Assembly: GCA_001421185.1 (NCBI GenBank)
Contig: LJKK01000009.1
Span: forward strand, 1 to 64,000
Origin: Methanomassiliicoccales archaeon RumEn M1
Lineage (GTDB): Archaea > Thermoplasmatota > Thermoplasmata > Methanomassiliicoccales > Methanomassiliicoccaceae
Length of the DNA: 64,000 nt
Reading direction: 5' to 3'
Part shown: in pieces, positions 1 through 64,000 of the stretch
How the letters are laid out: the number at the start of each line of letters is the position of its first letter
Position numbering within the stretch: position 1 is the first letter of the stretch
Position numbers and translations under genes: made by a program
The notes under the pieces: model-generated
Databases searched by the model: none
Told to the model about the DNA's origin: nothing
What the model saw: the letters and a program-made list of their open reading frames with translations, nothing else

Positions 1-129
1 CATCGCGTGGTCCCGGCCGGGGGCGGTCTGGGCAACTACTCGGCCCCCGGCGGGGTGGCCACCAAGCGTCTGCTGCTGGAGAGGGAGGGCGCGATGGACA
101 AGGTCAGAGGGCGCCCCCGGAAGGAATGA
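1..129 (+). CDS. ogt: Methylated-DNA--protein-cysteine methyltransferase, C-terminal fragment
   Basis: The window opens inside a reading frame that encodes 42 residues and stops with TGA at 127-129. The peptide begins HRVV, runs through a Gly-rich GGGLGNYS segment, and has the K-R-LLLEREGA helix. This is the end of the MGMT/Ogt domain, which moves alkyl groups from O6-alkylguanine in DNA to an active-site cysteine. In the family that cysteine lies in a PCHR motif, so the Pro-Cys pair sits just outside the window. The tail after EGA is short and basic, which is usual. A convergent acetyltransferase gene ends 6 bp downstream. The family call rests on this one block. Confidence 0.85.
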   Translation, partial: HRVVPAGGGLGNYSAPGGVATKRLLLEREGAMDKVRGRPRKE

Positions 130-135
130 GGCGGG

Positions 136-618
136 TCAGTAGACGGCTCCGGGGAAGCGAAGGTCCTCCTCGGCATAATGGACGATGTAGGAGCCGCCAT
201 CCTCCATCTCGATCGCCCTGAACGTTCCGTGGAAGTGTTTGTTCAGCATCCTTCTCACCGCCAGGCAGGGCCTCAGGACGCCCAGTTCACTGCCTTCAGG
301 GAACATCCCGATGAAATCGTTCACGATCTCCAAGGCCACGCCCTTTCCGCGCATCCTGGGGACGACGTAGAGGACGTCCAGTCGAAGCTCGTCGCTATCG
401 TACGTGTAGAAACCCACGATCTTGGGGCGACGTTCCCTGGTGACCACCAGCTTTGCTTCGGCCCCATCCTCCACGAACGGGAGGGTGACGCGATCGCCGC
501 CGGCATGGCACCAACGGAACCTGCCGTCCCGTCCCTCCTCGTTGCACTGTTCCGAGAGCTCGTTGATTATCCAGTAATCCTTGTAGCTCCTCGCTCTAAC
601 GAATCGAAATCTTCCCAT
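136..618 (-). CDS. GNAT-like acetyltransferase, small
   Basis: This 160-residue protein has an acetyl-CoA-binding signature near residues 85-97 (VVPRMRGKGVALEIV), matching GNAT motif A (R/Q-x-x-G-x-G/A). A beta strand precedes it (LDVLYV). The N-terminal half includes WIINELSEQC and a charged GRDGRFRW stretch. GNAT enzymes transfer an acetyl group to amines of proteins or small molecules; the substrate cannot be read from the sequence. It stands alone, convergent with the ogt end and divergent from the mtaC region. The ATG at 618 is followed by a normal N-terminal strand. Confidence 0.6.
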   Translation of the reverse strand: MGRFRFVRARSYKDYWIINELSEQCNEEGRDGRFRWCHAGGDRVTLPFVEDGAEAKLVVTRERRPKIVGFYTYDSDELRLDVLYVVPRMRGKGVALEIVNDFIGMFPEGSELGVLRPCLAVRRMLNKHFHGTFRAIEMEDGGSYIVHYAEEDLRFPGAVY

Positions 619-1080
619 CCCCTCACCGCCTGAACGACTGGGTCACGCGACCGACGGTGCCGTCCTATTAACAGGGTAAACATTACCGGGGAGATGGAAT
701 ATCTATCTTGCGTTCAGGTTCTCGGAAATGTGCGCAGTGGATGGCATCCAGGCCCTTCATGGGGGGCCTCAAGGCCTTCCTTCCCGCCCCCCCATGTCGG
801 GAAGGGTCGGACCTCTTCCGGAGATGGGGACGGAGGACGACGGCGCCGAACAACTCGCGAGATCCCTGCGCGTTCCTCGGCGATGATGTCCGGGAGGAAC
901 CTCACAATCTCAGGGATGGGGCGGCACTGCCATTTTATTAACAATTTCGATGAAACAATCGCTACATCCGGCAGCTAGATTCAAATACAAACAAAAATCC
1001 TCAATCGTTCAACGAGCGAGGAAGATAGGTCGATATCGTGCAGATAGCACTACCCAGACGTGTGCTGTCCACGGTTCTTC
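619..1080. other. Gene-free spacer upstream of mtaCB
   Basis: About 460 bases with no convincing gene. Short open frames exist on both strands, but their translations are Arg/Pro/Ser-rich and look like GC-rich noise. A small inverted repeat (TTCCCG at 781-786 and CGGGAA at 798-803) flanks a C-rich run. From about 940 the sequence becomes AT-richer toward the mtaC promoter region. Confidence 0.5.
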
Positions 1081-1222
1081 AGAGCCAATAATCTATATTA
1101 TATTGTTATTTGAATTATATTAATCTAATTATCTAGACAACTTAACAATCGATTAAATACTAAAAATTATCCGTTCTTCTGCGCGAACCTTAACAAGAAG
1201 GTCGCTAGAGGAGAATGTAGAA
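1081..1222 (+). promoter_or_regulatory. AT-rich promoter/leader of mtaCB
   Basis: This stretch is almost pure A/T between about 1088 and 1170, in strong contrast to the GC-rich genes around it, and holds several TATA-like sequences. The most gene-proximal is TACTAAAAATTATCC near 1157-1171. A Shine-Dalgarno-like GAGGAG lies at 1208-1213, nine bases before the mtaC ATG. If the proximal TATA is used, transcription starts near 1195 with a leader of about 30 nt; upstream candidates would give a leader of 80-100 nt. Methanol methyltransferase operons in Methanosarcina are known to have long leaders and substrate control. Confidence 0.5.
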
Positions 1223-2008
1223 ATGTTGGACTTCGATAGCGTAAGCTCCGACGCTCTCCTGACCCGCTACGATATAGTGGCGGAATCGAAGGAGAAGCCG
1301 GAAACGATCGCCGAGAGACACCTGCCGAAGGATGCCCTCCTGCGGAAGGTTGCCGAGGATGTTCTGTACATGAAGTACAAGATCATCGAGGAGGACGTGG
1401 CCGCCGCCCTCAAGGAGAAGACCCCCGAGGAGATCATCGAGAACGGCCTCCTGAAGGGAATGGACGCCGTATCGGACCTCTATGGGCGGGGAATATACTA
1501 CCTCCCCCACGTCATGGTGTCCGCCGACGCCATGGACAGGGGGATCAAGCTGGCCGAGAAGGCGCTGGGCAACGAGCGCAAGGTCAAGGGCGAGGTCATC
1601 ATGCACGCCGCCGAGGGGGACCCCCACGACATCGGCAAGAACATCGCCGCCGTGCTGCTGAAATCCAATGGATATGGGGTCGTCGACCTGGGTAAGGACG
1701 TCCCGGTCGAGACCGTCGTCGAGACGGTCGTGGCGCGCAAGCCGCTCGCTGTCACCGGCACCGCGCTGATGACCACCACCATGTCCGCGTTCCCCAGGAT
1801 ATCGAGCGGGCTTCAGGAGAAGGGAGCGGACGTTCCGTTCATCTGCGCCGGCGGTGCGGTGAACAGGGAATACGTGGAGTCCTTCCCGCTCGGAATATAT
1901 GCCGAGAAGGCCGCCAACGGCCCTGGCCTGGTCGGAAAGGCGCTGGATGGCTGGGACTGGAAGAAGATCCGTGACAAGTGGGACGACATCCAGTCGGGGA
2001 GCGCTTAA
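1223..2008 (+). CDS. mtaC: Methanol corrinoid protein MtaC
   Basis: MtaC carries the cobalamin cofactor that accepts the methyl group of methanol from MtaB and passes it to MtaA for coenzyme M methylation. The 261-residue protein has the two expected parts: an N-terminal helical cap (about residues 30-115, including LYGRGIYYLPHVMVSADAM) and a Rossmann-type B12 domain. The DPHDIG motif at residues 133-138 supplies the lower axial ligand His135. A Gly-rich loop (FICAGGAV) lies near the C terminus. An RBS (GAGGAG) sits 9 bp upstream. mtaB follows after 13 bp, so the two are co-transcribed. No mtaA or activating protein is in the window. Confidence 0.95.
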   Translation: MLDFDSVSSDALLTRYDIVAESKEKPETIAERHLPKDALLRKVAEDVLYMKYKIIEEDVAAALKEKTPEEIIENGLLKGMDAVSDLYGRGIYYLPHVMVSADAMDRGIKLAEKALGNERKVKGEVIMHAAEGDPHDIGKNIAAVLLKSNGYGVVDLGKDVPVETVVETVVARKPLAVTGTALMTTTMSAFPRISSGLQEKGADVPFICAGGAVNREYVESFPLGIYAEKAANGPGLVGKALDGWDWKKIRDKWDDIQSGSA

Positions 2009-2021
2009 AGAGGTGATATAG

Positions 2022-3425
2022 ATGGTCATGAACAAGTTCAAGAAGATGGAGTACAGCTCTGCGGAGGACCTCGTGTTCGGCGAGGCCAAGTACCCGCAGG
2101 AATATGGTCTCGGGCTGAAGGTCGGCGCTGGCTCGGTCGTTCCCGAGGTCAACTTCGCCCCCCGCCCAGGCTCGGAGAAGACGGTGGAGAGCCTGAAGCG
2201 CGAGTACGTCGACTACATCACCAAGGACGTCCTCAACAGGGCGATCACCCTTGGGTTCCCCGCCCTTCAGCTGGAGAACGAATGGATCTTCCAGCTTGGC
2301 GACAACCCGTCCAAGATGGCCACCCCGGTCGTCCGCGGGCAGAAGGAGCTGATGCAGAAGTTCCACGACGAGTACGGCATCAAGCTGGCCATCAGGCACA
2401 CCGTTCCTGACATGAGGCTTCACGAGGACGGCCTGAGGCTGGACATGGACAAGGTCCACTCCTATCCCGAGAAGATCCTGGAGTCCCTGGAGGTCGCGGC
2501 CAAGAACGGCGCCGACGTCCTGTCCATCGAGTCGGTGGGCGGCAAGGAGATCGCCGACCATGCGGTCGTCCGCCAGGACATCAAGGGATGGCTGTTCGGT
2601 ATCGGCTACCTGGGCAGCCTGGACATGGAGTGGCTGTGGCCCCAGATAGTCGACGTGGCCAAGAAGAACAAGATCATTCCAGGCGGTGACACCAACTGCG
2701 CCGGCGCCAACACCTCCATGTTCATGGCCGGCGGGTACCTGGACAAGGACATACCGAGGACCTTCTCGGCCGTCACGAGGGCGATCGCGTCCGCCAGGAC
2801 CTTGGTCGCCATCGAGGCCGGTGCCACTGGTCCCGACAAGGACTGCGGCTACGAGGGTCCGATAATCAAGGCGATCTCGGGCCGCATCTCCGCCCAGGAG
2901 GGGAAAGGCGCGCAGTGCGCCCACTGCGACATGATGGGCAACCTGATAGCGCAGACCTGCGACCTGTGGTCCAACGAGTCGGTCGAGTACCACCCCGAGT
3001 TCGGCGGCTCGTCCGTCCAGTGCTGGCTATCGGTCATCGGCTACGAGGCCGCTCTGATGAACTCTGCCAAGCAGCTCAAGCAGGACAAGGTCCTCCGTGA
3101 CATCTACGTCGCCTCCGACCGGTACCGGTCCCCCGAGGGCTTCATCCTGGCCTACGACAACGCATACAAGATCGGTCAGGCCATCGTGGAGGTCGGGGAC
3201 AGCTACTACCTGCGCGCCAGGGCTGCCGGCATAAAGGCCGCCGAGCTGATCAAGGAGTCCAACGACAAGGGCAAGCTCAAGCTGAGCGCCCAGGAGAAGG
3301 ACACCCTGGACAAGATCCTCTCCGACCTCCGGTCGCTGCCCGACGAGGAGGGCAAGTTCGTGGACTGGGCGCTCAAGGAGTACGCCAACGTCCCGGCCTT
3401 CAACCCAAAGAACTACGAGCTGTAA
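2022..3425 (+). CDS. mtaB: Methanol:corrinoid methyltransferase MtaB
   Basis: MtaB is the zinc enzyme that cleaves methanol and methylates the Co(I) corrinoid on MtaC, the first step of hydrogen-dependent methylotrophic methanogenesis. The 467-residue length is typical. Candidate zinc ligands by comparison with characterised MtaB are Glu170 (VLSIE), Cys226 (GGDTNC) and a cysteine of the Cys299/Cys302 pair (AQCAHC). An AGGTGAT ribosome-binding site lies 4-10 bp before the ATG; a second ATG two codons later is also possible. No in-frame TAG occurs, unlike the pyrrolysine-containing methylamine methyltransferases. The next feature downstream is a gene-free stretch. Confidence 0.97.
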   Translation: MVMNKFKKMEYSSAEDLVFGEAKYPQEYGLGLKVGAGSVVPEVNFAPRPGSEKTVESLKREYVDYITKDVLNRAITLGFPALQLENEWIFQLGDNPSKMATPVVRGQKELMQKFHDEYGIKLAIRHTVPDMRLHEDGLRLDMDKVHSYPEKILESLEVAAKNGADVLSIESVGGKEIADHAVVRQDIKGWLFGIGYLGSLDMEWLWPQIVDVAKKNKIIPGGDTNCAGANTSMFMAGGYLDKDIPRTFSAVTRAIASARTLVAIEAGATGPDKDCGYEGPIIKAISGRISAQEGKGAQCAHCDMMGNLIAQTCDLWSNESVEYHPEFGGSSVQCWLSVIGYEAALMNSAKQLKQDKVLRDIYVASDRYRSPEGFILAYDNAYKIGQAIVEVGDSYYLRARAAGIKAAELIKESNDKGKLKLSAQEKDTLDKILSDLRSLPDEEGKFVDWALKEYANVPAFNPKNYEL

Positions 3426-3895
3426 GGCAGACCTCGTGGCCTGATTCCCTCAAACCCCTTTCCAAACCTCTTTCATCAACCTTTTTGTTCATGCACGACG
3501 CCGGTCGCTGGCCCTGGGCCTCCTGATCCATATCAGCGTTTTCCAAGGGCCCTTGGGACCCGCTCCTGGCGCGATGTGAGCGACCGGTCGATGCCCGTAT
3601 CCGAATACTGCCCGGACCGGACGGCATCCATCATGCGGAAGACGTCTCCGTTCCATGCTCGCCGCCCAGGACGAGCGAGGGCGTCTAGCCTTGCGAGAAC
3701 GGGTACGAGCCATGGGCATCGATACCAGATCGGCCATTGGGCCGCCGTGAAGAACCGCACTGGATGGGCGGCAGCAAGCTCGCGAAGAGGTGATGAACGA
3801 TCCGTGGCTGCCCACGAGCCCATGAAAGTCCTCGTCGGGCCATCGAGCCGAGGCGCCGTTCGCTCAAGAATGGTCAGAGCGATGTTACGAGAGCG
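3426..3895. other. Gene-free spacer after mtaB
   Basis: About 470 bases separate mtaB from tRNA-Pro. A pyrimidine-rich stretch with a T5 run (CAACCTTTTTG around 3479-3488) soon after the stop codon may end mtaCB transcription. The remainder has open frames on both strands, but none has a recognisable protein, start context or codon bias. It could hold a small RNA or a decayed gene; nothing specific is seen. Confidence 0.45.
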
Positions 3896-3918
3896 GTCGC
3901 CAGCAACATGCTGGCGAC
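3896..3918. repeat. Perfect 10-bp inverted repeat (hairpin)
   Basis: GTCGCCAGCA at 3896-3905 is followed by ACA and its exact complement TGCTGGCGAC at 3909-3918. It lies 23 bp past the 3' end of the minus-strand tRNA-Pro gene, so it could form at the end of the rpoN-operon/tRNA transcript. No T-run follows on either strand, so it is not a typical intrinsic terminator. Confidence 0.7.
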
Positions 3919-3941
3919 AATCATGAAGGTAGAAGAAAGAT

Positions 3942-4017
3942 TGGTGGGTCTGTCCGAATTTGAATCGGAGTCACCAGCACCCCAAGCTGGAAGGATACCA
4001 AGCTACCCCACAGACCC
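3942..4017 (-). tRNA. tRNA-Pro(GGG)
   Basis: On the minus strand a complete cloverleaf can be drawn. The acceptor is GGGTCTG with CAGACCC, the anticodon stem is CCAGC/GCTGG around loop TTGGGGT (anticodon GGG, proline), and the T arm is TCCGA/TCGGA with loop TTCAAAT. The 3' CCA is encoded in the DNA. There is no intron. The gene lies 36 bp downstream of rpoN on the same strand and may be read from the ribosomal operon. Confidence 0.95.
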
Positions 4018-4053
4018 GTGGATAAAGGGGTTATTACGAAGAGGTTTAAGAGC

Positions 4054-4245
4054 TTATCCCAGAGGGATGACCTCATCCACGAGGTCAGCGTGGGCGACGA
4101 TCATGCGGCGGCAGCAGTAACGCTTCAGTCCGAGGTCGTCGAGGACCGCCTTGGGGTCCTCCCCCATCTGCACCCTCTTGAGGTACGTGGGGTAGACGCC
4201 TCCTATGACCTTGCCGCATGTGAAGCACCTTACTGGGATCATCAT
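4054..4245 (-). CDS. rpoN: DNA-directed RNA polymerase subunit N
   Basis: RpoN (eukaryotic Rpb10 homologue) is a small zinc-binding subunit of archaeal RNA polymerase. The protein has the family start [13 protein letters not shown] with CxxC, and the paired CC of RYCCRRM completes the zinc site. A GTG codon overlapping the stop of rps9 would add three residues. I prefer the double ATG at 4245/4242 because GGTGA (4251-4255) sits 5-8 bases before it and the family normally starts MIPVRC. It is the last gene of eL18-uL13-uS9-rpoN, a standard archaeal order. Length is 62-63 residues. Confidence 0.95.
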
Positions 4246-4250
4246 GAAGC

Positions 4251-4652
4251 TCACCTATAGGACTTCTGCCTCTTCTTCCTTGCGCCACGTCCCTGAGGCT
4301 TCTTGGGAAGCTTCCTGCGCGGGTCGCTGATGAGCAGAGAGCGGTCGTACTGCTTGAACAGCCTCTCCAGTTCCTCATCCTGAAGGAAGTCCACCAGGCC
4401 CTTGGCGATCGCGGTGCGGCTCGCCTCGGCCTGTCCCATGAACCCTCCGCCCTGCACGTTGACGCTGATGTCGACGCCGGACACCTTGTCGCCGGCCAAG
4501 GTCATGGGCTCCATGATCTTGAAGCGGGCGATCTCGGGGGTGAAGATCTCTATAGGTACATTGTTGATGCGGAGCTGACCATTGCCCTTCTTGACCACGG
4601 CCCTGGCGATGGCCTCCTTCCGCTTTCCGCTGGTGTTAACTACTTCTGCCAT
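4251..4652 (-). CDS. rps9: 30S ribosomal protein uS9
   Basis: uS9 belongs to the small-subunit head, and its basic C-terminal tail reaches the tRNA in the P site. The 133-residue protein has the conserved [14 protein letters not shown] start, the [10 protein letters not shown] segment and the terminal KKRQKSYR tail, where archaeal uS9 normally ends in K-x-x-R. It sits between rpl13 (4-bp gap) and rpoN in the ribosomal operon on the minus strand. Confidence 0.97.
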
Positions 4653-4656
4653 ATGG

Positions 4657-5076
4657 TCACCTCACCCTGGACCCAAGGTGCTCGGATACCTCTCCGAGCG
4701 TGACGTACTTGTCGGTCCAAACATTGGTGGCGGACTCGACCCTCATCATCTCGGTGGCGGTCAGCTCCTTGGGGACGCCGACGAACACCTTGAGGTTCCT
4801 GTAGACCGCCCGGCCATTGGGGCGCTTGAACGGGATCATCCCGCGAACGGTCCTCTTCATGATAAGATCGGCCCTCTTGGGGAAGAACGGTCCGTTGATG
4901 ATCTTTCCCCTCTTGTACTTCGCATAGTAGCGGTTGAGGATCTCATCCCGGGAACCGGTGATGATGGCCTTCTCGGCGTTGACCACGACGACCTCGTCTC
5001 CGTCCAGGAGGCGCTTGGCCACGTAGGTGCTGAGCCGGCCCAGTACATGTCCTTCTGCATTGATTATGACGACCAT
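4657..5076 (-). CDS. rpl13: 50S ribosomal protein uL13
   Basis: uL13 is an early-assembling large-subunit protein. The 139-residue product begins MVVIINAEGHVLGRLSTYVAKRL, the family signature, and includes VRGMIPFKRPNGR, the conserved central loop (R-G-M-I-P). It lies directly downstream of eL18 (5-bp gap) and upstream of uS9, giving the usual archaeal cluster. A GTG/ATG-rich start is not in doubt, because the first ATG is immediately followed by the conserved N terminus. Confidence 0.96.
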   Translation of the reverse strand: MVVIINAEGHVLGRLSTYVAKRLLDGDEVVVVNAEKAIITGSRDEILNRYYAKYKRGKIINGPFFPKRADLIMKRTVRGMIPFKRPNGRAVYRNLKVFVGVPKELTATEMMRVESATNVWTDKYVTLGEVSEHLGSRVR

Positions 5077-5081
5077 CTAGA

Positions 5082-5444
5082 TCACCCCATGATCCTGACC
5101 TTGTTGCCGGAAGGGTTCTCCTTCACCAGCTCAGGTATGGTCATCCGCTTGCCCCCCGCCTCGTCTATGGCCTTGGCGGCCGAAGCGGAGAACCTGAACG
5201 CGGCGACGGTGACCTTCTTGTTGATGCTGCCGGCGCCCAGGACCTTGCCCGGAACGACGACTATCTCCCCGTCCTGCGCATATCTCTCAAGCCTGCTCAG
5301 GTTGACCTCGGCCCAGTTGCGGCTGGGCTTCTCCAAACGCTGAGCAATGTCTCGCCAGATGGCGGCCTCCCCTTCCCGGGTCTCCCTCTTCAGCTCGCTG
5401 ATGAGAGCTACCAGGTTGGGGTCCGTCTTACGAATGGTCTTCAT
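5082..5444 (-). CDS. rpl18e: 50S ribosomal protein eL18
   Basis: This is the archaeal/eukaryotic L18e, a large-subunit protein of the uL15 fold. I place the start at the ATG at 5444 (MKTIRKTDPNL) because a GGGAG ribosome-binding site is 5 bases upstream and the family starts here. The frame remains open for 68 codons upstream, but that extension is Arg/Pro/Ser-rich and overlaps the promoter. Features include SRNWAEVNLSRLERY and VVPGKVLGAGSI. The length of 120 residues is normal. It is the first gene of the operon, with a TATA box at 5491-5498. Confidence 0.95.
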   Translation of the reverse strand: MKTIRKTDPNLVALISELKRETREGEAAIWRDIAQRLEKPSRNWAEVNLSRLERYAQDGEIVVVPGKVLGAGSINKKVTVAAFRFSASAAKAIDEAGGKRMTIPELVKENPSGNKVRIMG

Positions 5445-5490
5445 TCTGACTCCCTCGACATTGTCGTAGGAGGCGCTAACGGGCATGTGT

Positions 5491-5498
5491 CTTATAAA
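5491..5498 (-). promoter_or_regulatory. TATA box of the eL18-uL13-uS9-rpoN operon
   Basis: On the minus strand CCTTTATAAG forms a clear archaeal TATA box. A start site about 25 bases downstream (near 5468) would leave a leader of about 24 nt before the eL18 ATG at 5444, with a GGGAG ribosome-binding site inside it. Confidence 0.65.
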
Positions 5499-5532
5499 GG
5501 TTTCCCCCTCGGGGAGAGGGGGGCCAGATGCC

Positions 5533-8500
5533 TCAATAGCTCTTCCCGATGACCTCCCCGGTGCGTACCAGCTGCCCCGATGCGATGAGCCCCTCCACGG
5601 CCTCGAAGATCCTCCGGCGGGCCTCGGGGGACGCCCGCTTGTACCCATAGAGGGCGGTCGTCTTGTTGACCAGCCCCTTCTCGTCCAGGGACTCCTCGTC
5701 GAGCAGGCTCAGGATGGCCGCCTTGAGCTCTTCCATGCAGACGTACCACAGTTCGCGCCTCTCTCCCACCGCCGAGCTGCGCACCACCGCCTCGTCCATC
5801 CCGCAGGGCCATAGGAAGTTGTTCCTCCTGACGATGCGGCCCTGCTCGGCCAGGCGCTCGATGGTCCTTGCCTCCTCGTCCTGTCCGGCCACCTTGCGGA
5901 CGCCGGCGACCTTGTGCAGCTCCCGAACGCGTTCATGGACGACCAGCGGATGGACCGGGCCCTCGGCGGCCACCACTGCCTCGATGGCCTCGGCCAGCGC
6001 CTCGTCAGGCTGGTCGCGGAGCCTGCCGGTCAGTCCCGGATAGGCCTTCCAGTCCACCCGTCCGTACGGCACCACCTGGGCGGCCGTCCGGGCGGCGGGG
6101 GCGGGAGCGGCCAGGGAGGACGCCACTATGTCCCCGGACCCGTCATCGGTCTCCGAGGCCACCGTGACCTCATGGGCCATGCTCTGGGTCTCGGGCTCCA
6201 GCGGGGCGGTTTCCTCGACGGCCTCCAGGACCTCGGCGGCCATGTCAGCGTTCCGGGCGGCGGCGCCTTGGCCGCCTGGACGATCCGCTCGACCTCTCCC
6301 TCGGGATCCCTTACCCAGTCCGAGGACCAGGTGCGGTGGACGGTCCATCCCAGCTTGGCGAGCATCTCCTGGCGGAGGCGCTCCCGGTCGCGGACCGTGG
6401 GCCCGGAACGATAGGACGGTCCGTCCGTCTCCACCGCCAAGGCCATGGTACCAGCGTGCTCGACCGCCAGGTCGATCCGGTACCCGGAGCATCCCCAGCG
6501 GGGGAGGACCTTAAGCCCCTTGCTCTCGAGCGCCGCCACCATGGCCTCCTCCAGGGGCGACGCCCTGCCCTCCGGCTCGGCCGACAGGGCGTCCCGGGTC
6601 CCTCCGGCCATGGCATACTCCATGAACTGCCTGAGCAGTCTGGCGCCGGCCGAGGTGGGATGGAGGTCCTGCGGCAGTATGGACGATACCACGGTGAGGG
6701 ACTTGCGCGCCCTCGTCACCGCCACGTTCAGGCGGCGCTCCCCGCCCGCCCGGTTGAGCGGGCCTAGGGACTGATGCATCTTGCCCTTGGCGTCCTTGCC
6801 ATATCCCAGGCTGAACAGTATGACGTCCCGCTCGTCGCCCTGGATGCTCTCCAGGTTCTTCACGAAGAACTCCTCCTGGGCGCCCTCCTTGAAGTGCCTG
6901 GACAGTTCCGGCCGCTCCCTGATCCTCGCCTCCAGCTCCTCCAGGATGGCCATCTGCTGGGCCTCGCTGAAGGCGACCACGCCCAGCGACAGGCCGGGGC
7001 GCTCGCTGAAGTGCTGTATGACCATGTCCGCGACCTTGGCCGCCTCGGGAAGGTTCCGTCGGCTGGCGCCCCGGTCGTAGCAGCCCTCGGGGACGTGCAC
7101 GAAGCTGACCCCGCGCCCGTCGACGTTGCCGGCCGAGGGGAAGGTGAACAGGCGGCCGCCGTAGAAGTGGAGGTTGGAGAACGCGATCAGCGACTCATCC
7201 TCGCTGCGGTAGTGCCATCTCAGCATGCGTTGCGGCAGGCAGGACGAGCACTCGTCCAGGATGCTCTCCAGGTCCGGTATGTCCTCCTCCTCATCGAGGA
7301 CCTCGCGGAAGAAATCGGTCGGTGGCAGCTGCATGGTGTCGCCGACGATGATGACCTGTCGGCCCCTCATGATGGAGCCGATGGCGTCCTCCGGCCTGAT
7401 CTGGGACGCCTCGTCGAAGATGACCAGGTCGAAGCGGATGCGCGAAGGGTCGAGATGCATGCTTACCGAGAGGGGGCTCATCAGCAGGCATGGCTTCAGC
7501 TGAAGGATGGCGTCCCCGGCGCGGGTGAACAGCTCCCGCAGGGGCCGCAGTCCCTTCTTGCGGTTGACCTCGTGGCGAAGCACCCACAGGGAGGTGCCGA
7601 GCGAGGGGCTGGGATCGTTCATTAGCGACTCCCGCCGCTTCTGCAGCAGGGCGCCCAGGCGATCGGCCGCAACGTCCAGCTGCTGGCGGTCGAGGAGGCG
7701 GAACCTCTCCACCGCCTCGGCGTGCTCCTCCCGGCTGAACCCCCGCAGCCTGGCGTCGGTGGCCATGAGATGGTCGTGCCACAGGGAGTAGTAGCGTTTC
7801 CTCAGGGCGTCCCACAGCCCCTGGGAGGGAAGCTTGCCTTCCTCGGCCAGGGACAGCAGCTCATGCAGCCCCTGCTGGGCGCAGTCCCGGCGCAGACGGT
7901 TGATCTCCACCCATTCCTGCGCCCGGTCGATGGCGTCGAGATGTTCCCTGGCCCACGACCCGATCTCGTCCAGGCCCACGTCGCGGAGGGCCCTTCCGGC
8001 CCTCAGGGCGGTGAGGTCGAAGGACGATGCGGCTGCGTCCAGGCTGCCTTCCGTCAGAGACGCCGTCCTCTCCAGCTCTCTCAGCTCGGAGGCCGCCCTG
8101 TCCGACCCCTCGCCGGAGGCCATCAGGCCTTCCAGGGCGGCGCAGGGGGCACCATGTTGCTGACGGTAGGAATCGCACCAGTCCAATATGCTCTCCACCT
8201 CGCTCCAGTCGGTGCTGCGGCCGAAGAAGTGCTCCCCCAGCGCGCGGGAGCACTCCCCCTCCAGAGCGGCGACCGACGCCATACGCTCCTTCACGGCGAG
8301 GGCGGCGGCCACGTCGGCGGCGGCCTCCTCGAGGCTGGGCTTCTGCAGCGAGATGCGATGGCCCTTGAGGAGGCGTATGTCGCGGCGGTAGGAGGACCGC
8401 AGCCATCTCAGCGGGGAGCGGTGGACGGTGCCCATGCGCTGAGCGATCCCCTCCAGGTCGAGCTCCAGGACCCCCTCGTCATAGCGGGCCCGAAGATCTT

Positions 8501-10166
8501 CCATCTCCTTGTCCAGTGCTGCGTACGCCTCCCTCATGTCCCCCATCGTGCCTCGCAGCGTGTGGGGGTCCCTCAGCCAGCTGGCGTGGGGGCGCGGGGC
8601 GGCCAAGGCCAGCCGCAGGTGGGAGGCCAGGGCGGATATGTCAGCAAGGGTGGCCGGCCGGTCCATGTCGTAGCGCTCGGCCAGCGAGGACGACCTCTGC
8701 AATACCTCGTCGGCGAGGTCGCGGCACGAGGACAGGAGGCTCTCCAGCTCGGGTCGCGCGCTCACCTTCCAGGAGTCCAAGGTGCAATCCATCCAGGGGT
8801 GGCGCTGCCCCTTCCTCAGAAGGGACATGTTCCTCTCCAGCTCGCGCGCCAGCGGCGCCATGGCCTCCAGGTCCCGAACGCTCATGCGATGCAGGTCGGG
8901 GAAGTGGACGGACAGGTCGTGGGCGGCACGAAGGCCGACCAGCTCCGAGTTGATCTGATAGAACGACGCCTCCGCCCCCGGGCGCACCTCGTGGAGCGCA
9001 TCGGCGTGGTCGTTCAACCGCTTCCGCAGCCTGGCCAGCTCTTCCAGCTGGTCCCGCGGGGCGGTGGCCGGCGCCTTGGGGTGAAGACATCGCCCCAGCT
9101 CGGCCGCGACCTCCTGCCGGTTGGCCTTGCGGCTGTGCAGCTCCAGGCAGTACTCTCCCAGCCCCCTATCGTCAAGTCGTCTCTTGACGACCTCCAGGGC
9201 GGCCATCTTCTCCGACACGAACAGCACCGTCTTGCCGGCGGCCAGGGTCTCGGCTATGATGTTGGCGATCGTCTGGGACTTGCCCGTGCCCGGCGGTCCC
9301 TGCAGCACGAAGCTCGCTCCCTTCCTGGCCAGGGCCAAGGCCTCCTGCTGGCTGGAGTCGGCGTCCAGCACCTGGAACGTCTCCGAGGGGTCCCCACCGT
9401 CCAGCTCCTCGGGTGTTATCATCCCGGCTGGAGGCAGATGGGAGGGGCAGCCGGCCAGGGCCCGCACCACGGGATGTTCTAGAGCGAGGTCCCGGGACGC
9501 GGTGAGCTCCTCGTACATGACCATCTTGGCGAACGAGAACAGGCCGAGGTAGTTACCAGTGGTCACGGTCCATCCGGCCGGGGCGACCGCGTCCCGCACC
9601 TGCTTCATGACCGCATCCACCGAATCGGCCGTCTGCTCGGCCGGCATGGTCGGCAGCTCGAGGCCGTACTCGGTGCGCAGCCTGTGGGCCAGTATGGGGT
9701 TCACCACCGCACCGTCGTCGATGGCGGCCACGCGGTACGGCTGCAGCGGGCCGCTCCTCCGCAACTCTGACGGGATGAGGATCAGGGGAGAGCGAAGCCT
9801 CTGCCCGCCGACGTCCTTCCATTCCAGCATGCCAATGCTGAGGAACAGTATGTTGATGCCCTGCTCCCTCTGGGCCTCGCGGGCCTTGAGGCGCAGGTTC
9901 AGCAGCGTCCTGTCGACCACCGCTCGGTCGCGATCGGACAGCAACATGCCCGAGGCGTCCGTGCCGTCCCCGTCCAATCCGACCTCCAGCTCCTCGCCGC
10001 GCACCACCAGCCGATCGAAGATGACCGATCCGCCAGGCCTGCTGAGCCGGAGGACGCCGCTCGATTCCGTGAAGTTGATGAGCCTGTTCTTCTGGCTGGT
10101 GTCGATGAGGTTCCTGCGCCACCGCTCGAGCCTTCCAGCTACCACTAAGTCGTCTTGAGTGCTCAT
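5533..10166 (-). CDS. DUF4011 superfamily 1 helicase-nuclease with DUF3320 tail (one frameshift)
   Basis: The gene encodes a protein of about 1,540 residues. In order: an N-terminal DUF4011-type region (NLIDTSQKNRLINF); a UPF1-like SF1 helicase with Walker A GPPGTGKS, FDEASQ, VGDTMQLPP and VAVTRARKS; a PD-(D/E)XK/Vsr-like nuclease (RIDLAVE, LAVETDG); and a C-terminal DUF3320-type domain (VPYGRVDWKAYPG). A one-base deletion near 6254-6266 puts the last domain in another frame. The start at 10166 (MSTQDD) fits the conserved N terminus; an ATG at 10172 is equally possible. A TATA-like GTATAATTATC lies 30-45 bases upstream. Such proteins are suspected DNA-processing or anti-phage factors. The frameshift is probably a sequence error, not proven. 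Confidence 0.85.
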
Positions 10167-10280
10167 TCCCATCCGCGTAGGGAAAAGGATTCGTCGATAA
10201 TTATACTTCCGACGTGTATCACAGTCATCAAGAATGATATCCTCGGATCGGGCGCCCCAGCATGCTGGAGTTGGACAGCA

Positions 10281-10291
10281 TTTATATATAC
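10281..10291 (+). promoter_or_regulatory. TATA box of the endonuclease IV-like gene
   Basis: TTTATATATAC is a near-ideal archaeal TATA box. Transcription would begin near 10312, giving a leader of about 37 nt to the ATG at 10349. It faces away from the helicase gene, whose own promoter lies about 80 bp to the left. Confidence 0.65.
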
Positions 10292-10348
10292 TATCCCTCA
10301 TAATGAGTATCGCGCAGGGGAAACCTTGGCAGAGATGGTGGCATTATT

Positions 10349-11539
10349 ATGATCAGGTTTGGACCAGCGGGCATTCCACTTTCTTGTAAGGGGAGAACTT
10401 TGAGGGATGGCATCGAGGACGTGCATAGCCTCGGCCTCAACGCGATGGAGGTGCAGATGGTCCGGGTCAATGTCGTCGACCGCTTCCCCGACGAAGAGGA
10501 GGTAGGACTGACCCCTTCCGAGGTCATCAGCGATCTTATAGTAGAGATAGAGAGGGTCAAGGGGAAGAAGGAGATCAGGATAACCGATCCTCACGAGAAG
10601 ATCCGAGAGGACGACACCCTCATAACCCTCGCCTCCGGCCTGGTGCAGAACTTCCAGGAGGTGAAGGAGCTGGGGGACATGGGCCGGGAGATGGACGTCG
10701 AGCTGTCGATCCACACCCCCTACTACATGGACCTGGTCTCCAACTCCGATCTCACCGACCGGTGCATCGACAACATCAGATGGGCGGGCGTGATCGCCGA
10801 TCACATGGGGGGCACCATGGTGGTCACGCACCTCGGCCTGTACGGCGACGGGGACCGCAAGAAGGCCAAGAAGACCATCGTGGAGAACGTGGAGAGCTTC
10901 ATGGGGTGGTGGGAGGACAACAAGCTGAAACCGCTGGTGGGCCTGGAGACCTCCGGCCGCCAGGAAGTGTTCGGCTCCCTGGACGAGATCCTGGAGATCT
11001 GCGACAACATCAAGGGAACGGTGCCCGTCATCAACTTCGCCCATGTTCACGCCCGGGAGGCCGGCGGATTGAGGGAGCCGCAGGACTTCGGGGCCCTCCT
11101 GGACCGCGTGAAGGACTACGTGGACGGGCATTACTACACCCACTTCTCGGGCGTGGAGCACGAGGCCGGGAACGAGAAGAGGATCACGCCCATCAAGAAG
11201 GGCGACCTCCGCTTCGAGCCGCTGGCCGAGTTCCTCGCCGATGAGAACCCCGACATCTCGATCATCTCTTCGTCGCCTCTCCTGGAGCACGACGCCATGT
11301 ACATGAAAGTCATCTACGAGCGGGTGCTGACCAAGCGGGTGGCCAAGGAGGCGCGAGCGAAGAAGAGCAACAACAAGGCCCCCGAGGCCGCGGAGGACGA
11401 GGAGGACCTGGCGGAGGACCTCGAACTGGACGACATCGACAAGCCCCCCAGGATCAAGGAGCACTCCAAGGGGAGCAAGGCGGCGGAACCGAAGAAGGCG
11501 GCCCCCAAGAACGCGAAGAAGGCCGTCAAGAAGAAGTGA
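10349..11539 (+). CDS. Endonuclease IV-like TIM-barrel protein with lysine-rich tail
   Basis: Residues 1-330 form an AP-endonuclease-2/xylose-isomerase-like TIM barrel. It starts IRFGPAGIPLSCKGRTL and has candidate metal ligands in ELSIHTPYY, VVTHLGLYGDG, LVGLETSG, NFAHVHAREAGG, and HYYTHFSGVEH. Nfo enzymes cut DNA at abasic sites using three metal ions. The last 50 residues are a low-complexity acidic then lysine/alanine-rich tail (e.g. EDEEDLAEDLELD followed by many K), unusual for Nfo and perhaps a nucleic-acid tether. The next gene (hexuloisomerase) overlaps the stop codon, so the two are probably co-transcribed. Exact substrate is uncertain; many archaeal members are annotated only as TIM-barrel proteins. 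Confidence 0.75.
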   Translation: MIRFGPAGIPLSCKGRTLRDGIEDVHSLGLNAMEVQMVRVNVVDRFPDEEEVGLTPSEVISDLIVEIERVKGKKEIRITDPHEKIREDDTLITLASGLVQNFQEVKELGDMGREMDVELSIHTPYYMDLVSNSDLTDRCIDNIRWAGVIADHMGGTMVVTHLGLYGDGDRKKAKKTIVENVESFMGWWEDNKLKPLVGLETSGRQEVFGSLDEILEICDNIKGTVPVINFAHVHAREAGGLREPQDFGALLDRVKDYVDGHYYTHFSGVEHEAGNEKRITPIKKGDLRFEPLAEFLADENPDISIISSSPLLEHDAMYMKVIYERVLTKRVAKEARAKKSNNKAPEAAEDEEDLAEDLELDDIDKPPRIKEHSKGSKAAEPKKAAPKNAKKAVKKK

Positions 11540-11541
11540 TC

Positions 11542-12096
11542 ATGGAGGGGGACGCCGTGCAGACCTCGGCCCGATTCATCCTGGGGGAGATGGAGGCCGC
11601 CTTGGGCGCCATCAACGCCGATGCCCTGGAGGAGGCGGTCAGGGCCATCCTGTCGGCCGGGACCGTGTTCATCTACGGCGTCGGCCGCTCAGGCCTGATC
11701 GGGCAGGCGTTCGCCGTGCGCCTGGTGCAGCTGGGCATCGATGTCCACTTCGTCGGGGACATGACCACCCCCATCGTGTCGAGCGAGGACGTGGTGATCA
11801 TCGTCTCCAACACCGGCGAGACCATGTCGGCCGTGCAGACCGCGAACATCGTCCGCAGGGTGGGGGCCACGGTCATATCCATCACCGGCAACCCCAACTC
11901 CAAGCTGGGGCATGCCAGCAACATCGTCCTCGAGCTCTCGTCGTCACGGGACGAACAGAGGAAGAAGTACGCTCCCCTGGGAACCATCTTCGAGGGGGCG
12001 GCGCTGGTGCTGTTCGATTCGATCGTGTCCATCATAATGGAGCGGACGGGACAGAACGAGGCGTCCCTTCGCCGCCGCCATGCCATCTGGGTCTGA
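11542..12096 (+). CDS. hxlB: 6-phospho-3-hexuloisomerase
   Basis: A SIS-fold isomerase of 184 residues that interconverts arabino-hex-3-ulose 6-phosphate and fructose 6-phosphate. In archaea the ribulose-monophosphate pathway runs in reverse to make pentoses. Conserved elements are FIYGVGRSGLIGQAFAVRL, DMTTPIVSSEDVVIIVSNTGET and the C-terminal RRRHAIWV. The ATG at 11542 is chosen; a GTG at 11536 overlapping the upstream stop would add two residues. The partner hexulose-phosphate synthase is not in the window. The gene is convergent with the ubiquitin-like operon, 8 bp from the JAMM stop. Confidence 0.88.
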   Translation: MEGDAVQTSARFILGEMEAALGAINADALEEAVRAILSAGTVFIYGVGRSGLIGQAFAVRLVQLGIDVHFVGDMTTPIVSSEDVVIIVSNTGETMSAVQTANIVRRVGATVISITGNPNSKLGHASNIVLELSSSRDEQRKKYAPLGTIFEGAALVLFDSIVSIIMERTGQNEASLRRRHAIWV

Positions 12097-12104
12097 GGCG
12101 GCGA

Positions 12105-12650
12105 TCACTTAACGGCCCTTGCGCGCACCGTCCGCCCGTAGTAGGGGTTCTGGTGCTCGTCCCAATAGACGGCGAACGGCCGGCTCTCCACCCTGTCGTT
12201 CTCGAGGTAGAACGCCTCGATCTCCTTGTTCACCGGATCGATGACGATGGCCGAATGGTACCTCTGATTGAACATGGTGCGCTGGGTCTGGATGTCGGTG
12301 GCCGACATGAAGCAGGTGTAGGATGGATGCGAGTGGTACCATCCCACGATGACGTACTTGAAATCGCAGCTGTCCAGCTCCTCGAACAGCTTGTCGAACG
12401 CCGAGCGGTCGAAGCGCACGCTCACCGCGGTGGCGTCCAGGTCGGTGGTGGCCACGTCCCGCACGAGGGTATATTCCCTTCCCTGGTGCCTGCACACCGT
12501 CCCCAGTAGGAAGCCCATGACCTCCTTTCCCTCGCCCATGTGGGCCAGGGCATGGTTCCGGATCTTCTGCTCGGCCACCTTCGACAGGTACAGCTCGAAG
12601 CCCTTGGCCTCCTGGGTGGCGTACCTCTCGAGGGAGCGGCCGCTCAGCAC
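12105..12650 (-). CDS. JAMM/MPN+ metalloprotease of the ubiquitin-like operon
   Basis: This 181-residue protein is a Jab1/MPN+ zinc isopeptidase. The full catalytic signature is visible: Glu43 (KEVMG) and HxHx7SxxD as His106, His108, Ser116 and Asp119 (WYHSHPSYTCFMSATD). Relatives such as Rpn11, CSN5 and archaeal JAMM1 cut after the C-terminal Gly-Gly of ubiquitin-like proteins. As last gene of the E1-Ubl-E2-JAMM operon, its likely jobs are trimming the terminal Cys from the Ubl and removing Ubl from targets. The start is a GTG at 12650, which overlaps the stop of a 28-codon ORF. AAAGGA lies about 14 bases upstream. No other domain is attached. Confidence 0.92.
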   Translation of the reverse strand: MLSGRSLERYATQEAKGFELYLSKVAEQKIRNHALAHMGEGKEVMGFLLGTVCRHQGREYTLVRDVATTDLDATAVSVRFDRSAFDKLFEELDSCDFKYVIVGWYHSHPSYTCFMSATDIQTQRTMFNQRYHSAIVIDPVNKEIEAFYLENDRVESRPFAVYWDEHQNPYYGRTVRARAVK

Positions 12651-12730
12651 TTGTGCATCTTGGTCCTTTCCCGGGGCGGGGGCGGCCGCTCTCGGATGAC
12701 AACGTCGTCGCGGGCGGTGATGACCGGCAT
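12644..12730 (-). CDS. Possible 28-residue ORF between E2 and JAMM genes
   Basis: An ATG two bases after the E2 stop codon opens a frame of 28 codons (starting MPVITARDD, then PPPPRERTKMHKC). Its TGA overlaps the GTG start of the JAMM gene, so all three frames are linked by near-zero spacing. The peptide has a proline run and ends in Cys, like the Ubl. No homologue is recognised. It may be a real micro-protein, a coupling device that carries ribosomes from E2 to JAMM, or chance. Confidence 0.3.
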   Translation of the reverse strand: MPVITARDDVVIRERPPPPRERTKMHKC

Positions 12731-12732
12731 GC

Positions 12733-13236
12733 TCACAGCAGACGGACCCCCTTGCGGGGAGGCGTGACGATGGTGGGCGGCATCCTCCCCTTCCCGTTGT
12801 TGAGGTATGCCGCGGCGGCGGTGCAGCTGTCGGTGCCGAAGGGGCTCAGGGGGTTGGGACAGATCAGCATGGACTCGATGCCCTTGATGAAGGTGATCAG
12901 GGTGGAACCGAAGCTCCAACCGTCCAGCAGCTTGGTGCACACGTGCCCCCCGTCCTCCGGCATCATGATGTTGGGATGGAAGATGGGGGTCTGCCATACG
13001 ACCGTGGGCTTGGTGAACGGATAGTCCCTGCCGATGATCATGCGGAACCGGTGATGGTATCGGGTCGTCACCCTACCGTTGACCAGGCACAGGCTGGGAA
13101 CGTCGGTCAGCTCGATGTCCACCGGGAAGGGGAACTGGCTGTCGTCGGTGAACGGCTGGCTCTTTCTCAGATAGTCGGAGCAGATCCTGAACTCGTTGCG
13201 AACTCTTTCCCTGAGGACCACCTCGGGCAGGGGCAT
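12733..13236 (-). CDS. E2 ubiquitin-conjugating enzyme-like protein (UBC fold)
   Basis: A 167-residue protein with a textbook E2 core. The HPN motif is at residues 87-89 (TPIFHPNI), the catalytic Cys is at 100 (GGHVCTKLL), followed by Trp107-Ser108 and TL at 112-113 (GWSFGSTL). The downstream PNPLSPFGT resembles the eukaryotic PNP-x-x-P loop. It should accept the activated Ubl from the E1 as a thioester and pass it to lysines. The start is ATG 13236, which overlaps the Ubl stop in a TGATG junction; a GTG two codons earlier is the alternative. E2 proteins are rare in euryarchaeal lineages, and no RING-type E3 is encoded nearby. Confidence 0.93.
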   Translation of the reverse strand: MPLPEVVLRERVRNEFRICSDYLRKSQPFTDDSQFPFPVDIELTDVPSLCLVNGRVTTRYHHRFRMIIGRDYPFTKPTVVWQTPIFHPNIMMPEDGGHVCTKLLDGWSFGSTLITFIKGIESMLICPNPLSPFGTDSCTAAAAYLNNGKGRMPPTIVTPPRKGVRLL

Positions 13237-13478
13237 CAGCACCCGCCTTCCGGATCGGGGATCAGCTCGAGCTCGTCACCGTCGAGGATGGCGGCCTCCA
13301 CCACGGTCTGCTGCCCCCTCAGAAGCCTCTTCCCCCGGCGGAGCACGTACGCGCCAGCGTCCTTCTGCCAGTAGCCAGCGACGCCTTCGATGATCTCGTC
13401 CACGGTGTTCTCGCCTTCCAGCTCCATGTCCACGGTGGCGCCGCTCTCGGCGTTCCTCACTCTAACTTTCAGGGACAT
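13236..13478 (-). CDS. Ubiquitin-like beta-grasp protein ending Gly-Gly-Cys
   Basis: An 80-residue protein with the ubiquitin pattern: a first beta-hairpin (SLKVRVRNAESGATVDMEL), a helix (ENTVDEIIEGVAG), a GKRL turn, and a last strand (DGDELELI) leading to the tail PDPEGGC. The Gly78-Gly79 pair is where E1 adenylates and E2 conjugates such proteins; the extra Cys80 would have to be removed, which suits the JAMM encoded two genes on. It is less like ubiquitin in sequence than in layout. The ATG at 13478 is preferred over an upstream TTG (13508) because a TATA-like box near 13510 predicts a leaderless start here. Confidence 0.88.
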   Translation of the reverse strand: MSLKVRVRNAESGATVDMELEGENTVDEIIEGVAGYWQKDAGAYVLRRGKRLLRGQQTVVEAAILDGDELELIPDPEGGC

Positions 13479-13479
13479 A

Positions 13480-13514
13480 TTATCAGATGATAAAAATATT
13501 CTAAGCAATTAAAG
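13480..13514 (-). promoter_or_regulatory. Internal promoter and palindrome before the Ubl gene
   Basis: On the minus strand CTTTAATTGC (13505-13514) is a candidate TATA box, 26 bases before a start site near 13484, just ahead of the Ubl ATG at 13478. An inverted repeat TTATCA-GA-TGATAA occupies 13480-13493, exactly over the predicted start site. It could be an operator that lets Ubl-E2-JAMM be controlled apart from the E1. The 49-bp E1-Ubl gap is the widest in the operon. Confidence 0.45.
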
Positions 13515-13527
13515 GTATGGTCTTCAA

Positions 13528-14349
13528 TCAGCAAATCTGATCATAAGCCATGTGGTTGGGGCACGAAGGGTCGAGGGACAGCTCCAGTTCCATCCACCTT
13601 CCGGCCAGGCCGTCATAGTGGGCCACGTGGGAGATGCAGCGGTCGGCACGCCCGCTCAGCACCTTGATGGCCTCCCTAACCTGCACCGCGGCGATGATGG
13701 CCGTGGTGGTGATCTCGGCCGCGATCTTGGGCTGGAAGAACGTGACGTCCCCGCCGGTGCAGGAGTGGCGAAGGTCCAGCGTCCGGTAGTGCGTGCTGTT
13801 CATCCCGCATTGCAGGCATGGGGTGGAAGGAGGGAGCACCACCTGGACCTTGCCGGTCGTTCCGCGGGTCCCGCCGTCGATGTACGGCGTCCCGCGGTAG
13901 AACGAATGGGCGTTGACATGCAGACGGGCGGCGATGTTGTCCAGGCATCCCAGGACGATGTCGTACGAGCTCCAGGCGTCCTCGGGGAGGTCTTCCACCC
14001 GCCCCACCATCGGTCGGACGTCCGCTCCCGGGTCCAGCTCCCTGGCCCGGTCGGCCACCACCTCGGCCTTGAGGGCGCCCTGCGATGCGTCCTCCTCGCG
14101 GAAGAACACGCATCGGTTGAGGTTGGAGCGCACCACATGGTCCATGTCCACCACGTCCACGCGCCGCACGCCCGACAGCACGAGGTCCTTGACCGCCTCG
14201 TTGCCCAACGCCCCTGCGCCTACCACCAGCACCCTGGCCGAGGCCACCCTCTCCATATCCAGCCAATCGATGCGGCGGGAGCGCTCCCAACGGTCGGCGT
14301 CGATGCTATCGGTCCGAAGGCCCACGCCTCTTGAACGCTGGAGCGGCAT
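13528..14349 (-). CDS. E1-like ubiquitin-activating enzyme (ThiF/MoeB/UBA fold)
   Basis: A 273-residue adenylating enzyme. It has the RWERSRRIDW N-terminal helix, the nucleotide loop GAGALG (44-49), DMDHVVRSNLNR with the ATP-contacting Asp, Asn and Arg, and the CLDN motif (135-138). A zinc site is suggested by CLQC (178-181) and CPNH (263-266). Cys197 (RHSCTGG) is the candidate thioester cysteine. It should activate the Gly-Gly tail of the adjacent Ubl. It is the first gene of the operon, divergent from trpS. An ATG at 14349 is used; GTG at 14325 is possible. Taken alone it could pass for MoeB or ThiF; the operon makes the E1 role likely. Confidence 0.9.
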   Translation of the reverse strand: MPLQRSRGVGLRTDSIDADRWERSRRIDWLDMERVASARVLVVGAGALGNEAVKDLVLSGVRRVDVVDMDHVVRSNLNRCVFFREEDASQGALKAEVVADRARELDPGADVRPMVGRVEDLPEDAWSSYDIVLGCLDNIAARLHVNAHSFYRGTPYIDGGTRGTTGKVQVVLPPSTPCLQCGMNSTHYRTLDLRHSCTGGDVTFFQPKIAAEITTTAIIAAVQVREAIKVLSGRADRCISHVAHYDGLAGRWMELELSLDPSCPNHMAYDQIC

Positions 14350-14372
14350 AATAATATTACCATCATTGGATT

Positions 14373-14390
14373 TTTCAGGCCATTTCAGGC
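14373..14390. promoter_or_regulatory. Tandem TTTCAGGC repeats between E1 and trpS
   Basis: TTTCAGGC occurs at 14373-14380 and again at 14383-14390, spaced exactly one helical turn. On the minus strand they lie 24-41 bases upstream of the E1 ATG, where TATA/BRE elements are expected, so they may be operator half-sites. An AT-rich TAATATTATT abuts the E1 ATG. The trpS TATA (TTTTAAAG, 14416-14423) lies to the right. Confidence 0.35.
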
Positions 14391-14450
14391 GCCCTCGTTC
14401 CGCCAGCTCTCAAAAGTTTTAAAGCACTCCATGCGCTCATGCCGTCCAGC

Positions 14451-15572
14451 ATGGTTGAGGACACCTCGTTCACAGTGACCCCCTGGGAGGTCAGCGGAGA
14501 GATCGACTACGATCTGCTCATCGAGAAGTTCGGCACCAAGCGCATCGACCAGGCACTGGTGGACCGGATGGCCAAGTACGGTCCGATCCATCCCCTGATG
14601 CGCCGTGGGGTGGTCTACTCCCACCGCGACATGGACTGGGTGCTGGACCGCTACGACGCCGGCGAGCCTTTCTACCTGTACACTGGCCGGGGCCCGTCAG
14701 GCCAGACCCATTTGGGCCACCTGATGCCCTGGCTGTTCACCAAGCATCTGCAGGACGTCTTCGACGTCCCTCTGTACTTCCAGCTGACCGACGACGAGAA
14801 GTTCCTGTTCAACGAAGGCCTGACCCTGGACGATACCAGGGACATGGCGTACCAGAACATGCTCGACGTCATCGCCCTGGGCTTCGACCCGAAGAAGACC
14901 AAGATCTTCCTCGACACCGAGTACATCCACAACCTATACCCGTTCGCCCTGAAGGTGGCCAAGAAGGTCACCTTCTCGACGGCCAAGGCGGTGTTCGGGT
15001 TCGAGAACAGCACCAACATCGGGAGCATATTCTACACCAGCATCCAGGCGGCGCCCGCGTTCCTGGGCTCCGCCCACGCCGGGCGCAACCTGCCCTGCCT
15101 CATACCCTGCGGCATCGACCAGGACCCTCATTTCAGGGTCGCCAGGGACATCGCCCCATCGCTCGGCTACTACAAGCCGGCGCTGCTGCACAACAAGATG
15201 TTCCCCGGGCTGGGCGGAGGGGACAAGATGTCCTCCTCGCAGCCGTCCAGTACCATATACACCACCGACCCGCCGAAGGTGGTGCGCAAGAAGATCAACA
15301 CCGCCTTCACGGGCGGCGCCGTAACGGTCGAGGAGCAGAGGAAGAGCGGCGGAAGGCCCGAGGTCTGCTCGGTGTTCAAGTACAAGTTCTATCTGTTCGA
15401 GCCGGACGACCAGAAGCTCGATGAGCTGTACGACCGATGCAAGAAGGGCGAGGTGCTGTGCGGCGAATGCAAGAAGAGCCTCGGCGACGCGGTGGCCAGT
15501 TTCCTCGAGAAGCACCAGGAGGCCCGGGAGAAGGCCAAGGACCGCATCGACGAGTTCGTCCTGAGGGACTGA
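14451..15572 (+). CDS. trpS: Tryptophanyl-tRNA synthetase (archaeal/eukaryotic type)
   Basis: A class I aminoacyl-tRNA synthetase charging tRNA-Trp. It has the HIGH-like motif HLGH in SGQTHLGHLMPW, KMSSS in GGGDKMSSSQPSS, and the archaeal/eukaryotic N-terminal extension (TPWEVSGEIDYDLLIEKFG). Total length is 373 residues with start at 14451; an ATG four codons earlier (14439) is also open. The TATA box TTTTAAAG at 14416-14423 predicts a start near 14447, favouring 14451. The stop overlaps the next ATG (TGATG). Its tRNA-Trp substrate gene lies near the right end of this window. Confidence 0.96.
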   Translation: MVEDTSFTVTPWEVSGEIDYDLLIEKFGTKRIDQALVDRMAKYGPIHPLMRRGVVYSHRDMDWVLDRYDAGEPFYLYTGRGPSGQTHLGHLMPWLFTKHLQDVFDVPLYFQLTDDEKFLFNEGLTLDDTRDMAYQNMLDVIALGFDPKKTKIFLDTEYIHNLYPFALKVAKKVTFSTAKAVFGFENSTNIGSIFYTSIQAAPAFLGSAHAGRNLPCLIPCGIDQDPHFRVARDIAPSLGYYKPALLHNKMFPGLGGGDKMSSSQPSSTIYTTDPPKVVRKKINTAFTGGAVTVEEQRKSGGRPEVCSVFKYKFYLFEPDDQKLDELYDRCKKGEVLCGECKKSLGDAVASFLEKHQEAREKAKDRIDEFVLRD

Positions 15573-15940
15573 TGGAGATCCTCCCCATCGGCCGGGTCAT
15601 CGGCAACGAGGGGGGACGGGCCGAGATCGAGGTCCTGCCGGAGTACCAGGAAGGTCTATTTCGGATCGAGGAGAACGACCGGATACTGGTCCTGTACATC
15701 TTCGACCGGACGACCGAGCTCCGGATGCGCGTTCATCCGCGAGGGGACCCCAGGAACCCGGAGGTGGGCGTGTTCGCCTCCCGCAGCCCGATGCGCCCGA
15801 ACCATATCGCCGTCACCGAGGTGAGGCTGGTGGCCGTCGAGGGCAACAAGCTGACGGTGGAGGGCTTGGACGCCCTGGACGGCAGCCCGGTGGTGGACAT
15901 CAAGCCCGTCAAGCGGCGCGACCAGGCCAACCTTCCCTGA
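15572..15940 (+). CDS. TrmO/YaeB family protein (tRNA m6t6A methyltransferase family)
   Basis: A 122-residue beta-barrel protein of the UPF0066/TrmO family, which uses S-adenosylmethionine to N6-methylate t6A at position 37 in some tRNAs. Diagnostic pieces are PIGRV near the start, RIEENDRILVLYIFD, VHPRGDPRNPEVGVFASRSPMRPNHIA and LDGSPVVDIKP. The ATG at 15572 shares bases with the trpS stop (TGATG), so the genes are translationally coupled. The C-terminal part found in bacterial TrmO is shorter here, as in other archaeal members. Confidence 0.88.
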   Translation: MEILPIGRVIGNEGGRAEIEVLPEYQEGLFRIEENDRILVLYIFDRTTELRMRVHPRGDPRNPEVGVFASRSPMRPNHIAVTEVRLVAVEGNKLTVEGLDALDGSPVVDIKPVKRRDQANLP

Positions 15941-16010
15941 ACCGCGTCGGTGCCTCGGACCGCCCCATCCAGCGAAAGGATAATTACTAGCCGTCCGTTC
16001 ACGCTAACTC

Positions 16011-17531
16011 ATGAACGCCTCGGAGATACTCGCCGGGCTTAGCGCCAACGAATCGAAGCTGCTGCTAGCGCTGGACCGTCTGCACGGTACGGCGGCACCA
16101 GGGCAGGTGTTCGAGGCCGGCGGCTTCTCGCAGCTGGTGGAGGTCATGAACGCCGGCTCCTGGCTCCAGTCCAAGGGGGCGGTAGCGATCTCCGAGGTGG
16201 CACGGAAGGTCTATTCCATCAAGGACGGCTCGGTGCTGCAGCGTGGCCTTCCGGAGAGGAGGGCCATCCGCCTGCTGGCCGACAAGGGCGGAGAGGGCGA
16301 CATGGCCGACCTGGCCGCCGAACTGTCCAAGGAAGAGACGTCCATCGCCCTGGGATGGCTGAGGAAGAAGAACCTCGCCACCATCTCCAAGGTCGACGGC
16401 CGGACCGTGCTGCGCTTGACGGACGACGGGCGCGCCGCCCTCGATCGCCCCATGGCCGACGAGGTCTTGCTGGAACAGCTCGCCCGGGGCGAGATGTCCG
16501 AGGACGAGCTGGACAAGGCCGTTATCGCCGCCCTTCGCTCCCGCCAGGACCTGGTGGCCGAGCGGCTGGTGGTGACCAGGACGATGGAGCTGACCGACCT
16601 GGGCCGGGAACTGATCGGCATGGGGCTTGAGGTCAAGGACGAGGTCGCCCAGCTGACGCCGGAGATGATCCAGACGGGGAAGTGGAAGGACGTGCAGCTC
16701 CGCCGCTATGACGTGAGGACCTTTGCCCCGGCGGTGTATCCGGGAAAGAAGCACCCCCTCACCCGCATCGCCGACGAGATGCGGGCCATCTTCGTGGACA
16801 TGGGCTTCACCGAGATCGACGAGGAGTACGTGCAGCCGGCGTTCTGGAACATGGACGCGCTCTTCACGCCTCAGGACCACCCGGCCCGGGAGCTCCAGGA
16901 CACGTTCTATCTCAAGAACCCCTGCCGGATGGAACTAGAGGACGAGGACATCATCGAGCGGGTGTGCGCCATGCACGAGACCGGCGGTGACACGGGCTCC
17001 AAGGGATGGAGGTACCGCTGGTGCCGCCAGGAGTCCGAGAGGGCGCTGCTGAGAACGCACACCACCGTCAACACCATCAGGCACCTGTGGCGGCACCCTG
17101 AGCCGCCGGTCAAGGTGTTCTCCCTCAGCAAGGTGTTCCGCAAGGAGGCCATCGATGCGACCCACTTGCCTGAGTTCACCCAGATCGAGGGCATCATCAT
17201 GGAGGAGAACGCTTCCTTCGACATGCTGTGCGGGGTCATCAAGGAGTTCTACCGCCGCATGGGGTTCAAGAACGTCCGGTTCCGCCCGGGCTACTTCCCC
17301 TATGTGGAGCCTGGCCTGGAGGTCGAGGTGGAGTTCAAGGGCCGCTGGCTGGAGCTGGGAGGCGCGGGGGTGTTCCGCCCCGAGGTGACCGCGCCCTTCG
17401 GGGTCAAGCACCCCGTCCTAGCGTTCGGCATGGGCTTCGAGCGGCTGGCCATGCTGCGATGGGACCTCAAGGACCTGAGGGACCTCTACATCAGCGACGT
17501 GGACATGCTCAGAACGTCCCCGATTCTTTGA
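16011..17531 (+). CDS. pheS: Phenylalanyl-tRNA synthetase alpha subunit
   Basis: The catalytic alpha subunit of archaeal PheRS, a class II synthetase. The 506-residue size matches the archaeal/eukaryotic form. The first ~200 residues hold winged-helix modules (AELSKEETSIALGWLRKKNL), and the catalytic core runs from about 240. Visible motifs are GKKHPLTRIADEMRAIF, HDHPAREL-like QDHPARELQDTF, LLRTHTTVNTIRHL (motif 2 region), FRKEAIDATHLPEFTQIEG and motif 3 FGMGFERLAML. The beta subunit is not adjacent. Its 3' end overlaps the convergent HTH-TPR gene by 23 bp. Confidence 0.96.
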   Translation: MNASEILAGLSANESKLLLALDRLHGTAAPGQVFEAGGFSQLVEVMNAGSWLQSKGAVAISEVARKVYSIKDGSVLQRGLPERRAIRLLADKGGEGDMADLAAELSKEETSIALGWLRKKNLATISKVDGRTVLRLTDDGRAALDRPMADEVLLEQLARGEMSEDELDKAVIAALRSRQDLVAERLVVTRTMELTDLGRELIGMGLEVKDEVAQLTPEMIQTGKWKDVQLRRYDVRTFAPAVYPGKKHPLTRIADEMRAIFVDMGFTEIDEEYVQPAFWNMDALFTPQDHPARELQDTFYLKNPCRMELEDEDIIERVCAMHETGGDTGSKGWRYRWCRQESERALLRTHTTVNTIRHLWRHPEPPVKVFSLSKVFRKEAIDATHLPEFTQIEGIIMEENASFDMLCGVIKEFYRRMGFKNVRFRPGYFPYVEPGLEVEVEFKGRWLELGGAGVFRPEVTAPFGVKHPVLAFGMGFERLAMLRWDLKDLRDLYISDVDMLRTSPIL

Positions 17532-18786
17532 GGGAGCTGGCCATCAGGGCGAACTCCAGGGACTTGTCCCTCATGCCGTTGGCGTAGTACATCTGGGACA
17601 CCTTGTTCAGCAGCTCCACCTGCTTGGACCTCATGGCCGCCCGCGACAGCTGGAACATCCTGAGGGCCTCGTCGTCCTCGCCGGTCCGGATGGCGATGAT
17701 CCCCAGGAGGAAGTACGCCCGGGATTCATGCTCCGGGTTCTCTATCCGCCGCTGCAGCAGCCTCTGCAGGATCTCCTTGGGCTCGTGGAAATCGTTGTTG
17801 CGTATGAGGACCTCGGCGATGTTGCACTCCAATGCGACATCGACACGCTCGTCGAACACGTTGCGGGCGCGGATGAAGGCGCTGTAGGCGAGTTCCCATT
17901 CCTGGAGGTCCATGTAGTTCAGTCCCTCGATCATGTAGCCGTCGAATCGCTCCGAGGGAATGCTCGACGCCTCCATGGTCTTGCATATGATGAGGCAGTA
18001 CTCGTGCTTCCCCACTCGCCGGGCCGTCTCGGCCTGCACGTAATGCAGGGTGCCGATGTACCCCTTGCTCACATCGCGGATGTTGGAGACCGCCTCCAGC
18101 AGGCTCTCGTCGGGCGACAGCAACAGCTCGTTGGCGTGATTGAACACCAGGACCTCGGCGTCGGCGTGGCGGCGGGCGCAAACCAGGTGATACACGACCT
18201 CCTTGAGGTCGTCCCAGTGGAGCCAGTAGTCGGCGGCGAAGCTATGGTAGTCGCGGACCTTCTCCGGGTCGGTGACGGATAGGACGTACTCCTTCAGCTC
18301 CTTCGGCAGGTCAACCATCCCCCGCTCGTCCACGGGAAGCAGGGAGGTAGCTATGTCCGGCAGGACCTCTCTTCGGAAGGGCTTGCGGAACACGCAGGAC
18401 ATGGCCACCACTGGCTTGAACTTATCATCCAGGACGCTCCACAGCTCCGGTCCCTTGCACCTCCTGATGTCCTGATACGGAGTAAGGTCTATGCCGTTCT
18501 CTTCGGCATGCATCTTGATCTTACGGGCCCTCGCCTCTCCGGTCACGGTGAGGAAGTACGCCTTCCGCTTGGTCCTGCCCCGCTTGATGTGCGACAAGCG
18601 CTCCTTCACTTCGTCGGCGTTCTTCAGCTTCTTGAGCTCCAGCGCGGCATGGGCGCGCGAGATGCGCAATGCCGCGGCGATGCCGTCCTGAGTTATATCG
18701 ATGGGCACGTCGAACGAATCAAGATATTTCGTGTACTGCAGCAGGTGGAACAGGATGCGTTCGCCCACTGTTAGCGATACTGCCAC
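17509..18786 (-). CDS. Winged-helix/TPR regulator, paralogue A
   Basis: A 425-residue protein. Residues 5-85 form a winged helix (LTVGERILFHLLQYTKY, ITQDGIAAALRISRAHAALELKKL, a basic HIKRGRTKRKAYFLT wing). The rest is helical and TPR-like, with repeats such as YMDLQEWELAYSAFIRARNVFDE and SRAYFLLGIIAIRTGEDDEALRMF. It likely binds DNA through the N terminus and senses a partner through the TPR part. The GTG start at 18786 has GGGAGGAG five bases upstream. It is a tandem paralogue of the next gene upstream. Ligand and target genes are unknown. Confidence 0.75.
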   Translation of the reverse strand: MAVSLTVGERILFHLLQYTKYLDSFDVPIDITQDGIAAALRISRAHAALELKKLKNADEVKERLSHIKRGRTKRKAYFLTVTGEARARKIKMHAEENGIDLTPYQDIRRCKGPELWSVLDDKFKPVVAMSCVFRKPFRREVLPDIATSLLPVDERGMVDLPKELKEYVLSVTDPEKVRDYHSFAADYWLHWDDLKEVVYHLVCARRHADAEVLVFNHANELLLSPDESLLEAVSNIRDVSKGYIGTLHYVQAETARRVGKHEYCLIICKTMEASSIPSERFDGYMIEGLNYMDLQEWELAYSAFIRARNVFDERVDVALECNIAEVLIRNNDFHEPKEILQRLLQRRIENPEHESRAYFLLGIIAIRTGEDDEALRMFQLSRAAMRSKQVELLNKVSQMYYANGMRDKSLEFALMASSLKESGTF

Positions 18787-18843
18787 TATTACTCCTCCCG
18801 ATGAAGTAATACGGAGATTGTTATTTCATTTCATCCATTATTT

Positions 18844-20124
18844 TCATGTCTTGCCCATGTTGGACCGGCGCGTCCTCTTGGCGCGCTGCGCGTATTCCAC
18901 CGCCTTCTCCTCCATTCCCATGAGGGAGTAGGCGTCGGAGAGGCGCAGGTAGATCTCGCCGTTCTCCTTGTCCCGGGCGGCGCCGCGGCTCTTGCTGAAC
19001 GATCTCACCGCCTCATGCGCCATGCCGGAGCGCAGGTAGGTCATTCCCAGCAGGTAGAAGATGCGCTCGAGCTGGTCGGCCTCCCTGACCTCGCCGGTGA
19101 GCAGGTTCTCGAGCACCCCTCTCGCCTCGGGCAGGCGCTCCGCCCGTATGAGGGTCTCGGCGATCTCGCACTCCAAGAGGGCGCTGGGCTCTGGCAGCTC
19201 GTCCCTCACCCTCTCCAGGAGGGCATAGGCGCGGACCAGCTCGCCCTTCTCGCGCATCACCAGGCCTTCCATGGTGATGCCGTTGACCCTCTCCCCGGGC
19301 ACGGTGGATGACTGCAGCTCCCTTGACCTGTCGAGGGCGGCATCCAGCTCCCCCGCGCGGAGGGCGGCCTGGGCCTGGGCGAACAACACCCGGCCGCGGT
19401 AGCGCTCCGACGGGGTGACCGAGGAGAATATGAGATGGAGGTCCCGATCGGCGTTGGCAAGCAGCACGTTGGCCTTGGACGACAGAAGCATCTCCGCCTC
19501 CTTGCCTCGCCCCGCGGCCACCAGGTGGTACAGGCGCTCGCGATAGTCCCCCTCTCGGAGCCAGTAGTCGGCCGCGAAGCTGTGATAGCGGCGTAGCTCC
19601 TCCTCGCTCAACACCGTGGCCCCGTACTCCTTCAACGGTTCGGGGAGGTCCACCATGCCCTCCTGGTCCACCGGGAGCAACGAGATCGTGGTCTCCGGCA
19701 GAGCGTCCCGGCGGAACGGCCGGCGGAACACCCCTGCCTGGCCCAGCACCTCTCGGCACGCCTCGTCGAGGACGCTCCACAGCTCCGGCCCCTTGCACTT
19801 CTTGAGGTCCAGGAACGCCTGCACCTCGATCCCCTCGCTCTCGGCGAACTGCCTCACCCTGGACGCCCGCTCCTCGCCCGCGGGGGTGAGGAAGTACGCC
19901 TTGCGCTTGGTCTTGCCACGCTTGATGTGAACGAGCTTCTCCAGCACCTCGCCGTTCTCCTTGAGCTTCTTGAGCTCGATGGCGGCGTGAGCACGCGAGA
20001 TGCGCAAGGCGGAGGCGATGCCGTCCTGGCTAACGTCCAGAGGCGCATCGTAGCTGTCCAGATATTTGCTGTACTGTCCGAGATGGAGGACAATCCTCTC
20101 GCCCACGGTGAGAGTGCCGGGCAT
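18844..20124 (-). CDS. Winged-helix/TPR regulator, paralogue B
   Basis: A 426-residue protein closely matching paralogue A in layout and in many blocks: LTVGERIVLHLGQYSKYLDSYDAPLD, ISRAHAAIELKKLKENGEV, HIKRGKTKRKAYFLTP, KCKGPELWSVLD, and RYHSFAADYWL. The C-terminal half is TPR-like (e.g. ERIFYLLGMTYLRSGMAHEAVRSF) and diverges more than the DNA-binding half. A TATA box (CTTTTTATAGG, 20148-20158) places the start near the ATG, so it is leaderless. The two genes are a recent tandem duplication, with a 57-bp gap that contains the downstream gene's own ribosome-binding site. Confidence 0.75.
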   Translation of the reverse strand: MPGTLTVGERIVLHLGQYSKYLDSYDAPLDVSQDGIASALRISRAHAAIELKKLKENGEVLEKLVHIKRGKTKRKAYFLTPAGEERASRVRQFAESEGIEVQAFLDLKKCKGPELWSVLDEACREVLGQAGVFRRPFRRDALPETTISLLPVDQEGMVDLPEPLKEYGATVLSEEELRRYHSFAADYWLREGDYRERLYHLVAAGRGKEAEMLLSSKANVLLANADRDLHLIFSSVTPSERYRGRVLFAQAQAALRAGELDAALDRSRELQSSTVPGERVNGITMEGLVMREKGELVRAYALLERVRDELPEPSALLECEIAETLIRAERLPEARGVLENLLTGEVREADQLERIFYLLGMTYLRSGMAHEAVRSFSKSRGAARDKENGEIYLRLSDAYSLMGMEEKAVEYAQRAKRTRRSNMGKT

Positions 20125-20278
20125 GCAATGAGAATCTTCCAGGACCCTATAAAAAGTATGTAGCTAACCGTATACTTTGATAACGATAATACTGGGTGCC
20201 CAAGATCCGCAGAGCTCCCATGGCGGAGGAACATAAATATGGCGGTCGCAGTTCGCCAGTTGGCCGGCGGTGAACTGG

Positions 20279-21124
20279 ATGAGATTGATCGTGTGCAGCC
20301 TGCAGGATGTGGCCAGCGTGAACATCGCCGAGGCGATGCGCGCATCGGCCGATTGGACGGAGGAGGGAGAGTTCGAAGGTCGTCCCATCATCCGCCGGGG
20401 GGACCTCTGGATGATATCGACGGACGCGCTCCACATCCACGCCGAAGGCATCGATGTGGCCGCAGAGGAGGCGCTGGGGCGGACGGTCGACGAGGTCGTG
20501 TTCCTGTCCAGGCACCGGGCGGCATCCGGCAGGCCCTCCCTGACGGTCCACCCCATCGGTAACTGGGGCAAGGCCGAATACGGGGGCAGGGAGGAAACGC
20601 TCACCCCGGCGGCGCCGGACCTGATGACCTCATTGCTCCGGCGCATCAAGGCCGAGGCGGAGGGGCTGCCGCATGACGTGGTGTTCGAGGTCACCCATCA
20701 TGGCCCCCTGCTGTCCAGGCCCACGCTGTTCGTGGAGATCGGCAGCGACGAACGGGCCTGGGAGGACAAGGAAGCGGCCGCCGTCCTGGCCCGGAGCCTC
20801 CTGGAAGTAAAGGTGGAGAAGTGCCCGGCGGCCATCGGCATCGGGGGCGGCCACTATGCCCCCCGGTTCAGCGAGGTCGCGCTGTCCCGTCGCATATCGT
20901 TCGGCCACATGCTGCCCTCCTACGCCATGGACCTGAACGATGCCGATTCGCTTCGCCGCAGCATCGCCGCGGCCATGGAGGCCAGCGGCACCACCACCGC
21001 CTATGTTCATAGAAAAGCGATGAAGCGGTCGGAGGCCACCATGGTCTCGTCCCTGGTCCGGGACCTGGGAGGGGAGACGGTGGACAGCTCCGACCTTGAG
21101 GGTTTTAATCGCGCTCACTCGTGA
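20279..21124 (+). CDS. dtdA: D-aminoacyl-tRNA deacylase, archaeal type
   Basis: The GEK1/DTD2-type enzyme, which hydrolyses D-amino acids (or other unwanted adducts) from mischarged tRNAs. The 281-residue protein has DEVVFLSRHRAASGRPSLTVH, the FEVTHHGP motif, GIGGGHYAPRF and the terminal HRKAMK segment. The ATG at 20279 follows GGTGA at 20269-20273 by 5 bases; an upstream GTG at 20270 overlaps that site and is less likely. A TATA-like ACATAAATAT near 20231-20240 gives a short leader. The gene ends by overlapping the convergent AhpD-like gene by 10 bp. Confidence 0.93.
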   Translation: MRLIVCSLQDVASVNIAEAMRASADWTEEGEFEGRPIIRRGDLWMISTDALHIHAEGIDVAAEEALGRTVDEVVFLSRHRAASGRPSLTVHPIGNWGKAEYGGREETLTPAAPDLMTSLLRRIKAEAEGLPHDVVFEVTHHGPLLSRPTLFVEIGSDERAWEDKEAAAVLARSLLEVKVEKCPAAIGIGGGHYAPRFSEVALSRRISFGHMLPSYAMDLNDADSLRRSIAAAMEASGTTTAYVHRKAMKRSEATMVSSLVRDLGGETVDSSDLEGFNRAHS

Positions 21125-21609
21125 CGGCCGCCGCGGCAGCCCTTGCCCATGTCCGCGGTCCCGCCGGGCGTGTTCTCCGGGACGACCTCGTTGGTGCCCT
21201 CCAGCTCGTTGAACGCCTGGGTCAGGCCCTTCTTGGCCACCGACCAGGCCGGTACGCCGCCCGTCACGACGGCCACGTGCATGGCCTCCACGATCTCTTC
21301 CTTGGTGGCGCCGTAGTTGATGGCGGTCTTGGCCTGGGCATAGACGCAATCCTCGCACATGCGGACGGCCACACAGGCCATGGCGATGAGGCGCTTGGTC
21401 TTCCGGTCGAGAGCACCATCCTCCATCAGAACGCGGTCCAGCTCCTTGATCGCCACCGCAAGTTCCGGGTTGTGCTTCTTGATGTGGGCAAGGGTGCTGG
21501 GGATGTAGTTCCCCATGCGGCAACCCATCTCCGCCACTGCCTCATCCGCGCTGACGGTGTCCTTCAAATTGCCAAGGCGCCTGCACTGCTTATCATTGTC
21601 GTCGGCCAT
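21115..21609 (-). CDS. Carboxymuconolactone decarboxylase/AhpD-like protein
   Basis: A 164-residue all-helical protein of the CMD/AhpD family, with the redox CxxC in CEDCVYAQAK and the following helix NYGATKEEIVEAMHVAVVTGG. Relatives act as thiol peroxidase partners or small-molecule decarboxylases; the CxxC favours a redox function. An additional N-terminal Cys (CRRLG) and a C-terminal GKGCRGGRHE tail are atypical. The start at 21609 has GAGGTG 6 bases upstream; a GTG two codons earlier is the alternative. Confidence 0.8.
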   Translation of the reverse strand: MADDNDKQCRRLGNLKDTVSADEAVAEMGCRMGNYIPSTLAHIKKHNPELAVAIKELDRVLMEDGALDRKTKRLIAMACVAVRMCEDCVYAQAKTAINYGATKEEIVEAMHVAVVTGGVPAWSVAKKGLTQAFNELEGTNEVVPENTPGGTADMGKGCRGGRHE

Positions 21610-21669
21610 GTTCACACCTCGTTGATACGTCGGCTAATCCCTCCTAAGGGAGATAACCTTATTCCCGCA

Positions 21670-22350
21670 TCAACCGTCGATGACCGTCCCCTTGATGGGC
21701 AGCCCCTGTATCGCCTTGGACATCTCCTCGAGGTCCCTGCCGGCCACCACCATCACTGGAATGCGACACCGCATCACGATGGACGCCCCCATGGGGTCGA
21801 ACACCCCCGAGGCTCCGGCGCCGTGCTCGTTCCCCAGCAGGTCCTTCAGCTGCTGGAATGAGAGCCTCTCGTACCTCTCCGCGGAACTGTCCTTCCGGGG
21901 ATCGGCCGAGTATACCGCGTCCACCGAGGTGGCGTTTACGATCCTGGTCGCTCCCACCGACTCGGCCAATGATGCGGACACGCCGTCGGTGGTGTGGCCC
22001 GGGGTGGTCCCTCCCATGACCACGATCTTTCCGCGGCCGGCCTGACTGGCGGCCTCCTCCACCGTGCAGGGGACCGACTGCTCGGCCAGGTCCCCCAGGG
22101 CCAGTTGCAGCAGGCGGGCGTTGAGGCGGGTGGCCATGATACCCATCTCGTCGAGCTGCCGCTCGGTGCCGTCGAGCTCCCTCCCGATGTTGATGTAGGT
22201 GCGGGCGGTCTTTCCCCCTCCGCACACCACGAACAGCTCTCTTTCCTTGGACAGCTCCCTCAGCAGGGACGCGAAGCGCTTCAAGAACTCGCCGTCCCGA
22301 TCACCCGGGATGATGATGGAGCCTCCCAGAGAGATGACCACCCGATCCAT
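21670..22350 (-). CDS. pyrH: Uridylate kinase, archaeal type
   Basis: UMP kinase of the amino-acid-kinase fold makes UDP from UMP and ATP in pyrimidine synthesis. The 226-residue length fits archaeal PyrH. Motifs include the N-terminal VVISLGGSII phosphate loop, VVCGGGKTARTYI, GGTTPGHTTDGV and NATSVDAVYSADPRKDSSA, plus the late VFDPMGASIV. It is a single gene on the minus strand with no close operon partner. The start ATG (22350) directly precedes the conserved first strand. Confidence 0.95.
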   Translation of the reverse strand: MDRVVISLGGSIIIPGDRDGEFLKRFASLLRELSKERELFVVCGGGKTARTYINIGRELDGTERQLDEMGIMATRLNARLLQLALGDLAEQSVPCTVEEAASQAGRGKIVVMGGTTPGHTTDGVSASLAESVGATRIVNATSVDAVYSADPRKDSSAERYERLSFQQLKDLLGNEHGAGASGVFDPMGASIVMRCRIPVMVVAGRDLEEMSKAIQGLPIKGTVIDG

Positions 22351-22426
22351 GCCGCCAGCAATGAAATTGCCCTTGATAACCCTTGCCCCGGGCGCCTCAT
22401 CTGAAGGGAGCGGGGAAGGGCCATCG

Positions 22427-22567
22427 ATGAACGTCGCCTATCCTCTCACGACCGGCGCCTTGGCCGACCTCCTCAACATGCCTCGCGCCGACCTGTGCCG
22501 ATGCATGCTCACCGGAGCTGACGTCCATCCCCGTCGGCCGAAGGCGCTCGTGCGCCATGTCCTGTGA
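22427..22567 (+). CDS. Small ORF, 46 residues, unknown
   Basis: An ATG with purine-rich GGGGAAGGG about 6 bases upstream opens 46 codons before the release factor gene. The peptide (MNVAYPLTTGALADLLNMPR...) contains a stretch that could be a helix-turn-helix (TTGALADLLNMPRADLCRCM) and then basic residues. No family is recognised. It may be a small protein or chance; the good ribosome site is its main support. Confidence 0.3.
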   Translation: MNVAYPLTTGALADLLNMPRADLCRCMLTGADVHPRRPKALVRHVL

Positions 22568-22659
22568 AGGACGGCGCCTCTCGCCGCCAGCCTCGGTCGA
22601 GATTAGCAAAGCTTTATTACAGCCCTTCATTTAGAGATGAGCGCAGAATCAGGGTTGTA

Positions 22660-23916
22660 ATGATCATGGCTCAGGTTGAAGCCGTTAATGACAGTATGAT
22701 GGAGAAGCGCCGGTACGATTTCAAGCGCGCGCTGGAGGAGATCCGGGACCTCAAGGGGCGCGGTACCGAGCTGGTGTCAGTGTACATACCGCCGGACAAG
22801 CAGATCTTCGATGTCGCAAACTACTTGCGGGGCGAGCTGTCGCAGTCACAGAACATCAAGAGCAAGAGGACCAACAAGGCCGTCAGCGGCGCCCTGGAGT
22901 CCATCCTTGCCCGTCTCAAATACTTCAAGACGCCGCCGGCCAACGGTCTGATATTCTTCGTCGGCGAGGTGGCCACGGTGGGCGACCAGACCAAGCAGGT
23001 CCAGTACACGCTGGAGCCGCCGGAACCGATCACGACGTTCATGTACCGGTGCGACTCCGAGTTCTACACCGAGAAGCTATGGGACATGCTCGACGAGAAG
23101 AAGACCTTCGGGCTGATCGTCATCGACCGCTCCGAGGCGACCATCGGCCTGCTGAAGGGGAAGAGGGTGGTGCCGGTCAAGAACTTCCCCTCCCTGGTGC
23201 CGTCCAAGCACAGCCGGGGAGGTCAGTCCTCGGTCCGTTTCGAGCGGCTCATCGAGATCGCCGCCCACGAGTTCTTCAAGAAGGTCGGGGAGGTGGCCTC
23301 GGAGACCTTCCTCAACGAGCCCGATATGCTAGGGGTGATCATCGGGGGCCCTGGCGCCACCAAGGACTTCTTCATCAAGGAGGGCTACCTCCATCACGAG
23401 ATACAGAAGAAGATCATCGATTCCTTCGATACTGGCTACACGGACGAGTACGGCCTGAAGGAGCTGGTGGAGAAGGCCAAGGACTCGCTGCAAGAACTGG
23501 ACCTGATGAGGGAGAAGCAGCTCATGCAGCGCCTGCTGGAGGAGATCAGGAAGACCGACGGGGGCCTCTCCACATATGGCGAGCAACAGGTCCGCAAGGC
23601 CCTCCAGATCGGCGCGGTGGACACCCTGCTGCTGTCCGAGGGCCTGAGGAAGAAGCGGGTGAGGTACCGATGCTCCTGCGGCAACGAGGGCGAGGCGACC
23701 CTTGACCGGGAGGAGGACGTCGCATGCCCTGATTGCCCCGATTCGACCCCGGAGATCCTCGAGAGCAAGGACGTCATCGATGACCTCTACGAGGAAGCGG
23801 AGAAGGTCGGGACGACGGTCGAGCTGCTGTCCGTCGACTCCGAGGAGGGCGAGATGCTCATGAAGGCCTTCGGGGGCTTCGCCGCCATACTGAGGTTCAC
23901 CACGGGAGTGATGTAA
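22660..23916 (+). CDS. prf1: Peptide chain release factor aRF1
   Basis: Archaeal release factor 1 reads all three stop codons and triggers peptide release. The NIKS stop-codon motif is at residues 65-68 and the catalytic GGQ at 187-189 (HSRGGQSS). The C-terminal domain carries a zinc-ribbon-like pair (YRCSCGNEG ... ACPDC) and ends AAILRFTTGVM. The ATG at 22660 or the second ATG at 22666 may be used; upstream codons are not conserved. TATA-like CTTTATTAC (around 22610) fits a short leader. Its TAA stop overlaps the argS ATG (TAATG). Confidence 0.96.
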   Translation: MIMAQVEAVNDSMMEKRRYDFKRALEEIRDLKGRGTELVSVYIPPDKQIFDVANYLRGELSQSQNIKSKRTNKAVSGALESILARLKYFKTPPANGLIFFVGEVATVGDQTKQVQYTLEPPEPITTFMYRCDSEFYTEKLWDMLDEKKTFGLIVIDRSEATIGLLKGKRVVPVKNFPSLVPSKHSRGGQSSVRFERLIEIAAHEFFKKVGEVASETFLNEPDMLGVIIGGPGATKDFFIKEGYLHHEIQKKIIDSFDTGYTDEYGLKELVEKAKDSLQELDLMREKQLMQRLLEEIRKTDGGLSTYGEQQVRKALQIGAVDTLLLSEGLRKKRVRYRCSCGNEGEATLDREEDVACPDCPDSTPEILESKDVIDDLYEEAEKVGTTVELLSVDSEEGEMLMKAFGGFAAILRFTTGVM

Positions 23917-25631
23917 TGGACCCCTTGAGCCAGTTCCGTTCCGAAGTGGAGAGCGCAGCCCAGGAGGCGTTCCGCTCCATGGGGGTCGAGACGCCCTTCG
24001 ACATAGAGACGCCGTCCACCGGCATCGCCGACCTGGCCATCCCATGCTTTCCCCTGGCCAAGGTCCTGCGCAAAGCGCCGGTCGCCATCGCCCAGGAGGC
24101 CGCGGGCCGGTTGCCGGCCATGAGGCTGGTGTCGAGGGCCTGGGCCGAGAACGGTTACCTGAACTTCAATGTGGACAAGGCCGCCCTGGCCAATGCTACC
24201 GTCCGCACCGTGCTGGCCGAGGGCCCGGGATACGGCCATGGGCAGAAGAGGCCGGAGAAGGTGCTGCTGGAGCATACCTCCGTCAATCCCACTGGCCCCA
24301 TCCATGTGGGCAGGGCCCGGAACCCCATCATAGGCGATACCCTGGCCCGGTGCATGCGGGCGTGCGGCTATGACGTCACGACCGAATATCTGGTGAACGA
24401 CGTCGGCAAGCAGGTGGTGCTGCTGGCATGGGGCCTGGAGAACATCGACCCGTCCGAGGTGGACGCCGTCGACAGCGACAAGGCCGACCACCGGCTGGTG
24501 CCGTTCTACCGCAAGGCCAACCAGATGATGGAGGCCGACCCGGAGGTGGCCAAGCAGGTCGCCGACATGCTGGTCCGGTTCGAGGCCGGGGACGCCGAGG
24601 TCATCGACGCCGTGCGCCGGACCGCCAGCCTCATGCTGGACGGCATCGTGCAGAGCCTCAAGGCCATCAACGTGCAGATCGACCGCTTCACCTGGGAGTC
24701 GGACTTCATCAAGGACGGCGCAGCGCGCCGGGTGGTGGACGAGCTGAGCAAGTGCGCGGTGTGCCGCGAGGACAAGGGCGCGCTGTACCTCGATCTGGAG
24801 GGCTGCGGCATCCACGGCCGTGGGACGAAGTTCTTCTTCACCCGGGCCGACGGGACCACGCTGTACACCACCCGGGACATCGCCTACCATCTGGACAAGT
24901 TTGGCCGGGCCGACCGCGTCATCAACATCCTGGGCGAGGACCAGAAGCTGGGGCAGGCCCAGCTGGCTAACGCCCTGAGGTTCCTCGGCAAGGACCGAGC
25001 GCCGGAGTGCATCTTCTACTCCTTTGTCTCCCTGCCCGAGGGGCGTATGTCCACCCGCAAGGGCGTGGTGGTGTACCTCGATGACCTCATCGAGGAGGCC
25101 GAGGAGCGCGCCCTAGAGGAGGTGCGCAAGCGCCGCGACGACCTCTCCGAGGAGAGGATGAAGGAGATCGCCCGCACCATCGGACGGGGCGCCGTCCGAT
25201 ATAACATCGTGCGGGTGCAGCCGGAGAAGCAGCTGGTCTTCAAGTGGGAGGAGGCCATGAACTTCGAAGGTAACTCCGCCCCGTTCGTGCAGTACGCCCA
25301 TGCCAGGGCGTGCAGCATCCTGCGCAAGGCGGGCGACTTCGACCGCTCGACCGACCCCTCGGTGCTCACCAACGATTACGAGGCCAAGCTGATCAAGGAG
25401 CTGGCCAAGTTCCCGTCGGTCATCGAGGAGGCGGGGGAGAAGGCCCGCATACACCTGCTACCGGTTTACTGCCATGATGTGGCGTCGGCGTTCAACCAGT
25501 TCTATACCTATGTACCGGTGCTCAAGGGCGAGGAGATGAAGGATGCCCGGCTGGCGTTGGTGGATGCCACCCGCATCGTGCTGGCCAACGCGCTGAGCAC
25601 GCTCGGCCTGAGCGCCCCGGAGGAGATGTAG
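23916..25631 (+). CDS. argS: Arginyl-tRNA synthetase
   Basis: A class I synthetase of 571 residues. The N-terminal Add-1 domain (FPLAKVLRKAPVAIAQEAA) is followed by the HIGH-type motif in HTSVNPTGPIHVGRARN, then YTTRDIAYHL and the KMSKS-like MSTRKG. The anticodon-binding helical domain includes FVQYAHARACSILRKA. It starts inside the prf1 stop codon and is followed with no gap by a GNAT gene, forming a three-gene unit. A tRNA-Arg(TCT) gene with two introns lies near the right end of the window. Confidence 0.96.
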   Translation: MDPLSQFRSEVESAAQEAFRSMGVETPFDIETPSTGIADLAIPCFPLAKVLRKAPVAIAQEAAGRLPAMRLVSRAWAENGYLNFNVDKAALANATVRTVLAEGPGYGHGQKRPEKVLLEHTSVNPTGPIHVGRARNPIIGDTLARCMRACGYDVTTEYLVNDVGKQVVLLAWGLENIDPSEVDAVDSDKADHRLVPFYRKANQMMEADPEVAKQVADMLVRFEAGDAEVIDAVRRTASLMLDGIVQSLKAINVQIDRFTWESDFIKDGAARRVVDELSKCAVCREDKGALYLDLEGCGIHGRGTKFFFTRADGTTLYTTRDIAYHLDKFGRADRVINILGEDQKLGQAQLANALRFLGKDRAPECIFYSFVSLPEGRMSTRKGVVVYLDDLIEEAEERALEEVRKRRDDLSEERMKEIARTIGRGAVRYNIVRVQPEKQLVFKWEEAMNFEGNSAPFVQYAHARACSILRKAGDFDRSTDPSVLTNDYEAKLIKELAKFPSVIEEAGEKARIHLLPVYCHDVASAFNQFYTYVPVLKGEEMKDARLALVDATRIVLANALSTLGLSAPEEM

Positions 25632-26117
25632 ATGAAGATCGTCCCGCTCACCGACGAGGACCGAGTTTCGGTGCGCATGCTGGAGCTGGCATGCATACGC
25701 GAGTATGTGGAGCAGGTCATGAAGAAGGATTGGGAGGAGTTCGACCAGGAGGTCCGACAGAAGCTGGGGGCCTCGGCCAGCGGGGCCTTCTCCCATTACC
25801 GCGATGGCGGCCTGTCCTTCGTGGCCAAGGAGGGCGACAAGGTGGTCGGCTTCGTCTTCGCCCAGATGATCCCGTGGATCGACGGCATCGAGAAGGCAGT
25901 GTGGGTGGAGAACATCGGGGTGGACCCGGAGTTCCGCCGCATGGGCATCGGATACATGCTGATGCGCCACCTGGCCCAGGAGGGCAAGAAGCAGGGGGCC
26001 ATGGTGATACACTCGTCGATATCGCCGGACAACGTCCCCTCGCTCCTGCTACACAAGAAGCTGAACTTCCTGGCCGAGGACCGCAAGATCGCCTACCTGG
26101 ACCTGAGCAGCTTCTGA
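25632..26117 (+). CDS. GNAT acetyltransferase downstream of argS
   Basis: A 161-residue GNAT protein with acetyl-CoA motif A in IGVDPEFRRMGIGYMLM (R-x-x-G-x-G/A) and a second block SISPDNVPSLLLHKKLNF, the N/Y-rich motif B. It resembles RimI-like N-terminal acetyltransferases. It begins on the base after the argS TAG, so it is translated from the prf1-argS transcript. Substrate unknown. Confidence 0.8.
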   Translation: MKIVPLTDEDRVSVRMLELACIREYVEQVMKKDWEEFDQEVRQKLGASASGAFSHYRDGGLSFVAKEGDKVVGFVFAQMIPWIDGIEKAVWVENIGVDPEFRRMGIGYMLMRHLAQEGKKQGAMVIHSSISPDNVPSLLLHKKLNFLAEDRKIAYLDLSSF

Positions 26118-26121
26118 GCGC

Positions 26122-26847
26122 TCACCTCATGAAGGTGTGGCGCTCGGTGGAATACTTCGTCTCCAGCAGGTGAGCTATCGATCCCCGCTCCCCATCGGTC
26201 AGATGGCCTCGGGCGATCGTCACGCCGAACGTCCTTTGGAAGCCGTCCACCACCGCCTGGGCGACCTCGTCCATGGCCGGCGCCCGACCGAGCTCCAGGG
26301 CCATGGTGGTCATGCCGTCCCGGGGCCTCTTGGCCGCGCGCAGCACCCTGTCCATCAGCTCCAGGTCGGTGTCCACCAGGACGGTCCCGTGCTGCGCTAT
26401 GCATCCCAGGCGCCGCACCTGCGCGCTGCCCGAGATCTTGCGACCGTTGATCAGCACATCGTTCGGTCGATGGTGCTCGGCCTGGAGGCCGAACCGCGAC
26501 AGCGCATCGATCAGCGCGCCGCAGACCTTCTCGAACACCTCCTCCACGGTGCCGGGGAGCTCGCTCTCGCCGGCCACCAGGCAGTAGGTCAGCTGCCCTC
26601 GGTCCGAAAATATCGCGCTACCGCCCGACATGCGGCGGACCAGGGAGATGCCCTCTCTCTTCGCCGCCTCCAGATCGACGCAGTCCCCCACCTTCTGGAA
26701 ATAGCCCAGGGATACCGCCGGGGCGTCGCGCCGATAGAGGTGGAGGGTGGTGGGCGCCGTGTCCTCGGCCCGGGCGGCCAGGATGGCCTCGTCGGCCGCG
26801 GCGGTGAAGGCCGCGCTCCTGCATCCCGAGTCGATCAGGCGCCACAT
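26122..26847 (-). CDS. Lipoate-protein ligase A family protein
   Basis: A 241-residue biotin/lipoate ligase-fold protein. It shows RRMSGGSAIFSDRGQLTY, the LplA RRxSGGG-like motif; the NDVLINGRKISGSAQ lysine-containing motif; and HGTVLVDTDL. These enzymes attach lipoate or octanoate to E2 or GcvH domains. No lipoylated protein or separate LplB is encoded nearby. It overlaps nothing and lies just upstream of a convergent gene, while purP lies 6 bp to the right on the same strand, suggesting co-transcription. Confidence 0.88.
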   Translation of the reverse strand: MWRLIDSGCRSAAFTAAADEAILAARAEDTAPTTLHLYRRDAPAVSLGYFQKVGDCVDLEAAKREGISLVRRMSGGSAIFSDRGQLTYCLVAGESELPGTVEEVFEKVCGALIDALSRFGLQAEHHRPNDVLINGRKISGSAQVRRLGCIAQHGTVLVDTDLELMDRVLRAAKRPRDGMTTMALELGRAPAMDEVAQAVVDGFQRTFGVTIARGHLTDGERGSIAHLLETKYSTERHTFMR

Positions 26848-26853
26848 GCCGTC

Positions 26854-28011
26854 TCAGGTAACGATCTCCGCCAGGCGGTCCTCATCCAAGGCCCGCCGGA
26901 CCTCCATGGCCAGCCGGCGGCCGGTGGACACATTGGTCCTCCACAGGGAGTTGCCGTACGCATGGCCGACGTTCATGTGGACGTTGGTCCCGCCGCCGAT
27001 GCGGGGCGCCACGTCGTAGATGTAGAAGTTGAGGTCCTTGTCCACGCAGGTCTGCAGGCAGAACGGTCCGATGATGCCGGGGGCGAAGTGCTCCCTGGCC
27101 GCCGACACGAACCTCTCGGCCAGCTCGAAGGCGCTCTCCAGGAGCGATTCGCGGATGGTGGCCGAATTGTGGCCGCACACAGTGTACTCGGGAATGCGCT
27201 GCTGCTCGTTCAGGGTCATCTGCTGAAGGGCGGGTATGCGCACATGCCCGTCCAGCGAGCTCTCGAACCTCCAGTCCACGCCCAGCAGCTCGACCTTCTC
27301 CCCCTCCCTCTCGAGAGGGGAGTAGAAGAAGTCCAGGTTGAATACTGGTCCGATGATGTACTCCTCCATGCGGGCCGTGTCGAGGCACTCCTGGTCGATC
27401 ACTCCCTGCGCCATCAGGGCCGCCGCCTTCTCCTTGTACTCCTGGTACGAGGCGCAGGTGAAGAAGCCCCTTTCCAGCTTCTTCTTGGCGTGATGCAACT
27501 TGATGATGCTCAGCGAGTTGATGTCCTTGGGGTCGGTGATCTTGCGGGGGGACGGCAGGTTGGCCTTTTCCAGCAACCAGTAGTAGTCCTTGGGGCCGCC
27601 GCGGTCCTCGCTGCGCAGCAGGTTGCGGGAACCCACCAGCGGGACCATGAAGTCGTTCTCCACGGCGTCCATGGAGACGTAGGAGGTGAAGGACCGGTTC
27701 GGCACGAAGAGGACGTTCTGGGAGCGCAGCCTCTCCATGTTATCCGGCGTCATGATGTCCTTGAACCGGGGAAGGAGCATGACCTCGTCGACCATGCCCC
27801 GGCGGAGCTTTCCCGATGGCTCGCGGTGGGCCTTGAAGTAGCGGGAATAGGGGGCGTCCCTGCCCTCCTGGCATACCGCCAGGGTGCGGAACCCTTCCTC
27901 CACCGCACCGTCGCAGGTGTCAAGGGCGGAATGGGAGCCGATGACGCCGATCTTCACCTTGTCAAGGTCATAATGCTCAAGCAGTTCTATGACGGCCTTC
28001 CTGTCTATCAT
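26854..28011 (-). CDS. purP: Formate-dependent AICAR ligase (PurP)
   Basis: ATP-grasp enzyme of 385 residues that formylates AICAR using formate in archaeal purine synthesis. Characteristic parts are GVIGSHSALDTCDGA at the N terminus, QEGRDAPYSRYF, VPNRSFTSYV, and the C-terminal YIYDVAPRIGGGTNVHMNVGHAYGNSLW. The gene lies upstream of the lipoate ligase gene, and the purF gene lies far away at 55 kb. Paralogues of PurP with unknown substrates exist, so the role is likely but not certain. Confidence 0.88.
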   Translation of the reverse strand: MIDRKAVIELLEHYDLDKVKIGVIGSHSALDTCDGAVEEGFRTLAVCQEGRDAPYSRYFKAHREPSGKLRRGMVDEVMLLPRFKDIMTPDNMERLRSQNVLFVPNRSFTSYVSMDAVENDFMVPLVGSRNLLRSEDRGGPKDYYWLLEKANLPSPRKITDPKDINSLSIIKLHHAKKKLERGFFTCASYQEYKEKAAALMAQGVIDQECLDTARMEEYIIGPVFNLDFFYSPLEREGEKVELLGVDWRFESSLDGHVRIPALQQMTLNEQQRIPEYTVCGHNSATIRESLLESAFELAERFVSAAREHFAPGIIGPFCLQTCVDKDLNFYIYDVAPRIGGGTNVHMNVGHAYGNSLWRTNVSTGRRLAMEVRRALDEDRLAEIVT

Positions 28012-28063
28012 GGACGCTCACTCACAACCGGAACGGACTGTAGGGTAAAAGGTTGTTGTTCGC

Positions 28064-29212
28064 TCATCCCAGCCCCATGAGCAGGATGACGCCGATGAGG
28101 GCGAACGAACCTATCATGTCCACCGCGGACGAGGTCAGGGGGATCGAATGGTCATCGGGGTCGAGGTTCATGCGATAGGTCACCACCGCCACGTAGTAGG
28201 CGATGATGTTGAGCGTCGTCACCGTGATGAGGCCCGCCACCAGGGTGAGGACCACCATGTCCCACAGGGGAGGCGAGTCGAGCCCCATCAGCCAGGCCAC
28301 CGCGTAGGACGACACGCCCACCAGCGTGAACACCCACAGGGCGAACACGTAGGTGATGGCGAAGTTCTCCCGGGCCGCCGTGCCCGGGACGCCCACGGGG
28401 TCCATCTGACCCATGTGCAGCAGGGTGGAGAACCTGGAGGTCAGTATGCCCCCCAGGGCATTGGCGTCCTCCAGGAAGGGCGGTATCAGCACCAGGAGCG
28501 CGGGTAGGGCCACCAGGCTCTCCAGCTGATGGTCAATGGTAAGTCCGGCCACCAGGTCCAGCGCCATGCACAGGGCGAGCACCGGGAAGCTATGGCGCAC
28601 CACCCGCTTCACCTCCTTCTGCCCCTTTCGGATCAGCAGGATGGTGAAGGCAAGGGTGGCGGCGATGAACAACGCGAAGAATATGTCGATGAGCAGCGCC
28701 GGAGAGCCCAGCACTATGATGGCCGCCAGGAACAGCATGGGCAGCGTGATGATGTCCCCCGCCGCGGTGATGAGGGGCGCCGAGATGTTGTCCACGTCCC
28801 AGTTCCTCTCGAAACCGGTCCTTGCCACTATCACGTTGATCACGAAGAGGACCAGCCCCGCCAGCACGCCTCCCAGCACCGAGATGAACACGAAGTCCTG
28901 CATCGAGGTGCTGGTCGCTCCGAAGAGGTCCGCCACCACCTTGGCCAGGATGCCCATGAGCAGGGACATGATGAGGGTCAGGATCAGGGACGACTCCATG
29001 TTCTGGCGCAGGATCGATCGAGGCCGGAAGGAGACCTCGAAGGTGCCCATGTGCATGGCCGTCCCCAGCCGACTGCCCAGCGCCCCGAAGATGTTGCCCC
29101 TCATGCCAATGGCCGGAGGTATCAGGATCATCAGGCCCGGCAGGAGCTCCAAGGTGTCGGTCATGTAGCCCAGGGTGGCGCCCGCCAGAAGGTCGCCCAG
29201 GGAGGAGATCAT
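28064..29212 (-). CDS. MgtE/SLC41-type divalent cation transporter
   Basis: A membrane protein of 382 residues with about ten hydrophobic segments. It has two MgtE domains in tandem: the first has LPGLMILIPPAIGMRGNIFGALGSRLGT, the second LPALLVLIPPFLEDANALGGILTSRFST, as in SLC41 proteins. There is no N-terminal cytoplasmic CBS regulatory part. It likely moves Mg2+ or a related ion. It is divergent from two PhoU/TrkA-C genes that in many archaea accompany it, and they may gate it. Start ATG 29212 is the only good one; an AT-rich promoter lies near 29310-29325. Confidence 0.88.
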   Translation of the reverse strand: MISSLGDLLAGATLGYMTDTLELLPGLMILIPPAIGMRGNIFGALGSRLGTAMHMGTFEVSFRPRSILRQNMESSLILTLIMSLLMGILAKVVADLFGATSTSMQDFVFISVLGGVLAGLVLFVINVIVARTGFERNWDVDNISAPLITAAGDIITLPMLFLAAIIVLGSPALLIDIFFALFIAATLAFTILLIRKGQKEVKRVVRHSFPVLALCMALDLVAGLTIDHQLESLVALPALLVLIPPFLEDANALGGILTSRFSTLLHMGQMDPVGVPGTAARENFAITYVFALWVFTLVGVSSYAVAWLMGLDSPPLWDMVVLTLVAGLITVTTLNIIAYYVAVVTYRMNLDPDDHSIPLTSSAVDMIGSFALIGVILLMGLG

Positions 29213-29362
29213 CAGGCCACCAGGCCGAGCGAGAACACCGACCTGTTCCTTGAGAAGAATGACCCTGCCCTCCTAGCCATAAACCTCACCCTGTCATGGT
29301 ATCCTGCCACCGTTATTTTTATTTTGGTCAGGCGTTGATGTCCGAGAAGGCCGACCTAATGT

Positions 29363-29495
29363 AAATATATGTCATTTGGCAATTAACCGGCCGGAGGGGC
29401 GTTTGCCCGGATAGTAATGGGTAATAGACCAAGACATCGGTTCCACGATCGCATGGTCCCCGAATCCTCATGTTCTATTGTAGGAGGGGAAGCAT
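29363..29495 (+). promoter_or_regulatory. Promoter and long leader of the PhoU/TrkA-C pair
   Basis: AAATATATG at 29363-29371 is a good TATA box. A start near 29393 gives a leader of about 100 nt, long for this organism where many genes are leaderless. AGGAGGGG sits 7 bases before the ATG at 29496. The leader could hold an ion-responsive element, but no known riboswitch motif is recognised. Confidence 0.45.
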
Positions 29496-30116
29496 ATGCG
29501 GTCGGATGAGGTGGGCGAGGAGAGTCGGTACACGGTCCGGGAACTCCTCACCGAGATGAAGGACATCTCCGAGGTGGTGGTGGACCTTGCCTATTCATCC
29601 CTCATCTTCGATAGCCAGGAGATCGGACAGGAGGTCCAGCATCTGGAATCCCGGGTGGACCTGCTGAACCACGAGATCAAGGTCCGCGCCATGCTGGCCG
29701 CCCGCAACAAGGAGGACGCCACCATGCTGTCCGGCCTGCTCGAGGTCGCCGAGGCGGCCGCCATCATCTCCCGTGCCGCGGGGGACATGGTCGACCTGCT
29801 GGAGATCGGTCCGTCGCCCACTCCATTCCTCTCGTTGGTGCTCAAGAACGCCGAGGAGAAGATCCACCTGCTGTCCCTGTCCGAGCGGTCGGACATGAAG
29901 GGCCGCACCATCGCCGACATGAGCGTGGAGGCGGAGACGGGAATGCGCATCATCGCCGTCAAGAGGGGCATACGCTGGATATACGATCCCGAGGAGACGC
30001 TTCGCCTGAAGGGCGGAGACGTCCTGATCGTACGGGGCACCGAGGACGGCTATGAGAGGCTGAAGCGTTTCGCGTCCGGTGAGGAGAAGTGGCCAGAATA
30101 TCCGGAGGATGATTGA
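29496..30116 (+). CDS. PhoU-domain plus TrkA-C-domain protein, first copy
   Basis: A 206-residue cytosolic protein. Residues 10-105 are PhoU-like helices (TEMKDISEVVVDLAYSSLIFDSQEIGQEVQHLESRVDLLNHEI); residues 120-195 form a TrkA-C/RCK_C domain (DMSVEAETGMRIIAVKRG, LRLKGGDVLIVRGTEDGYERL). Such proteins regulate ion channels or transporters by binding ligands. It starts divergently from the MgtE-type transporter and is followed by a paralogue whose TTG/ATG start overlaps its stop. Regulatory partner is inferred from position only. Confidence 0.82.
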   Translation: MRSDEVGEESRYTVRELLTEMKDISEVVVDLAYSSLIFDSQEIGQEVQHLESRVDLLNHEIKVRAMLAARNKEDATMLSGLLEVAEAAAIISRAAGDMVDLLEIGPSPTPFLSLVLKNAEEKIHLLSLSERSDMKGRTIADMSVEAETGMRIIAVKRGIRWIYDPEETLRLKGGDVLIVRGTEDGYERLKRFASGEEKWPEYPEDD

Positions 30117-30118
30117 AC

Positions 30119-30706
30119 ATGGGCCTGGAGGACATGCTGCTGGAGATCAAGGACACCTCCGAACTGATGGTGGACCTCGCTTATTCCTCCCTTCTCTACG
30201 ACAACCAGGACATCGCCGAGGAGGTCATCCAGATGCACGCGCGGATGGATGAGCTGGGGGACGAGATCGAGGAGCTGGCGATCAAGCGGGCCATAGAGGA
30301 CCGCGACTCGCCCAAGGCGCTGGCCATCATCAGGATGTCCAAGTCGGTCAGGGACATATCCTACGCGGCGCTCAAGATCGCGCAGGTGGTGCGCTCGGAC
30401 ATGCCGCTTCATCCGGTCATCGAGCTGTCACTGAGGGACTCGGACGTCATCATCACCACGGCCACGGTCCATCCGTCCTCCGATCTAGCCGGAAGCACCC
30501 TGGGCGCGGTGAGGCTGGCCACCAACAGCGGGATGTACGTCATCGCCATACGCCGCGGCCGCCGCTACATCTATGGTCCGGACCGCGACACCATGCTCAT
30601 GGAGGGCGACCTTCTGTTCGCCAGAGGGCCCCTGGACGCCGAGCAGTACTTCCAGGACCTGGCTGCCGGAGATGAGCACCTGGAGGCCAAGGACCTCATA
30701 AGGTGA
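30119..30706 (+). CDS. PhoU-domain plus TrkA-C-domain protein, second copy
   Basis: A 195-residue paralogue of the preceding gene: EIKDTSELMVDLAYSSLLYDNQDIAEEV matches it closely, and the C-terminal TrkA-C domain has LATNSGMYVIAIRRGRRYIYGPDRDTMLMEGDLL. The ATG at 30119 is preferred over an overlapping TTG (30113) because GGAGGATGA lies about 9 bases upstream. Two different copies suggest a heteromeric regulator of the divergent MgtE-type transporter. tRNA-Gln follows on the opposite strand. Confidence 0.82.
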   Translation: MGLEDMLLEIKDTSELMVDLAYSSLLYDNQDIAEEVIQMHARMDELGDEIEELAIKRAIEDRDSPKALAIIRMSKSVRDISYAALKIAQVVRSDMPLHPVIELSLRDSDVIITTATVHPSSDLAGSTLGAVRLATNSGMYVIAIRRGRRYIYGPDRDTMLMEGDLLFARGPLDAEQYFQDLAAGDEHLEAKDLIR

Positions 30707-30715
30707 TGAGAAGAG

Positions 30716-30787
30716 TAGCCCCGGGCAGATTCGAACTGCGTCGCAGGATCCAGAGTCCCACATGATTGACCACTACACTACGGGGCT
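30716..30787 (-). tRNA. tRNA-Gln(CTG)
   Basis: On the minus strand the acceptor AGCCCCG pairs with CGGGGCT, and the anticodon loop is CTCTGGA (anticodon CTG, glutamine). The T arm is GCAGTTCGAATCTGC. Discriminator base A follows and no CCA is encoded. There is no intron. Length is 72 nt. It converges with the PhoU/TrkA-C operon. Confidence 0.92.
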
Positions 30788-30866
30788 GTGTACTTGCCTG
30801 GAAACTGCTACAATATTTTAAATGTTTTGTTCGGGAGGGCGCATGGGCGCCCTCCGCGATGGGCCG

Positions 30867-31504
30867 TCACTTCTTGAAGCCCCGTATGGCATCGACCATG
30901 CGGCGGTACACGTCGTCGATGCTTCCCCGCCCGTCGATGGTGATCAGGATGCCGCGCTCACCGTAGAGGTCGATCAGTGGCTGGGTCTTCTCATGATACA
31001 CTTTCAGCCTGTTGCGGACGGTCTCCTCGGAATCGTCGGACCTCTGGTACAGCTCCCCGCCGCACTTGTCGCACACGTCCGGGGTCCGGGGAGGCTTGGC
31101 ATCAAGATGGTACACCTCGCCGCACTGCCGGCAGCTGCGCCGCTTGACGATGCGATCGACGATCATGTCCTCGTCCACGTCCAGCTCCACCGCCATGTTC
31201 ACCTCGGTGATGGTGTCGAGCATCTTGGCCTGCTCCAGGTTGCGGGGGAAGCCATCCAGCAGGAACCCTCCCTTCAGGCCGTCCAGCTTCTCCTTGATGA
31301 GGCCGATGACCAGCTGGTCCGGCACCAGCTTGCCGGCGTCCATGTATCCCTTGGCCTCCACGCCCAGGGGCGTGTTGTCCCTGACCGCCTGGCGAAGGAG
31401 ATCGCCGGTGGAGATGAGGGTAAGATCAAGTTCCTGACACAGCCTCTTGGCCTGGGTCCCCTTTCCTGAACCCGGGGCCCCAGAAGTACGATCCTGGCAT
31501 CCAT
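30867..31504 (-). CDS. adk: Adenylate kinase (one frameshift)
   Basis: Adenylate kinase balances ATP, ADP and AMP. The body reads GAPGSGKGTQAKRL (P-loop), LISTGDLLRQ, GFLLDGFPRNLEQA and a zinc LID with CRQC and CDKC pairs. The true N terminus MDARIVLLGP is in another frame: a run of four C (+ strand GGGG at 31474-31477) where five are needed breaks the P-loop junction (GPPGSGKG). With the missing base restored the protein is about 212 residues. Adk is normally essential, so a sequence error is likely. A TATA box (CATAAATG, about 31525-31532) predicts a leaderless ATG at 31504 or 31510. Confidence 0.88.
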
Positions 31505-31586
31505 GGACATTCGAATACTCTACACATTTATGACCTTTTACATGGGCCACGTTTTTATCCGGCTCCCGCGCTCCTCCCCCTGGAGC

Positions 31587-32126
31587 GTGAGAGAGTTGGT
31601 CGACCGAGAGGAACTACATCTCAGGGCCCTCCAGACCGAGGACGTCTGGCTCATGTACAGGTGGTACAACGATCCTCGGGTGATGGAGCACATGCCGCTC
31701 CCTCAGGAGCTGTTCGCCCCCTCCATGGAGGAGGTGAGGCGCTCCCTCGAGCGGGCGGTGTCCTCGTCCGTCGAGCGATACTTCATCCTACAGAACGCCA
31801 CCGGCAGAGCGCTGGGGTATGCGTCGTTGACCTCCATCGATATGCTGGCGGCCTCCGCCCGGCTGACGGTGGTCATCGGAGAGAGCGAGGAGTGGGGCAA
31901 GGGCCTGGGAAAGGAGGCGACCGAGAGCATGGTGAGATATGCCTTCGATGTGCTGAACCTCCATCGCGTCCACGTTCTGGTGGCGGAGCACAACCAAAGG
32001 GCGATCGCATGCTTCGAGGCATGCGGCTTCGTCCACGAGGGGACGCTGCGCGACGACCACCATCACCGCGGGGCATACCGCTCCAGTCACGTCATGAGCG
32101 TGCTCAGGGACGAGGGCTCGACATGA
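31587..32126 (+). CDS. RimJ/RimL-type GNAT acetyltransferase, first copy
   Basis: A GNAT protein of about 180 residues beginning near LVDREELHLRAL. Motif A is GKGLGKEATESMVRYAF, preceded by LTVVIGESEEW, and motif B is NLHRVHVLVAEHNQRAIACFEACGF. This pattern is RimJ/RimL, which acetylates protein N termini. The frame remains open upstream to 31503, but a GTTTTTATCC TATA box (31551-31560) places the transcript start near 31580, so GTG 31587 (or TTG 31596) is preferred. Its stop overlaps the next ATG (ATGA). Substrate unknown. Confidence 0.8.
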   Translation: MRELVDREELHLRALQTEDVWLMYRWYNDPRVMEHMPLPQELFAPSMEEVRRSLERAVSSSVERYFILQNATGRALGYASLTSIDMLAASARLTVVIGESEEWGKGLGKEATESMVRYAFDVLNLHRVHVLVAEHNQRAIACFEACGFVHEGTLRDDHHHRGAYRSSHVMSVLRDEGST

Positions 32127-32641
32127 TCGAGGGCGAGCTGGTGCGCCTGAGGGCGCTGGAGCGCTCCGACCTGCCTGCGGTCGTGCGGTGGATGAACGAC
32201 CCCGAGGTGACGAGGTACCTGCTGTCAGCGCCCCGCTACGGCCTGGAGGAGATGGAGCAGTGGTACAGCGAACGCCGCGGCACCGACGACAGGACCCTGG
32301 CCATCTTGAACGAGGGAGGCGAGCTGATAGGCTACTGCGGCATCAGCCGGCTGGAGTGGGAGGAGCGCCGATGCAATCTATGGCTGATCATAGGGGAGAA
32401 GGATGCCTGGGGCCGGGGCTACGGCACCGATGCGGTGAGGACGATGCTCCGTTACCTGTTCGACGAGGTGAACCTCAACCGCGTGTACCTGACCGTGGAC
32501 GAGGAGAACCACCGCGCCATGGGCCTCTATGAGAGGTGCGGCTTCCGGCGGGAAGGCGTCCATAGAAGCGCGCGGTTCAAGAACGGACGCTATCGGAACG
32601 ACGTCACCATGGCGGTCCTGAAGAGAGAGTGGGGTCAATGA
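32123..32641 (+). CDS. RimJ/RimL-type GNAT acetyltransferase, second copy
   Basis: A 172-residue paralogue of the gene before it: MIEGELVRLRALERSDLPAVVRWMNDPEV aligns with LVDREELHLRALQTEDVWLMYRWYNDPRV. Motif A is WGRGYGTDAVRTMLRYLF and motif B is NLNRVYLTVDEENHRAMGLYERCGF. It overlaps its neighbours by four bases on both sides (ATGA at 32123 and at 32638), giving a tight three-gene operon with the glycosyltransferase. Perhaps it acetylates a sugar or protein acted on by that enzyme; this is speculation. Confidence 0.85.
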   Translation: MIEGELVRLRALERSDLPAVVRWMNDPEVTRYLLSAPRYGLEEMEQWYSERRGTDDRTLAILNEGGELIGYCGISRLEWEERRCNLWLIIGEKDAWGRGYGTDAVRTMLRYLFDEVNLNRVYLTVDEENHRAMGLYERCGFRREGVHRSARFKNGRYRNDVTMAVLKREWGQ

Positions 32642-33681
32642 GCAAGACGGTCAAGGTGATGCTATGCCCGTCCTCGTCCGGCCCTTATCTCGATAACCTG
32701 TCAAGGGAACTGCGGGCGCAGGGGATCGAGGTCACGCTCATCCCTTGGTTCGGCAAGCAGATGCCGTACTCGATCCTCCGGCTGATCTGGTCGCGCTTGA
32801 ACGGGTTCAGGGTGCTGCACATCAACTGGATGCCCTTCAACAGGTTCTGGCAGCTGAGGTTCACCACTCGGCTCTGCGACCTCCTTGGCCTCAAGGTGGT
32901 ATGGACGATCCACAATCTGGTCCCGCACCGGACACAGTTCGGCTCGACGGAGAGGGACGAAGCGGCCATGAGGACGATGTTCGCTTGGGCGGACCGGGGC
33001 GTGGTCCACAGCACGAGAGCCAAGGAGGCGGCCATGTCCAAGTATGGCGATGCCCTTCCGCTCGACGTCATCCATCACGGCAGCTATGTCGACCAGGTGG
33101 AGCCCGTCGATCCCGTGGAGGCGAGGAGGAAGCTGGGCGTCCCGGAGGACCGCCTTGTCGTCCTGATGCTGGGGCCGAACCGATGGAACAAGGGCATAAG
33201 GGCCTATCTGGAGACGGTCAGCAGGCTTCCCGTGGGATACATCGGACTGGTGGCGGGGGCCTGCCCGGACCCTGCCATCAGGAAGACGATCATCGATCAC
33301 CAGGAACGGTATCCTGACAAGTTCATGCTGGACCTCCGCCGGCTATCTGGCGGGGAGATCGCCGACTACTATGCCGCGTCGGACATCCTGCTCATGCCGT
33401 TCGAATGGGTCACCACCTCAGGGACCGTCATCGAGGCCCTGAGCCATGCCCGGCCCGTGATGACGACCGACAAGGGAGACATGTACGAATGGGTCCGTGA
33501 GGGGGAGACGGGCTTTCTGGTCGATTCGATCGACGACATGGTGTCCACCCTGAGCGGTCTGACGAGAGATGAGGCCAGGCGCATGGGGGCCAATGGGCGC
33601 GAGCTCGCCTCTCGGAGGACCTGGGCGGACTCGGCCCATCAATATGCGGGGATCTATCTCGATCTGGAACGGGACGGATGA
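32638..33681 (+). CDS. Glycosyltransferase, GT-B fold
   Basis: A 347-residue GT-B enzyme. The first half has LPSSSGPYLDNLSREL-type start, HINWMPFNRFWQLRF and VVWTIHNLVPH. The C-terminal nucleotide-sugar half has LMLGPNRWNKGIRAYL, DYYAASDILLMPFEWVTTSGTVIEALSHARPVMTTDKGD, the E-x7-E motif region of GT4-like enzymes. It probably adds a sugar to a glycan or lipid at the cell surface. Donor and acceptor are unknown. It ends the acetyltransferase operon. Confidence 0.88.
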   Translation: MSKTVKVMLCPSSSGPYLDNLSRELRAQGIEVTLIPWFGKQMPYSILRLIWSRLNGFRVLHINWMPFNRFWQLRFTTRLCDLLGLKVVWTIHNLVPHRTQFGSTERDEAAMRTMFAWADRGVVHSTRAKEAAMSKYGDALPLDVIHHGSYVDQVEPVDPVEARRKLGVPEDRLVVLMLGPNRWNKGIRAYLETVSRLPVGYIGLVAGACPDPAIRKTIIDHQERYPDKFMLDLRRLSGGEIADYYAASDILLMPFEWVTTSGTVIEALSHARPVMTTDKGDMYEWVREGETGFLVDSIDDMVSTLSGLTRDEARRMGANGRELASRRTWADSAHQYAGIYLDLERDG

Positions 33682-33784
33682 TCCCGCCGTCCCCATATCG
33701 ACAACGATCCTGTCCGAATGTTGCCTATCGGTCAAGAGAACTATCAATGGGTCCGTTCTACGAGGTCCCTGAGGTTAAGTCGCT

Positions 33785-34180
33785 ATGAAGTTCGAGGAGT
33801 TCAACAGGGAGGCCGATCTGCGGGCGACGGTGCGCGAGAAGGAGTATACGTTGGCAAAGGTGCGCTCCGTCCCCGAGATGGGGCCGGGGATCTTCGCGGT
33901 GATGACCGACGGCCACGAGATCAGCGTGGTGGCCGAGGTCGGTCACGAGCTGGACGTGCTGGAGGAGGAGAAGCCGCTGCGCATCATATCCTTCGAGATG
34001 GCCATGCCGTTCGATCTCATCGGCTTCCTCGGATACATCACCAAGCTGCTGGCCGACCACAACATCTCGCTGTTCGCCATATCGACGTTCTCCACCGACC
34101 ATATCCTGATGAAGGAGACGTTCCTGGAGAGGGCGGTGCAGGTGCTTCGCGACGCCAATGTCAAGGTGGAGCAGAAGTAA
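33785..34180 (+). CDS. ACT-domain protein
   Basis: A 131-residue protein with a central ACT-like fold: EISVVAEVGHELDVLEEEKPLRIISFEMAMPFDLIGFLGYITKLLADHNISLFAISTFSTDHILMKE. The segment D-L-I-G-F-L-x-x-I-x-x-L-L-A-x-x-x-I matches ACT_7 (CASTOR-like) small ligand-binding proteins. It is a stand-alone gene, perhaps an amino-acid sensor. The ATG is preceded by AGGTTAAG and no overlapping gene. Confidence 0.75.
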   Translation: MKFEEFNREADLRATVREKEYTLAKVRSVPEMGPGIFAVMTDGHEISVVAEVGHELDVLEEEKPLRIISFEMAMPFDLIGFLGYITKLLADHNISLFAISTFSTDHILMKETFLERAVQVLRDANVKVEQK

Positions 34181-34226
34181 TAGGGAAAGGTAAGGGGTTT
34201 GAGGTCCAGTGACCGGTCAGGACCGC

Positions 34227-34637
34227 TCAGACCATCCTGCGGCCGCCGTCCCAGGTGGGGCTCTCGTTCCAGACGCACTCGGGGGTCAGGAGCCACAGTC
34301 CCTTGAGGTCGAACTTCATCTGGGCAAAGGCCCCCTTCATCTGGTCGAACACCGGTCCCGAGGTGACGTGGTCCTTGACCTTGCACCTGATCTCGTAGGA
34401 CTGCGGCCCCTTGCTCACCAGCAACGACGCCCGGGTGCCCTCCTTCTGGGCCAGCTTGAGGTTCTCTCCGCTGGCCTTCATGAAGATCTCGCCCACGAAT
34501 ATGGTCTCGGGATCCAGGGCCCCGGAGCCACCCACGTTGATCAAGTGCACATCCCCGTTCGGCGATCTGGTTCCCAGGATCTTGGAGGAGCCCTTGTCGT
34601 TGACCAGGTCCAATACATCTTTTGGAAGAGCAACCAT
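34227..34637 (-). CDS. Pyridoxamine-phosphate oxidase-like flavin-binding protein
   Basis: A 136-residue split-barrel protein of the PNPOx/FMN-binding superfamily: LVNDKGSSKILGTRSPNGDVHLINVGG, then ALDPETIFVGEIFMKASGENLKLAQKEG and the strand YEIRCKVKDHV. These fold units bind FMN or F420 and act as small oxidoreductases. C-terminal Trp-rich residues (WLLTPECVWNESPTWDGGRR) are typical. It is a single gene; cofactor is not deducible. Confidence 0.75.
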   Translation of the reverse strand: MVALPKDVLDLVNDKGSSKILGTRSPNGDVHLINVGGSGALDPETIFVGEIFMKASGENLKLAQKEGTRASLLVSKGPQSYEIRCKVKDHVTSGPVFDQMKGAFAQMKFDLKGLWLLTPECVWNESPTWDGGRRMV

Positions 34638-34852
34638 ATCTCAACCTCCTGTATAATCATCTAAGAGTATCTATAAGGAAATACCTTTGCATTTAACTTC
34701 GTAATATTATTCATAATTCTTCATATGCATAATCCCTAGCGCCGGACCGCCTCGCTGCGGTTTCCGTCATGGGGCGCCACCCATCGCGGCCGGGCCGCAC
34801 GATTTGGGAGCATGTTTTTATCCGCTCCTGCCATGGTCCTGATAGTGATGTC

Positions 34853-36292
34853 ATGGAGCAGGACGTACTGGCCGAGATAGGGACGATCGTGGGCACTGAG
34901 AATTATTCCACCAGCATGGCGGACCTGTACACCTACGGGTTCGACGCATCCATCCATCATGTGACGCCCGAGGTGGTGGTGCAGCCGCGCACGCCCCAGC
35001 AGGTGGCCGACCTCGTGGCGCTGGCCAACCGCCTGCGCATCCCCGTGGTGCCGCGCGGCGCTGGCACTGGCCTTTGCGGCGGGGCGGTCCCGCTGGAGAA
35101 GGGCATGGTCATCGACCTGAGCCGCATGAACAAGATCAAGGAGATCAGGGTGGAGGACCTCTACTGCGTGTGCGAGCCCGGCGTCGTGTACGACGACCTC
35201 CAGAAGGCCCTTGGCAAGTACAAGTTCTCCTTCCCTCCCGCCCCAGGCAGCGCCGAGGCGGCCACCATCGGAGGCATGGTCGCGACCAACGCCTCGGGGA
35301 TGAGGGCCATCAAGTACGGCGGCACGCGCGACTACGTTCTCGGCCTGAAGGTCGTGCTGCCCACCGGTGAGCTCATCGAGGTGGGCACCAGGACGCTGAA
35401 GAACGCCTCCGGCTACCAGCTGGAGAGGTTGTTCGTGGGCAGCGAGGGGACCCTGGGCATCATCGTCGAGGTCACTCTCAGGATCGTTCCCAAGCCCAAG
35501 AAGACCGCCATGATCGTGGCCGGCTTCGATACCCTGGAGAAGGCCGGGAAGTGCGTTTCGGCCCTCATCGCCAAGCCTCTGCTCCCCTCGGCGGTGGAGA
35601 TCATGGACTCGACCTGCATCAGGGCCGTCAACCAGGTGGTCAACGCCGGCCTGCCGGACGTCGAGGCGCTCTGCATGATCGAGGTGGACGGCCACCCCCA
35701 AATCGTGGCCGAGGAGCTGGAAGAGGTCGTCAAGGTATGCGAGAGCATAGGGGCGGTGGGCCTTCAGCAGTCGGACGACCCGGCCCAGATGGCCAAGTGG
35801 ACCGCGTCCCGCAAGAGCGTCATGGCGTCCCTGTCCCGCCTGTACTCCAACCTGTGCTCGGTGTCGCTGGCGGATGACATGGCGGTACCCATCTCGAAGA
35901 TCCCCGAGGCCGTGGTGGCGTTCGGGCAGATTGCCAAGAAGTACAACGTCATCGTCGGCACCTACGGACACGCGGCCGACGGCAACCTGCACACCAAGAT
36001 GCTCCTGGACCCCGAGTCGGAGGAGTCATGGAAGAACGGGGAGAAGGCGGTGGAGGAGATCTTCGACGTCTCCGTAAAGCTGGGCGGGACGGTCACGGGC
36101 GAGCATGGGGTGGGCATCTCCAAGGCCCCCTACTTCCAGAAGGAGCGCGCCACCATGCTGGAGGCCATGGCCGCCATCAAGAGGGCGCTCGACCCCAACA
36201 ATATCATGAACCCGGGGAAGCTGCAGGCCTGGGAGGGCAGCATCATCACCCACCTGCGGTACCCGTGCGACGGGTACTGCGACAGGGGATGA
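34853..36292 (+). CDS. FAD-linked oxidase, GlcD/D-lactate dehydrogenase type
   Basis: A 479-residue flavoenzyme of the VAO/PCMH family. The FAD domain has VPRGAGTGLCGGAV and PAPGSAEAATIGGMVATNASGMRAIKYGG; the C-terminal domain has YGHAADGNLHTKMLLD, GEHGVGISKAPYF and LDPNNIMNPGKL. It most resembles glycolate/D-lactate dehydrogenase subunits, which oxidise 2-hydroxyacids. No separate iron-sulfur subunit follows, although the C terminus ends with a short Cys-containing tail (CDGYCDRG). The ATG at 34853 is used: GTTTTTATCC (34813-34822) is the TATA box, and 28 codons of upstream open frame are not conserved. Confidence 0.88.
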   Translation: MEQDVLAEIGTIVGTENYSTSMADLYTYGFDASIHHVTPEVVVQPRTPQQVADLVALANRLRIPVVPRGAGTGLCGGAVPLEKGMVIDLSRMNKIKEIRVEDLYCVCEPGVVYDDLQKALGKYKFSFPPAPGSAEAATIGGMVATNASGMRAIKYGGTRDYVLGLKVVLPTGELIEVGTRTLKNASGYQLERLFVGSEGTLGIIVEVTLRIVPKPKKTAMIVAGFDTLEKAGKCVSALIAKPLLPSAVEIMDSTCIRAVNQVVNAGLPDVEALCMIEVDGHPQIVAEELEEVVKVCESIGAVGLQQSDDPAQMAKWTASRKSVMASLSRLYSNLCSVSLADDMAVPISKIPEAVVAFGQIAKKYNVIVGTYGHAADGNLHTKMLLDPESEESWKNGEKAVEEIFDVSVKLGGTVTGEHGVGISKAPYFQKERATMLEAMAAIKRALDPNNIMNPGKLQAWEGSIITHLRYPCDGYCDRG

Positions 36293-36298
36293 GCCCCC

Positions 36299-36946
36299 TC
36301 ACAGGGTTCCGGTGAAGATCAGCGCTGCCATGACCAGCGCGGCGCCGAACGTCACCACGTAGGCGGGCACGCTCCAGCGCAGCACCTTGGAGCCGTCCAA
36401 CGGGGGTATGGGCAGCAGGTTGAACGCCGCCAGCAGGAAGTTCACCGAGCCTATGATGTAGAACGCCGTCGACAGCAGTCCCGAGCCGGTGACGAGGTAC
36501 AGCGCGACGAACGCCGCTCCCAGCGCCAGATTGATGGCCGGGCCTGCCAGGCTGATGAGCCCGTTCTGCTTGCGGGAGATCATGCCCTGTATGTACACCG
36601 CGCCCGGCAGGGCGAATATGAACCCCAGGAAGGAGAAGAAGATGCCCATGAGGAGGCCGGACGGCTGGGCCCGGAACTCGGCCCAGGCCCCCGCCCGCTG
36701 GGCCGTGAACTTATGTCCCAGCTCGTGAAGCATGAATCCCGATAGGACGGCGATGAAGGAGACGACAAGAGCGTACAGCGCCGTGGGCAGATTGGCCCTC
36801 GTCAGCCCTGCAAGGCCTCCCAGGAAGGTGATGGTGAACGCTATGGTAAGCGCCCCCACCGCTATGAGGATGTTCCTGACCTCCGTACGGCTGAACGAGA
36901 TCCTGCCGTAGTTCCTTGGGACATTGATGACGCCGTAATCTCGCAT
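36299..36946 (-). CDS. Peptidase M50 / site-2-protease-like membrane protein
   Basis: A 215-residue membrane protein with about six hydrophobic segments. The metalloprotease motif HELGH is at residues 74-78 (FMLHELGHKFTAQRAG), and NLLPIPPLDGSKVL supplies the second motif (LDG) for the zinc site. Such enzymes cut membrane proteins in regulation. No PDZ domain is present. Promoter sequence lies at 36947-37000. Substrate unknown. Confidence 0.88.
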   Translation of the reverse strand: MRDYGVINVPRNYGRISFSRTEVRNILIAVGALTIAFTITFLGGLAGLTRANLPTALYALVVSFIAVLSGFMLHELGHKFTAQRAGAWAEFRAQPSGLLMGIFFSFLGFIFALPGAVYIQGMISRKQNGLISLAGPAINLALGAAFVALYLVTGSGLLSTAFYIIGSVNFLLAAFNLLPIPPLDGSKVLRWSVPAYVVTFGAALVMAALIFTGTL

Positions 36947-37060
36947 CTTCCACTTCGATGAAGCGCTTGCTCAAATAGTTTTTCTCCCGCCGGAATCCAC
37001 CTGACGCCTCGAACAAGGCGCTGGGCTCGGCCATACGACAATCTAAAGTACGCTTTCGCC

Positions 37061-38116
37061 ATGGCCTTGGCGCCCATGGACCTCCCGCTGTTCATTCTGA
37101 GCTTCATAGTCATCCTGGCAAGCTGTGAGCTGTTCACCAACGGGATCGAATGGGTGGCGAGTAGGTTCAACCTCTCCCGGGGGGCGGTGGGCAGCGTCCT
37201 GGCGGCTGTGGGCACGGCGCTCCCGGAGACGATGGTCCCGCTGATCGCCATTCTCCTTCTCCCCGCCTCGAACGGCGTGGGCCAGGAGATAGGCGTGGGG
37301 GCCATCATGGGCTCTCCGTTCATGATCGGCACCCTGGCGCTGTTCGTGTGCGGCCTCTCGCTGCTGCTCTTCCGGCGCCGGCGCTCGTCACGGGCGCTGA
37401 AACTCGACGGCGATCTGGTGAGGCGCGACCTGGGCTTCTTCCTCCTGGCCTACGCCCTGGCCGCTGCCGCGGCCTTCCTCCCCAGCCATCTGCAATGGCC
37501 CCGCTACCTTCTCGGCCTGGGGCTTCTGTTGCTGTACGGAGCCTGCATCCGGCGGACCATGCGCCAGGGCGCCGACCTGGAGGATGATGCGGGGCCGCTG
37601 TACACCATGCGCCTGTTCGGCCTCATGTCCGGCAAGCACGGCGAGGCGGAGCCGCCCACCGCCCTGATGGTCGGACAGGTCCTCCTGGCGGTCGTCGGGA
37701 TCGTGGCGGGAGCGGCCATGTTCGTCGACCAGATCCAGGAGATCTCTTCGGCCCTCGGGGTCCCCGCACCGGTCCTGTCGCTCCTCATCGCCCCCATGGC
37801 CACCGAGCTTCCGGAGATGTATAACTCCTTTACGTGGGTCAGGAGCGGCAAGGACGTGTACGCCATGGGCAACCTCACGGGGGCCATGGTGTTCCAGTCC
37901 TGCATCCCCGTCACCATCGGCCTGCTGCTCACGCCATGGAGCATCGACATCGGGGAGCCGCAGCAGGCACTGCAGGCGGCCTCCATGATCATCGCCCTGC
38001 TCTCCGCCGCGGTGCTGTACATCAGTTCGTCAAGAAGGGCGATCGGCCTGCCCAACCTTCTCCTGGGCGGCGTGTTGTATGGGGCGTTCATAGGCCTGGT
38101 CCTTCTTATCGTGTGA
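37061..38116 (+). CDS. Sodium/calcium exchanger family protein
   Basis: A 351-residue CaCA antiporter with two inverted alpha repeats: SVLAAVGTALPETMVPL in the first half and LSLLIAPMATELPEMYNS in the second, with many hydrophobic segments. It exchanges Na+ or H+ for Ca2+ or another cation. The loop between the halves is short. Its stop overlaps the next ATG (TGATG), so it is translated with the PAPS-reductase-like gene, though a functional link is unclear. Confidence 0.87.
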   Translation: MALAPMDLPLFILSFIVILASCELFTNGIEWVASRFNLSRGAVGSVLAAVGTALPETMVPLIAILLLPASNGVGQEIGVGAIMGSPFMIGTLALFVCGLSLLLFRRRRSSRALKLDGDLVRRDLGFFLLAYALAAAAAFLPSHLQWPRYLLGLGLLLLYGACIRRTMRQGADLEDDAGPLYTMRLFGLMSGKHGEAEPPTALMVGQVLLAVVGIVAGAAMFVDQIQEISSALGVPAPVLSLLIAPMATELPEMYNSFTWVRSGKDVYAMGNLTGAMVFQSCIPVTIGLLLTPWSIDIGEPQQALQAASMIIALLSAAVLYISSSRRAIGLPNLLLGGVLYGAFIGLVLLIV

Positions 38117-40044
38117 TGGATGACGGGCAATACTTGAAATATGGAACCCATTTTGATGTGATGCCCCGTTTCGAGCACGGCAAGGTCGGTTTCCATTGGT
38201 GCGATGAGTGCGGCACGGTCATACTGGGCGAGAAATGTGACATGTGCTCATCCCGCGGCAGACGCTTCGAGGTGTCGAAGCCGGGCGACCTCCGGCCGGC
38301 CATGGGGCGCACCGCGAACGTTCTGGCATCGTTGTTCCAGCGGTATTTCGGCACCTCCCATTTTCTCAAGAACCGGCTGGTGTTCCTGAACAAGGTGGCG
38401 GGCGAGGACCGCACCGATGAGGTGGTGTTCCAGGGGCATGTCATCGCCACCCTCCGGTACGACCTCCGGGCCCGGGACTTCGCGCTCGACCTCAAACTGG
38501 ACGGGGCCAGGCTCCTGGCTCCCCTGGCCTTCAAGGGCGTGGTGGTCATGGAGCGCGACACCGGCCACCTCAAGGGGAAGAACTTTCCGGGAAGCGCGTT
38601 CCACGAGGTCAAGGGGCCGTTCAAGGCCGGGGACCCGCTGATCGTCATGGCCGGCAGCCTGATATGCAGCGGGGTGGCCAAGGCCGACAGCGAGGACCTC
38701 GGCTCCTCGGAGCGGGCGGTCGGCATACGCGACGTGGGCAAGGGAACGCTCCAGGTGGCCAAGAGGAAAGCGTCCTGGACGGGCTTCGTCAACGCCAACG
38801 AGACGCACATCCGGGCCCTGGAATCCAAGGGGGTCTCGGACATTCGCTCCTACACGGGGAACAATCCCCTACCGCTCACGCTCTCGTTCAGCGGGGGAAA
38901 GGACTCGCTGGCCTGCTACGGCCTCCTGTCCCGTGCCTCGCAGAAGTTCTCCATGATCTTCGTCAACACCGGGCTGGAGTTCCCGGAGACGGTCCGCTAT
39001 GTCACGAACTTTGCCCGCGACGAGCGAAGAAGGCTCCTGGTGGCCGACGCGGGCTCGGCGTTCTGGGACAACGTGGACGATTTCGGACCTCCGGCCAAGG
39101 ACTTCCGGTGGTGCTGCAAGGTGTGCAAGCTGGCGCCGCTCACCGAGCTCATCGAGAGGCAGTTCCCGGAAGGAACGATCACGGTGGAGGGCAACCGCGC
39201 CCTGGAATCTTTCTCCCGCTCCACCATCGGCTTCGTGGAACGGAACCCCTTCGTTCCCAATCAGACCATACTCAACCCCATCCGCGAATGGAGGGCGGTG
39301 GACGTCTGGGCATACATCTGGTTCCGGGGGTTGGACTACAACAAGCTCTATGATGAGGACTACGAGCGGATCGGTTGCTATCTCTGCCCTTCCTGCCTCG
39401 AGTCGGAGTGGCGCACCACCTCCACCATCCATCCGGACCTCCATGGACGGTGGGATAAGCACCTCCGCCAATGGGCGGAGCGTAGCGGCACCGATGAGCG
39501 TTTCGTCGTTCACGGCTTCTGGCGATGGAAGGTGTTCCCCCCGAAGATGCGGCGCATGGCCGAGGAGATCGGGGTCGCGATGCCCCACATGCGCTCCGAT
39601 ACGCTGGAGCTCAAGTGGGTGAAGGGCGTCTCCCCCTGCCTGGCTGGCGGCCACTCCGCCGAGGGCGTCCTGCTGGTCCCCCACAACAGGGACTTCTCCA
39701 AGGTGGTGGAGGCGCTGCGGACGGTGGGCAAGGTCAAGCACTCCAAGGAATACGAGATCGCCCTGGTCAAGACCAAGGACTCGACGCTGAAAGTGTTCGG
39801 CGGGGGGCAGATCGTGGCCACCGGGCCGTCGCCGGAGAAGGCGCGCGCCATCTTCGAGGCCGGGGCCAAGGCGCTGCTGCGCGCCCAGATGTGTACCCAG
39901 TGCGGCATCTGTATCCGCAGCTGCCCCACCAGGGCGATACGGCTGGACGGAGGCATGGTCGTCGACGAGGGGAGGTGCACCTCCTGCGGTAGATGCGCGG
40001 AGGCCTGCGTGGTGGCGCACTACTACGACAAGCTGGTGACCTAG
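38116..40044 (+). CDS. PAPS reductase-family protein with zinc ribbon, PUA-like and ferredoxin domains
   Basis: A 642-residue protein. Domains in order: zinc ribbon with C29, C32, C41 and C44; a PUA-like region about residues 140-215 (GKNFPGSAFHEVKGPFKAGD); the PP-loop SFSGGKDSLACYG with SGGKDS near 259-264; TGLEFPETVRYV; RWCCKVCKLAPL; and a C-terminal 2x4Fe-4S ferredoxin (CTQCGICIRSCP, CTSCGRCAEACV, from residue 593). It belongs to the archaeal PAPS-reductase-like group whose true role may be sulfur transfer or RNA thiolation rather than sulfate reduction. The start is ATG 38116; the open frame further upstream is a shadow of the CaCA gene. Confidence 0.88.
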   Translation: MDDGQYLKYGTHFDVMPRFEHGKVGFHWCDECGTVILGEKCDMCSSRGRRFEVSKPGDLRPAMGRTANVLASLFQRYFGTSHFLKNRLVFLNKVAGEDRTDEVVFQGHVIATLRYDLRARDFALDLKLDGARLLAPLAFKGVVVMERDTGHLKGKNFPGSAFHEVKGPFKAGDPLIVMAGSLICSGVAKADSEDLGSSERAVGIRDVGKGTLQVAKRKASWTGFVNANETHIRALESKGVSDIRSYTGNNPLPLTLSFSGGKDSLACYGLLSRASQKFSMIFVNTGLEFPETVRYVTNFARDERRRLLVADAGSAFWDNVDDFGPPAKDFRWCCKVCKLAPLTELIERQFPEGTITVEGNRALESFSRSTIGFVERNPFVPNQTILNPIREWRAVDVWAYIWFRGLDYNKLYDEDYERIGCYLCPSCLESEWRTTSTIHPDLHGRWDKHLRQWAERSGTDERFVVHGFWRWKVFPPKMRRMAEEIGVAMPHMRSDTLELKWVKGVSPCLAGGHSAEGVLLVPHNRDFSKVVEALRTVGKVKHSKEYEIALVKTKDSTLKVFGGGQIVATGPSPEKARAIFEAGAKALLRAQMCTQCGICIRSCPTRAIRLDGGMVVDEGRCTSCGRCAEACVVAHYYDKLVT

Positions 40045-40076
40045 CTTTATATAGAACGAGGTTCTCCCAAAACCGG

Positions 40077-40828
40077 ATGGAATACGGCTCCTTCATCGCC
40101 GCCGCCATTGGCTTCGCTCCGGCCATCGCCCTGATGCTGTGGACCTTGCAGGCATACACCTATCCCAAGGTGGAGAGGCCATACTTCAGCGACCCCACGC
40201 TCTTCGGCATGTTCGCCGGGGGCATCATCATCGGGGTCGTCCTTCACGCGGTGGGGGTCATCTTCTCCGCCTACTACTTCTTCGTGGCGTTCCTGCTGGA
40301 GGAGCTGGTCAAGCTGCTGATCCTGAATCTGCCGCGATACCAGCGCCGGGCGGACATGCCCTTCTACGGCTTCGGCCTGGGCGCCGGCATGGCCAGCGCC
40401 CTCGCCTATGGGGCCATAAACGCCACCCTGGCCAACACCGACCCCGACGCCCTGAGCATGGTCATCATCGTCGCCTACTCGATCATGCTGTCCCTGCTGC
40501 ACACGTCCACCGGGACCACCATCGGCATCGGCGTGGCGAAGGGGCAACCCTTCGCCTTCTTCGGTCAGGCGGTGGTGGTGCATCTGGCGTTCGCCCTGTT
40601 GCTCGTGCCGTTCCAGCAGATCGCCGTGACCGGCGTCGACGCTTGGCGCTCATCCTGTTCGCGGTGGCGGCGGTCTTCGTCCTCACCTACTACTACTATC
40701 TGCACCACCGCCTCCTGCCGGCGTACGTCAAGGAGGCCCTGAAGGAGCTTCAGAGGCAGAAGGAGCGTACCAAGCCCGAGGAACAGGGACAAGGAAAGGC
40801 CAAAAAGATTCCGCGGACGAAACATTAA
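40077..40828 (+). CDS. PrsW-like intramembrane protease (one frameshift)
   Basis: A membrane protein of about 250 residues with seven hydrophobic segments. Diagnostic residues are Glu75-Glu76 and Lys79 in FLLEELVKLLIL, with GFGLGAGMASALAYGAINA and SLLHTSTGT (His) later, as in the PrsW/CAAX-like group. A one-base deletion near 40641-40645 shifts the last third: the correct end, ALILFAVAAVFVLTYYYYLHHRLLPAYVKEAL and a basic tail, lies in the next frame and stops at 40826-40828. A TATA box CTTTATATAG (40045-40054) predicts a leaderless ATG at 40077. Confidence 0.75.
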
Positions 40829-40855
40829 TAGAATTGAAAGTGTCTGAATAAAAAA

Positions 40856-41938
40856 GTGAAATCACGCAGGTCCGTCGGCAGGGCGATCATGGCCATCGCC
40901 GCCATCGTGGTGGTGCTCCTCCTCTTGATGACGCCGTCGGTGCAGAGCGTTCTGAAGGACATCATCACCTCTCCTTTTCGACCCAGGTATCCCGAGGAGG
41001 CCAGCTTCACCCTGGAGCGGACCCTCACCATCGACGCCCACGGCGGCACCGTGCAGAGCTTCACCATCGATATGGCGGAGCCGATGAACATCGTCGAGAA
41101 CGGTCAGCCGCTGCAGATCATACATTCTGTCGACTACTCCGTCGACGTCGAGCGGTCGACCAGATACGGTCATAATTGGACGGTGTGGAGCGACGACGTG
41201 CCGTTCTCGGGCAAACGCACCATGACCGCCACCTACGAGGTGACGGCGAGGACCGTCATATGGGACATCGATGCGGCGGCATCCGGCAACCTGTCCGACA
41301 TCCCGGTCGAGCTCGAGCAGCAGTACATGCACGATGAATGGATCATCCTGCCCGAGCATCCTGACGTGGTCCGGCTATCCAAGGACATAGTGGGGGACGA
41401 GGACAACGTCTATCTGGTCCTGAGGAGCATCTACGACTGGATCAGGGACAATATCGCCTACTCGACCTCCTCCGGCCACCCCCAGGACGCCCTGGAGACC
41501 ATGAGTAAGAGGAAGGGGGACTGCGATGACCAGTCCATCCTGTTCTGCTCCCTGGCCCGAGCGGCCGGAGTGCCGGCCTGGCTGCAGCTGGGGGCCATGT
41601 ACGTGACCTTCGAGAAGAGCTGGGGCGGGCACGCCTGGCTGCAGGCCTACGTCCCCCTCAGGGATGGCGGCGGAGAGGCAGTCGTCATCGATCCGGTGAA
41701 CGGCGAGTTCATGGTATGGAGGCCCAACCGGTTCGCGGAGTTCACCGACGACGGGGACGCCGAGCATCTGAAGGACTACTATTACATCCTCAGCATGAGG
41801 TCGGGGGCGGAAGCGGACCTGTACGATCGGTACGAGGCCCTGTCCTACAAGGAATCGGATAAGAAGGTCAGCCAAGGCCCCGTTCTCGCCATGGACGTCA
41901 TACCAAGCGATAGGTTCCTGGTCCCGTCTCGTACATGA
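40856..41938 (+). CDS. Membrane-anchored transglutaminase-like protein
   Basis: A 360-residue protein with an N-terminal membrane helix (residues 9-27, AIMAIAAIVVVLLLLM) and an extracytoplasmic beta region. The transglutaminase-like triad is visible: Cys223 in KGDCDDQS, His259 in GGHAWLQAY and Asp279 in VVIDPVNGEF. Such proteins act as cysteine proteases or cross-linkers at the cell surface. The GTG at 40856 is the most likely start (leaderless after ATTAATAG). It follows the PrsW-like gene by 27 bp. The 3' end overlaps the convergent gene by 41 bp. Confidence 0.85.
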   Translation: MKSRRSVGRAIMAIAAIVVVLLLLMTPSVQSVLKDIITSPFRPRYPEEASFTLERTLTIDAHGGTVQSFTIDMAEPMNIVENGQPLQIIHSVDYSVDVERSTRYGHNWTVWSDDVPFSGKRTMTATYEVTARTVIWDIDAAASGNLSDIPVELEQQYMHDEWIILPEHPDVVRLSKDIVGDEDNVYLVLRSIYDWIRDNIAYSTSSGHPQDALETMSKRKGDCDDQSILFCSLARAAGVPAWLQLGAMYVTFEKSWGGHAWLQAYVPLRDGGGEAVVIDPVNGEFMVWRPNRFAEFTDDGDAEHLKDYYYILSMRSGAEADLYDRYEALSYKESDKKVSQGPVLAMDVIPSDRFLVPSRT

Positions 41939-42302
41939 GCCCTGAGGCCAGAAGGCGGGCGACGAGCTTCTCCAGCTCCTCCCCGTCGACCTCCAGGCGC
42001 GTCGCGAGGTCCCTTAGGCCGAACTCCCCCTTCCTTCGTCCAAGGTCGGTCACGATCGACTCCACCGAGCCCTTGATGACGGTGGCGCCCCTGGGCGCCG
42101 GGAAGGGGATCTCCTGCCCTCTCTTTTGGTCAGAGAACCGGCGCACAGCATCGGCGAGCTCCTGTGGAGAATCGGTAGAAAAATGCACCACTGCGCGGAC
42201 GACATCAATCTTGTGATGGCACCTCACGCAGCTGATACGGGAATGGGAAAGGTCCGCCCCCTGCACGGTACGGCAGCGGGGACAGGTGATGACGCCATAC
42301 AT
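41898..42302 (-). CDS. Zinc-ribbon/winged-helix protein (DUF5817-like)
   Basis: A 134-residue protein. The N terminus has a zinc ribbon (CPRC, then CVRCH) and the C terminus looks like a winged helix (LRDLATRLEVDGEELEKLVARLLASGLMYETG). It may be a transcription or RNA-related factor. The ATG at 42302 overlaps the pdaD stop (ATGA), so it is coupled to it; upstream frame residues are shadow. The DUF assignment is a guess from the layout. Confidence 0.65.
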   Translation of the reverse strand: MYGVITCPRCRTVQGADLSHSRISCVRCHHKIDVVRAVVHFSTDSPQELADAVRRFSDQKRGQEIPFPAPRGATVIKGSVESIVTDLGRRKGEFGLRDLATRLEVDGEELEKLVARLLASGLMYETGPGTYRLV

Positions 42303-42772
42303 CAGTACTCTACGAACACCAGGGCGGCGACGCAGGCACCGTAGTTGTCCATGGGAACGGACAGCTCCTCGATGCGGTACTGTATGGGCTCCATCTCGAT
42401 GCCGCGGAGCTTGGCCATCTCGTCCATCTTCCACTCCATGATCTCGCGGAGGGCCTTCTTGGACCCGTGGATGTGACCTTCGGCGACGTATCCGCCCTTG
42501 CCGTCCTTTCGGAAGCCGTAGGCGATGCCGGCGGAGATCATCTCACCCTCTCCTCCCCTCATCTGGGCCAGGACGCAGTGGGTGACGGCGCCCATCGGGA
42601 GCTCGCGTATCCCAACCTGCTCCGCGCCAACGGGAAGGACCGAGGATACGGACACGATGTTCAGCTCACCGACTCCCGCTTCAAGAAGGGCCTTGTCGAA
42701 CGCATTGAGGTCGGAGACCTTGCTCACGGCGCAGCCAGATGAGATGAAAAACTTCTTCGGAACGAGATGCAT
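42302..42772 (-). CDS. pdaD: Pyruvoyl-dependent arginine decarboxylase
   Basis: PdaD makes agmatine from arginine for polyamine and agmatidine synthesis. The proenzyme cuts itself to create a pyruvoyl group; the site is between Ser43 and Ser44 in SVSSVLP. Other conserved blocks are the N-terminal KKFFISSG and GIRELPMGAVTHCVLAQM, GGYVAEGHIHGSKK. Length of 156 residues is normal. A CTTAAATC TATA box lies about 25 bases upstream of the ATG. Confidence 0.95.
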   Translation of the reverse strand: MHLVPKKFFISSGCAVSKVSDLNAFDKALLEAGVGELNIVSVSSVLPVGAEQVGIRELPMGAVTHCVLAQMRGGEGEMISAGIAYGFRKDGKGGYVAEGHIHGSKKALREIMEWKMDEMAKLRGIEMEPIQYRIEELSVPMDNYGACVAALVFVEY

Positions 42773-42910
42773 GAAGCGGAGTAATCAGGACTACTGATTT
42801 AAGCATTTCCTTTTTCCCCAGCGCATTTTTTTGAATGCTGGCTCCGCCTCTTTCCTCTCACGCCTCCGCAGGTTCGGCGGGGCATGCCGCCATACGCCGT
42901 CGGAACGCCG

Positions 42911-43687
42911 TCAACCGTATACTATCGATTCCTCTATGGCGTCCTTCTTGGGCTGCTGCACGCTCTTCATCGCCATGCGGATCTGCTTCTCGATCTCCTC
43001 CGCCTCCTTGAAGAGCGGCTCGGGGTCGATCTTGATCTCGGGCAGCATCTTGGCGATGACCTCCAGCAGCTTGGCGGAACCGCGGGCGTCGGGGAAGTCG
43101 GTGCGTGCGGGACCAAGCAGGCATATGACGTTGATGCCTCGGGCGTCCCCCTCGAACAGCATGACCCCGGAGATGCCGGACACCATGCCCTCCTTCATCT
43201 CCTCCACCTCGTACCTCTGCAGCATCTCCCTCGCCGCCTCGGTCGAGCCGACACCGTAGATCTTCGGCTCCTGGACGCCAGGCTGTTCAAGCCCCTCCAT
43301 GACCACCACGGTCCTGATGCCCTTGGCCTCGGCGTAGTCGAGCAGCCGGGACACCAGCGGCTGCACCAGGTCGATGCGGGGCATGAACTCGGCCGCCACC
43401 GCCACGATCTGCTGGCACGGCTCGCCGTCGTTGCAGTTCCTCTCTCCCGCGTAGATCCTCACCTGCGGCGAAGGTATGCCGTCATGCACCAATGTGAAAG
43501 GAGGGAAGCCGCTGGCGGTGATCCCCGCGACCCGCTGTAGCTTGCTGGTGCGAATGATGAAATTGGCCGCTATGCTGCTGACCAGCCCCACCGACGGGAA
43601 GCCCACGATCATCAGCGCGCCATCGTAGTTGTCGTTGCTGTACTCATGCAGCCTCACTGCGTCATCTGCCAAGTGCATCCACCTCAA
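42911..43687 (-). CDS. PAC2 family protein (proteasome assembly chaperone-like)
   Basis: A 258-residue protein of the PAC2 superfamily: DGALMIVGFPSVGLVSSIAANFII, ASGFPPFTLVHDGIPSPQVRIYAGE, VVVMEGLEQPG and YGVGSTEAAREMLQRYEVEEMKEGMVSGISG. It is a relative of eukaryotic proteasome assembly chaperones and archaeal PbaB. The function in archaea is probably chaperone-like. The C terminus is a charged helix. ATG at 43678 (MHLADD) is an alternative start. It is a single gene. Confidence 0.85.
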   Translation of the reverse strand: MRWMHLADDAVRLHEYSNDNYDGALMIVGFPSVGLVSSIAANFIIRTSKLQRVAGITASGFPPFTLVHDGIPSPQVRIYAGERNCNDGEPCQQIVAVAAEFMPRIDLVQPLVSRLLDYAEAKGIRTVVVMEGLEQPGVQEPKIYGVGSTEAAREMLQRYEVEEMKEGMVSGISGVMLFEGDARGINVICLLGPARTDFPDARGSAKLLEVIAKMLPEIKIDPEPLFKEAEEIEKQIRMAMKSVQQPKKDAIEESIVYG

Positions 43688-43788
43688 GTATCGCTTGCGA
43701 GGGCGCCCTATTAAGGACTTTTCCGCCCTGGATGGGGCATTGCCCCCGGTCGCAGTACAAAGTAATATTTCGTTCAGGACCCGTCACC

Positions 43789-45070
43789 ATGGCCGTGAGC
43801 GACGAGATAACGACCAATCGGACCCCCGCCGGCATACCGGTGGTGGTGGAACGGCTTCCTGACTTCCATTCAGCATCACTGTCCGTGTACTTTGGAACGG
43901 GCTCGAGGGACGAGGAGGAGCGGCAGTCAGGCATCGCCCACATGCTGGAACACATGCTGTTCAAAGGGACCACGAGGCGCACCGCCAGGGAGATGTCGGA
44001 GCAGATCGAGGCGGCGGGAGGAGAGATGAACGGCTACACCACCAAGGAGGTCACCAGCTATCAGGTATGCGCCCTCGACGAGACGGTGGACGTGGCCGAG
44101 GACATACTGGCCGACATGGTGCTCAACCCGTCCCTGGACGCCTCCTGCCTCGCCACGGAGAAGAACGTGGTCCTGCAGGAGATCAACATGCTGCAGAACG
44201 ATCCCGACGACTACATCCACGACCTGTTCGCCGAGACGCTGTGGGGCGACCATCCCATGGGGCGCTCGGAGGCCGGCTCGTCGGCCACGGTGAGCTCCCT
44301 GTCGGAGCGGGACGTCAAGGACTTCTTCCAGCGCCACTACCGCCCCCCCGCGCATGGCAGTGGTGGCGGTGGGCAACGTCGATCCCGCCCAGGTGGTGGA
44401 ATGGGCCAGCCAGAGCTTCGACGACCTGGCCCCCGCCCCGCCGCGCCGGGAGAGGACCGCCCCCCGTCCCAACGCCACCTTCCGGGTGTGCCCACGCGAG
44501 GACCGACAGGCCTACGTGGGCATGGGCTTTCCGGGCTGCTCCTCGGTGGACCCGGAACGCTTCGCGCTGCGCCTGACCGCCTCCATCCTGGGGATGGGGA
44601 CGTCCTCCCGCCTGTTCCAGGAGATCAGGGAGAAGGAGGGCCTGGTGTACGAGATCTTCGCCTCATCGAGCAGCTACACCGACTGCGGGGCCATGAGCAT
44701 CTTCTTCAACACCACGGTGGACGACCAGGGAAAGGTGGTGCGCCTGGTGGGCAAGGAGATCAGGAGGCTGAAGGACGAGGGCCTGGAGAAGGGAGAGCTG
44801 GAACGGGCCAAGCGACTGCTCAAGGGCGTGTACGTCAGGAGGCTGGAATCGTCGGAGACCCGAATGGTCCGCCTAGGGGAGGCGTTCATGTCCACCGGGA
44901 AGGCCACCACCCCGGAGGAGAGCCTCCGCAACATCGACGCCGTCACCGAGGAGGACGTCCATCGAATGGCCCGCAAGGTCATGCTCCGGGACCGGCTGTG
45001 CATGACCATGCATGCGCCCGGCAAGGAATCGGAGCGGGACGCCAAGGACCTGGAGGACCTGGACTTCTGA
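43789..45070 (+). CDS. M16 family zinc peptidase (one frameshift)
   Basis: An insulinase-like metallopeptidase of about 426 residues. The zinc motif HMLEH is at residues 51-55 (HxxEH, in SGIAHMLEHMLFKGT). The second half (MAVVAVGNVDPAQVVEWASQ, VGMGFPGCSSVDPERFALR, SRLFQEIREKEGLVYEIF) is in a different frame because a run of seven C at 44343-44349 has one base too many: HYRPPRMAVVAVGN needs six. A TATA box AAAGTAATATTT (43759-43770) predicts the leaderless ATG at 43789. M16 enzymes degrade small peptides. A C7-run sequence error is likely. Confidence 0.85.
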
Positions 45071-45075
45071 GCCCC

Positions 45076-45531
45076 TCAGGCCTGTATGAGCCTGAGGACC
45101 GTCTTGACCGCCTCAGGGAGGGCCGCCTCCATGACGGGGGTCATCTTATCGGTGACGGTCTCCACGTCGCTGGCCTCTATGGCCACGAAGCGGAACTCCT
45201 TGGGGAACCTGTCGGGCGCCAGCCTCTTGCCGAGCTCGATGGTGGTGGCGATGTTCGCCTCGTGCGGATTGCTGCCGTGAACGGTGTCGGCGAACGCCTC
45301 CGCTCCCAGCTCCATAACCGTCCCGGGGGGATGGCCGGAGTCGATGATCGCGTCCACTATGATGACGCGATCGTAGTCCATCATCACCTCGATCAGGTCC
45401 AGGCCGGATGCGCAGGCCTCTTCCAGGTCAACGCCCTCGAGCCCCATGGTGGCAAGTTCGCTCAGCACTCTCAGACCGATGGCGTCATCGCACTTGATGG
45501 GGGAACCAATGCCCAGGACCAGAGTTCTCAT
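45076..45531 (-). CDS. Hydrogenase maturation protease, HycI/HyaD type
   Basis: A peptidase M52 of 151 residues that trims the C terminus of NiFe hydrogenase large subunits. It has the N-terminal MRTLVLGIGSPIKCDDAIGLRVL with the metal-binding Asp, DRVIIVDAI in mid-protein, and HGSNPHEANIA. The ATG at 45531 precedes the family N terminus; 89 codons of open frame upstream are shadow. The hydrogenase itself is not in this window. Confidence 0.9.
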   Translation of the reverse strand: MRTLVLGIGSPIKCDDAIGLRVLSELATMGLEGVDLEEACASGLDLIEVMMDYDRVIIVDAIIDSGHPPGTVMELGAEAFADTVHGSNPHEANIATTIELGKRLAPDRFPKEFRFVAIEASDVETVTDKMTPVMEAALPEAVKTVLRLIQA

Positions 45532-45625
45532 GGTGAATCGTCCCGATGGAAGGGTCGAGCGTACAAAAGCTTTGCTTCGGATGCTCCGTAAGTCCCGATG
45601 GCGGCGAGGGCGCACCAAAGGTTTG

Positions 45626-46477
45626 ATGACCCTTCCATCGGTTAATGGGCGCGTGAACGGGACGGAGGTCGACATCGAACCATCGGTGACCCTGTTGGTG
45701 GGAGGGCGACGACTGACGAAGAGGCAGCTGGAGGTGCTCTCGGCGGTCCACCGCGAGGGCAGCCAGAACCGCGCCGCCGCTCTCCTGGGGATATCCACCT
45801 CGGTCCTGCACCGCTACCTATCCCAGACCGAGGGCAAGGTCGGGCGCCCCCTCGTCACCACGTCCCCGGGTGGCAGCGAGCTCACCGAGCTGGGCATCAA
45901 GATCGCGATGGAGTACGAGGCGCTGGAGGTGCGGATGCGCCGCGGCACATCGACGGTGATCGGCTGCACCATCGTGACCGAGGACCTGATGATGAACGCC
46001 CTCTCCACGGTCGATCGCGAGGGCGCATGCGACCTCATCATCTCCGACGATGCCCGCAACCTCAAGGACTTCCAGGCCGGCATGATGGACCTGCTGGTGC
46101 TCGACGACCCCCTCTATCTGTACGATCTTGAGGACGTGAGCTGGCAGGAGGTGGCGGCCGACCGGCTGCTCCATGTGGACAACGGCCCGAGGTACGGACG
46201 GTTCATGTACGGCGCGCAGCGCATCGGGTTCCGCCATCTGGAAGCGCGCGGTGTCACTTACAACGTAGAGGGGGCGTTCCGCTCCCTGCCCGCCCTGCAG
46301 AGGTCGGGCCGCAGCTTCTTCATCAACGAGAGCCTGGCCCTGCGGAAGGGAATGGCCCTGAAGAGCGCCACCGACCCCTCCCTGCTGGAGCATCGCATCA
46401 ATGCCGTGTACCGGACGGAGACCGATCTGGTCCGGAAGCTGGTGGGAGCGCTTCGCCAGGAGGGCCGCATGGTTTGA
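45626..46477 (+). CDS. LysR/ModE-like HTH regulator with substrate-binding-like domain
   Basis: A protein of about 283 residues. Residues 25-75 are a ModE/LysR-like helix-turn-helix: LTKRQLEVLSAVHREGSQNRAAALLGISTSVLHRYLS. The rest resembles the periplasmic-binding-like ligand domain (CTIVTEDLMMNALSTV, FQAGMMDLLVLDDPLYLYD). It probably senses a small ligand, perhaps tied to the hdrCB genes that follow 80 bp later. A TATA-like ACAAAAGC lies upstream. Start choice (ATG 45626) is moderate; the GTG at 45653 is possible. Confidence 0.7.
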   Translation: MTLPSVNGRVNGTEVDIEPSVTLLVGGRRLTKRQLEVLSAVHREGSQNRAAALLGISTSVLHRYLSQTEGKVGRPLVTTSPGGSELTELGIKIAMEYEALEVRMRRGTSTVIGCTIVTEDLMMNALSTVDREGACDLIISDDARNLKDFQAGMMDLLVLDDPLYLYDLEDVSWQEVAADRLLHVDNGPRYGRFMYGAQRIGFRHLEARGVTYNVEGAFRSLPALQRSGRSFFINESLALRKGMALKSATDPSLLEHRINAVYRTETDLVRKLVGALRQEGRMV

Positions 46478-46558
46478 CCTATTTAGGTGAAGCCTAGCGC
46501 GATTTTTGTATACGTTTAAATATCTCGGGACCATGGGTCATCCAACTAGGTGACAATC

Positions 46559-47068
46559 ATGGTAAAAGAGCCCAACCCGCAATTTGCCATCGAGGTCTCC
46601 CAGACCCCGGGAGGAGAGACCCTCTCCCTATGCTTCCAGTGCGGTACCTGCACCGGCAGCTGCCCGTCGGGACGCTTGACCTCGTATCGGACCAGGAAGC
46701 TCATCCGCAAGGCCCAGCTGGGACTGGAGGCCGACGTGCTGGAGTCCCCCGACCTGTGGATGTGCACCACCTGCTACGCCTGTCAGGAGCGCTGCCCCCG
46801 CGGCGTGGAGATCGTCGACATCATCAACGTCCTGAGGAACAAGGCCGTCGCCAAGGGTGTCATGTCCGAGGAGCACACCAAGGTCGGCACCTACTTCCTG
46901 CAGAACGGCGCCACCATCCCGCTCAATGAGAAGTATGAGGCCATCAGGGAGCAGCTCGGCCTCCCCCGCCGCCCCGCCAACGTTCTGGGCGACAAGAAGG
47001 CCCTGGAGGACTTCCAGAAGATCCTCAAGGTCACTGGCTTTGACAAGCTCTTGGAGGAAAAGAAATGA
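46559..47068 (+). CDS. hdrC: Heterodisulfide reductase subunit C
   Basis: HdrC is the iron-sulfur subunit of the HdrABC complex that reduces the CoM-S-S-CoB heterodisulfide at the end of methanogenesis. Its two 4Fe-4S motifs are clear: C25, C28, C31 and C35 (CFQCGTCTGSCPSG), and C69, C72, C75 and C79 (CTTCYACQERCP). The 169-residue length is normal. The ATG at 46559 has AGGTGA 6 bases upstream; an in-frame GTG overlaps that site. A TATA box (TTTAAATAT, about 46515-46523) gives a short leader. hdrB follows, overlapping by four bases. Confidence 0.96.
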   Translation: MVKEPNPQFAIEVSQTPGGETLSLCFQCGTCTGSCPSGRLTSYRTRKLIRKAQLGLEADVLESPDLWMCTTCYACQERCPRGVEIVDIINVLRNKAVAKGVMSEEHTKVGTYFLQNGATIPLNEKYEAIREQLGLPRRPANVLGDKKALEDFQKILKVTGFDKLLEEKK

Positions 47069-47925
47069 ATCTCAACAAGAAGTACGCGCTCTTCCTGGGC
47101 TGCGTGGCCCCCGCCAGGTACCCGGGCATCGAAGCGGCCACCCGCGAGGTCTGCAAGACCATAGGGGTCGACCTGGTGGAGCTGGAGGGTGCTGGCTGCT
47201 GCCCCGCCCCCGGTGTCATCAAGTCCTTCGACCAGGACACCTGGCTGGCCATCGCCGCCCGCAACCTGGCCCTGGCCGAGAAGCAGGGCGCCGACATCCT
47301 GACCATCTGCAACGGCTGCTACGGCTCGCTGTACGACGCCGCCCACATCCTGAACGGCGACCCCGAGAGGCTGCGCGCCGTGAACAAGATCCTGGAAGAG
47401 GTCGGCATGGAGTATGGCGGCAAGACCGTGGTCAGGCACTTCGCCGAGCTGCTGTTCAAGGACATCACCCCCGAGAACGTCAAGGCCAACACCAAGAGGT
47501 CCCTGGAGGACATGAAGGTCGCCGTCCACTACGGCTGCCACTTCCTCAAGCCCAGCAAGATCAAGGACCTGGACGACCCCGAGAGGCCCCGCATACTTGA
47601 CGACCTGGTGGAGGCCACCGGCGCCGTCAACCTCAACTACCGCGACAAGCAGATGTGCTGCGGCGCGGGCGGCGGCGTCAGGTCGGGCAACCCCGAGCTG
47701 GCCACCAAGTTCACCGAGTCGAAGCTCAAGAGCATGAAGGAGGCCGGCGCCCAGTACATCATCGATGTCTGCCCCTTCTGCCACCTGCAGTTCGACAGGA
47801 CCCAGAAGGACGTCAAGGGTTATGACCTCCCGGTCATCCACCTGGCCCAGCTCCTCGGCCTCGCCTTCGGCGTGCCGGCCAACAAGCTCGGCCTGGAGAT
47901 CCAGGAAGTCCCGGTGAAGTTCTGA
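47065..47925 (+). CDS. hdrB: Heterodisulfide reductase subunit B
   Basis: HdrB binds the two non-cubane iron-sulfur clusters that cleave the heterodisulfide. The 286-residue protein has two CCG domains: GAGCCPAPGVI in the first and KQMCCGAGGGVRSGNPELA in the second, plus CNGCYGSL and CPFCHLQFD. It begins inside the hdrC stop (ATGA). HdrA is not present here, so it is encoded elsewhere, as in many methanogens. Codon use is strongly biased to C/G-ending codons, fitting high expression. Confidence 0.96.
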   Translation: MNLNKKYALFLGCVAPARYPGIEAATREVCKTIGVDLVELEGAGCCPAPGVIKSFDQDTWLAIAARNLALAEKQGADILTICNGCYGSLYDAAHILNGDPERLRAVNKILEEVGMEYGGKTVVRHFAELLFKDITPENVKANTKRSLEDMKVAVHYGCHFLKPSKIKDLDDPERPRILDDLVEATGAVNLNYRDKQMCCGAGGGVRSGNPELATKFTESKLKSMKEAGAQYIIDVCPFCHLQFDRTQKDVKGYDLPVIHLAQLLGLAFGVPANKLGLEIQEVPVKF

Positions 47926-48181
47926 GGGCGCTCGCTCTCCGACAAACCCCTTACCTACCCTTTCCTTTTATCCTCGTCCCTGGTGAAACGGCCATGCTCG
48001 CCTCCGGCACTCAGAAACGCTTATATCCAAGCGGTACAGCGAAATAAACGACCAAAAAGGCGGGCCGAGAGGGAGGGAAGCGATCGATCATCGTACTGGC
48101 CTTCATTTTTCACTCATCAAAAGAAATATATAGGGAAACTCTCTTCCGTCATCCCTCGATTACATTCACGGAGTGTTTCAC
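47926..48181 (+). promoter_or_regulatory. Promoter region of rps3ae, with a second upstream TATA-like box
   Basis: AAATATATAGGG (48124-48135) is a strong TATA box, with a start near 48158 and a leader of about 24 nt before the eS1 ATG. GGAG at 48170-48173 sits 8 bases before it. A second TATA-like CTTATATCC lies at 48020-48028, 100 bases earlier, followed by a purine-rich GGCGGGCCGAGAGGGAGGG segment. No coding frame lies between, so an upstream small RNA or a second promoter is possible. Confidence 0.5.
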
Positions 48182-48964
48182 ATGGCTGTTAAGAAGGGTA
48201 AGGCCGCCGCTCGTAAGGTCAAGGACAAGTGGAAGGCTAAGGAGTGGTACAAGATCTACGCTCCGCGCATGTTCAACCAGGTTGAGCTGGGAGAGACCCC
48301 TAGCTCCGACCCCTCATCCATCATGGGACGGCAGGCCGAGGTCACCGTCCATGAGCTGACCGGCGACTTCTCCAAGATGCACATCAAGATCCGCTTCCGC
48401 GTGGAAGAGGTCAAGGGTCTTGAGGCCCACACCGTGTTCACCGGCCATGAGCTCACCTCCGACTACGTCAGGAGGCTTACCCGCAGGAAGAGGACCAAGA
48501 CCGACCATGTGATCGACGTCCGCACCAAGGACGGATATCTCATCCGGCTCAAGCCGATGAGCATCACCGAGCAGAGGATCCAGGCCGCCCAGGAGACCGC
48601 CATACGCAGCATCATGAGCAGCTCCCTGAAGACCTCTGTGGCCGACATGACGGTCTCCGAGCTGGTCAAGTCCATCATCTCCGGCGATCTGACCAGGGAC
48701 CTGTCCAACGCCTGCAAGGTCATCATACCCATAAAGAGGATCGAGATCCGCAAGAGCGAGGTCCTCGAGGCCGGCACCCCCTCGGCCGAGGAGCCATCCA
48801 TCCAGGAGAGGTTCGGCCAGGAGGCCGCCGAGGCAGCCGCCGAGACCGCTTCGGAAGAAGAGGTAGAGGAGTCCGAGGAGGCCTCCGAGGAAGAAGAGTC
48901 CGAGGAAGAGGTCTCCGAGGAAGAGGTGTCCGAGGAAGAGGCCGTTCCGGAAGAGGAAGAATAA
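48182..48964 (+). CDS. rps3ae: 30S ribosomal protein eS1 with acidic C-terminal tail
   Basis: Archaeal eS1 (S3Ae) sits near the mRNA exit on the small subunit. The protein starts MAVKKGKAAARKVKDKWKAK and includes WYKIYAPRMFNQVELGETPSSDP and RLTRRKRTKTDHVIDVRTKDG. The usual protein ends near residue 210. Here it continues in a low-complexity tail of about 40 residues, almost only Glu and Ser (several SEEE blocks). The start at ATG 48182 has a GGAG ribosome site; an upstream GTG in frame is unlikely. The tail is in frame and reads straight to the stop, so it is not an obvious error. Confidence 0.95.
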   Translation: MAVKKGKAAARKVKDKWKAKEWYKIYAPRMFNQVELGETPSSDPSSIMGRQAEVTVHELTGDFSKMHIKIRFRVEEVKGLEAHTVFTGHELTSDYVRRLTRRKRTKTDHVIDVRTKDGYLIRLKPMSITEQRIQAAQETAIRSIMSSSLKTSVADMTVSELVKSIISGDLTRDLSNACKVIIPIKRIEIRKSEVLEAGTPSAEEPSIQERFGQEAAEAAAETASEEEVEESEEASEEEESEEEVSEEEVSEEEAVPEEEE

Positions 48965-48978
48965 ACCCTTTAACAAAT

Positions 48979-49082
48979 GCCGGGGTGGCTCAGCCTGGCG
49001 GAGCGACGGACTCATATGGCCCGGGCATCTTGCCCGGGTCCGAGAGATCCGTAGGTCATGGGTTCAAATCCCATTCCCGGCA
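48979..49082 (+). tRNA. tRNA-Met(CAT), elongator type, with 30-nt intron
   Basis: GCCGGGG pairs with TCCCGGC (one G-T), and the T arm is ATGGG/CCCAT around TTCAAAT. The anticodon stem ACGGA/TCCGT is split by an intron. The loop reads CTCATA, intron 49017-49046, then A38, so the anticodon is CAT (49013-49015). The intron lies at the usual 37/38 position. A long GC hairpin (GGCCCGGGC with GCCCGGGTCC) and 3-nt bulges TAT and AGA form the bulge-helix-bulge, with one A-C mismatch in the central helix. No CCA is encoded. Confidence 0.92.
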
Positions 49083-49165
49083 CCTCCCTTTTCCATCCAC
49101 GTTCTCATCGGGCCACTTGGCCCACATAATTTTCCCTACAGGTTAAATAAACCGTCCACTCTTTG

Positions 49166-50353
49166 ATGGCCGGTGATGTTCTGAGGATCCTCATTTACAC
49201 CGGCAAGGGCGGGGTGGGCAAGACGTCGGTGGCAGCGGCCACCGCGCTGCGGGCCGCTCGGATGGGCTACAGGACCATGTTGATGTCGACAGATGCCGCT
49301 CACTCGGTCTCCGACTCCCTGGAGGTCCCCCTTTCTGGAAAGACCACCAAGGTGGAGGAGAACCTGGACGCCTTGGAGGTTGACATGCTCTATGAGCTGG
49401 AGACCCGTTGGAGGGAGGTCCAGCGCTACGTCACCAACTTCATGATGTCTCAGGGCATGGACGGAATAACGTCCAAGGAGATGGCCGTGCTGCCTGGCAT
49501 GGAGCTGATGTCTGCACTGTTCTACGTGGAGGACTTCTACAAGAGGAACGCCTACGACCTGGTGGTGATGGACACCGCGCCCACCGGTGAGACCCTCCGG
49601 CTCCTCAGCTTCCCCGAGGTCTCGGAATGGTACAGCGAGAGGCTGTACAAGATGATGAAGAACATGCTCAAGCTCGCCCGGATGACCGTCGGGAAGGTGG
49701 TCGATACCCCCCTGCCGTCGGACGAGCTCCTCCGCGACCTGGAAGACCTGGCCGCCCGCATGCGCCGGGTCCAGGGAATACTGACCGATCCCAAGGTCAC
49801 ATCCATCCGCCTGGTCGTCAACCCTGAGAAGATGGTCATCAACGAGACCAAGCGGGCCTTCACCTATTTCTGCCTGTACGGTCTCACGGTGGATGGCCTG
49901 GTCGTCAACCGCCTCTATCCAGAGGAGAGCGACGCCTACTTCAAGGACAAGCTTGAGGAACAGCGCAAGTATATGCAGGTGATCAAGGAGTCCTTCAGCC
50001 CCCTGAGGATCATGACCTGCTTCCAGCAGCCGGTGGAGCTGGTGGGCGTCAAGTCGCTGGAAAAGATGGGAGATATGGTGTTCGGGGACCTCGATCCCAC
50101 GATGCCGCTGTCGCTGGACAAGCCGCTGGAGATCTTCACCGATGGCGAGTTCGACGTGGTGTCCATCAAGCTGCCCTTCACCATGAAGGAACAGGTCAAT
50201 CTCTTCAAGACGGCCGACAGCCTGCTGGTGGAGGTGGGCCATTACCGCCGCTCGGTCATATTGCCGGTCACGCTGGCCAGCAAGGAGCCGGTCAAGGCGG
50301 AGTTCAAGGACGATAGGCTGTTGGTCAAGTTCAAGGAGGGAGCGAAAGGATGA
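49166..50353 (+). CDS. ArsA/Get3-family ATPase
   Basis: A 395-residue soluble ATPase of the ArsA/Get3 family. The deviant Walker A GKGGVGKT is at residues 13-20, switch I is STDAAHSVSDSL, and VVMDTAPTGETLRLLSFPE is switch II. Archaeal Get3 homologues target tail-anchored membrane proteins or transport arsenite; only one ATPase half is present, as in Get3. No CxxC of Get3 is evident in the expected place. The GGTTAAATAA TATA box (49141-49150) predicts a leaderless ATG at 49166. A 119-residue gene overlaps its stop. Confidence 0.88.
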   Translation: MAGDVLRILIYTGKGGVGKTSVAAATALRAARMGYRTMLMSTDAAHSVSDSLEVPLSGKTTKVEENLDALEVDMLYELETRWREVQRYVTNFMMSQGMDGITSKEMAVLPGMELMSALFYVEDFYKRNAYDLVVMDTAPTGETLRLLSFPEVSEWYSERLYKMMKNMLKLARMTVGKVVDTPLPSDELLRDLEDLAARMRRVQGILTDPKVTSIRLVVNPEKMVINETKRAFTYFCLYGLTVDGLVVNRLYPEESDAYFKDKLEEQRKYMQVIKESFSPLRIMTCFQQPVELVGVKSLEKMGDMVFGDLDPTMPLSLDKPLEIFTDGEFDVVSIKLPFTMKEQVNLFKTADSLLVEVGHYRRSVILPVTLASKEPVKAEFKDDRLLVKFKEGAKG

Positions 50354-50709
50354 CAGAACCCGAGCAAACCGACACGTCCGAGATGAGCGAGGAAGAGTAC
50401 GAGGCCCTGAGGGCTCGAAAGATAAAGGCCGACGCCGAGAAGATGGCCGAGGCCATGTTCAGCAAGGAGGCCCGCGACCACCTGGTGCGGGCCGGCACCG
50501 AGCTGGTGCTGGCCATCGACGCGATGATGCCGCGCGACCTCGTCCCGCCAGAGGTGAGGGAGCACTACCTTGGCGCCAAGCGCGAGACCCTTCTCCTGAT
50601 CCGGTCCATCCTGGACGCCCAGCTGGGCATGGTCGAGGACCTGGGGAAGCCGGTGGAGAAGCGCGAGGATGAGGTGGAGCCGGGCCTAAGGAAGATAGAC
50701 CTGGAGTGA
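50350..50709 (+). CDS. Small protein downstream of ArsA/Get3, unknown
   Basis: A 119-residue, charged, mostly helical protein beginning MTEPEQTDTSEMSEEEYEAL, with HLVRAGTELVLAIDAMMPRDLVPPEV in the middle. Its ATG overlaps the stop of the ArsA/Get3 gene (ATGA), so it is probably translated with it and may act on the same complex. No family is recognised. It converges with the CBS gene, whose stop abuts it. Confidence 0.7.
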   Translation: MTEPEQTDTSEMSEEEYEALRARKIKADAEKMAEAMFSKEARDHLVRAGTELVLAIDAMMPRDLVPPEVREHYLGAKRETLLLIRSILDAQLGMVEDLGKPVEKREDEVEPGLRKIDLE

Positions 50710-51300
50710 TCACTGCGTGGGGTCCCGGACGAACAGTTCCCGGCACTCGGAGCACAGCAGGCCCCCACGGCCGCTGGCTCCGCCCGTTTGCCGGAGATCG
50801 TACGAGTAGTTCTCGCAGTTCTCGCAGTATCCGGCCATGGAGACCGGCTCCCGCTCGTACTCCACCGGCGTCGACAGGTCCCTCCACTCCCTGGTCAGCT
50901 CGATGAGCGACGGCGACAGCCGGGTGATGTCGTTCTCGGTGAGCATGCCGATCAGCTGATCGCCGACCACCACGGGCAGGCGGCGCAGCCGCAGCCGCCC
51001 CATCTTCCTCCCCGCATCGGCCACGCTGTCCTTGGGCCCTATCGTCACCAGGGGGCTGCTCATGATCTCCCCTGCCCTGATCTCGGTGGCGATGCGGTTC
51101 TCGGCCACGATCTTTTCCACGAAGTCGCGTTCGGTGACTATGCCTACCGGCCGCCCCTCGTCAAGGATGATGACACTGCCCACCTTCCAGGACCGCATCA
51201 GGACGGCGATGTCCCTGGCGGTCAGGTTGGGAGAACCGATGACCGGCACCTTGGTCATGATATCCTCGACGTAGATGTCCCGCACACGCTCCATGGCCAT
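50710..51300 (-). CDS. CBS-domain protein with C-terminal zinc ribbon
   Basis: A protein of 196 residues. Two CBS domains occupy roughly residues 5-120 (VPVIGSPNLTARDIAVLMRSWKVGSVIILDEGRPVGIVTERD and PLVTIGPKDSVADAGRKMGRLRLRRLPVVVGDQLIGMLTENDI). A zinc ribbon follows (CENCENYS, then CSECRELF). Pairs of CBS domains bind adenosine nucleotides; the ribbon suggests binding to a protein or RNA. The ATG at 51300 is used; an upstream ATG at 51339 is open but less like the family. Confidence 0.82.
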   Translation of the reverse strand: MAMERVRDIYVEDIMTKVPVIGSPNLTARDIAVLMRSWKVGSVIILDEGRPVGIVTERDFVEKIVAENRIATEIRAGEIMSSPLVTIGPKDSVADAGRKMGRLRLRRLPVVVGDQLIGMLTENDITRLSPSLIELTREWRDLSTPVEYEREPVSMAGYCENCENYSYDLRQTGGASGRGGLLCSECRELFVRDPTQ

Positions 51301-51399
51301 GCAAATCGATTGATAGCTTGGCCTAGAAATAGGTTTCATGCTCGCAGGTGCACGCTCCGGCAGGACATTTATTCTATTCAGGGCATCGCGCTAAGGGGT

Positions 51400-51573
51400 G
51401 GCGGTAAACAGGGCGGCGAAGGGCACGATAGCCCGCGATGCCATAGCTGCGGCGCCACCATCACCGTGAACGGCACCGGTGACGGGGAAGGCGTCCGATT
51501 CTGCTCCTATTGCGGCGCCACGGTCAACACCGAGGCGCTCCAGGAGATCCTGCGAGGGGCCCTGGGCAACTGA
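51400..51573 (+). CDS. Short zinc-ribbon protein, start not clear
   Basis: Reading forward, a small frame encodes CHSCGATITVNG and FCSYCGATVNTEALQEILRGALGN, a CxxC...CxxC zinc ribbon, ending at TGA 51571-51573. No ATG, GTG or TTG lies in frame at the right distance upstream: the GTG at 51398 is one frame off. A TATA-like ACATTTATTC (about 51365-51374) precedes it, so a real small gene with a rare start or a one-base indel is possible. The start given is only a rough limit. Confidence 0.4.
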   Translation, partial: GGKQGGEGHDSPRCHSCGATITVNGTGDGEGVRFCSYCGATVNTEALQEILRGALGN

Positions 51574-51627
51574 CGCTCCCGACAACTCATAAATGCCATC
51601 AACAGGATAGTGTCCTGAGGGTTGCCC

Positions 51628-52230
51628 ATGAAGAACGGCGAAGGCGAGATCGCGGTGCGCATGGCCAGGGAAGTGGTCGATGCCGAGGCGAGGGGAAAGG
51701 AGACCGGCCACGTGGACGCTCCGGAAAGCTTCCGCGAGAAGCGCGGGGTGTTCGTGACCCTTCATACCTATCCAGCCAATCGGCTCAGGGGTTGCATCGG
51801 CTTCCCTGAGCCGGTGTTCTCGCTGGCCAGCGCGCTGGTCCAGGCGGCCCAGCACGCCTGTCACGATCCCCGGTTCCCGCCCCTGGACGAGAGCGAGCTG
51901 GACGACATCATCGTCGAGGTCTCCATCCTGACCCCTCCCAAGGAGGTGGACGTTCCCGACCCGCGTCAGCTCCCGGAGGTGGTCCAGGTGGGCGTCGACG
52001 GCCTGATCGTGGAGCGCGGGCCCTGCCGCGGCCTGCTGCTCCCCCAGGTCCCCGGGGAGTGGGGCTGGGACGCCGAAGAGTTCTTGGCCCAGACATGTGT
52101 AAAGGCGGGCATGAGCCCCGATACGTGGTTGGACAGCAAGACTCGCTTCTACACCTTCCAGGCGGAGGTGTTCTCCGAGGAGACGCCCCGGGGAAAGGTA
52201 TCGAGGAAAGAGACGGGCGGGTGCAGGTAG
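51628..52230 (+). CDS. AMMECR1 domain protein
   Basis: A 200-residue AMMECR1 protein. The signature RGCIGFPEPV is near residue 54, followed by QAAQHACHDPRFPPLDESELDDIIVEVSILTPP and EFLAQTCVKAGMSPD. The function of this family is not known in detail; it sometimes pairs with radical SAM AmmeMemoRadiSam enzymes, none of which is here. GAGG lies about 8 bases before the ATG at 51628. pyrC starts one base after its stop. Confidence 0.9.
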   Translation: MKNGEGEIAVRMAREVVDAEARGKETGHVDAPESFREKRGVFVTLHTYPANRLRGCIGFPEPVFSLASALVQAAQHACHDPRFPPLDESELDDIIVEVSILTPPKEVDVPDPRQLPEVVQVGVDGLIVERGPCRGLLLPQVPGEWGWDAEEFLAQTCVKAGMSPDTWLDSKTRFYTFQAEVFSEETPRGKVSRKETGGCR

Positions 52231-52231
52231 G

Positions 52232-53491
52232 ATGGACCTGGTGGTGGAGGGCCGCGCCTTCGTGCGCGGAAAGCTGGGCCGCTGGGCCATCGGCATAGAG
52301 GACGGACGAATCGCCGAGATCTCGAGGACCATTCGCGGCGACGAGCGCATGGACCTTGGCGACCTGATCATCCTGCCGGGAGCTATCGATCCCCATGTGC
52401 ATTTCCGCGACCCGGGCATGACCGACAAGGAGGACTTCTCCACGGGGACGCTGGCGGCCGCCTGCGGGGGCGTGACCACGGTCCTGGACATGCCCAACAC
52501 GTTGCCGCCGGCGGTATCGGCGGACAAGCTGGCCGAGAAGAAGGAAGCCATCGCCCGCAAGGCCTGGGTCGACTATGGCCTGTTCGGCGGGTGCATGCCG
52601 GGCGGCCGCATCGAACAGATGGCCCCCATGGTGGTGGGTTTCAAGGTCTTCATGGGCTCCTCCACCGGCCGTCTCCTGGTGACGGACGATCGGGACCTGG
52701 CAAGGATCGCCCAGCAGATGAAGCGCACGGGAAAGGTGCTCAGCGTCCATGCCGAGGACGAGGGATTGATCCAGCATGAGGCGGAGAGGAGCCTGGCCGA
52801 CCACCTTCGCAACCGGCCGGCCGCCGCCGAGGTCTCGGCCATTGGCCGACTGTCCTCGCTGGACTGCGACATCAACGTTTGCCACGTCACCTCGGCGGAG
52901 GGCCTGAAGGCGGTCGAACCGCTCCCGTTCACTACGGAGGTGACGGCGCACCATCTGCTGCTCGACCGCGACAGCGAGGGAGGGGCGTACCTCAAGGTCA
53001 ACCCTCCTCTCAGGACCAAGGAGGACCGCCTCGCCTTGTTCCAGGCGTTCGTCTCGGGCCGCATCGACATGCTCGGTTCCGACCATGCCCCCCACACCAT
53101 CGAGGACAAGGAGCAGGAGTTCGACACCGCCCCGTCGGGCGTTCCGGGTGTGGAGACCACCGTGCCCATCATGCTGGCCCTCATGAAGCGCGGGACGCTG
53201 CCGATGGAGGTGCTGGTGAGCGCCATGGCAGAGAGGCCGGCCTCGAGGTTCGGTCTCAACAAGGGTCGTCTGGAGGTCGGCCGCGACGCCGACCTCATGG
53301 TCATCGATCCCCGCGCCGTCGCTCCCATAAAGGTTAAGAACCTTCACAGCAAGTGCGGCTGGACCCCCTTCGAGGGCTGGGAGGCCATCTTCCCCCACAT
53401 GGTGTTCGTGCGCGGCGAGCTGGTGGTGGAGGACGGAGAGCCGGCCGGAGAGAGGGCGGGAAGGGATGTCGTTGCTGCCGAGCGATCTTGA
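52232..53491 (+). CDS. pyrC: Dihydroorotase
   Basis: Dihydroorotase closes carbamoyl-aspartate to dihydroorotate in pyrimidine synthesis. The 419-residue amidohydrolase has the metal-binding DPHVHFRDPG (His55, His57), GFKVFMGSSTG with the likely carbamylated Lys138, SVHAEDEG (His173), and SDHAPHTIEDKE. It begins right after the AMMECR1 stop. Its final 26 bases overlap the start of the YkgJ-type gene. Confidence 0.93.
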   Translation: MDLVVEGRAFVRGKLGRWAIGIEDGRIAEISRTIRGDERMDLGDLIILPGAIDPHVHFRDPGMTDKEDFSTGTLAAACGGVTTVLDMPNTLPPAVSADKLAEKKEAIARKAWVDYGLFGGCMPGGRIEQMAPMVVGFKVFMGSSTGRLLVTDDRDLARIAQQMKRTGKVLSVHAEDEGLIQHEAERSLADHLRNRPAAAEVSAIGRLSSLDCDINVCHVTSAEGLKAVEPLPFTTEVTAHHLLLDRDSEGGAYLKVNPPLRTKEDRLALFQAFVSGRIDMLGSDHAPHTIEDKEQEFDTAPSGVPGVETTVPIMLALMKRGTLPMEVLVSAMAERPASRFGLNKGRLEVGRDADLMVIDPRAVAPIKVKNLHSKCGWTPFEGWEAIFPHMVFVRGELVVEDGEPAGERAGRDVVAAERS

Positions 53492-54593
53492 CCTGGACAT
53501 GTCCGAGCTGGAAGGCCGGAGGTTCACCTGCGACCCCAGCTGCGGGCTTTGCTGTCTCTGTCAGCCGGAGGTCCTGCCCCATGAGGCAGATTGGTTCAAG
53601 AGGAACCATCCCAGCCGCATCGTGGAGAAGAAGCGACCGCACCGGCACATCGCGCTGGCGCTAAAGGGAGGCCAGGGAGCATGCAGCTTCCTTGACCCAT
53701 CACGCCGGTGCGAGATCTATGCCCATCGGCCGCACTACTGCCGGCAGTTCCCCTTCCACGTCTATCTGGGAAGGAGGGCGCAGGTGGAACTGGACCTCTC
53801 CTGCCGGGGCGTATGGTACGGCGGCACCGAGGATGCCCTGGTGGAGGGCGGCCGCATGGTGCATGACAACGTGGACGCCATACGCGATACTCTGCAGGAA
53901 ACGAGAGAGGTCTATCGCGAATTCGAGACCAACTGCCGCGACGCCGGGATCTATCAATCGGAGGGGACGCTCCGCCGGGAGGTGGACCGCAGGATCGAGA
54001 TGTTCGCCGAGCTCCCGTACCTGGCGCACGTGCTCGACCTGTCAGCCGAGGACGATCTGATGTCCCTTCCCGACGCCCCCGGTGGTGCGGTGGACGCCGC
54101 CGAACTGCAGCGATCGGTGATGGAGATGGGCCTGGAGTCCCTGGCCGCCGAGGATGTGTTCAGTGCCCCGGTGTACTGCGATGCCAAGTGGCGGTGGAAC
54201 CTGTTCCTGGTGAAGGACGGCGGCCTCAAATGGGCCTTCCTCAAGGACGATGGAACGCTCGACGCGGCGGGAGAGGTCGACCCGGCCAAGGTCAAGCTGC
54301 TCACCCCGGAGGGCGAGGGCAGGGAGGTCTTCCTCTCGTACATGAGGACCTTGAACCGCCGGGACAGCATGATGGGCTACGCCGCCTATCTGGTGGACGA
54401 CTACGGTTATGAGGACCATCTCAGCAACACCTACTACGGCGTCATGGCCACCACCGCCCTGGACCTTCTGTGGAGGTCGTCCCTGGTGGCCTACCTTCAT
54501 GGGGGAAGGCTCGACCGCGAGGGCATGATCGAGGGAATAATCTCCTATGACATGGACCGTCTGGACGCTCCCACCATCGGGGCGTTCCTGTGA
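53466..54593 (+). CDS. YkgJ-family cysteine-cluster protein
   Basis: A 375-residue protein with the YkgJ-type CxxxCxxCCxC signature near residue 22 (FTCDPSCGLCCLCQPE) and CEIYAHRPHYCRQFPFHVYL, which bind a metal or iron-sulfur cluster. The rest of the protein is longer than simple YkgJ members and includes VYCDAKWRWNLFLVKDGGLKWAFLKDDG. It starts inside the pyrC 3' end in another frame. Function unknown; the cluster may be redox or structural. Confidence 0.82.
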   Translation: MSLLPSDLDLDMSELEGRRFTCDPSCGLCCLCQPEVLPHEADWFKRNHPSRIVEKKRPHRHIALALKGGQGACSFLDPSRRCEIYAHRPHYCRQFPFHVYLGRRAQVELDLSCRGVWYGGTEDALVEGGRMVHDNVDAIRDTLQETREVYREFETNCRDAGIYQSEGTLRREVDRRIEMFAELPYLAHVLDLSAEDDLMSLPDAPGGAVDAAELQRSVMEMGLESLAAEDVFSAPVYCDAKWRWNLFLVKDGGLKWAFLKDDGTLDAAGEVDPAKVKLLTPEGEGREVFLSYMRTLNRRDSMMGYAAYLVDDYGYEDHLSNTYYGVMATTALDLLWRSSLVAYLHGGRLDREGMIEGIISYDMDRLDAPTIGAFL

Positions 54594-54651
54594 GAGGCGT
54601 GAGTAATCTTAAAATACTCCTCGCGTAATGAGGCAGACTGGTGCCCGTTGT

Positions 54652-54867
54652 ATGCAAAAACCTCTCACCGTTCTCAATCAGGCGATCAACCGTCATGTGA
54701 TCGTTGAACTGAAGGCGAACAGGGAATACAGGGGAACCCTTGACGGGTACGACCCCCATATGAACCTCGTCCTCAAGAACGCCGAGGAGCTCATCAACGA
54801 TGAAGTGGTCCGGAAATTGGACGTCACCATCGTAAGGGGCGACAACGTCATCTACATATCACCCTAA
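54652..54867 (+). CDS. Sm-like (Lsm) RNA-binding protein
   Basis: A 71-residue archaeal Lsm. The Sm1 motif is [32 protein letters not shown] and the Sm2 motif is [15 protein letters not shown]. It makes ring-shaped hexamers or heptamers that bind U-rich RNA. ATCTTAAAATACTCC (54606-54620) is a TATA-like box. The next gene is eL37, 12 bp downstream, the usual archaeal Lsm-eL37 pair. Some upstream codons are open but the start is the conserved MQKPLTVL. Confidence 0.95.
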
Positions 54868-54879
54868 GGAGACAACATC

Positions 54880-55047
54880 ATGAGCAAGGGAACGCCGTCA
54901 CAAGGCAAGCACAGCAGCAAGAAGCAGCACATTCCCTGCCGCCGCTGCGGAAAGAGCGCATACAACATGGTAAAGGGCGTATGCGCCTCCTGCGGCTATG
55001 GCAATTCGCCGAGGTTGAGATCCTATAACTGGGCAAAACAGCACTGA
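54880..55047 (+). CDS. rpl37e: 50S ribosomal protein eL37
   Basis: A 55-residue zinc-finger ribosomal protein. It starts [24 protein letters not shown] and has the second CxxC in CASCGYGN, then [11 protein letters not shown]. This is a clear match to archaeal eL37 and is too short for many gene finders. It sits between Lsm and purF, with the same order found in many archaea. AGGAGACAAC gives a ribosome site about 6 bases before the ATG. Confidence 0.95.
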
Positions 55048-55051
55048 TCCC

Positions 55052-56476
55052 ATGGTGGCCCCCGTGGACGACGCCATGGACGATGCCCCCAAACACTTCT
55101 GCGGCATCGTGGCGATGGCGTTCGATTGTGACGTCAAGTATGATCTGAAGAAGGCGCTTCGCGTCATCCAGCATCGTGGCCAAGAGGCGGCTGGGATCGC
55201 CGTGCACGATGGCAGGTCCATCAAGTACGTGCGGGGAATGGGACTGGTCCATGAGGTCCTCGCCGGCACCGAGTTCGATGCGATGGCCGGTAACATGGGC
55301 ATCGGCCATGTCCGCTATTCCACCACTGGTTCTTCCTGCGCCCAGAACTGCCAACCGATCGTCGTCACCACCAATGTGGGCGATGTGTCCCTGGGCCACA
55401 ACGGCGACCTGGTGAACTCCACCAATCTGAGGACCAAGCTGCAGAACGACGGTTGGGCGTTCCTCACCACCACCGATTCCGAGATCATCATCCGCATTCT
55501 GGCCACCGAGCTGACGCAGAACCCCGACCCGGTCAAGGCGATCCGTTCGACCATGAAGTGCCTCGATGGGGCGTATGCCCTGGTGTTCACCATCGGCAAC
55601 AGGGTGTTCGGCGCCCGGGATCCGCTGGGCCTGCGGCCGCTATGCCTAGGAAAGATGGAAAAGGGCTACTCCCTGGCGTCCGAGTCGGCGGTGTTCGATA
55701 TCCTGCAGGGCGAGTTCGTCCGGGACATCGCGCCCGGGGAGATCGTGGAGATCACCTCCAATGGCTTCACCTCCCATCGCGCGTCCGCTCCCGCTCACAC
55801 CGCCCACTGCATGTTCGAGTGGGTGTACTTCGCCCGGCCCGACACCATAATGGACGGCCGGGAGGTATACGACGTCCGCAAGAAGCTGGGCCAGGCGCTC
55901 GCCCGCGAGCAGCCCGCCGATGCCGACGTGGTGATACCGGTGCCCGACTCCGGACGGGCCAACGCGCTCGGCTATGCGCAGGAATCGGGCATTCCATATG
56001 AAGAGGGGCTGATGAAGAACCGCTACGTTGAGCGGACGTTCATCCTTCCCGAGCAGTCCAAGCGCGAAGAGGGAGTGTCCCTCAAGCTCAACCCCATCCG
56101 GTCGACCATCCTGGGGAAGCGCGTGGTCGTGGTGGACGATTCCATCGTCCGTGGAACCACTCTGCGAAAGATCGTGCAGATGCTTCGCCGCGCAGGGGCT
56201 AAGGAGGTCCACGTACGCATCGGCTGCCCGCCGGTCATCGCGCCCTGCTACTACGGCATCGATATGAAGACCAGGGACCATTTCGTCGCCGTGGGCAAGA
56301 CGTCCGAGGAGATCGCGGAGCTGCTGGGCGCGGACAGCGTCGGCTACACGTCCATCAAGGGACTGCAGTCCTCGCTGGGCCTTTCCGAGCAGGACCTCTG
56401 CATGGCCTGCCTGACCGCGGAGTACCCGACCTGCGTGCCGGGCGAGAAGACGCGGTTCCAGAAGACCCTCATCTGA
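55052..56476 (+). CDS. purF: Amidophosphoribosyltransferase
   Basis: PurF starts purine synthesis by making phosphoribosylamine from PRPP and glutamine. The N-terminal nucleophile is Cys17 in FCGIVAMAF, so a short propeptide would be cleaved off. Other motifs are LRVIQHRGQEAAGIAVHDG, GHVRYSTTGSS, and the PRPP loop VVVVDDSIVRGTTL. The C terminus carries CMACLTAEYPTC. The 474-residue length is normal. It follows eL37 by 4 bp, making a mixed translation/purine operon. Confidence 0.95.
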   Translation: MVAPVDDAMDDAPKHFCGIVAMAFDCDVKYDLKKALRVIQHRGQEAAGIAVHDGRSIKYVRGMGLVHEVLAGTEFDAMAGNMGIGHVRYSTTGSSCAQNCQPIVVTTNVGDVSLGHNGDLVNSTNLRTKLQNDGWAFLTTTDSEIIIRILATELTQNPDPVKAIRSTMKCLDGAYALVFTIGNRVFGARDPLGLRPLCLGKMEKGYSLASESAVFDILQGEFVRDIAPGEIVEITSNGFTSHRASAPAHTAHCMFEWVYFARPDTIMDGREVYDVRKKLGQALAREQPADADVVIPVPDSGRANALGYAQESGIPYEEGLMKNRYVERTFILPEQSKREEGVSLKLNPIRSTILGKRVVVVDDSIVRGTTLRKIVQMLRRAGAKEVHVRIGCPPVIAPCYYGIDMKTRDHFVAVGKTSEEIAELLGADSVGYTSIKGLQSSLGLSEQDLCMACLTAEYPTCVPGEKTRFQKTLI

Positions 56477-56642
56477 GGGCTCCATTTTTCATCTCTGCCT
56501 CTATGCGGACCATAGCTCATGCAACGTTCACATCATCGACGATGAGATCGATCATGAGGTCCATTGGCCAACGGGAGAAAGTCTGCCGTCCGGGTCTGGA
56601 CAGCAAACTTTAATTACATTGATTTCTTTGCCATGTTGCACT

Positions 56643-56715
56643 GGGCAGGTAGATCAGTTGGAAGATCGCTACCTTGGCATGGTAGAGGCCGGGGGTTCAA
56701 ATCCCCCCCTGTCCA
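56643..56715 (+). tRNA. tRNA-Ala(GGC)
   Basis: GGGCAGG pairs with CCTGTCC (one G-T), the anticodon stem is CTACC/GGTAG around TTGGCAT (anticodon GGC, alanine), and the T arm is GGGGG/CCCCC around TTCAAAT. Discriminator A is followed by C and a T5 run, not CCA. A TATA-like CTTTAATTAC lies about 26 bases upstream. There is no intron. Confidence 0.94.
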
Positions 56716-56716
56716 C

Positions 56717-56721
56717 TTTTT
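56717..56721 (+). terminator. T-run terminator of tRNA-Ala
   Basis: TTTTT directly follows the 3' end of tRNA-Ala. Archaeal RNA polymerase stops efficiently at such T-runs, so this is a likely terminator. The sequence from here to 56920 shows no gene. Confidence 0.5.
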
Positions 56722-56954
56722 AACACTTCCATCTCATTATCTTGATGGTGTTTTGATATCCCAACGCGCTCTTTCATGCACGCGCCCTCTAGCCCATGAC
56801 CTCTGACCGCAGCTCGTTTAGCACAATGCTCGCCTGGTCAGCTCGTTCAACGGGCGGGATGCAGCCCCTCCCGTCCTCCGAGGCCGGGCCCGACGAGAGC
56901 CGTCGGCCGGCATCTGCGAAATTTATAAGCACCGCCGGCCCGTAACGGCACCCA

Positions 56955-57296
56955 ATGGCCGATTTCGAGCTGCCCGTCGAGAAGGTCGTCATGGACGTGG
57001 AGTCCGGCGTATGCCGTTTCAAGGCACGCGTAACGGCCCATATGGAGGACGATCAGGTCGTCATCTCGATCGAGAGCGAGTGCCCCCAGGTGCTCGCGTT
57101 CGGTGAGCTGGTGAAAAGATTGGGCAGGTTCGAGGCGCTCAAGATGCCGTTCTCCGAGAACACGGTTTTCCTGCGAGGAGGGGAGACGTTAAGGCATTCC
57201 TCGTGCCCCATCCCCACTGCGGTCTGTAAATGCGCCGAGGCGGCTGCCGGGTTCGCCCTGCAGAAGGACGTCAGGCTCGAGTTCGTGCGAGAATGA
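56955..57296 (+). CDS. Small Cys-containing protein, unknown (DUF6951-like)
   Basis: A 113-residue protein: MADFELPVEKVVMDVESGVCRF, with Cys in SECPQVLAFGEL and a C-terminal CPIPTAVCKCAEAAAGFALQKDV. Small Cys-containing proteins of this kind occur in methanogens and may bind a metal or iron-sulfur cluster. No family function is known. The AAATTTATAAG TATA box (56918-56928) predicts a leaderless ATG at 56955. It converges with the HEAT-repeat gene. Confidence 0.65.
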   Translation: MADFELPVEKVVMDVESGVCRFKARVTAHMEDDQVVISIESECPQVLAFGELVKRLGRFEALKMPFSENTVFLRGGETLRHSSCPIPTAVCKCAEAAAGFALQKDVRLEFVRE

Positions 57297-57328
57297 GACA
57301 TCCGGCCGCCCGTCCGAGGCCGCCCTGG

Positions 57329-57874
57329 TCACCGTTCGAGCGCCCTTATGCGCTCCAAGGTCCACGCCGCCCCTTTGCTCACGTACAGGCTCTTGTCCTT
57401 GAGGAGAGCTTCCAGCCTTGGCACCGAGGAGCGATGTGCCAGGCGCAAGCGCTCGGCCATCCTGCCGAGCGCCCAGACGGCCATTCCGCGGACCTGTGCG
57501 CTGCCATCGTCCATCAGGACGTTCAACCGTTCGATCGCTTCCTCCTTTCCCTCACCAATGCCCGCCAGCTCCCCCAGGGCCCAGGCGGCGTTCTCCCTCA
57601 CCTCGTCATCCCCATCGCTTAGCAGAGCGATCAGCTCGTCGAGCGGGTAGCTGCCGGCGACCTTGTTCTGCGCCAGCTTGCCCATGCTCCATGTCGTCGC
57701 CCTCCTGATGTCGACGTCCTCGTCGCGAAGCCGCAAGGTCAGCGGCGGGATCGAGGATGCATCGGCCACCCGTTCCCTCAACATCTCGTTCAGGGACTCC
57801 AGGGCTTGGAGCGTCCGTCCCCTCTCACCGGACCGCAGGTCCTCGTTGATGGCCGCCTGTTCTTCCGAGGGCAT
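57329..57874 (-). CDS. HEAT-repeat (PBS lyase-like) protein
   Basis: A 181-residue alpha-helical repeat protein: DEDVDIRRATTWSMGKLAQNKV, GDDEVRENAAWALGELAGIGE, DGSAQVRGMAVWALGRMAERL, and KSLYVSKGAAWTLERIRAL. These are about five HEAT units of the PBS-lyase type, which usually bind other proteins. The ATG at 57874 (MPSEEQ) is preferred over an upstream frame that overlaps the Cys-rich gene; that gene ends 2 bases before. Partner unknown. Confidence 0.82.
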   Translation of the reverse strand: MPSEEQAAINEDLRSGERGRTLQALESLNEMLRERVADASSIPPLTLRLRDEDVDIRRATTWSMGKLAQNKVAGSYPLDELIALLSDGDDEVRENAAWALGELAGIGEGKEEAIERLNVLMDDGSAQVRGMAVWALGRMAERLRLAHRSSVPRLEALLKDKSLYVSKGAAWTLERIRALER

Positions 57875-57876
57875 GC

Positions 57877-58041
57877 TTATTTCTTCGGACCTGGCTTGGG
57901 CATGTAGAAGTCGCACTGTTTGTAGAAGCTCTCGCCCTCGCACATCTCGTAGTCCTGTAGGTGCAGGACGTCACATCTGATGCGGCGGGCCTTGCAGCTC
58001 GAGCAGCGGCCGTCTGGCGTATGCCACAGGCATCGACTCAT
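57877..58041 (-). CDS. Short cysteine-rich protein
   Basis: A 54-residue protein, MSRCLWHTPDGRCSSCKARRIRCDVLHLQDYEMCEGESFYKQCDFYMPKPGPKK, shown here only by its spacing: seven or so Cys in CxxC-like pairs (CSSC, then single Cys). It likely binds zinc. GAGGGGGAAGC lies 5 bases before the ATG at 58041. It is transcribed with the HEAT-repeat gene (2-base spacing). Function unknown. Confidence 0.65.
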   Translation of the reverse strand: MSRCLWHTPDGRCSSCKARRIRCDVLHLQDYEMCEGESFYKQCDFYMPKPGPKK

Positions 58042-58176
58042 CGCTTCCCCCTCGCTCATGGTTATCTTGATGGAATAGCCCTTGACGCAGATAAAGCCTG
58101 TTATAGCCAGATGCTAGGGGTCTGCGCGGCCATGACGTGCATGAGGGCAACTTATAATACGCAGGCGTCCCAAGCC

Positions 58177-58545
58177 ATGGCCATGGCTGCGGTGGACCTC
58201 ATGGACCTGGTAGAGCAGAGGATGAAGGACATGGGAGAGGAAGAAAGGGTCGAGGCCGAGGCCACCTTCTTCATGAGCGATTCGGGCCCATGGAGCTTCA
58301 TGATCGTACGGGACGACGACGAGGTGATCGGTTTCGAGTTCATCGAGACGGAGAACAGCTGGAGGCGTCCCGAGGTCATCGAGGAGTACAATGCGGCCGC
58401 CGACTCCGACCTCGAGGTACTGGTCGTGGTGCCGGACGAAGTGCTGATCGAGGCCACGAAGATGATATATCAATCGGGAGGCGTCGGCATCACGATCTCC
58501 AGCTACCATGCCATGGAGCTGTCGCCCAGGCCCCTGGCGTCGTGA
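58177..58545 (+). CDS. Hypothetical acidic protein
   Basis: A 122-residue protein, mostly acidic, with strands (WSFMIVRDDDEVIGFEFIETENS) and helices. No family recognised. The start is uncertain: the frame is open further left, but a TTATAATAC TATA box (58152-58160) predicts a leaderless ATG at 58177 or 58183. It stands between the Cys-rich/HEAT pair and the NYN operon, all opposite strand. Confidence 0.6.
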   Translation: MAMAAVDLMDLVEQRMKDMGEEERVEAEATFFMSDSGPWSFMIVRDDDEVIGFEFIETENSWRRPEVIEEYNAAADSDLEVLVVVPDEVLIEATKMIYQSGGVGITISSYHAMELSPRPLAS

Positions 58546-58573
58546 GCTCGATACCCTTGCCTCTCATCGAACC

Positions 58574-59314
58574 CTACTTCTTGCGCTTCTTCTTGGCCCT
58601 GCGCTCCCAGTCGGGCGGCCGTTCGCTGTAGCCGCGGGCGCGCCAGTAGGCGATGTTGTTCGGGTTGAGCTGGTTGGAGCGCCTGTTCCTCTCTTCCAGG
58701 TAACCTTCCATGCTGATCGGGCGCCCCTCCGCGTCGGTCACCTTCAGCTCCGCCGAGGTCTCTGCAGGGGGAGCCTCGCCGGCCCTCTTGGCCTTCAAGG
58801 ACCTGGCGACCAGCTGGACGATGTGGCATCCGAAGTCCAGCGCATCGCACTTGGTGATCAGGAAGCTGGATATGGAATTGGCCTCGCCCAGCACCGACGC
58901 CTTCTTCCCGTGCTCGTAGATGTAGTCGAGGACGATGGTGATGTCCTTGTCGCCGGTGGCCAGGACGAACACGTCCGGGCAATCCTCGTCGTGCAGTCGA
59001 TCGACGACGGCGCAGTGCATCGACGGATCGGTGAGGCTCTTCCCGAACACCACCCTTTTGGTCCTGGGGTCGATGTGCCGGAACGATTTGCTCTCCACCA
59101 GGACGAAGCCGCGGCGTTCGTAGTCCTCCCTGGTCCGCTCCGTCCGCCATATGGTGGCCTCGTCCACGAAGACGCGGCCTTCCACCACCTTCCCCAGGGT
59201 GGAGCCGTAGTCGACCAGCAGGGTGCCGATCCGTTCCAGTATGGCGACGTCCCCCGCGTCCCACAGCCCCCTCTCCATGTTCGGGCCGTCCACATAGATG
59301 CCCACGGTGGTCAC
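58574..59314 (-). CDS. NYN-domain (PIN-like) nuclease
   Basis: A 246-residue protein of the NYN/LabA-type PIN-like fold. Acidic residues are in IYVDGPNMERG (Asp9), CAVVDRLHDEDCPDVFVLATGDKDITIVLDYI and ALDFGCHIVQL, giving the metal-binding cluster. It is likely an RNase. The C-terminal tail is lysine-rich. The GTG start overlaps the TGA of the 504-residue gene upstream (GTGA), so the two genes are co-translated. Substrate unknown. Confidence 0.85.
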   Translation of the reverse strand: MTTVGIYVDGPNMERGLWDAGDVAILERIGTLLVDYGSTLGKVVEGRVFVDEATIWRTERTREDYERRGFVLVESKSFRHIDPRTKRVVFGKSLTDPSMHCAVVDRLHDEDCPDVFVLATGDKDITIVLDYIYEHGKKASVLGEANSISSFLITKCDALDFGCHIVQLVARSLKAKRAGEAPPAETSAELKVTDAEGRPISMEGYLEERNRRSNQLNPNNIAYWRARGYSERPPDWERRAKKKRKK

Positions 59315-60825
59315 GGCCTCGCCTCCAGGCGCTGTAGTATGAGCTCGTCGGCGTTGCTCTCCTCCAGCACGCGGTTCAGCAGGGCCAGGAGAATGCGGGG
59401 CATGGTGAAGGTGACGGCATGCTCGCTCTCCAGGTACCTCACCAGCTGCTCGCTGAGCACGTAGCTGTATCTGGCCAGCGCTTCGTAGTAGTCGAGCACG
59501 GTGATCTTGGCCACGATCTCCCTGGCCATCTCCTCCGTCAGGCCGTCCTCCTCCGCTTCGGCGATCAGCCGATGGACCTCGGCATCCAGCTCCTCGATGT
59601 TTGGCTCCGGGAACCGAGCGGGGTCGCGATACGCCTGCCGCGACAGGTCGAGCAGCTTCCTGCCTATGAGCACCACGACCTCGTGCATGCTTCGCTCCGA
59701 GGCCTCGGCCCCGTCGAGGAGGAAGCGTCCCGTCTCGCCGTCGATGCCGATGTCGAAGCCCAGGGCCGCCAGGTCGTCCTTCTCGTCGGCGCTTCGCTCG
59801 CTCACCGGGAACAGGACCTCGGCCCTGATGCCGCTCAGCCCTCGCAGCAGCCGGCGGAACTCCTCCAGCCCCTCGGGGGAAAGGTCATGGGCGATGCAGC
59901 CCAGGGCGTTGGGCGCTCCGTCATCGGCGTCGGTCTCCAGGAGCATCATCTGCTCCAGCACCTCATCGTCCTCCGGGGTCCAGCCGTGGACCTTGATCCG
60001 GCAGCCCTTGATGCACCGCTTGCGCGCGTCGCGGGCCAGGAACTCCGCCAGGGCGTAGTAGTCGGGGTTATCGGTCCTCTCCAGCCCGAACCTTCTGGAC
60101 ACCTCGTACAGACGAAGCGTCAGGGTGCCGGATGCGGGGGTGATCTTCAGCTCGAACGTCCCCTGATCGGGCGAGATGAACTCCCAGTAGCGCTCGATGA
60201 TCTCCGGCGGGTAGAAGAACTCATACTGGCCATGAAGATTGTTCAGCCGGAAGAGGTTCTTGAGGAAGTATCTCGAGTACTTGCGCAGATCGGCCGGAAG
60301 CTCGTCCTGCGGGATGCGCTTCCTGAGCACCGGCACGGCCAGCTCGCCCTCCTGCAGGTCCTCGGCATCGATCTCCTTCATCTGCTGGCCGCCTTCCCGC
60401 CATTCTTCCAAGGAATAGCGCAGAAGGTCCTCGTTCTCCTCGGAGAGGCGGCTGGCCAGCTCATCGATGGCGCGCTCGACCGTTGGTCGCAGCAGCCTCC
60501 GCATCATCTCGTCGCGGCTCTCCCCGGTGACGGAGGCCTCCTCCAGCATGCGGAACAGCGTGGAGGCCTTGACGCTCAGGGTCTTGGACGCCACCTGCGT
60601 GTACCTCTCCCTGAACACCGCCTCAGCGTTGAACTCCATCGCCTTGGCCAGTTCGATGGCCTTATCGCGGTCCCGGAAATGGCGCGCCTCCTCCACCTTG
60701 TCGATGACGGCGCCGCGCCCCATCAGGAGATAGCGGTCGCCGTCATGCACCGGAATGAGGTCAAGGAGCGCCGCCAGTATCTCCGCGTCGACCCGCTGGT
60801 CGGCGGGGACCTCGCGTATGATCAT
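59311..60825 (-). CDS. Unknown 504-residue protein upstream of NYN nuclease
   Basis: A long acidic, largely helical protein with no family that I recognise. It includes Glu/Arg-rich segments and several amphipathic helices (e.g. ELASRLSEENEDLLRYSLEEW), and no membrane segment. The gene is coupled to the NYN nuclease by a 4-base GTGA overlap, which suggests a nuclease partner or regulator. A TATA-like box is not evident upstream; the Rieske gene follows 40 bases to the right on the same strand. Confidence 0.75.
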   Translation of the reverse strand: MIIREVPADQRVDAEILAALLDLIPVHDGDRYLLMGRGAVIDKVEEARHFRDRDKAIELAKAMEFNAEAVFRERYTQVASKTLSVKASTLFRMLEEASVTGESRDEMMRRLLRPTVERAIDELASRLSEENEDLLRYSLEEWREGGQQMKEIDAEDLQEGELAVPVLRKRIPQDELPADLRKYSRYFLKNLFRLNNLHGQYEFFYPPEIIERYWEFISPDQGTFELKITPASGTLTLRLYEVSRRFGLERTDNPDYYALAEFLARDARKRCIKGCRIKVHGWTPEDDEVLEQMMLLETDADDGAPNALGCIAHDLSPEGLEEFRRLLRGLSGIRAEVLFPVSERSADEKDDLAALGFDIGIDGETGRFLLDGAEASERSMHEVVVLIGRKLLDLSRQAYRDPARFPEPNIEELDAEVHRLIAEAEEDGLTEEMAREIVAKITVLDYYEALARYSYVLSEQLVRYLESEHAVTFTMPRILLALLNRVLEESNADELILQRLEARP

Positions 60826-60864
60826 GTCTTGGGTATCGCCAGAGGCGCATATGGTTCTTTTCGC

Positions 60865-61172
60865 TCACATGTCGATGTGCAGGCAACCGTCGACGACCTT
60901 CACCGGGTATGCGCGGAGGTCATTGACGCGCTCCCCCGGGCCGAGGTCCTGCACCACCTTCCCGGTGCGTATGTCGAAGCGCGCCCCATGGCGGGGGCAG
61001 ATAATGATGAAGCCATCCCTCGAACCGAGCGCTAGATTGGCGAGCAGGTGCCGTCCATGGCGTAGAACCGGCCGTCCAGGTTGGCGATCAGGAGCGCTCG
61101 CCCCATAATGCTTACCTCCCTCATCCCGTTGAGCGGAACATCCTCGACCAGGCAGGCCTTGATGAGCACCAT
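60865..61172 (-). pseudogene. Rieske [2Fe-2S] protein, broken
   Basis: A Rieske ferredoxin-like sequence on the minus strand. The first part, ending FYAMDGTCS, hits a stop soon after the first Cys. The second part is in another frame: LANLALGSRDGFIICPRHGARFDIRTGKVV, with the second CxxH pair, to the TGA at 60865-60867. A normal protein has CxH before the ANLALG block; here about ten bases containing the His codon appear missing near 61038-61045. Either a small deletion has inactivated the gene or the sequence is faulty. Confidence 0.7.
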
Positions 61173-61260
61173 GGTTCGAACATGGCAGGGGGGACTATTT
61201 CATCGTCGCGTAGCAGGGACGATATATAGTTAGGAACGCGCTCGCCGGGCGGGCGAACGG

Positions 61261-62151
61261 ATGATAATAGACAGTCACGTCCATTTGTGGTTGAGGGACC
61301 ATCTTCCGAGCAACATGGTCCGCATGTACCTTGAGCCCCTGCAGGCCCTCAAGGAGGTCATGGACTGGGAGGTGGACATCGATGATGTGTGGCCGGAATA
61401 CGGGGCCACCGCTCCAAAGCTGGTCGAGATGCTAGACGCCGGCGAGGTGGACAAGGCGGTCGTTCTGCCGATCGACTTCAACCTGGTGGAGCGGGCGCGC
61501 ATCGATGTGGAAGAGTACAACACCTGGGTGTTCGAGAGCTGCGCCGCCTATCCCGATCGAACCATCCCGTTCATCGGGGTGGACCCGCGACGGGGGGAAT
61601 CGGCGCTGAAGATGCTGGACCATTTCACGTCCAGGTACAACGCGCGAGGCGTGAAGGTGTATCCTCCCACTGGATGGTACCCGAACGAGGAGCGCATCCG
61701 CGCCTTCTATGACCGTGTGGACGACCTCGGGCTGGTGATGGTCACCCATGCCGGGGCGGCCTGGACATCCCTGGACGAGAGGTACGCCGAGCCTTGGTAC
61801 TGGAAGGAGTTCCTGGAGGCCTATCCGGACACCAAGCTGGTGATCGCCCACCTGGGCGGGAAATGGAGGCCGCAGGCGCTGGAGCTGTGCGAACGGTATC
61901 CCAACTGCTACACCGACTGCTCGGCCCTTCAGGGCTGGCTGCCGTCCGACCCGGGCACCGCGGAGAGCCGTCTCCGGGAGATCGCCGCGAGGATCCCGGA
62001 CAAGGCATCGTTCGGCACCGACTATCCCCTGTTCGACCTGGGCTATCCCTCGTCCATGTGGGTCGACTTCGTGAGGAACAGGCCATGGGCGGACGAGAAC
62101 ACCAAGGCCAAGCTGTTGGGCGGGAACATGCGCAAGGTGCTGGGCATCTAA
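61261..62151 (+). CDS. Amidohydrolase family 2 protein
   Basis: A TIM-barrel hydrolase of 296 residues. Metal-binding residues are seen in MIIDSHVHLWL (HxH), GVKVYPPTGWYPN, MVTHAGAAW, VIAHLGGKWRPQALEL and SFGTDYPLFDLGYPSS (Asp). Substrates of this family include decarboxylated aromatic acids and lactones. A GATATATAG TATA box (61221-61229) gives a start about 30 bases before the ATG. It converges with the nitroreductase, whose coding region ends 10 bases after its stop. Confidence 0.88.
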   Translation: MIIDSHVHLWLRDHLPSNMVRMYLEPLQALKEVMDWEVDIDDVWPEYGATAPKLVEMLDAGEVDKAVVLPIDFNLVERARIDVEEYNTWVFESCAAYPDRTIPFIGVDPRRGESALKMLDHFTSRYNARGVKVYPPTGWYPNEERIRAFYDRVDDLGLVMVTHAGAAWTSLDERYAEPWYWKEFLEAYPDTKLVIAHLGGKWRPQALELCERYPNCYTDCSALQGWLPSDPGTAESRLREIAARIPDKASFGTDYPLFDLGYPSSMWVDFVRNRPWADENTKAKLLGGNMRKVLGI

Positions 62152-62160
62152 TTCGGATGA

Positions 62161-62752
62161 TCATCCTACATCGACGTATGGCTCCCCCCCACGTCTCGCT
62201 GAAGAACGCCTCGCCGCGAGGCCTTCTCCGGGGCCTCTCCCTCTGCTGAAGGACCTGGTTCTCGGACAGCAGCGACGTGTCCTCGCCCGGATAGCCGCAG
62301 ATGATCGTGGTGATGACGACGTAATCGTCGGGAATGCCGCACGCCGCCTTGACCTTGCCCGGGTCGTATCCGGCGATGGGATGGGCGATGAGCCCCAGCT
62401 CGGTGGCCCGCAACAGCATCTGGCCCACGGCAAGCCCGCAGCTGAACTGATAGTAGTCCCTGCCGTCGTTGAGGCGGCAGTCCAGTGACGGCTTGGACGT
62501 CAATACCATGATCAGCGGCGCGGTGATCGCCCAGGCGTTGCCCCGGTTCAAGGCCTCCCTCACCCGGCGGAGGCCGTCATGGCGACACACCACGACCCGC
62601 CATGGCTGATTGTTGTTGCAGCTGGGGGCCATTCGCATGGCCTCGATGAGGGCGGCGACCTTCCCCTCCTCCACTGGCTGGTCGGAGAACGCCCTAAGGG
62701 CCCGGCGGACCGCGATGGCATCGACGACGTCCATACGGGGGGTCGTATGCAT
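62161..62752 (-). CDS. Nitroreductase-family flavoprotein (one frameshift)
   Basis: A protein of about 196 residues. It has DAIAVRRALRAFSDQPVEE, MAPSCNNNQPWRVVV (FMN contact), QFSCGLAVGQMLLRATELGL and IAGYDPGKVKAACGIPDDYVV. The last residues, ETWGEPYVDVG, lie in another frame: a run of seven C (62184-62190 on the + strand) should be six. The ATG at 62752 or 62734 may be the start. The enzyme reduces nitro compounds or flavins; exact substrate unknown. Sequence error is the likely cause of the frameshift. Confidence 0.82.
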
Positions 62753-62843
62753 AACGGCCCACAAATCATTGTCGCCACATTGGGCCAGGGGCTCCCGTCG
62801 GGGGGCAAACATTTTAATCGAAAAGGGCTATCGAGGCCCTTGC

Positions 62844-62962
62844 GGGCTCGTGGCTTAGCCTGGATATAGCACTGGCCTTCTATCCCGGATATCCGCGGAA
62901 GCAAGCCAGTGGCCTCGGGTTCGAAACTCCCTCTAGGAGCGAAATTCCCGACGAGCCCGCCA
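62844..62962 (+). tRNA. tRNA-Arg(TCT) with two introns, one in the T loop
   Basis: The acceptor GGGCTCG pairs with CGAGCCC, discriminator G and encoded CCA follow. The anticodon stem CTGGC/GCCAG holds loop CTTCTA, intron 62883-62903 (21 nt), A38; anticodon TCT at 62879-62881. The T stem TCGGG/CCCGA holds TTCGAA, a second intron 62926-62945 (20 nt), then T; spliced T loop TTCGAAT. Both introns form bulge-helix-bulge motifs: CTTC/GAAG central helix with TAT/CAA bulges, and TTCG/CGAA central helix with AAA/ATT bulges, then CTCC/GGAG. The second is at position 59/60, not the usual site. Confidence 0.93.
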
Positions 62963-63026
62963 TTTACAACAAAAGATTCATTTAGGTCCACTCAATGTGG
63001 GCAAGAATACAAATGGGAGCAATTCA

Positions 63027-63134
63027 ATGAAGAGAAGCTCACGCGCTTGGAAGAAGCGAGGCAATCAGAGATGGAAGTGGCGCAAGAAGAAGATGAGACG
63101 CAGAAAGCGCCAACAGAAGATGAGAAAGGCATAA
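63027..63134 (+). CDS. rpl41e: Probable ribosomal protein eL41
   Basis: A 35-residue, extremely basic peptide: it starts MKRSSRAWKK and continues WKWRKKKMRRRKRQ to end QKMRKA. The W-x-W-R-K-K-K-M-R-R core matches eL41, a single-helix ribosomal protein of about 25 residues in eukaryotes and some archaea. Here it has about ten extra N-terminal residues. GGGAG at 63015-63019 lies 7 bases before the ATG. It sits between tRNA-Arg and tRNA-Trp on the same strand and is short enough to be missed by gene finders. Confidence 0.65.
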   Translation: MKRSSRAWKKRGNQRWKWRKKKMRRRKRQQKMRKA

Positions 63135-63145
63135 TGCTGACCAGT

Positions 63146-63315
63146 GGGGGTATGGGTTAACACGGCATACTCGCGGGCTCCAGTTATCGGGAATGACTGC
63201 GAACGGGTTTGCTGACCGGTGATGACTAACTGGAGCAAGGACCCGTTTATTCCTGCAGGGTCGCTCCCTGCGTGGCGGAAACCCGCTGATCTGGGTTCAA
63301 ATCCCAGTGCCCCCA
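63146..63315 (+). tRNA. tRNA-Trp(CCA) with 97-nt intron
   Basis: The acceptor GGGGGTA pairs with TGCCCCC (one T-G), discriminator A, no encoded CCA. The anticodon stem GCGGG/CCCGC holds CTCCAG, intron 63184-63280 and A38; anticodon CCA at 63180-63182. The T arm is CTGGG/CCCAG around TTCAAAT. The mature RNA is 73 nt. The intron contains a box C-like GTGATGA, a box D-like CTGA and a stretch TAACTGGAGC exactly complementary to GCTCCAGTTA at the 5' exon-intron junction. This matches the archaeal tRNA-Trp intron that acts as a box C/D guide RNA. Confidence 0.92.
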
Positions 63316-63749
63316 CTTCTAACACCATCCAGTCACCTCGCTATCTTTTTCAATAGCGGCCTGTTCCGCCGCTATGATCATAGACGTCCGCAGGACATAC
63401 TTCAGCTGCTTTTATTCCCTTGATCCCTGTCGGAACGATCGGGGTCCTGCCGCGGTCATTGGTCGTTTTCGACCGACGCTATGCGCTGGGCCTCCGCGTG
63501 ATCGCTGCGGCCATCATCGCTATGTCCGGCCATCCACTCCCTGGGCAGCCGCCGTATACTTGCTAGACGCCAGGTGATCGAGGAGTCAGGCCCTGGGAAC
63601 CTGCACGCCCCGTCATCGGTGAATGATGCGGATATGCGATGAGGACTGCCTGCGAAAATCCGTCGAGCCTGTGACCGTCCGGAACTGATGGAACGACAAT
63701 CCACTTTCCCATCCGTGCGATGATTTATAGGTGATGTGCACAAAAAGGC
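63316..63749. other. Gene-free spacer near the right end
   Basis: No credible gene. CTTTTT at 63344-63349 probably terminates tRNA-Trp transcription. A perfect 8-bp inverted repeat ATAGCGGC/GCCGCTAT (63353-63360 and 63368-63375, 7-nt loop) lies just beyond it. Short open frames here have no family features. A TATA-like TGATTTATAGG lies at 63721-63731. Confidence 0.5.
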
Positions 63750-63785
63750 ATGACATTGGAGCAGAAAGCTCCAAAGGAGGCGGAC

Positions 63786-64000
63786 ATGGCATTTGGAAGA
63801 ATGAATGAACGATGGTGGGGGAGGGTGGCCCTGGGAGTCATCGCCCTCATCGTCGGTTTGGCGTTCCTGATAGTTCCGGGCATCACGCTGGTGGTGTTCC
63901 TGTGGATCTTCGGGGCGTTCATGATCCTGACCGGGCTGGTCCTGCTATCGTACGCGTGGTCCAAGCCCAAGGGCACGAGGCATCGAACGCTGAACTTCGT
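63786..64000 (+). CDS. DUF308 membrane protein, N-terminal part
   Basis: The frame runs off the window after about 71 residues. It begins MAFGRMNERWWGRVAL and has two membrane helices (VIALIVGLAFLIVPGITLVV and FLWIFGAFMILTGLVLLSY), the repeat pattern of HdeD/DUF308 proteins. AAAGGAGG lies about 5 bases before the ATG at 63786. An in-frame ATG at 63750 is 20-25 bases from a TATA box (63721-63731), so a leaderless longer form is also possible. Confidence 0.7.
   Translation, partial: MAFGRMNERWWGRVALGVIALIVGLAFLIVPGITLVVFLWIFGAFMILTGLVLLSYAWSKPKGTRHRTLNF

Follow-up and report, generated by a model that had tools for sequence, protein, structure and literature searches.

The window, by which we mean the whole 64,000-nucleotide stretch of DNA analysed here, carries on its minus strand, at 12105-14349, four neighbouring genes in the order E1, Ubl (ubiquitin-like protein), E2 and JAMM that are likely to encode a reversible ubiquitin-like protein conjugation system (Table 1). 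All the catalytic activities of this system are inferred, and the case for it rests on the identity of the four proteins, on the conservation of their residues and gene order, on the way in which parts of the set are lost together, and on a fifth, unlinked gene.

Table 1. Features of the window and the unlinked RING/zinc-ribbon gene, with the basis of each assignment.
Feature	Coordinates	Strand	Basis or remark
E1-like adenylating enzyme, 273 aa	13528..14349	-	PF00899, Uba1/Uba2 matches
Ubl modifier, 80 aa, beta-grasp	13236..13478	-	PF08817, AlphaFold2/Foldseek, family profile
E2 conjugating enzyme, 167 aa	12733..13236	-	PF00179, UBE2M/UBE2N, AlphaFold2/Foldseek
JAMM/MPN+ metalloprotease, 181 aa	12105..12650	-	PF01398, Caldiarchaeum Rpn11 match
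trpS, tryptophanyl-tRNA synthetase, divergent neighbour	14439..15572	+	NF008927 5e-156
SIS-domain protein, 6-phospho-3-hexuloisomerase-like, convergent neighbour	11536..12096	+	TIGR03127 1e-45, slightly under cut-off
AP_endonuc_2 TIM-barrel protein, neighbour	10349..11539	+	PF01261 8.5e-16
Helicase/nuclease, PDC-S37/ProA/Hhe defence families	6126-10301		Two genes from operon
RING/zinc-ribbon protein	G000 contig C6, 59426-60190		Unlinked to operon; also L321:1915-2691

In the Pfam profile search, the E1 matched ThiF (PF00899, E=1.2e-52), the JAMM protein matched JAB (PF01398, 9e-15) and the E2 matched UQ_con (PF00179, 1.9e-12), all above the cut-off. The nearest solved structure to the E1 is that of the eukaryotic Uba1 (9e-27), with Uba2 also near; for the E2 it is UBE2M/UBE2N (5e-8), and for the JAMM it is Caldiarchaeum Rpn11 (6fjv, 1.3e-13). 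The AlphaFold2 model of the E2 (pLDDT 90) was matched by Foldseek to UBE2S/UBC4 and other E2 enzymes with prob 1.0, at modest TM values of about 0.5-0.7. As a single sequence, the Ubl is only borderline (YukD, PF08817, 1e-5, 26.7 bits vs a cut-off of 27). Its family profile matches ubiquitin in the PDB; the lowest E-values of that comparison are partly a sum over polyubiquitin repeats, and single ubiquitins score at about 0.01-0.03. The beta-grasp fold is settled by the AlphaFold2 model (pLDDT 88), for which Foldseek returned SUMO, Hub1, Caldiarchaeum ubiquitin and ISG15 at TM 0.8-0.87. The Ubl reading frame spans 13236-13508, and its start was refined to the ATG at 13478; the E2 starts with the ATG at 13236, which overlaps the Ubl stop as TGATG, and the start codon of the JAMM gene is GTG.

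These results bear out the first-pass annotation, which had named the same four genes and predicted matches to the UBC, beta-grasp, ThiF and MPN+ folds; all came out as expected, for the Ubl through the family profile and the model. The residues that it had singled out in the E1, E2 and JAMM proteins likewise held, being near-invariant across 116-146 relatives. The E1 has a GxGALG nucleotide loop (GxG in 115/115), the catalytic Cys197 (113/117) and the predicted zinc ligands C178 and C181 (116/116), C263 (117/117) and H266 (108/117). In the E2, HPN at 87-89 is present in 146/146 relatives and the catalytic Cys100 in 144/146, together with an invariant W107 and an extra conserved Cys138 (139/146). 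The JAMM protein, the sole JAB protein found in its genome, has the E...HxH...S..D pattern of Rpn11/CSN5-like JAMM proteins, with a metal site made up of E43 (131/133), H106-x-H108 (128/131 for either histidine), S116 (127/130) and D119 (129/130). The folds and the catalytic residues are shown by these comparisons, and each catalytic activity is inferred. As judged from sequence and models, the operon has the E1, the E2 and the beta-grasp modifier with a Gly-Gly end that are expected of a ubiquitin-type conjugation system.

A different reading of the same proteins is that the Ubl is a sulfur carrier of the ThiS/MoaD/Urm1/SAMP type, converted by the E1 to a thiocarboxylate for tRNA or cofactor thiolation, with conjugation being secondary. 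In support of this reading, the E1 is short and of the MoeB/ThiF type, the E1 models for ThiF, MoeB and SAMP E1 all score, each below its cut-off, and the Gly-Gly end is compatible with either use. However, an intact and conserved E2 (HPN, Cys, Trp), which sulfur transfer does not need, is co-encoded, and a RING protein co-occurs with the system (see below). Furthermore, a second ThiF/MoeB-like enzyme is present in operon-bearing and operon-less genomes alike. The E1 of the operon falls in a clade separate from this second enzyme of the same genomes; support in the tree is only moderate for the split from more divergent sequences of the phylum. We consider a sulfur-carrier role very unlikely.

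The conjugation system is widespread. The window genome belongs to Methanomassiliicoccales, as the proposal of a Methanomassiliicoccales-like methanogen host had implied, and among named relatives Methanomassiliicoccus sp. UBA345 is the closest, with an E2 81% identical. An E2 was found in 97/147 genomes of the order, a count that leaves out one genome (G096) with a weak match (E=0.005) and an internal stop (98 with it). All 30 of the 30 nearest loci keep E1-Ubl-E2-JAMM next to the SIS-domain gene or trpS, one of them being truncated by the end of the contig, and the same arrangement is seen in most of about 180 more loci from Methanomassiliicoccales and other orders of Thermoplasmata. The gene order, whose conservation across Methanomassiliicoccales had been predicted, repeats in nearly all relatives examined that have a contig across the site, the exceptions being a few specific gene losses, and the trpS, SIS-domain and AP_endonuc_2 neighbours keep their position; the recurrence of the gene order is far beyond chance. 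Ubl-E2-JAMM extends to other classes of the phylum, where the E1 lies upstream, downstream or elsewhere, and in a sample of the phylum PF00179 was found in 82/390 genomes and the Ubl in 88/390. In all likelihood, the operon is core, vertically inherited machinery and not a defence cassette.

A rival explanation is antiviral defence, in which virus particles would be the target of conjugation, as has been proposed for Bil operons of bacteria. In its favour, the four kinds of protein are the same as in Bil, and a helicase/nuclease of the PDC-S37/ProA/Hhe families lies close to the operon. Against it, the system occurs order-wide at a single fixed place, and the helicase is patchy and is retained in all four operon-less genomes of the window's family. 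PADLOC gave no match for the E2 or the Ubl (PADLOC 2023 possibly lacks Bil models), and a scan of viral contigs for a viral origin found no relative. Because the system is order-wide, occupies a fixed chromosomal place and has no PADLOC or viral match, regulation or housekeeping is preferred over Bil-like defence, which appears very unlikely. The initial suggestion of protein modification, in either regulation or Bil-like defence, is thus supported as to modification, with regulation or housekeeping favoured as the role. The narrower reading of the locus as a defence island, drawn from the PDC-S37/ProA-like helicase, was rejected because the helicase persists where the operon is lost. As a separate observation, two aspects go beyond that first annotation: the system is not limited to one genome, and at another place in the genome a RING candidate lies beside the proteasome gene.

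The C-terminus of the Ubl provides the first of three natural experiments in favour of conjugation, the others being the orphan Ubls and the co-occurrence of the RING protein. In the window, the Ubl ends in LIPDPEGG followed by a one-residue tail, Cys. Across 124 distinct Ubl sequences, PDP and GG are invariant (GG in 124/124), forming a PDPxGG motif that is followed by 0-10 variable residues. The Gly-Gly-Cys ending initially described is accordingly upheld only in part, the GG being invariant and the Cys a mere one-residue tail; a special role of this Cys was considered and rejected, since what follows GG varies or is missing and the Cys is not conserved. Among the 118 distinct Ubls that occur with an E2, 70 are tailed, all with an adjacent intact JAMM, 39 are tail-less with JAMM and 9 are tail-less without an intact JAMM, with no case of a tailed Ubl without JAMM in this set (Fisher p=2e-4). 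These nine Ubls, which go back to about three independent events, have GG as their very last residues without exception, and at their loci the JAMM gene is either absent or reduced to a remnant without HxH (3/9). Two of the genomes concerned, G036 and G037, which are complete or near-complete, have no JAB match anywhere in the genome.

This co-evolution of tail and JAMM is shown; the conclusion that the JAMM is linked to tail removal is inferred from it, as is the catalytic activity itself. Removal of the tail by Caldiarchaeum Rpn11 has been demonstrated biochemically (PMC5654768). Because the JAMM is often retained without a Ubl tail, a second job is suggested, which we infer to be deconjugation.

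Where E2 and JAMM are missing, genomes of the order often still contain an orphan Ubl that is detected by profile search. The GG was missing in 14/14 orphan Ubls inspected, which have endings such as IPDPDSDP, IPDPSMLR and LVHER, and 13/14 of their genes still adjoin the SIS and AP-endonuclease genes or trpS. The loss of GG along with the loss of E1 and E2 is shown; that such a loss is to be expected of a cascade acting on the GG end is an inference. The persistence of the orphan Ubl fold hints at a non-covalent role. The joint losses of GG and RING occurred in few clades; when these are grouped by genus, no more than some four or five independent events are left, and the p-values therefore overstate the evidence.

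The candidate E3 is a RING/zinc-ribbon protein that in most relatives has the pattern C-x2-C, then C-x-C-G, then H-x2-C, then C-x2-C. One RING ligand position, the fourth, is not Cys/His in the window's own family (CSSG in place of CxCG), and the candidate gives only weak matches to RING models, at 1e-3 to 1e-4 and under the cut-off. PF13639 alone is too weak as a RING detector, and we built our own profiles, A3 and A4, counting only matches that cover the RING and excluding A3 matches limited to the zinc ribbons (profile 114-223). In the 147 genomes, both RING and E2 were present in 91, E2 only in 6, RING only in 2 and neither in 48. All six genomes with E2 but no RING are less than 90% complete, and at 90% completeness or above, RING was found in 49/49 genomes with E2 vs 1/25 without E2. 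The joint E2/RING losses (within genus g1, and in g3, g13, g15 and g18) amount to at least about four by genus grouping, without a species tree. As a control, full-length matches to the patchy neighbouring helicase were found in 30/97 genomes with E2 vs 4/50 without (p=0.002), and therefore shared ancestry alone gives some association, but one far below that of RING. Across the phylum sample, 14/82 E2-bearing genomes had no RING match, and other Thermoplasmata that lack E2 can also have RING-type domains.

The RING gene is not inside the window operon and adjoins Ubl, E2 or E1 only in other lineages: the same RING domain forms the end of a long reading frame that immediately precedes Ubl (L082, L084) or E2 (L092), and in L091 it is encoded next to the E1, which it overlaps. 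This linkage supports the association independently of the co-occurrence. In 17 of the 18 genomes that have RING and proteasome alpha on one contig, the RING gene is co-directional with proteasome alpha and found 0.5-2 kb upstream of it; in the remaining genome the distance is 5.5 kb. The block that contains the RING gene comprises Pop5, proteasome alpha, SBDS, Rrp4 and Rrp41. Operon-less genomes have the proteasome block intact minus RING, with the exception of G122, in which RING is retained.

Both the co-occurrence and the neighbourhood of the RING gene are shown, and what follows from them is less certain. Since the proteasome locus forms a conserved superoperon, the RING gene could be there incidentally. 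Some genomes retain the proteasome after losing the conjugation system, which is therefore not essential there. We lean, without strong conviction, towards the RING protein being the E3, given that the support is a genomic association with a weak RING match and that E3 activity is inferred. For a proteasome route of the conjugates, which is likewise inferred, there is evidence from the neighbourhood only, and the case is evenly balanced.

The alternative at this point is non-degradative conjugation, for example at the membrane, with the RING protein and the proteasome neighbourhood unrelated to it. Many RING homologues have a predicted transmembrane helix (L298, L301, L302, L297), and RING-type domains are present in genomes without E2, both of which are compatible with this alternative. 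However, the co-occurrence of 49/49 vs 1/25, the clean loss of the RING gene alone from the proteasome block, and the physical linkage of RING to Ubl and E2 in other lineages all argue against it, and we regard it as unlikely, if less so than the sulfur-carrier and defence readings.

The results suggest a model of a reversible conjugation cascade. Under this model, the JAMM would remove the few residues of the Ubl tail and leave Gly-Gly exposed, and this end would be adenylated by the E1 and loaded onto Cys197. The Ubl would be handed to Cys100 of the E2 and then to amino groups on target proteins, a transfer that the RING/zinc-ribbon protein would probably assist, and the tag would be taken off again by the JAMM. 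The JAMM, E1 and E2 steps are proposed because of the residues present and the established chemistry of those families; conjugate formation and the substrates are inferred only. The likeliest role would be housekeeping protein quality control or regulated turnover through the archaeal proteasome.

A bolder reading is that Thermoplasmatota own a complete, vertically inherited ubiquitin-proteasome pathway outside Asgard and Aigarchaeota, made up of Ubl, E1, E2 and JAMM plus a RING/zinc-ribbon E3 whose gene lies next to that of the proteasome alpha subunit, and that this pathway was dismantled stepwise in several clades, leaving a Gly-Gly-less relic with a new non-covalent role. Taken jointly, these propositions are in our view no likelier to hold than to fail.

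Archaeal E1-E2 ubiquitin-like cascades have so far been studied mainly in the uncultured Caldiarchaeum and Asgard lineages, where they bear on the origin of eukaryotic ubiquitin. Methanomassiliicoccales, an order of methanogens, has cultivated members, and for a cascade in this order the targets in vivo, the phenotypes of deletion strains and the link to the proteasome are therefore testable. Moreover, the losses of JAMM, Gly-Gly and RING represent clean natural experiments on the dismantling of such a cascade. Being gained and lost together with RING, the four-gene set is a candidate for a ubiquitin-proteasome-like pathway that has not been described and that lies outside the lineages known for such systems. 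In the open-access literature searched, we found no description for Methanomassiliicoccales or the wider Thermoplasmatota; an earlier mention in the supplements of PMC5654768 (gene clusters I-III) or PMC6043591 is not excluded.

Among known systems, those of Caldiarchaeum and Asgard archaea comprise Ub, E1, E2, RING and JAMM (James et al. 2017, PMC5654768), and the precursor in their operons is trimmed by the JAMM (PMC5654768; Fuchs et al. 2018, PMC6043591). The operons of Caldiarchaeum subterraneum and Asgard share with the present system a Ubl tail after GG, an E1, a canonical E2, an Rpn11-like JAMM and a RING candidate (PMC5654768; PMC6043591). Unlike in those operons, the E1 here is short and single-domain, the order is E1-Ubl-E2-JAMM, the phylum is another one, the vertical spread is wide, and the RING gene is unlinked and lies beside the proteasome alpha gene. 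The JAMM-3 group of prokaryotes occurs in operons together with homologues of Ub, E1 and E2 (Fuchs et al. 2018, PMC6043591), whose host organisms are not named in the main text; these operons have the same gene content, and the JAMM is nearest to Rpn11/CSN5. The haloarchaeal SAMP system (UbaA, SAMPs, JAMM1) also has a single-domain E1, a GG-ended beta-grasp protein and a JAMM, but SAMP systems are without the E2 that is present here, and the SAMP E1 model (79.6 bits vs a cut-off of 450) and the desampylase model (39 vs 130) both score far below their cut-offs. Bacterial Bil (BilABCD) and related bacterial operons likewise combine Ubl, E1, E2 and JAMM in one operon. In Bil, BilD is a two-domain E1 and BilB has a CEHH motif (PMC11354881), whereas the system described here has a single adenylation domain and an HPN-type E2, and is not mobile.

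The E2 of the operon carries, besides its catalytic cysteine, a second conserved cysteine, Cys138 (conserved in 139/146), which lies 38 residues C-terminal of the catalytic one.

Two loci of family f25 (L083 and L085) hold a second copy of the Ubl-E2 pair that lacks a JAMM and whose E1 is more distant; the Ubl of these copies ends exactly at Gly-Gly. At three other loci (L062, L063 and L065), the Ubl is fused at the C-terminal end of a longer frame (355-378 aa) whose N-terminal region carries zinc ribbons and, in L062, a DUF835 domain as well; the open JAMM reading frame spans 637-890 aa at these loci. Loci L303-L316, from genomes lacking E1, E2 and JAMM, still retain an orphan Ubl, mostly at the former operon position; this Ubl has no Gly-Gly and is possibly a ubiquitin-fold protein that has taken on a new role.

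The stretch between E1 and Ubl is AT-rich and might represent a separate promoter of Ubl. Two genes separate the operon from a helicase-nuclease that adjoins the operon in some relatives and is also found in genomes from which the operon has been lost.

Window coordinates of the features discussed
Feature	Position	Strand	Remark
DUF4011/AAA/MTES_1575 helicase-nuclease	6126-10301	-	1391 aa; kin to the defence proteins PDC-S37, ProA and Hhe
E2	12733-13236	-	
E1-Ubl intergenic stretch	13479-13527		

Large proteins at loci L293, L295 and L297 combine Ig-like or other predicted extracellular regions and transmembrane helices, followed by a RING-like domain, a layout similar to those of membrane E3s.

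Follow-up and report, generated by a model that had tools for sequence, protein, structure and literature searches.

Introns in the anticodon loop and T loop of tRNA-Arg(TCT) in the Methanomassiliicoccales, and the spread of T-loop introns in the Thermoplasmata

Structure of the tRNA-Arg(TCT) gene

The window analysed here comprises 64,000 nucleotides of Methanomassiliicoccales archaeon RumEn M1 (assembly GCA_001421185.1, contig LJKK01000009.1, positions 1 to 64,000). As read directly from the letters, positions 62844-62962 of its plus strand hold a tRNA-Arg(TCT) gene with two introns, one of 21 nt at tRNA position 37/38 and one of 20 nt at position 59/60. Exon 1 (62844..62882; tRNA positions 1-37, with the anticodon TCT), delimited from the sequence, its orthologues and ARAGORN on the spliced form, is followed by the anticodon intron (62883..62903), delimited on the same kinds of evidence. 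Exon 2 (62904..62925) runs from position 38 to A59 and contains the 3′ half of the anticodon stem, the variable loop, the 5′ half of the T stem and TTCGAA. The T-loop intron (62926..62945) separates it from exon 3 (62946..62959; T60 to the discriminator G73), which is followed by an encoded 3′-terminal CCA (62960..62962). The limits of exons 2 and 3 were set from the sequence and its orthologues, those of the T-loop intron from these and from the unconstrained fold, and the CCA was read from the sequence.

Without both introns the gene reads GGGCTCGTGGCTTAGCCTGGATATAGCACTGGCCTTCTAAGCCAGTGGCCTCGGGTTCGAATCCCGACGAGCCCG. The first-pass annotation had proposed these two introns and a standard cloverleaf after their removal, and both the sequence and ARAGORN on the spliced form confirmed this. 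ARAGORN called tRNA-Arg(tct) once the T-loop intron was taken out, and no tRNA on the unspliced gene; the Rfam tRNA model scored the locus at 18.6 bits, under its cut-off of 29, and left a double-intron orthologue (L062) unreported even at E-values up to 1. An intact second copy, raised by the same annotation as evidence against splicing, was not found: among the genome matches of Rfam, ARAGORN and our search, in an assembly that is 93.7% complete, there was no second tRNA-Arg(TCT) gene. Thus 62844-62962 is the one tRNA-Arg(UCU) gene detected in the host, and an essential tRNA appears to be missing because ARAGORN and Rfam overlook it.

Downstream of the tRNA and outside it lies a short basic ORF (63027..63134, plus strand; 35 aa, MKRSSRAWKKRGNQRWKWRKKKMRRRKRQQKMRKA) that resembles ribosomal protein L41e; it had no Pfam and no NCBIfam match, and L41e is a resemblance only. 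In many genomes of the order an ORF of this kind directly follows tRNA-Arg(TCT), irrespective of which introns the tRNA has, and its start is the same in many relatives. The two genes possibly share one transcript.

BHB motifs of the two introns

Both introns form BHB motifs. In the anticodon intron (BHB 1) the central helix CTTC:GAAG (62877-62880 with 62898-62901) is flanked by the 3-nt bulges TA/T and CA/A (stroke at the intron boundary). In the T-loop intron (BHB 2) the central helix TTCG:CGAA (62920-62923 with 62940-62943) is flanked by the bulges AA/A (62924-62926) and AT/T (62944-62946), and the inner helix is CTCC:GGAG (62927-62930 with 62936-62939). BHB 2 is reproduced exactly by the unconstrained minimum-energy fold of the entire precursor (z -3.0). 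The 4-bp central helices and 3-nt bulges that had been ascribed to both introns are therefore present, with a reservation for BHB 1: its inner helix carries a C-C mismatch at the second pair in RumEn M1 (it is perfect in the relative L062), and the motif is absent from the unconstrained minimum-energy fold of the precursor.

The motifs are conserved within the order. Each of the 38 distinct T-loop introns of tRNA-Arg(TCT) keeps a 4-bp central helix, G-U variants included, and the pairs of the inner helix alternate among CG, TA, TG and GC between orthologues, which are compensatory changes. A 4-bp central helix together with at least three inner pairs in strict register was found in 34 of these 38 T-loop introns and, among the distinct anticodon introns of the order, in 23 of 33; shuffled introns reached this in only 0.13-0.15% of trials (0.13% for the T-loop comparison). 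The BHB motifs of tRNA-Arg(TCT) exceed chance expectation.

Orthologues and intron history in the order

The gene, or parts of it, was found in nearly all of the 61 genomes searched, and the spliced sequence was called as a clean tRNA-Arg(tct) by ARAGORN in all 54 orthologous sequences tested. Orthologues throughout the Methanomassiliicoccales rule out a local oddity or an assembly artefact. They occur in four states, intronless, anticodon intron only, T-loop intron only and both introns, with exons common to all four. Among the orthologues read (families f and genera g in our own numbering), both introns are present in genera g1, g3 and g4 of f1, in g13, g16, g18, g20, g22 and g23 of f3, and in f4 and f6; only the anticodon intron is present in g6 of f3; only the T-loop intron in most f2 genera read and in f5; and no intron in g2 of f1 and in g17 and g5 of f2. 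The intron of the T loop is lost in several genera, and on the EndA tree, which is rough and has long branches, three changes are required for each of the two introns. The presence of the T-loop intron in every sampled family suggests that it was ancestral to the order and lost later. One orthologue comes from a record titled Atopobium sp. UBA1382 (L130); its tRNA-Arg is like that of gut Methanomassiliicoccales, and the contig seems to be mistitled.

Other intron-bearing tRNAs of the genome

Two further tRNA genes of RumEn M1 carry introns at unusual positions, and both give normal tRNAs once these are removed. The tRNA-Lys(TTT) gene (L244; G000:C39, about 2190-2330) has a D-loop intron at 20/21 and a T-loop intron at 59/60, and its motifs are slightly less regular: one extra unpaired C lies beside the central helix of the T-loop intron, and an internal loop takes the place of a clean 3-nt bulge in the D-loop intron. 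In its unspliced form it was overlooked by ARAGORN and was not among the Rfam matches. The tRNA-Thr(CGT) gene (L243; G000:C17:34908-34957 and flanks) has a D-loop intron; ARAGORN misread it as a tRNA-Arg(cct) whose intron lies at the anticodon. No similarity between the T-loop introns of tRNA-Arg and tRNA-Lys was evident by eye, and copying from one gene to the other was rejected. Four more matches to the looser pattern in this genome (L245-L248) lie outside tRNAs, as judged from their surroundings.

Introns at the canonical place were predicted in two tRNA-Met genes, tRNA-Tyr and tRNA-Ser(CGA), and read in tRNA-Arg(CCG). Within the window, the anticodon loop of tRNA-Met(CAT) (48979-49082) holds an intron of 30 nt.

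T-loop introns across the class

A T-loop intron had been expected to be surprising in the Thermoplasmatota, an expectation that did not hold. A tight pattern that includes a TCGGG/CCCGA T stem detected a T-loop intron in 70 of the 147 genomes of the order, and among 300 genomes of the class a looser pattern detected one in 169, these figures being pattern matches of which some were confirmed to lie within a tRNA. Because the central helix and the 3′ bulge are fixed in either pattern, the counts leave out other T-loop introns and are biased to canonical ones. The reversed-pattern control gave no match in the 147 genomes of the order and none in the 300 of the class, which rules out random matches as the source of the counts. 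Most of a set of 60 distinct matches to the looser pattern came from other orders; in this set no other register came near the strict one in frequency, and at least four strict-register inner pairs were present in 32 of the 60, against 1.9% of shuffles.

In named records, T-loop introns were found in the Methanomassiliicoccales, in tRNA-Asp(GTC), tRNA-Arg(CCG) and tRNA-Arg(TCT) of other Thermoplasmata, and in tRNA-Ala(TGC) of a few DPANN genomes; matches on bacterial contigs (e.g., L150, L162, L165 and L166) form no tRNAs. In f22, the family that contains Thermoplasma and has one genome with an EndA very similar to the Thermoplasma enzyme (PDB 2ohc), the class scan with the looser pattern gave no match. 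This may be why cultured models left T-loop introns unrevealed.

Splicing endonuclease and ligase

The EndA gene of RumEn M1 (L038:1465-2559, minus strand) encodes 364 aa with two PF01974 and two PF02778 matches, that is, two fused repeats in one chain, of which the C-terminal one has the catalytic Tyr, His and Lys. Its best solved relatives are 5x89, which has two EndA units per chain, and the Archaeoglobus fulgidus structures 1r0v and 2gjw. Judged from this domain arrangement, the enzyme is of the alpha′2 type (A. fulgidus-like). No second PF01974 locus, whether a separate beta subunit gene or a three-unit epsilon chain, was found in the 93.7%-complete genome; the single alpha′2-like gene, in which one frame holds both PF01974 repeats, led us to reject a hidden enzyme of the epsilon2 or (alpha-beta)2 type.

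The first-pass annotation had suggested checking the type of endonuclease, and the answer is a single alpha′2-type EndA without a CSL/ASL loop: there is no insertion after YYG, where the Aeropyrum pernix enzyme (3p1z_B) has 10 extra residues. In broad-specificity (alpha-beta)2 and epsilon2 endonucleases the CSL or ASL loop has a conserved Lys close to the active site. No insertion at the position of this loop was found in the alignable EndAs of the order or of those families of the class that have T-loop introns, a comparison that left out two f33 genomes in which the aligned stretch was empty (f33 has no T-loop matches). A long N-terminal extension of the f14 EndA, odd at first sight, looks like an open frame that lies upstream, where the DNA is GC-rich. 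The RtcB ligase, the presumed exon joiner, is present (L279; G000:C31:4203-6656); its gene seems to contain an intein, with PF01139 in two pieces within one open frame.

Proposed mechanism

Very probably, the alpha′2 EndA reads a near-canonical BHB wherever it is placed and so splices both introns of tRNA-Arg(TCT). The tRNA-Arg(UCU) transcript would carry two BHB introns, each of which the endonuclease, lacking CSL/ASL, would recognise as a local RNA shape at any tRNA position; at 37/38 as well as 59/60 it would cut the two bulges, and the exons would be joined by RtcB. We observed the gene structure, the conserved motif with its compensatory changes, the intron mosaic across the order, the enzyme type and the presence of RtcB, and we infer excision, the exact cut positions, the order of splicing and the independence of tRNA context. 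In mature tRNA, T54-G57 form the elbow. The T-loop BHB sequesters these residues, and recognition of this intron therefore cannot need a folded elbow, which, given the established structure of tRNA, would be no prerequisite for the T-loop cut.

The C-C mismatch in the inner helix of the anticodon intron of RumEn M1 counts against a strict-motif account. Since both introns of tRNA-Lys(TTT) contain extra unpaired nucleotides, the enzyme may also accept relaxed motifs, which would not be predicted for a strictly canonical reader. A relaxed specificity gained otherwise than by CSL/ASL, in place of strict motif recognition, could then be what permits D- and T-loop introns, and an inner helix of at least 4 bp in strict register in only 32 of the 60 T-loop introns, mostly from other orders, points the same way as tRNA-Lys(TTT). 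We regard this as rather unlikely, though worth weighing: the central helix of 4 bp in every T-loop intron of tRNA-Arg(TCT) in the order, with at least three strict-register inner pairs in 34 of 38, argues against it, as does the CSL/ASL site without an extra loop. Only tentatively can a wider reading be proposed, in which a loop-less alpha′2 enzyme removes D- and T-loop introns across the Thermoplasmata, even those with relaxed motifs like the two in tRNA-Lys(TTT), so that introns could spread to new tRNA positions without the CSL/ASL innovation.

A different kind of proposal concerns why such introns are kept. The 3′ ends of tRNA genes are the usual attachment sites of integrating elements, and the idea of a protective intron is a general one. 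The 3′ part of tRNA-Arg(TCT) is indeed divided by the T-loop intron, which may be kept for breaking such a site. As a selective reason this is compatible with local BHB recognition, but it seems improbable, considering that the downstream neighbour in the relatives read is a conserved short ORF and that the intron was lost in several genera. That the T-loop insert stays unspliced, the gene being a pseudogene or yielding a tRNA whose T loop is enlarged, is very improbable in view of the absence of any other tRNA-Arg(TCT) gene among those found in the assembly, the conservation of the insert's helices by compensatory change across genera, and the existence of exact intronless orthologues.

Comparison with known systems

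Introns at 59/60 and other non-canonical positions are known from the Crenarchaeota, especially the Thermoproteales, and from the Nanoarchaeota, whereas euryarchaeal species with alpha4 or alpha2 enzymes are said to carry one intron at the canonical position (PMC4090602). Korarchaeum has been presented as the only alpha2 archaeon with non-canonical introns, its enzyme having a loop, and tRNAs with multiple introns have been listed for two Euryarchaeota, Methanothermobacter and Methanopyrus (PMC4033280). In reviews, introns at unusual positions are linked to endonucleases that have a special loop, and euryarchaeal tRNAs are said to carry single introns at 37/38. The generalisation with which our analysis started, that euryarchaeal endonucleases are typically restricted to canonical sites, matches these two reviews and is contradicted, as a generalisation, by the present data: a large archaeal class appears to break the rule using a plain alpha′2 enzyme. 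The apparent paradox of a restricted enzyme largely dissolves, because published work confines the A. fulgidus alpha′2 enzyme to the canonical BHB (PMC12397907), and at 59/60 it is the position that is unusual while the motif is canonical. Archaeal endonucleases have been reported to recognise the BHB regardless of the mature tRNA domain, and the homodimeric enzyme of Ferroplasma, a member of the Thermoplasmata, cleaves minimal BHB substrates (PMC8707768).

For 217 archaeal genomes, tRNAscan-SE 2.0 reported 673 non-canonical introns (PMC8450103), and Ca. Methanohalarchaeum has pylT genes with one BHB intron or two (PMC9071458); some of the introns described here may therefore already be annotated in databases. 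The sole intron mentioned in a comparative genomics study of the Methanomassiliicoccales is a group II intron (PMC4153887). A literature search that covered few subscription journals found no paper reporting T-loop introns across a class with an alpha′2 enzyme. The kind of intron is known, and its class-wide occurrence with such an enzyme seems unreported in the literature searched.

Methanothermobacter, Methanopyrus and the pylT of Methanohalarchaeum resemble the present case in that a euryarchaeal tRNA gene can have more than one intron, although they concern other lineages and tRNAs, and a class-wide T-loop pattern was not described there. Korarchaeum cryptofilum likewise combines an alpha2-type enzyme with introns at unusual positions, but its enzyme is said to carry a specific loop that is absent from the aligned Thermoplasmata enzymes. 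The introns themselves resemble those of Crenarchaeota and Nanoarchaeota, which have the same 59/60 position and the same BHB motif, are short and sometimes occur with a 37/38 intron in one gene; those introns are described as typical of hosts with alpha2beta2 or epsilon2 enzymes, whereas RumEn M1 belongs to the Thermoplasmata and has an alpha′2-type enzyme without CSL/ASL. The comparison separates the question of which position is recognised in an intron from that of which motif.
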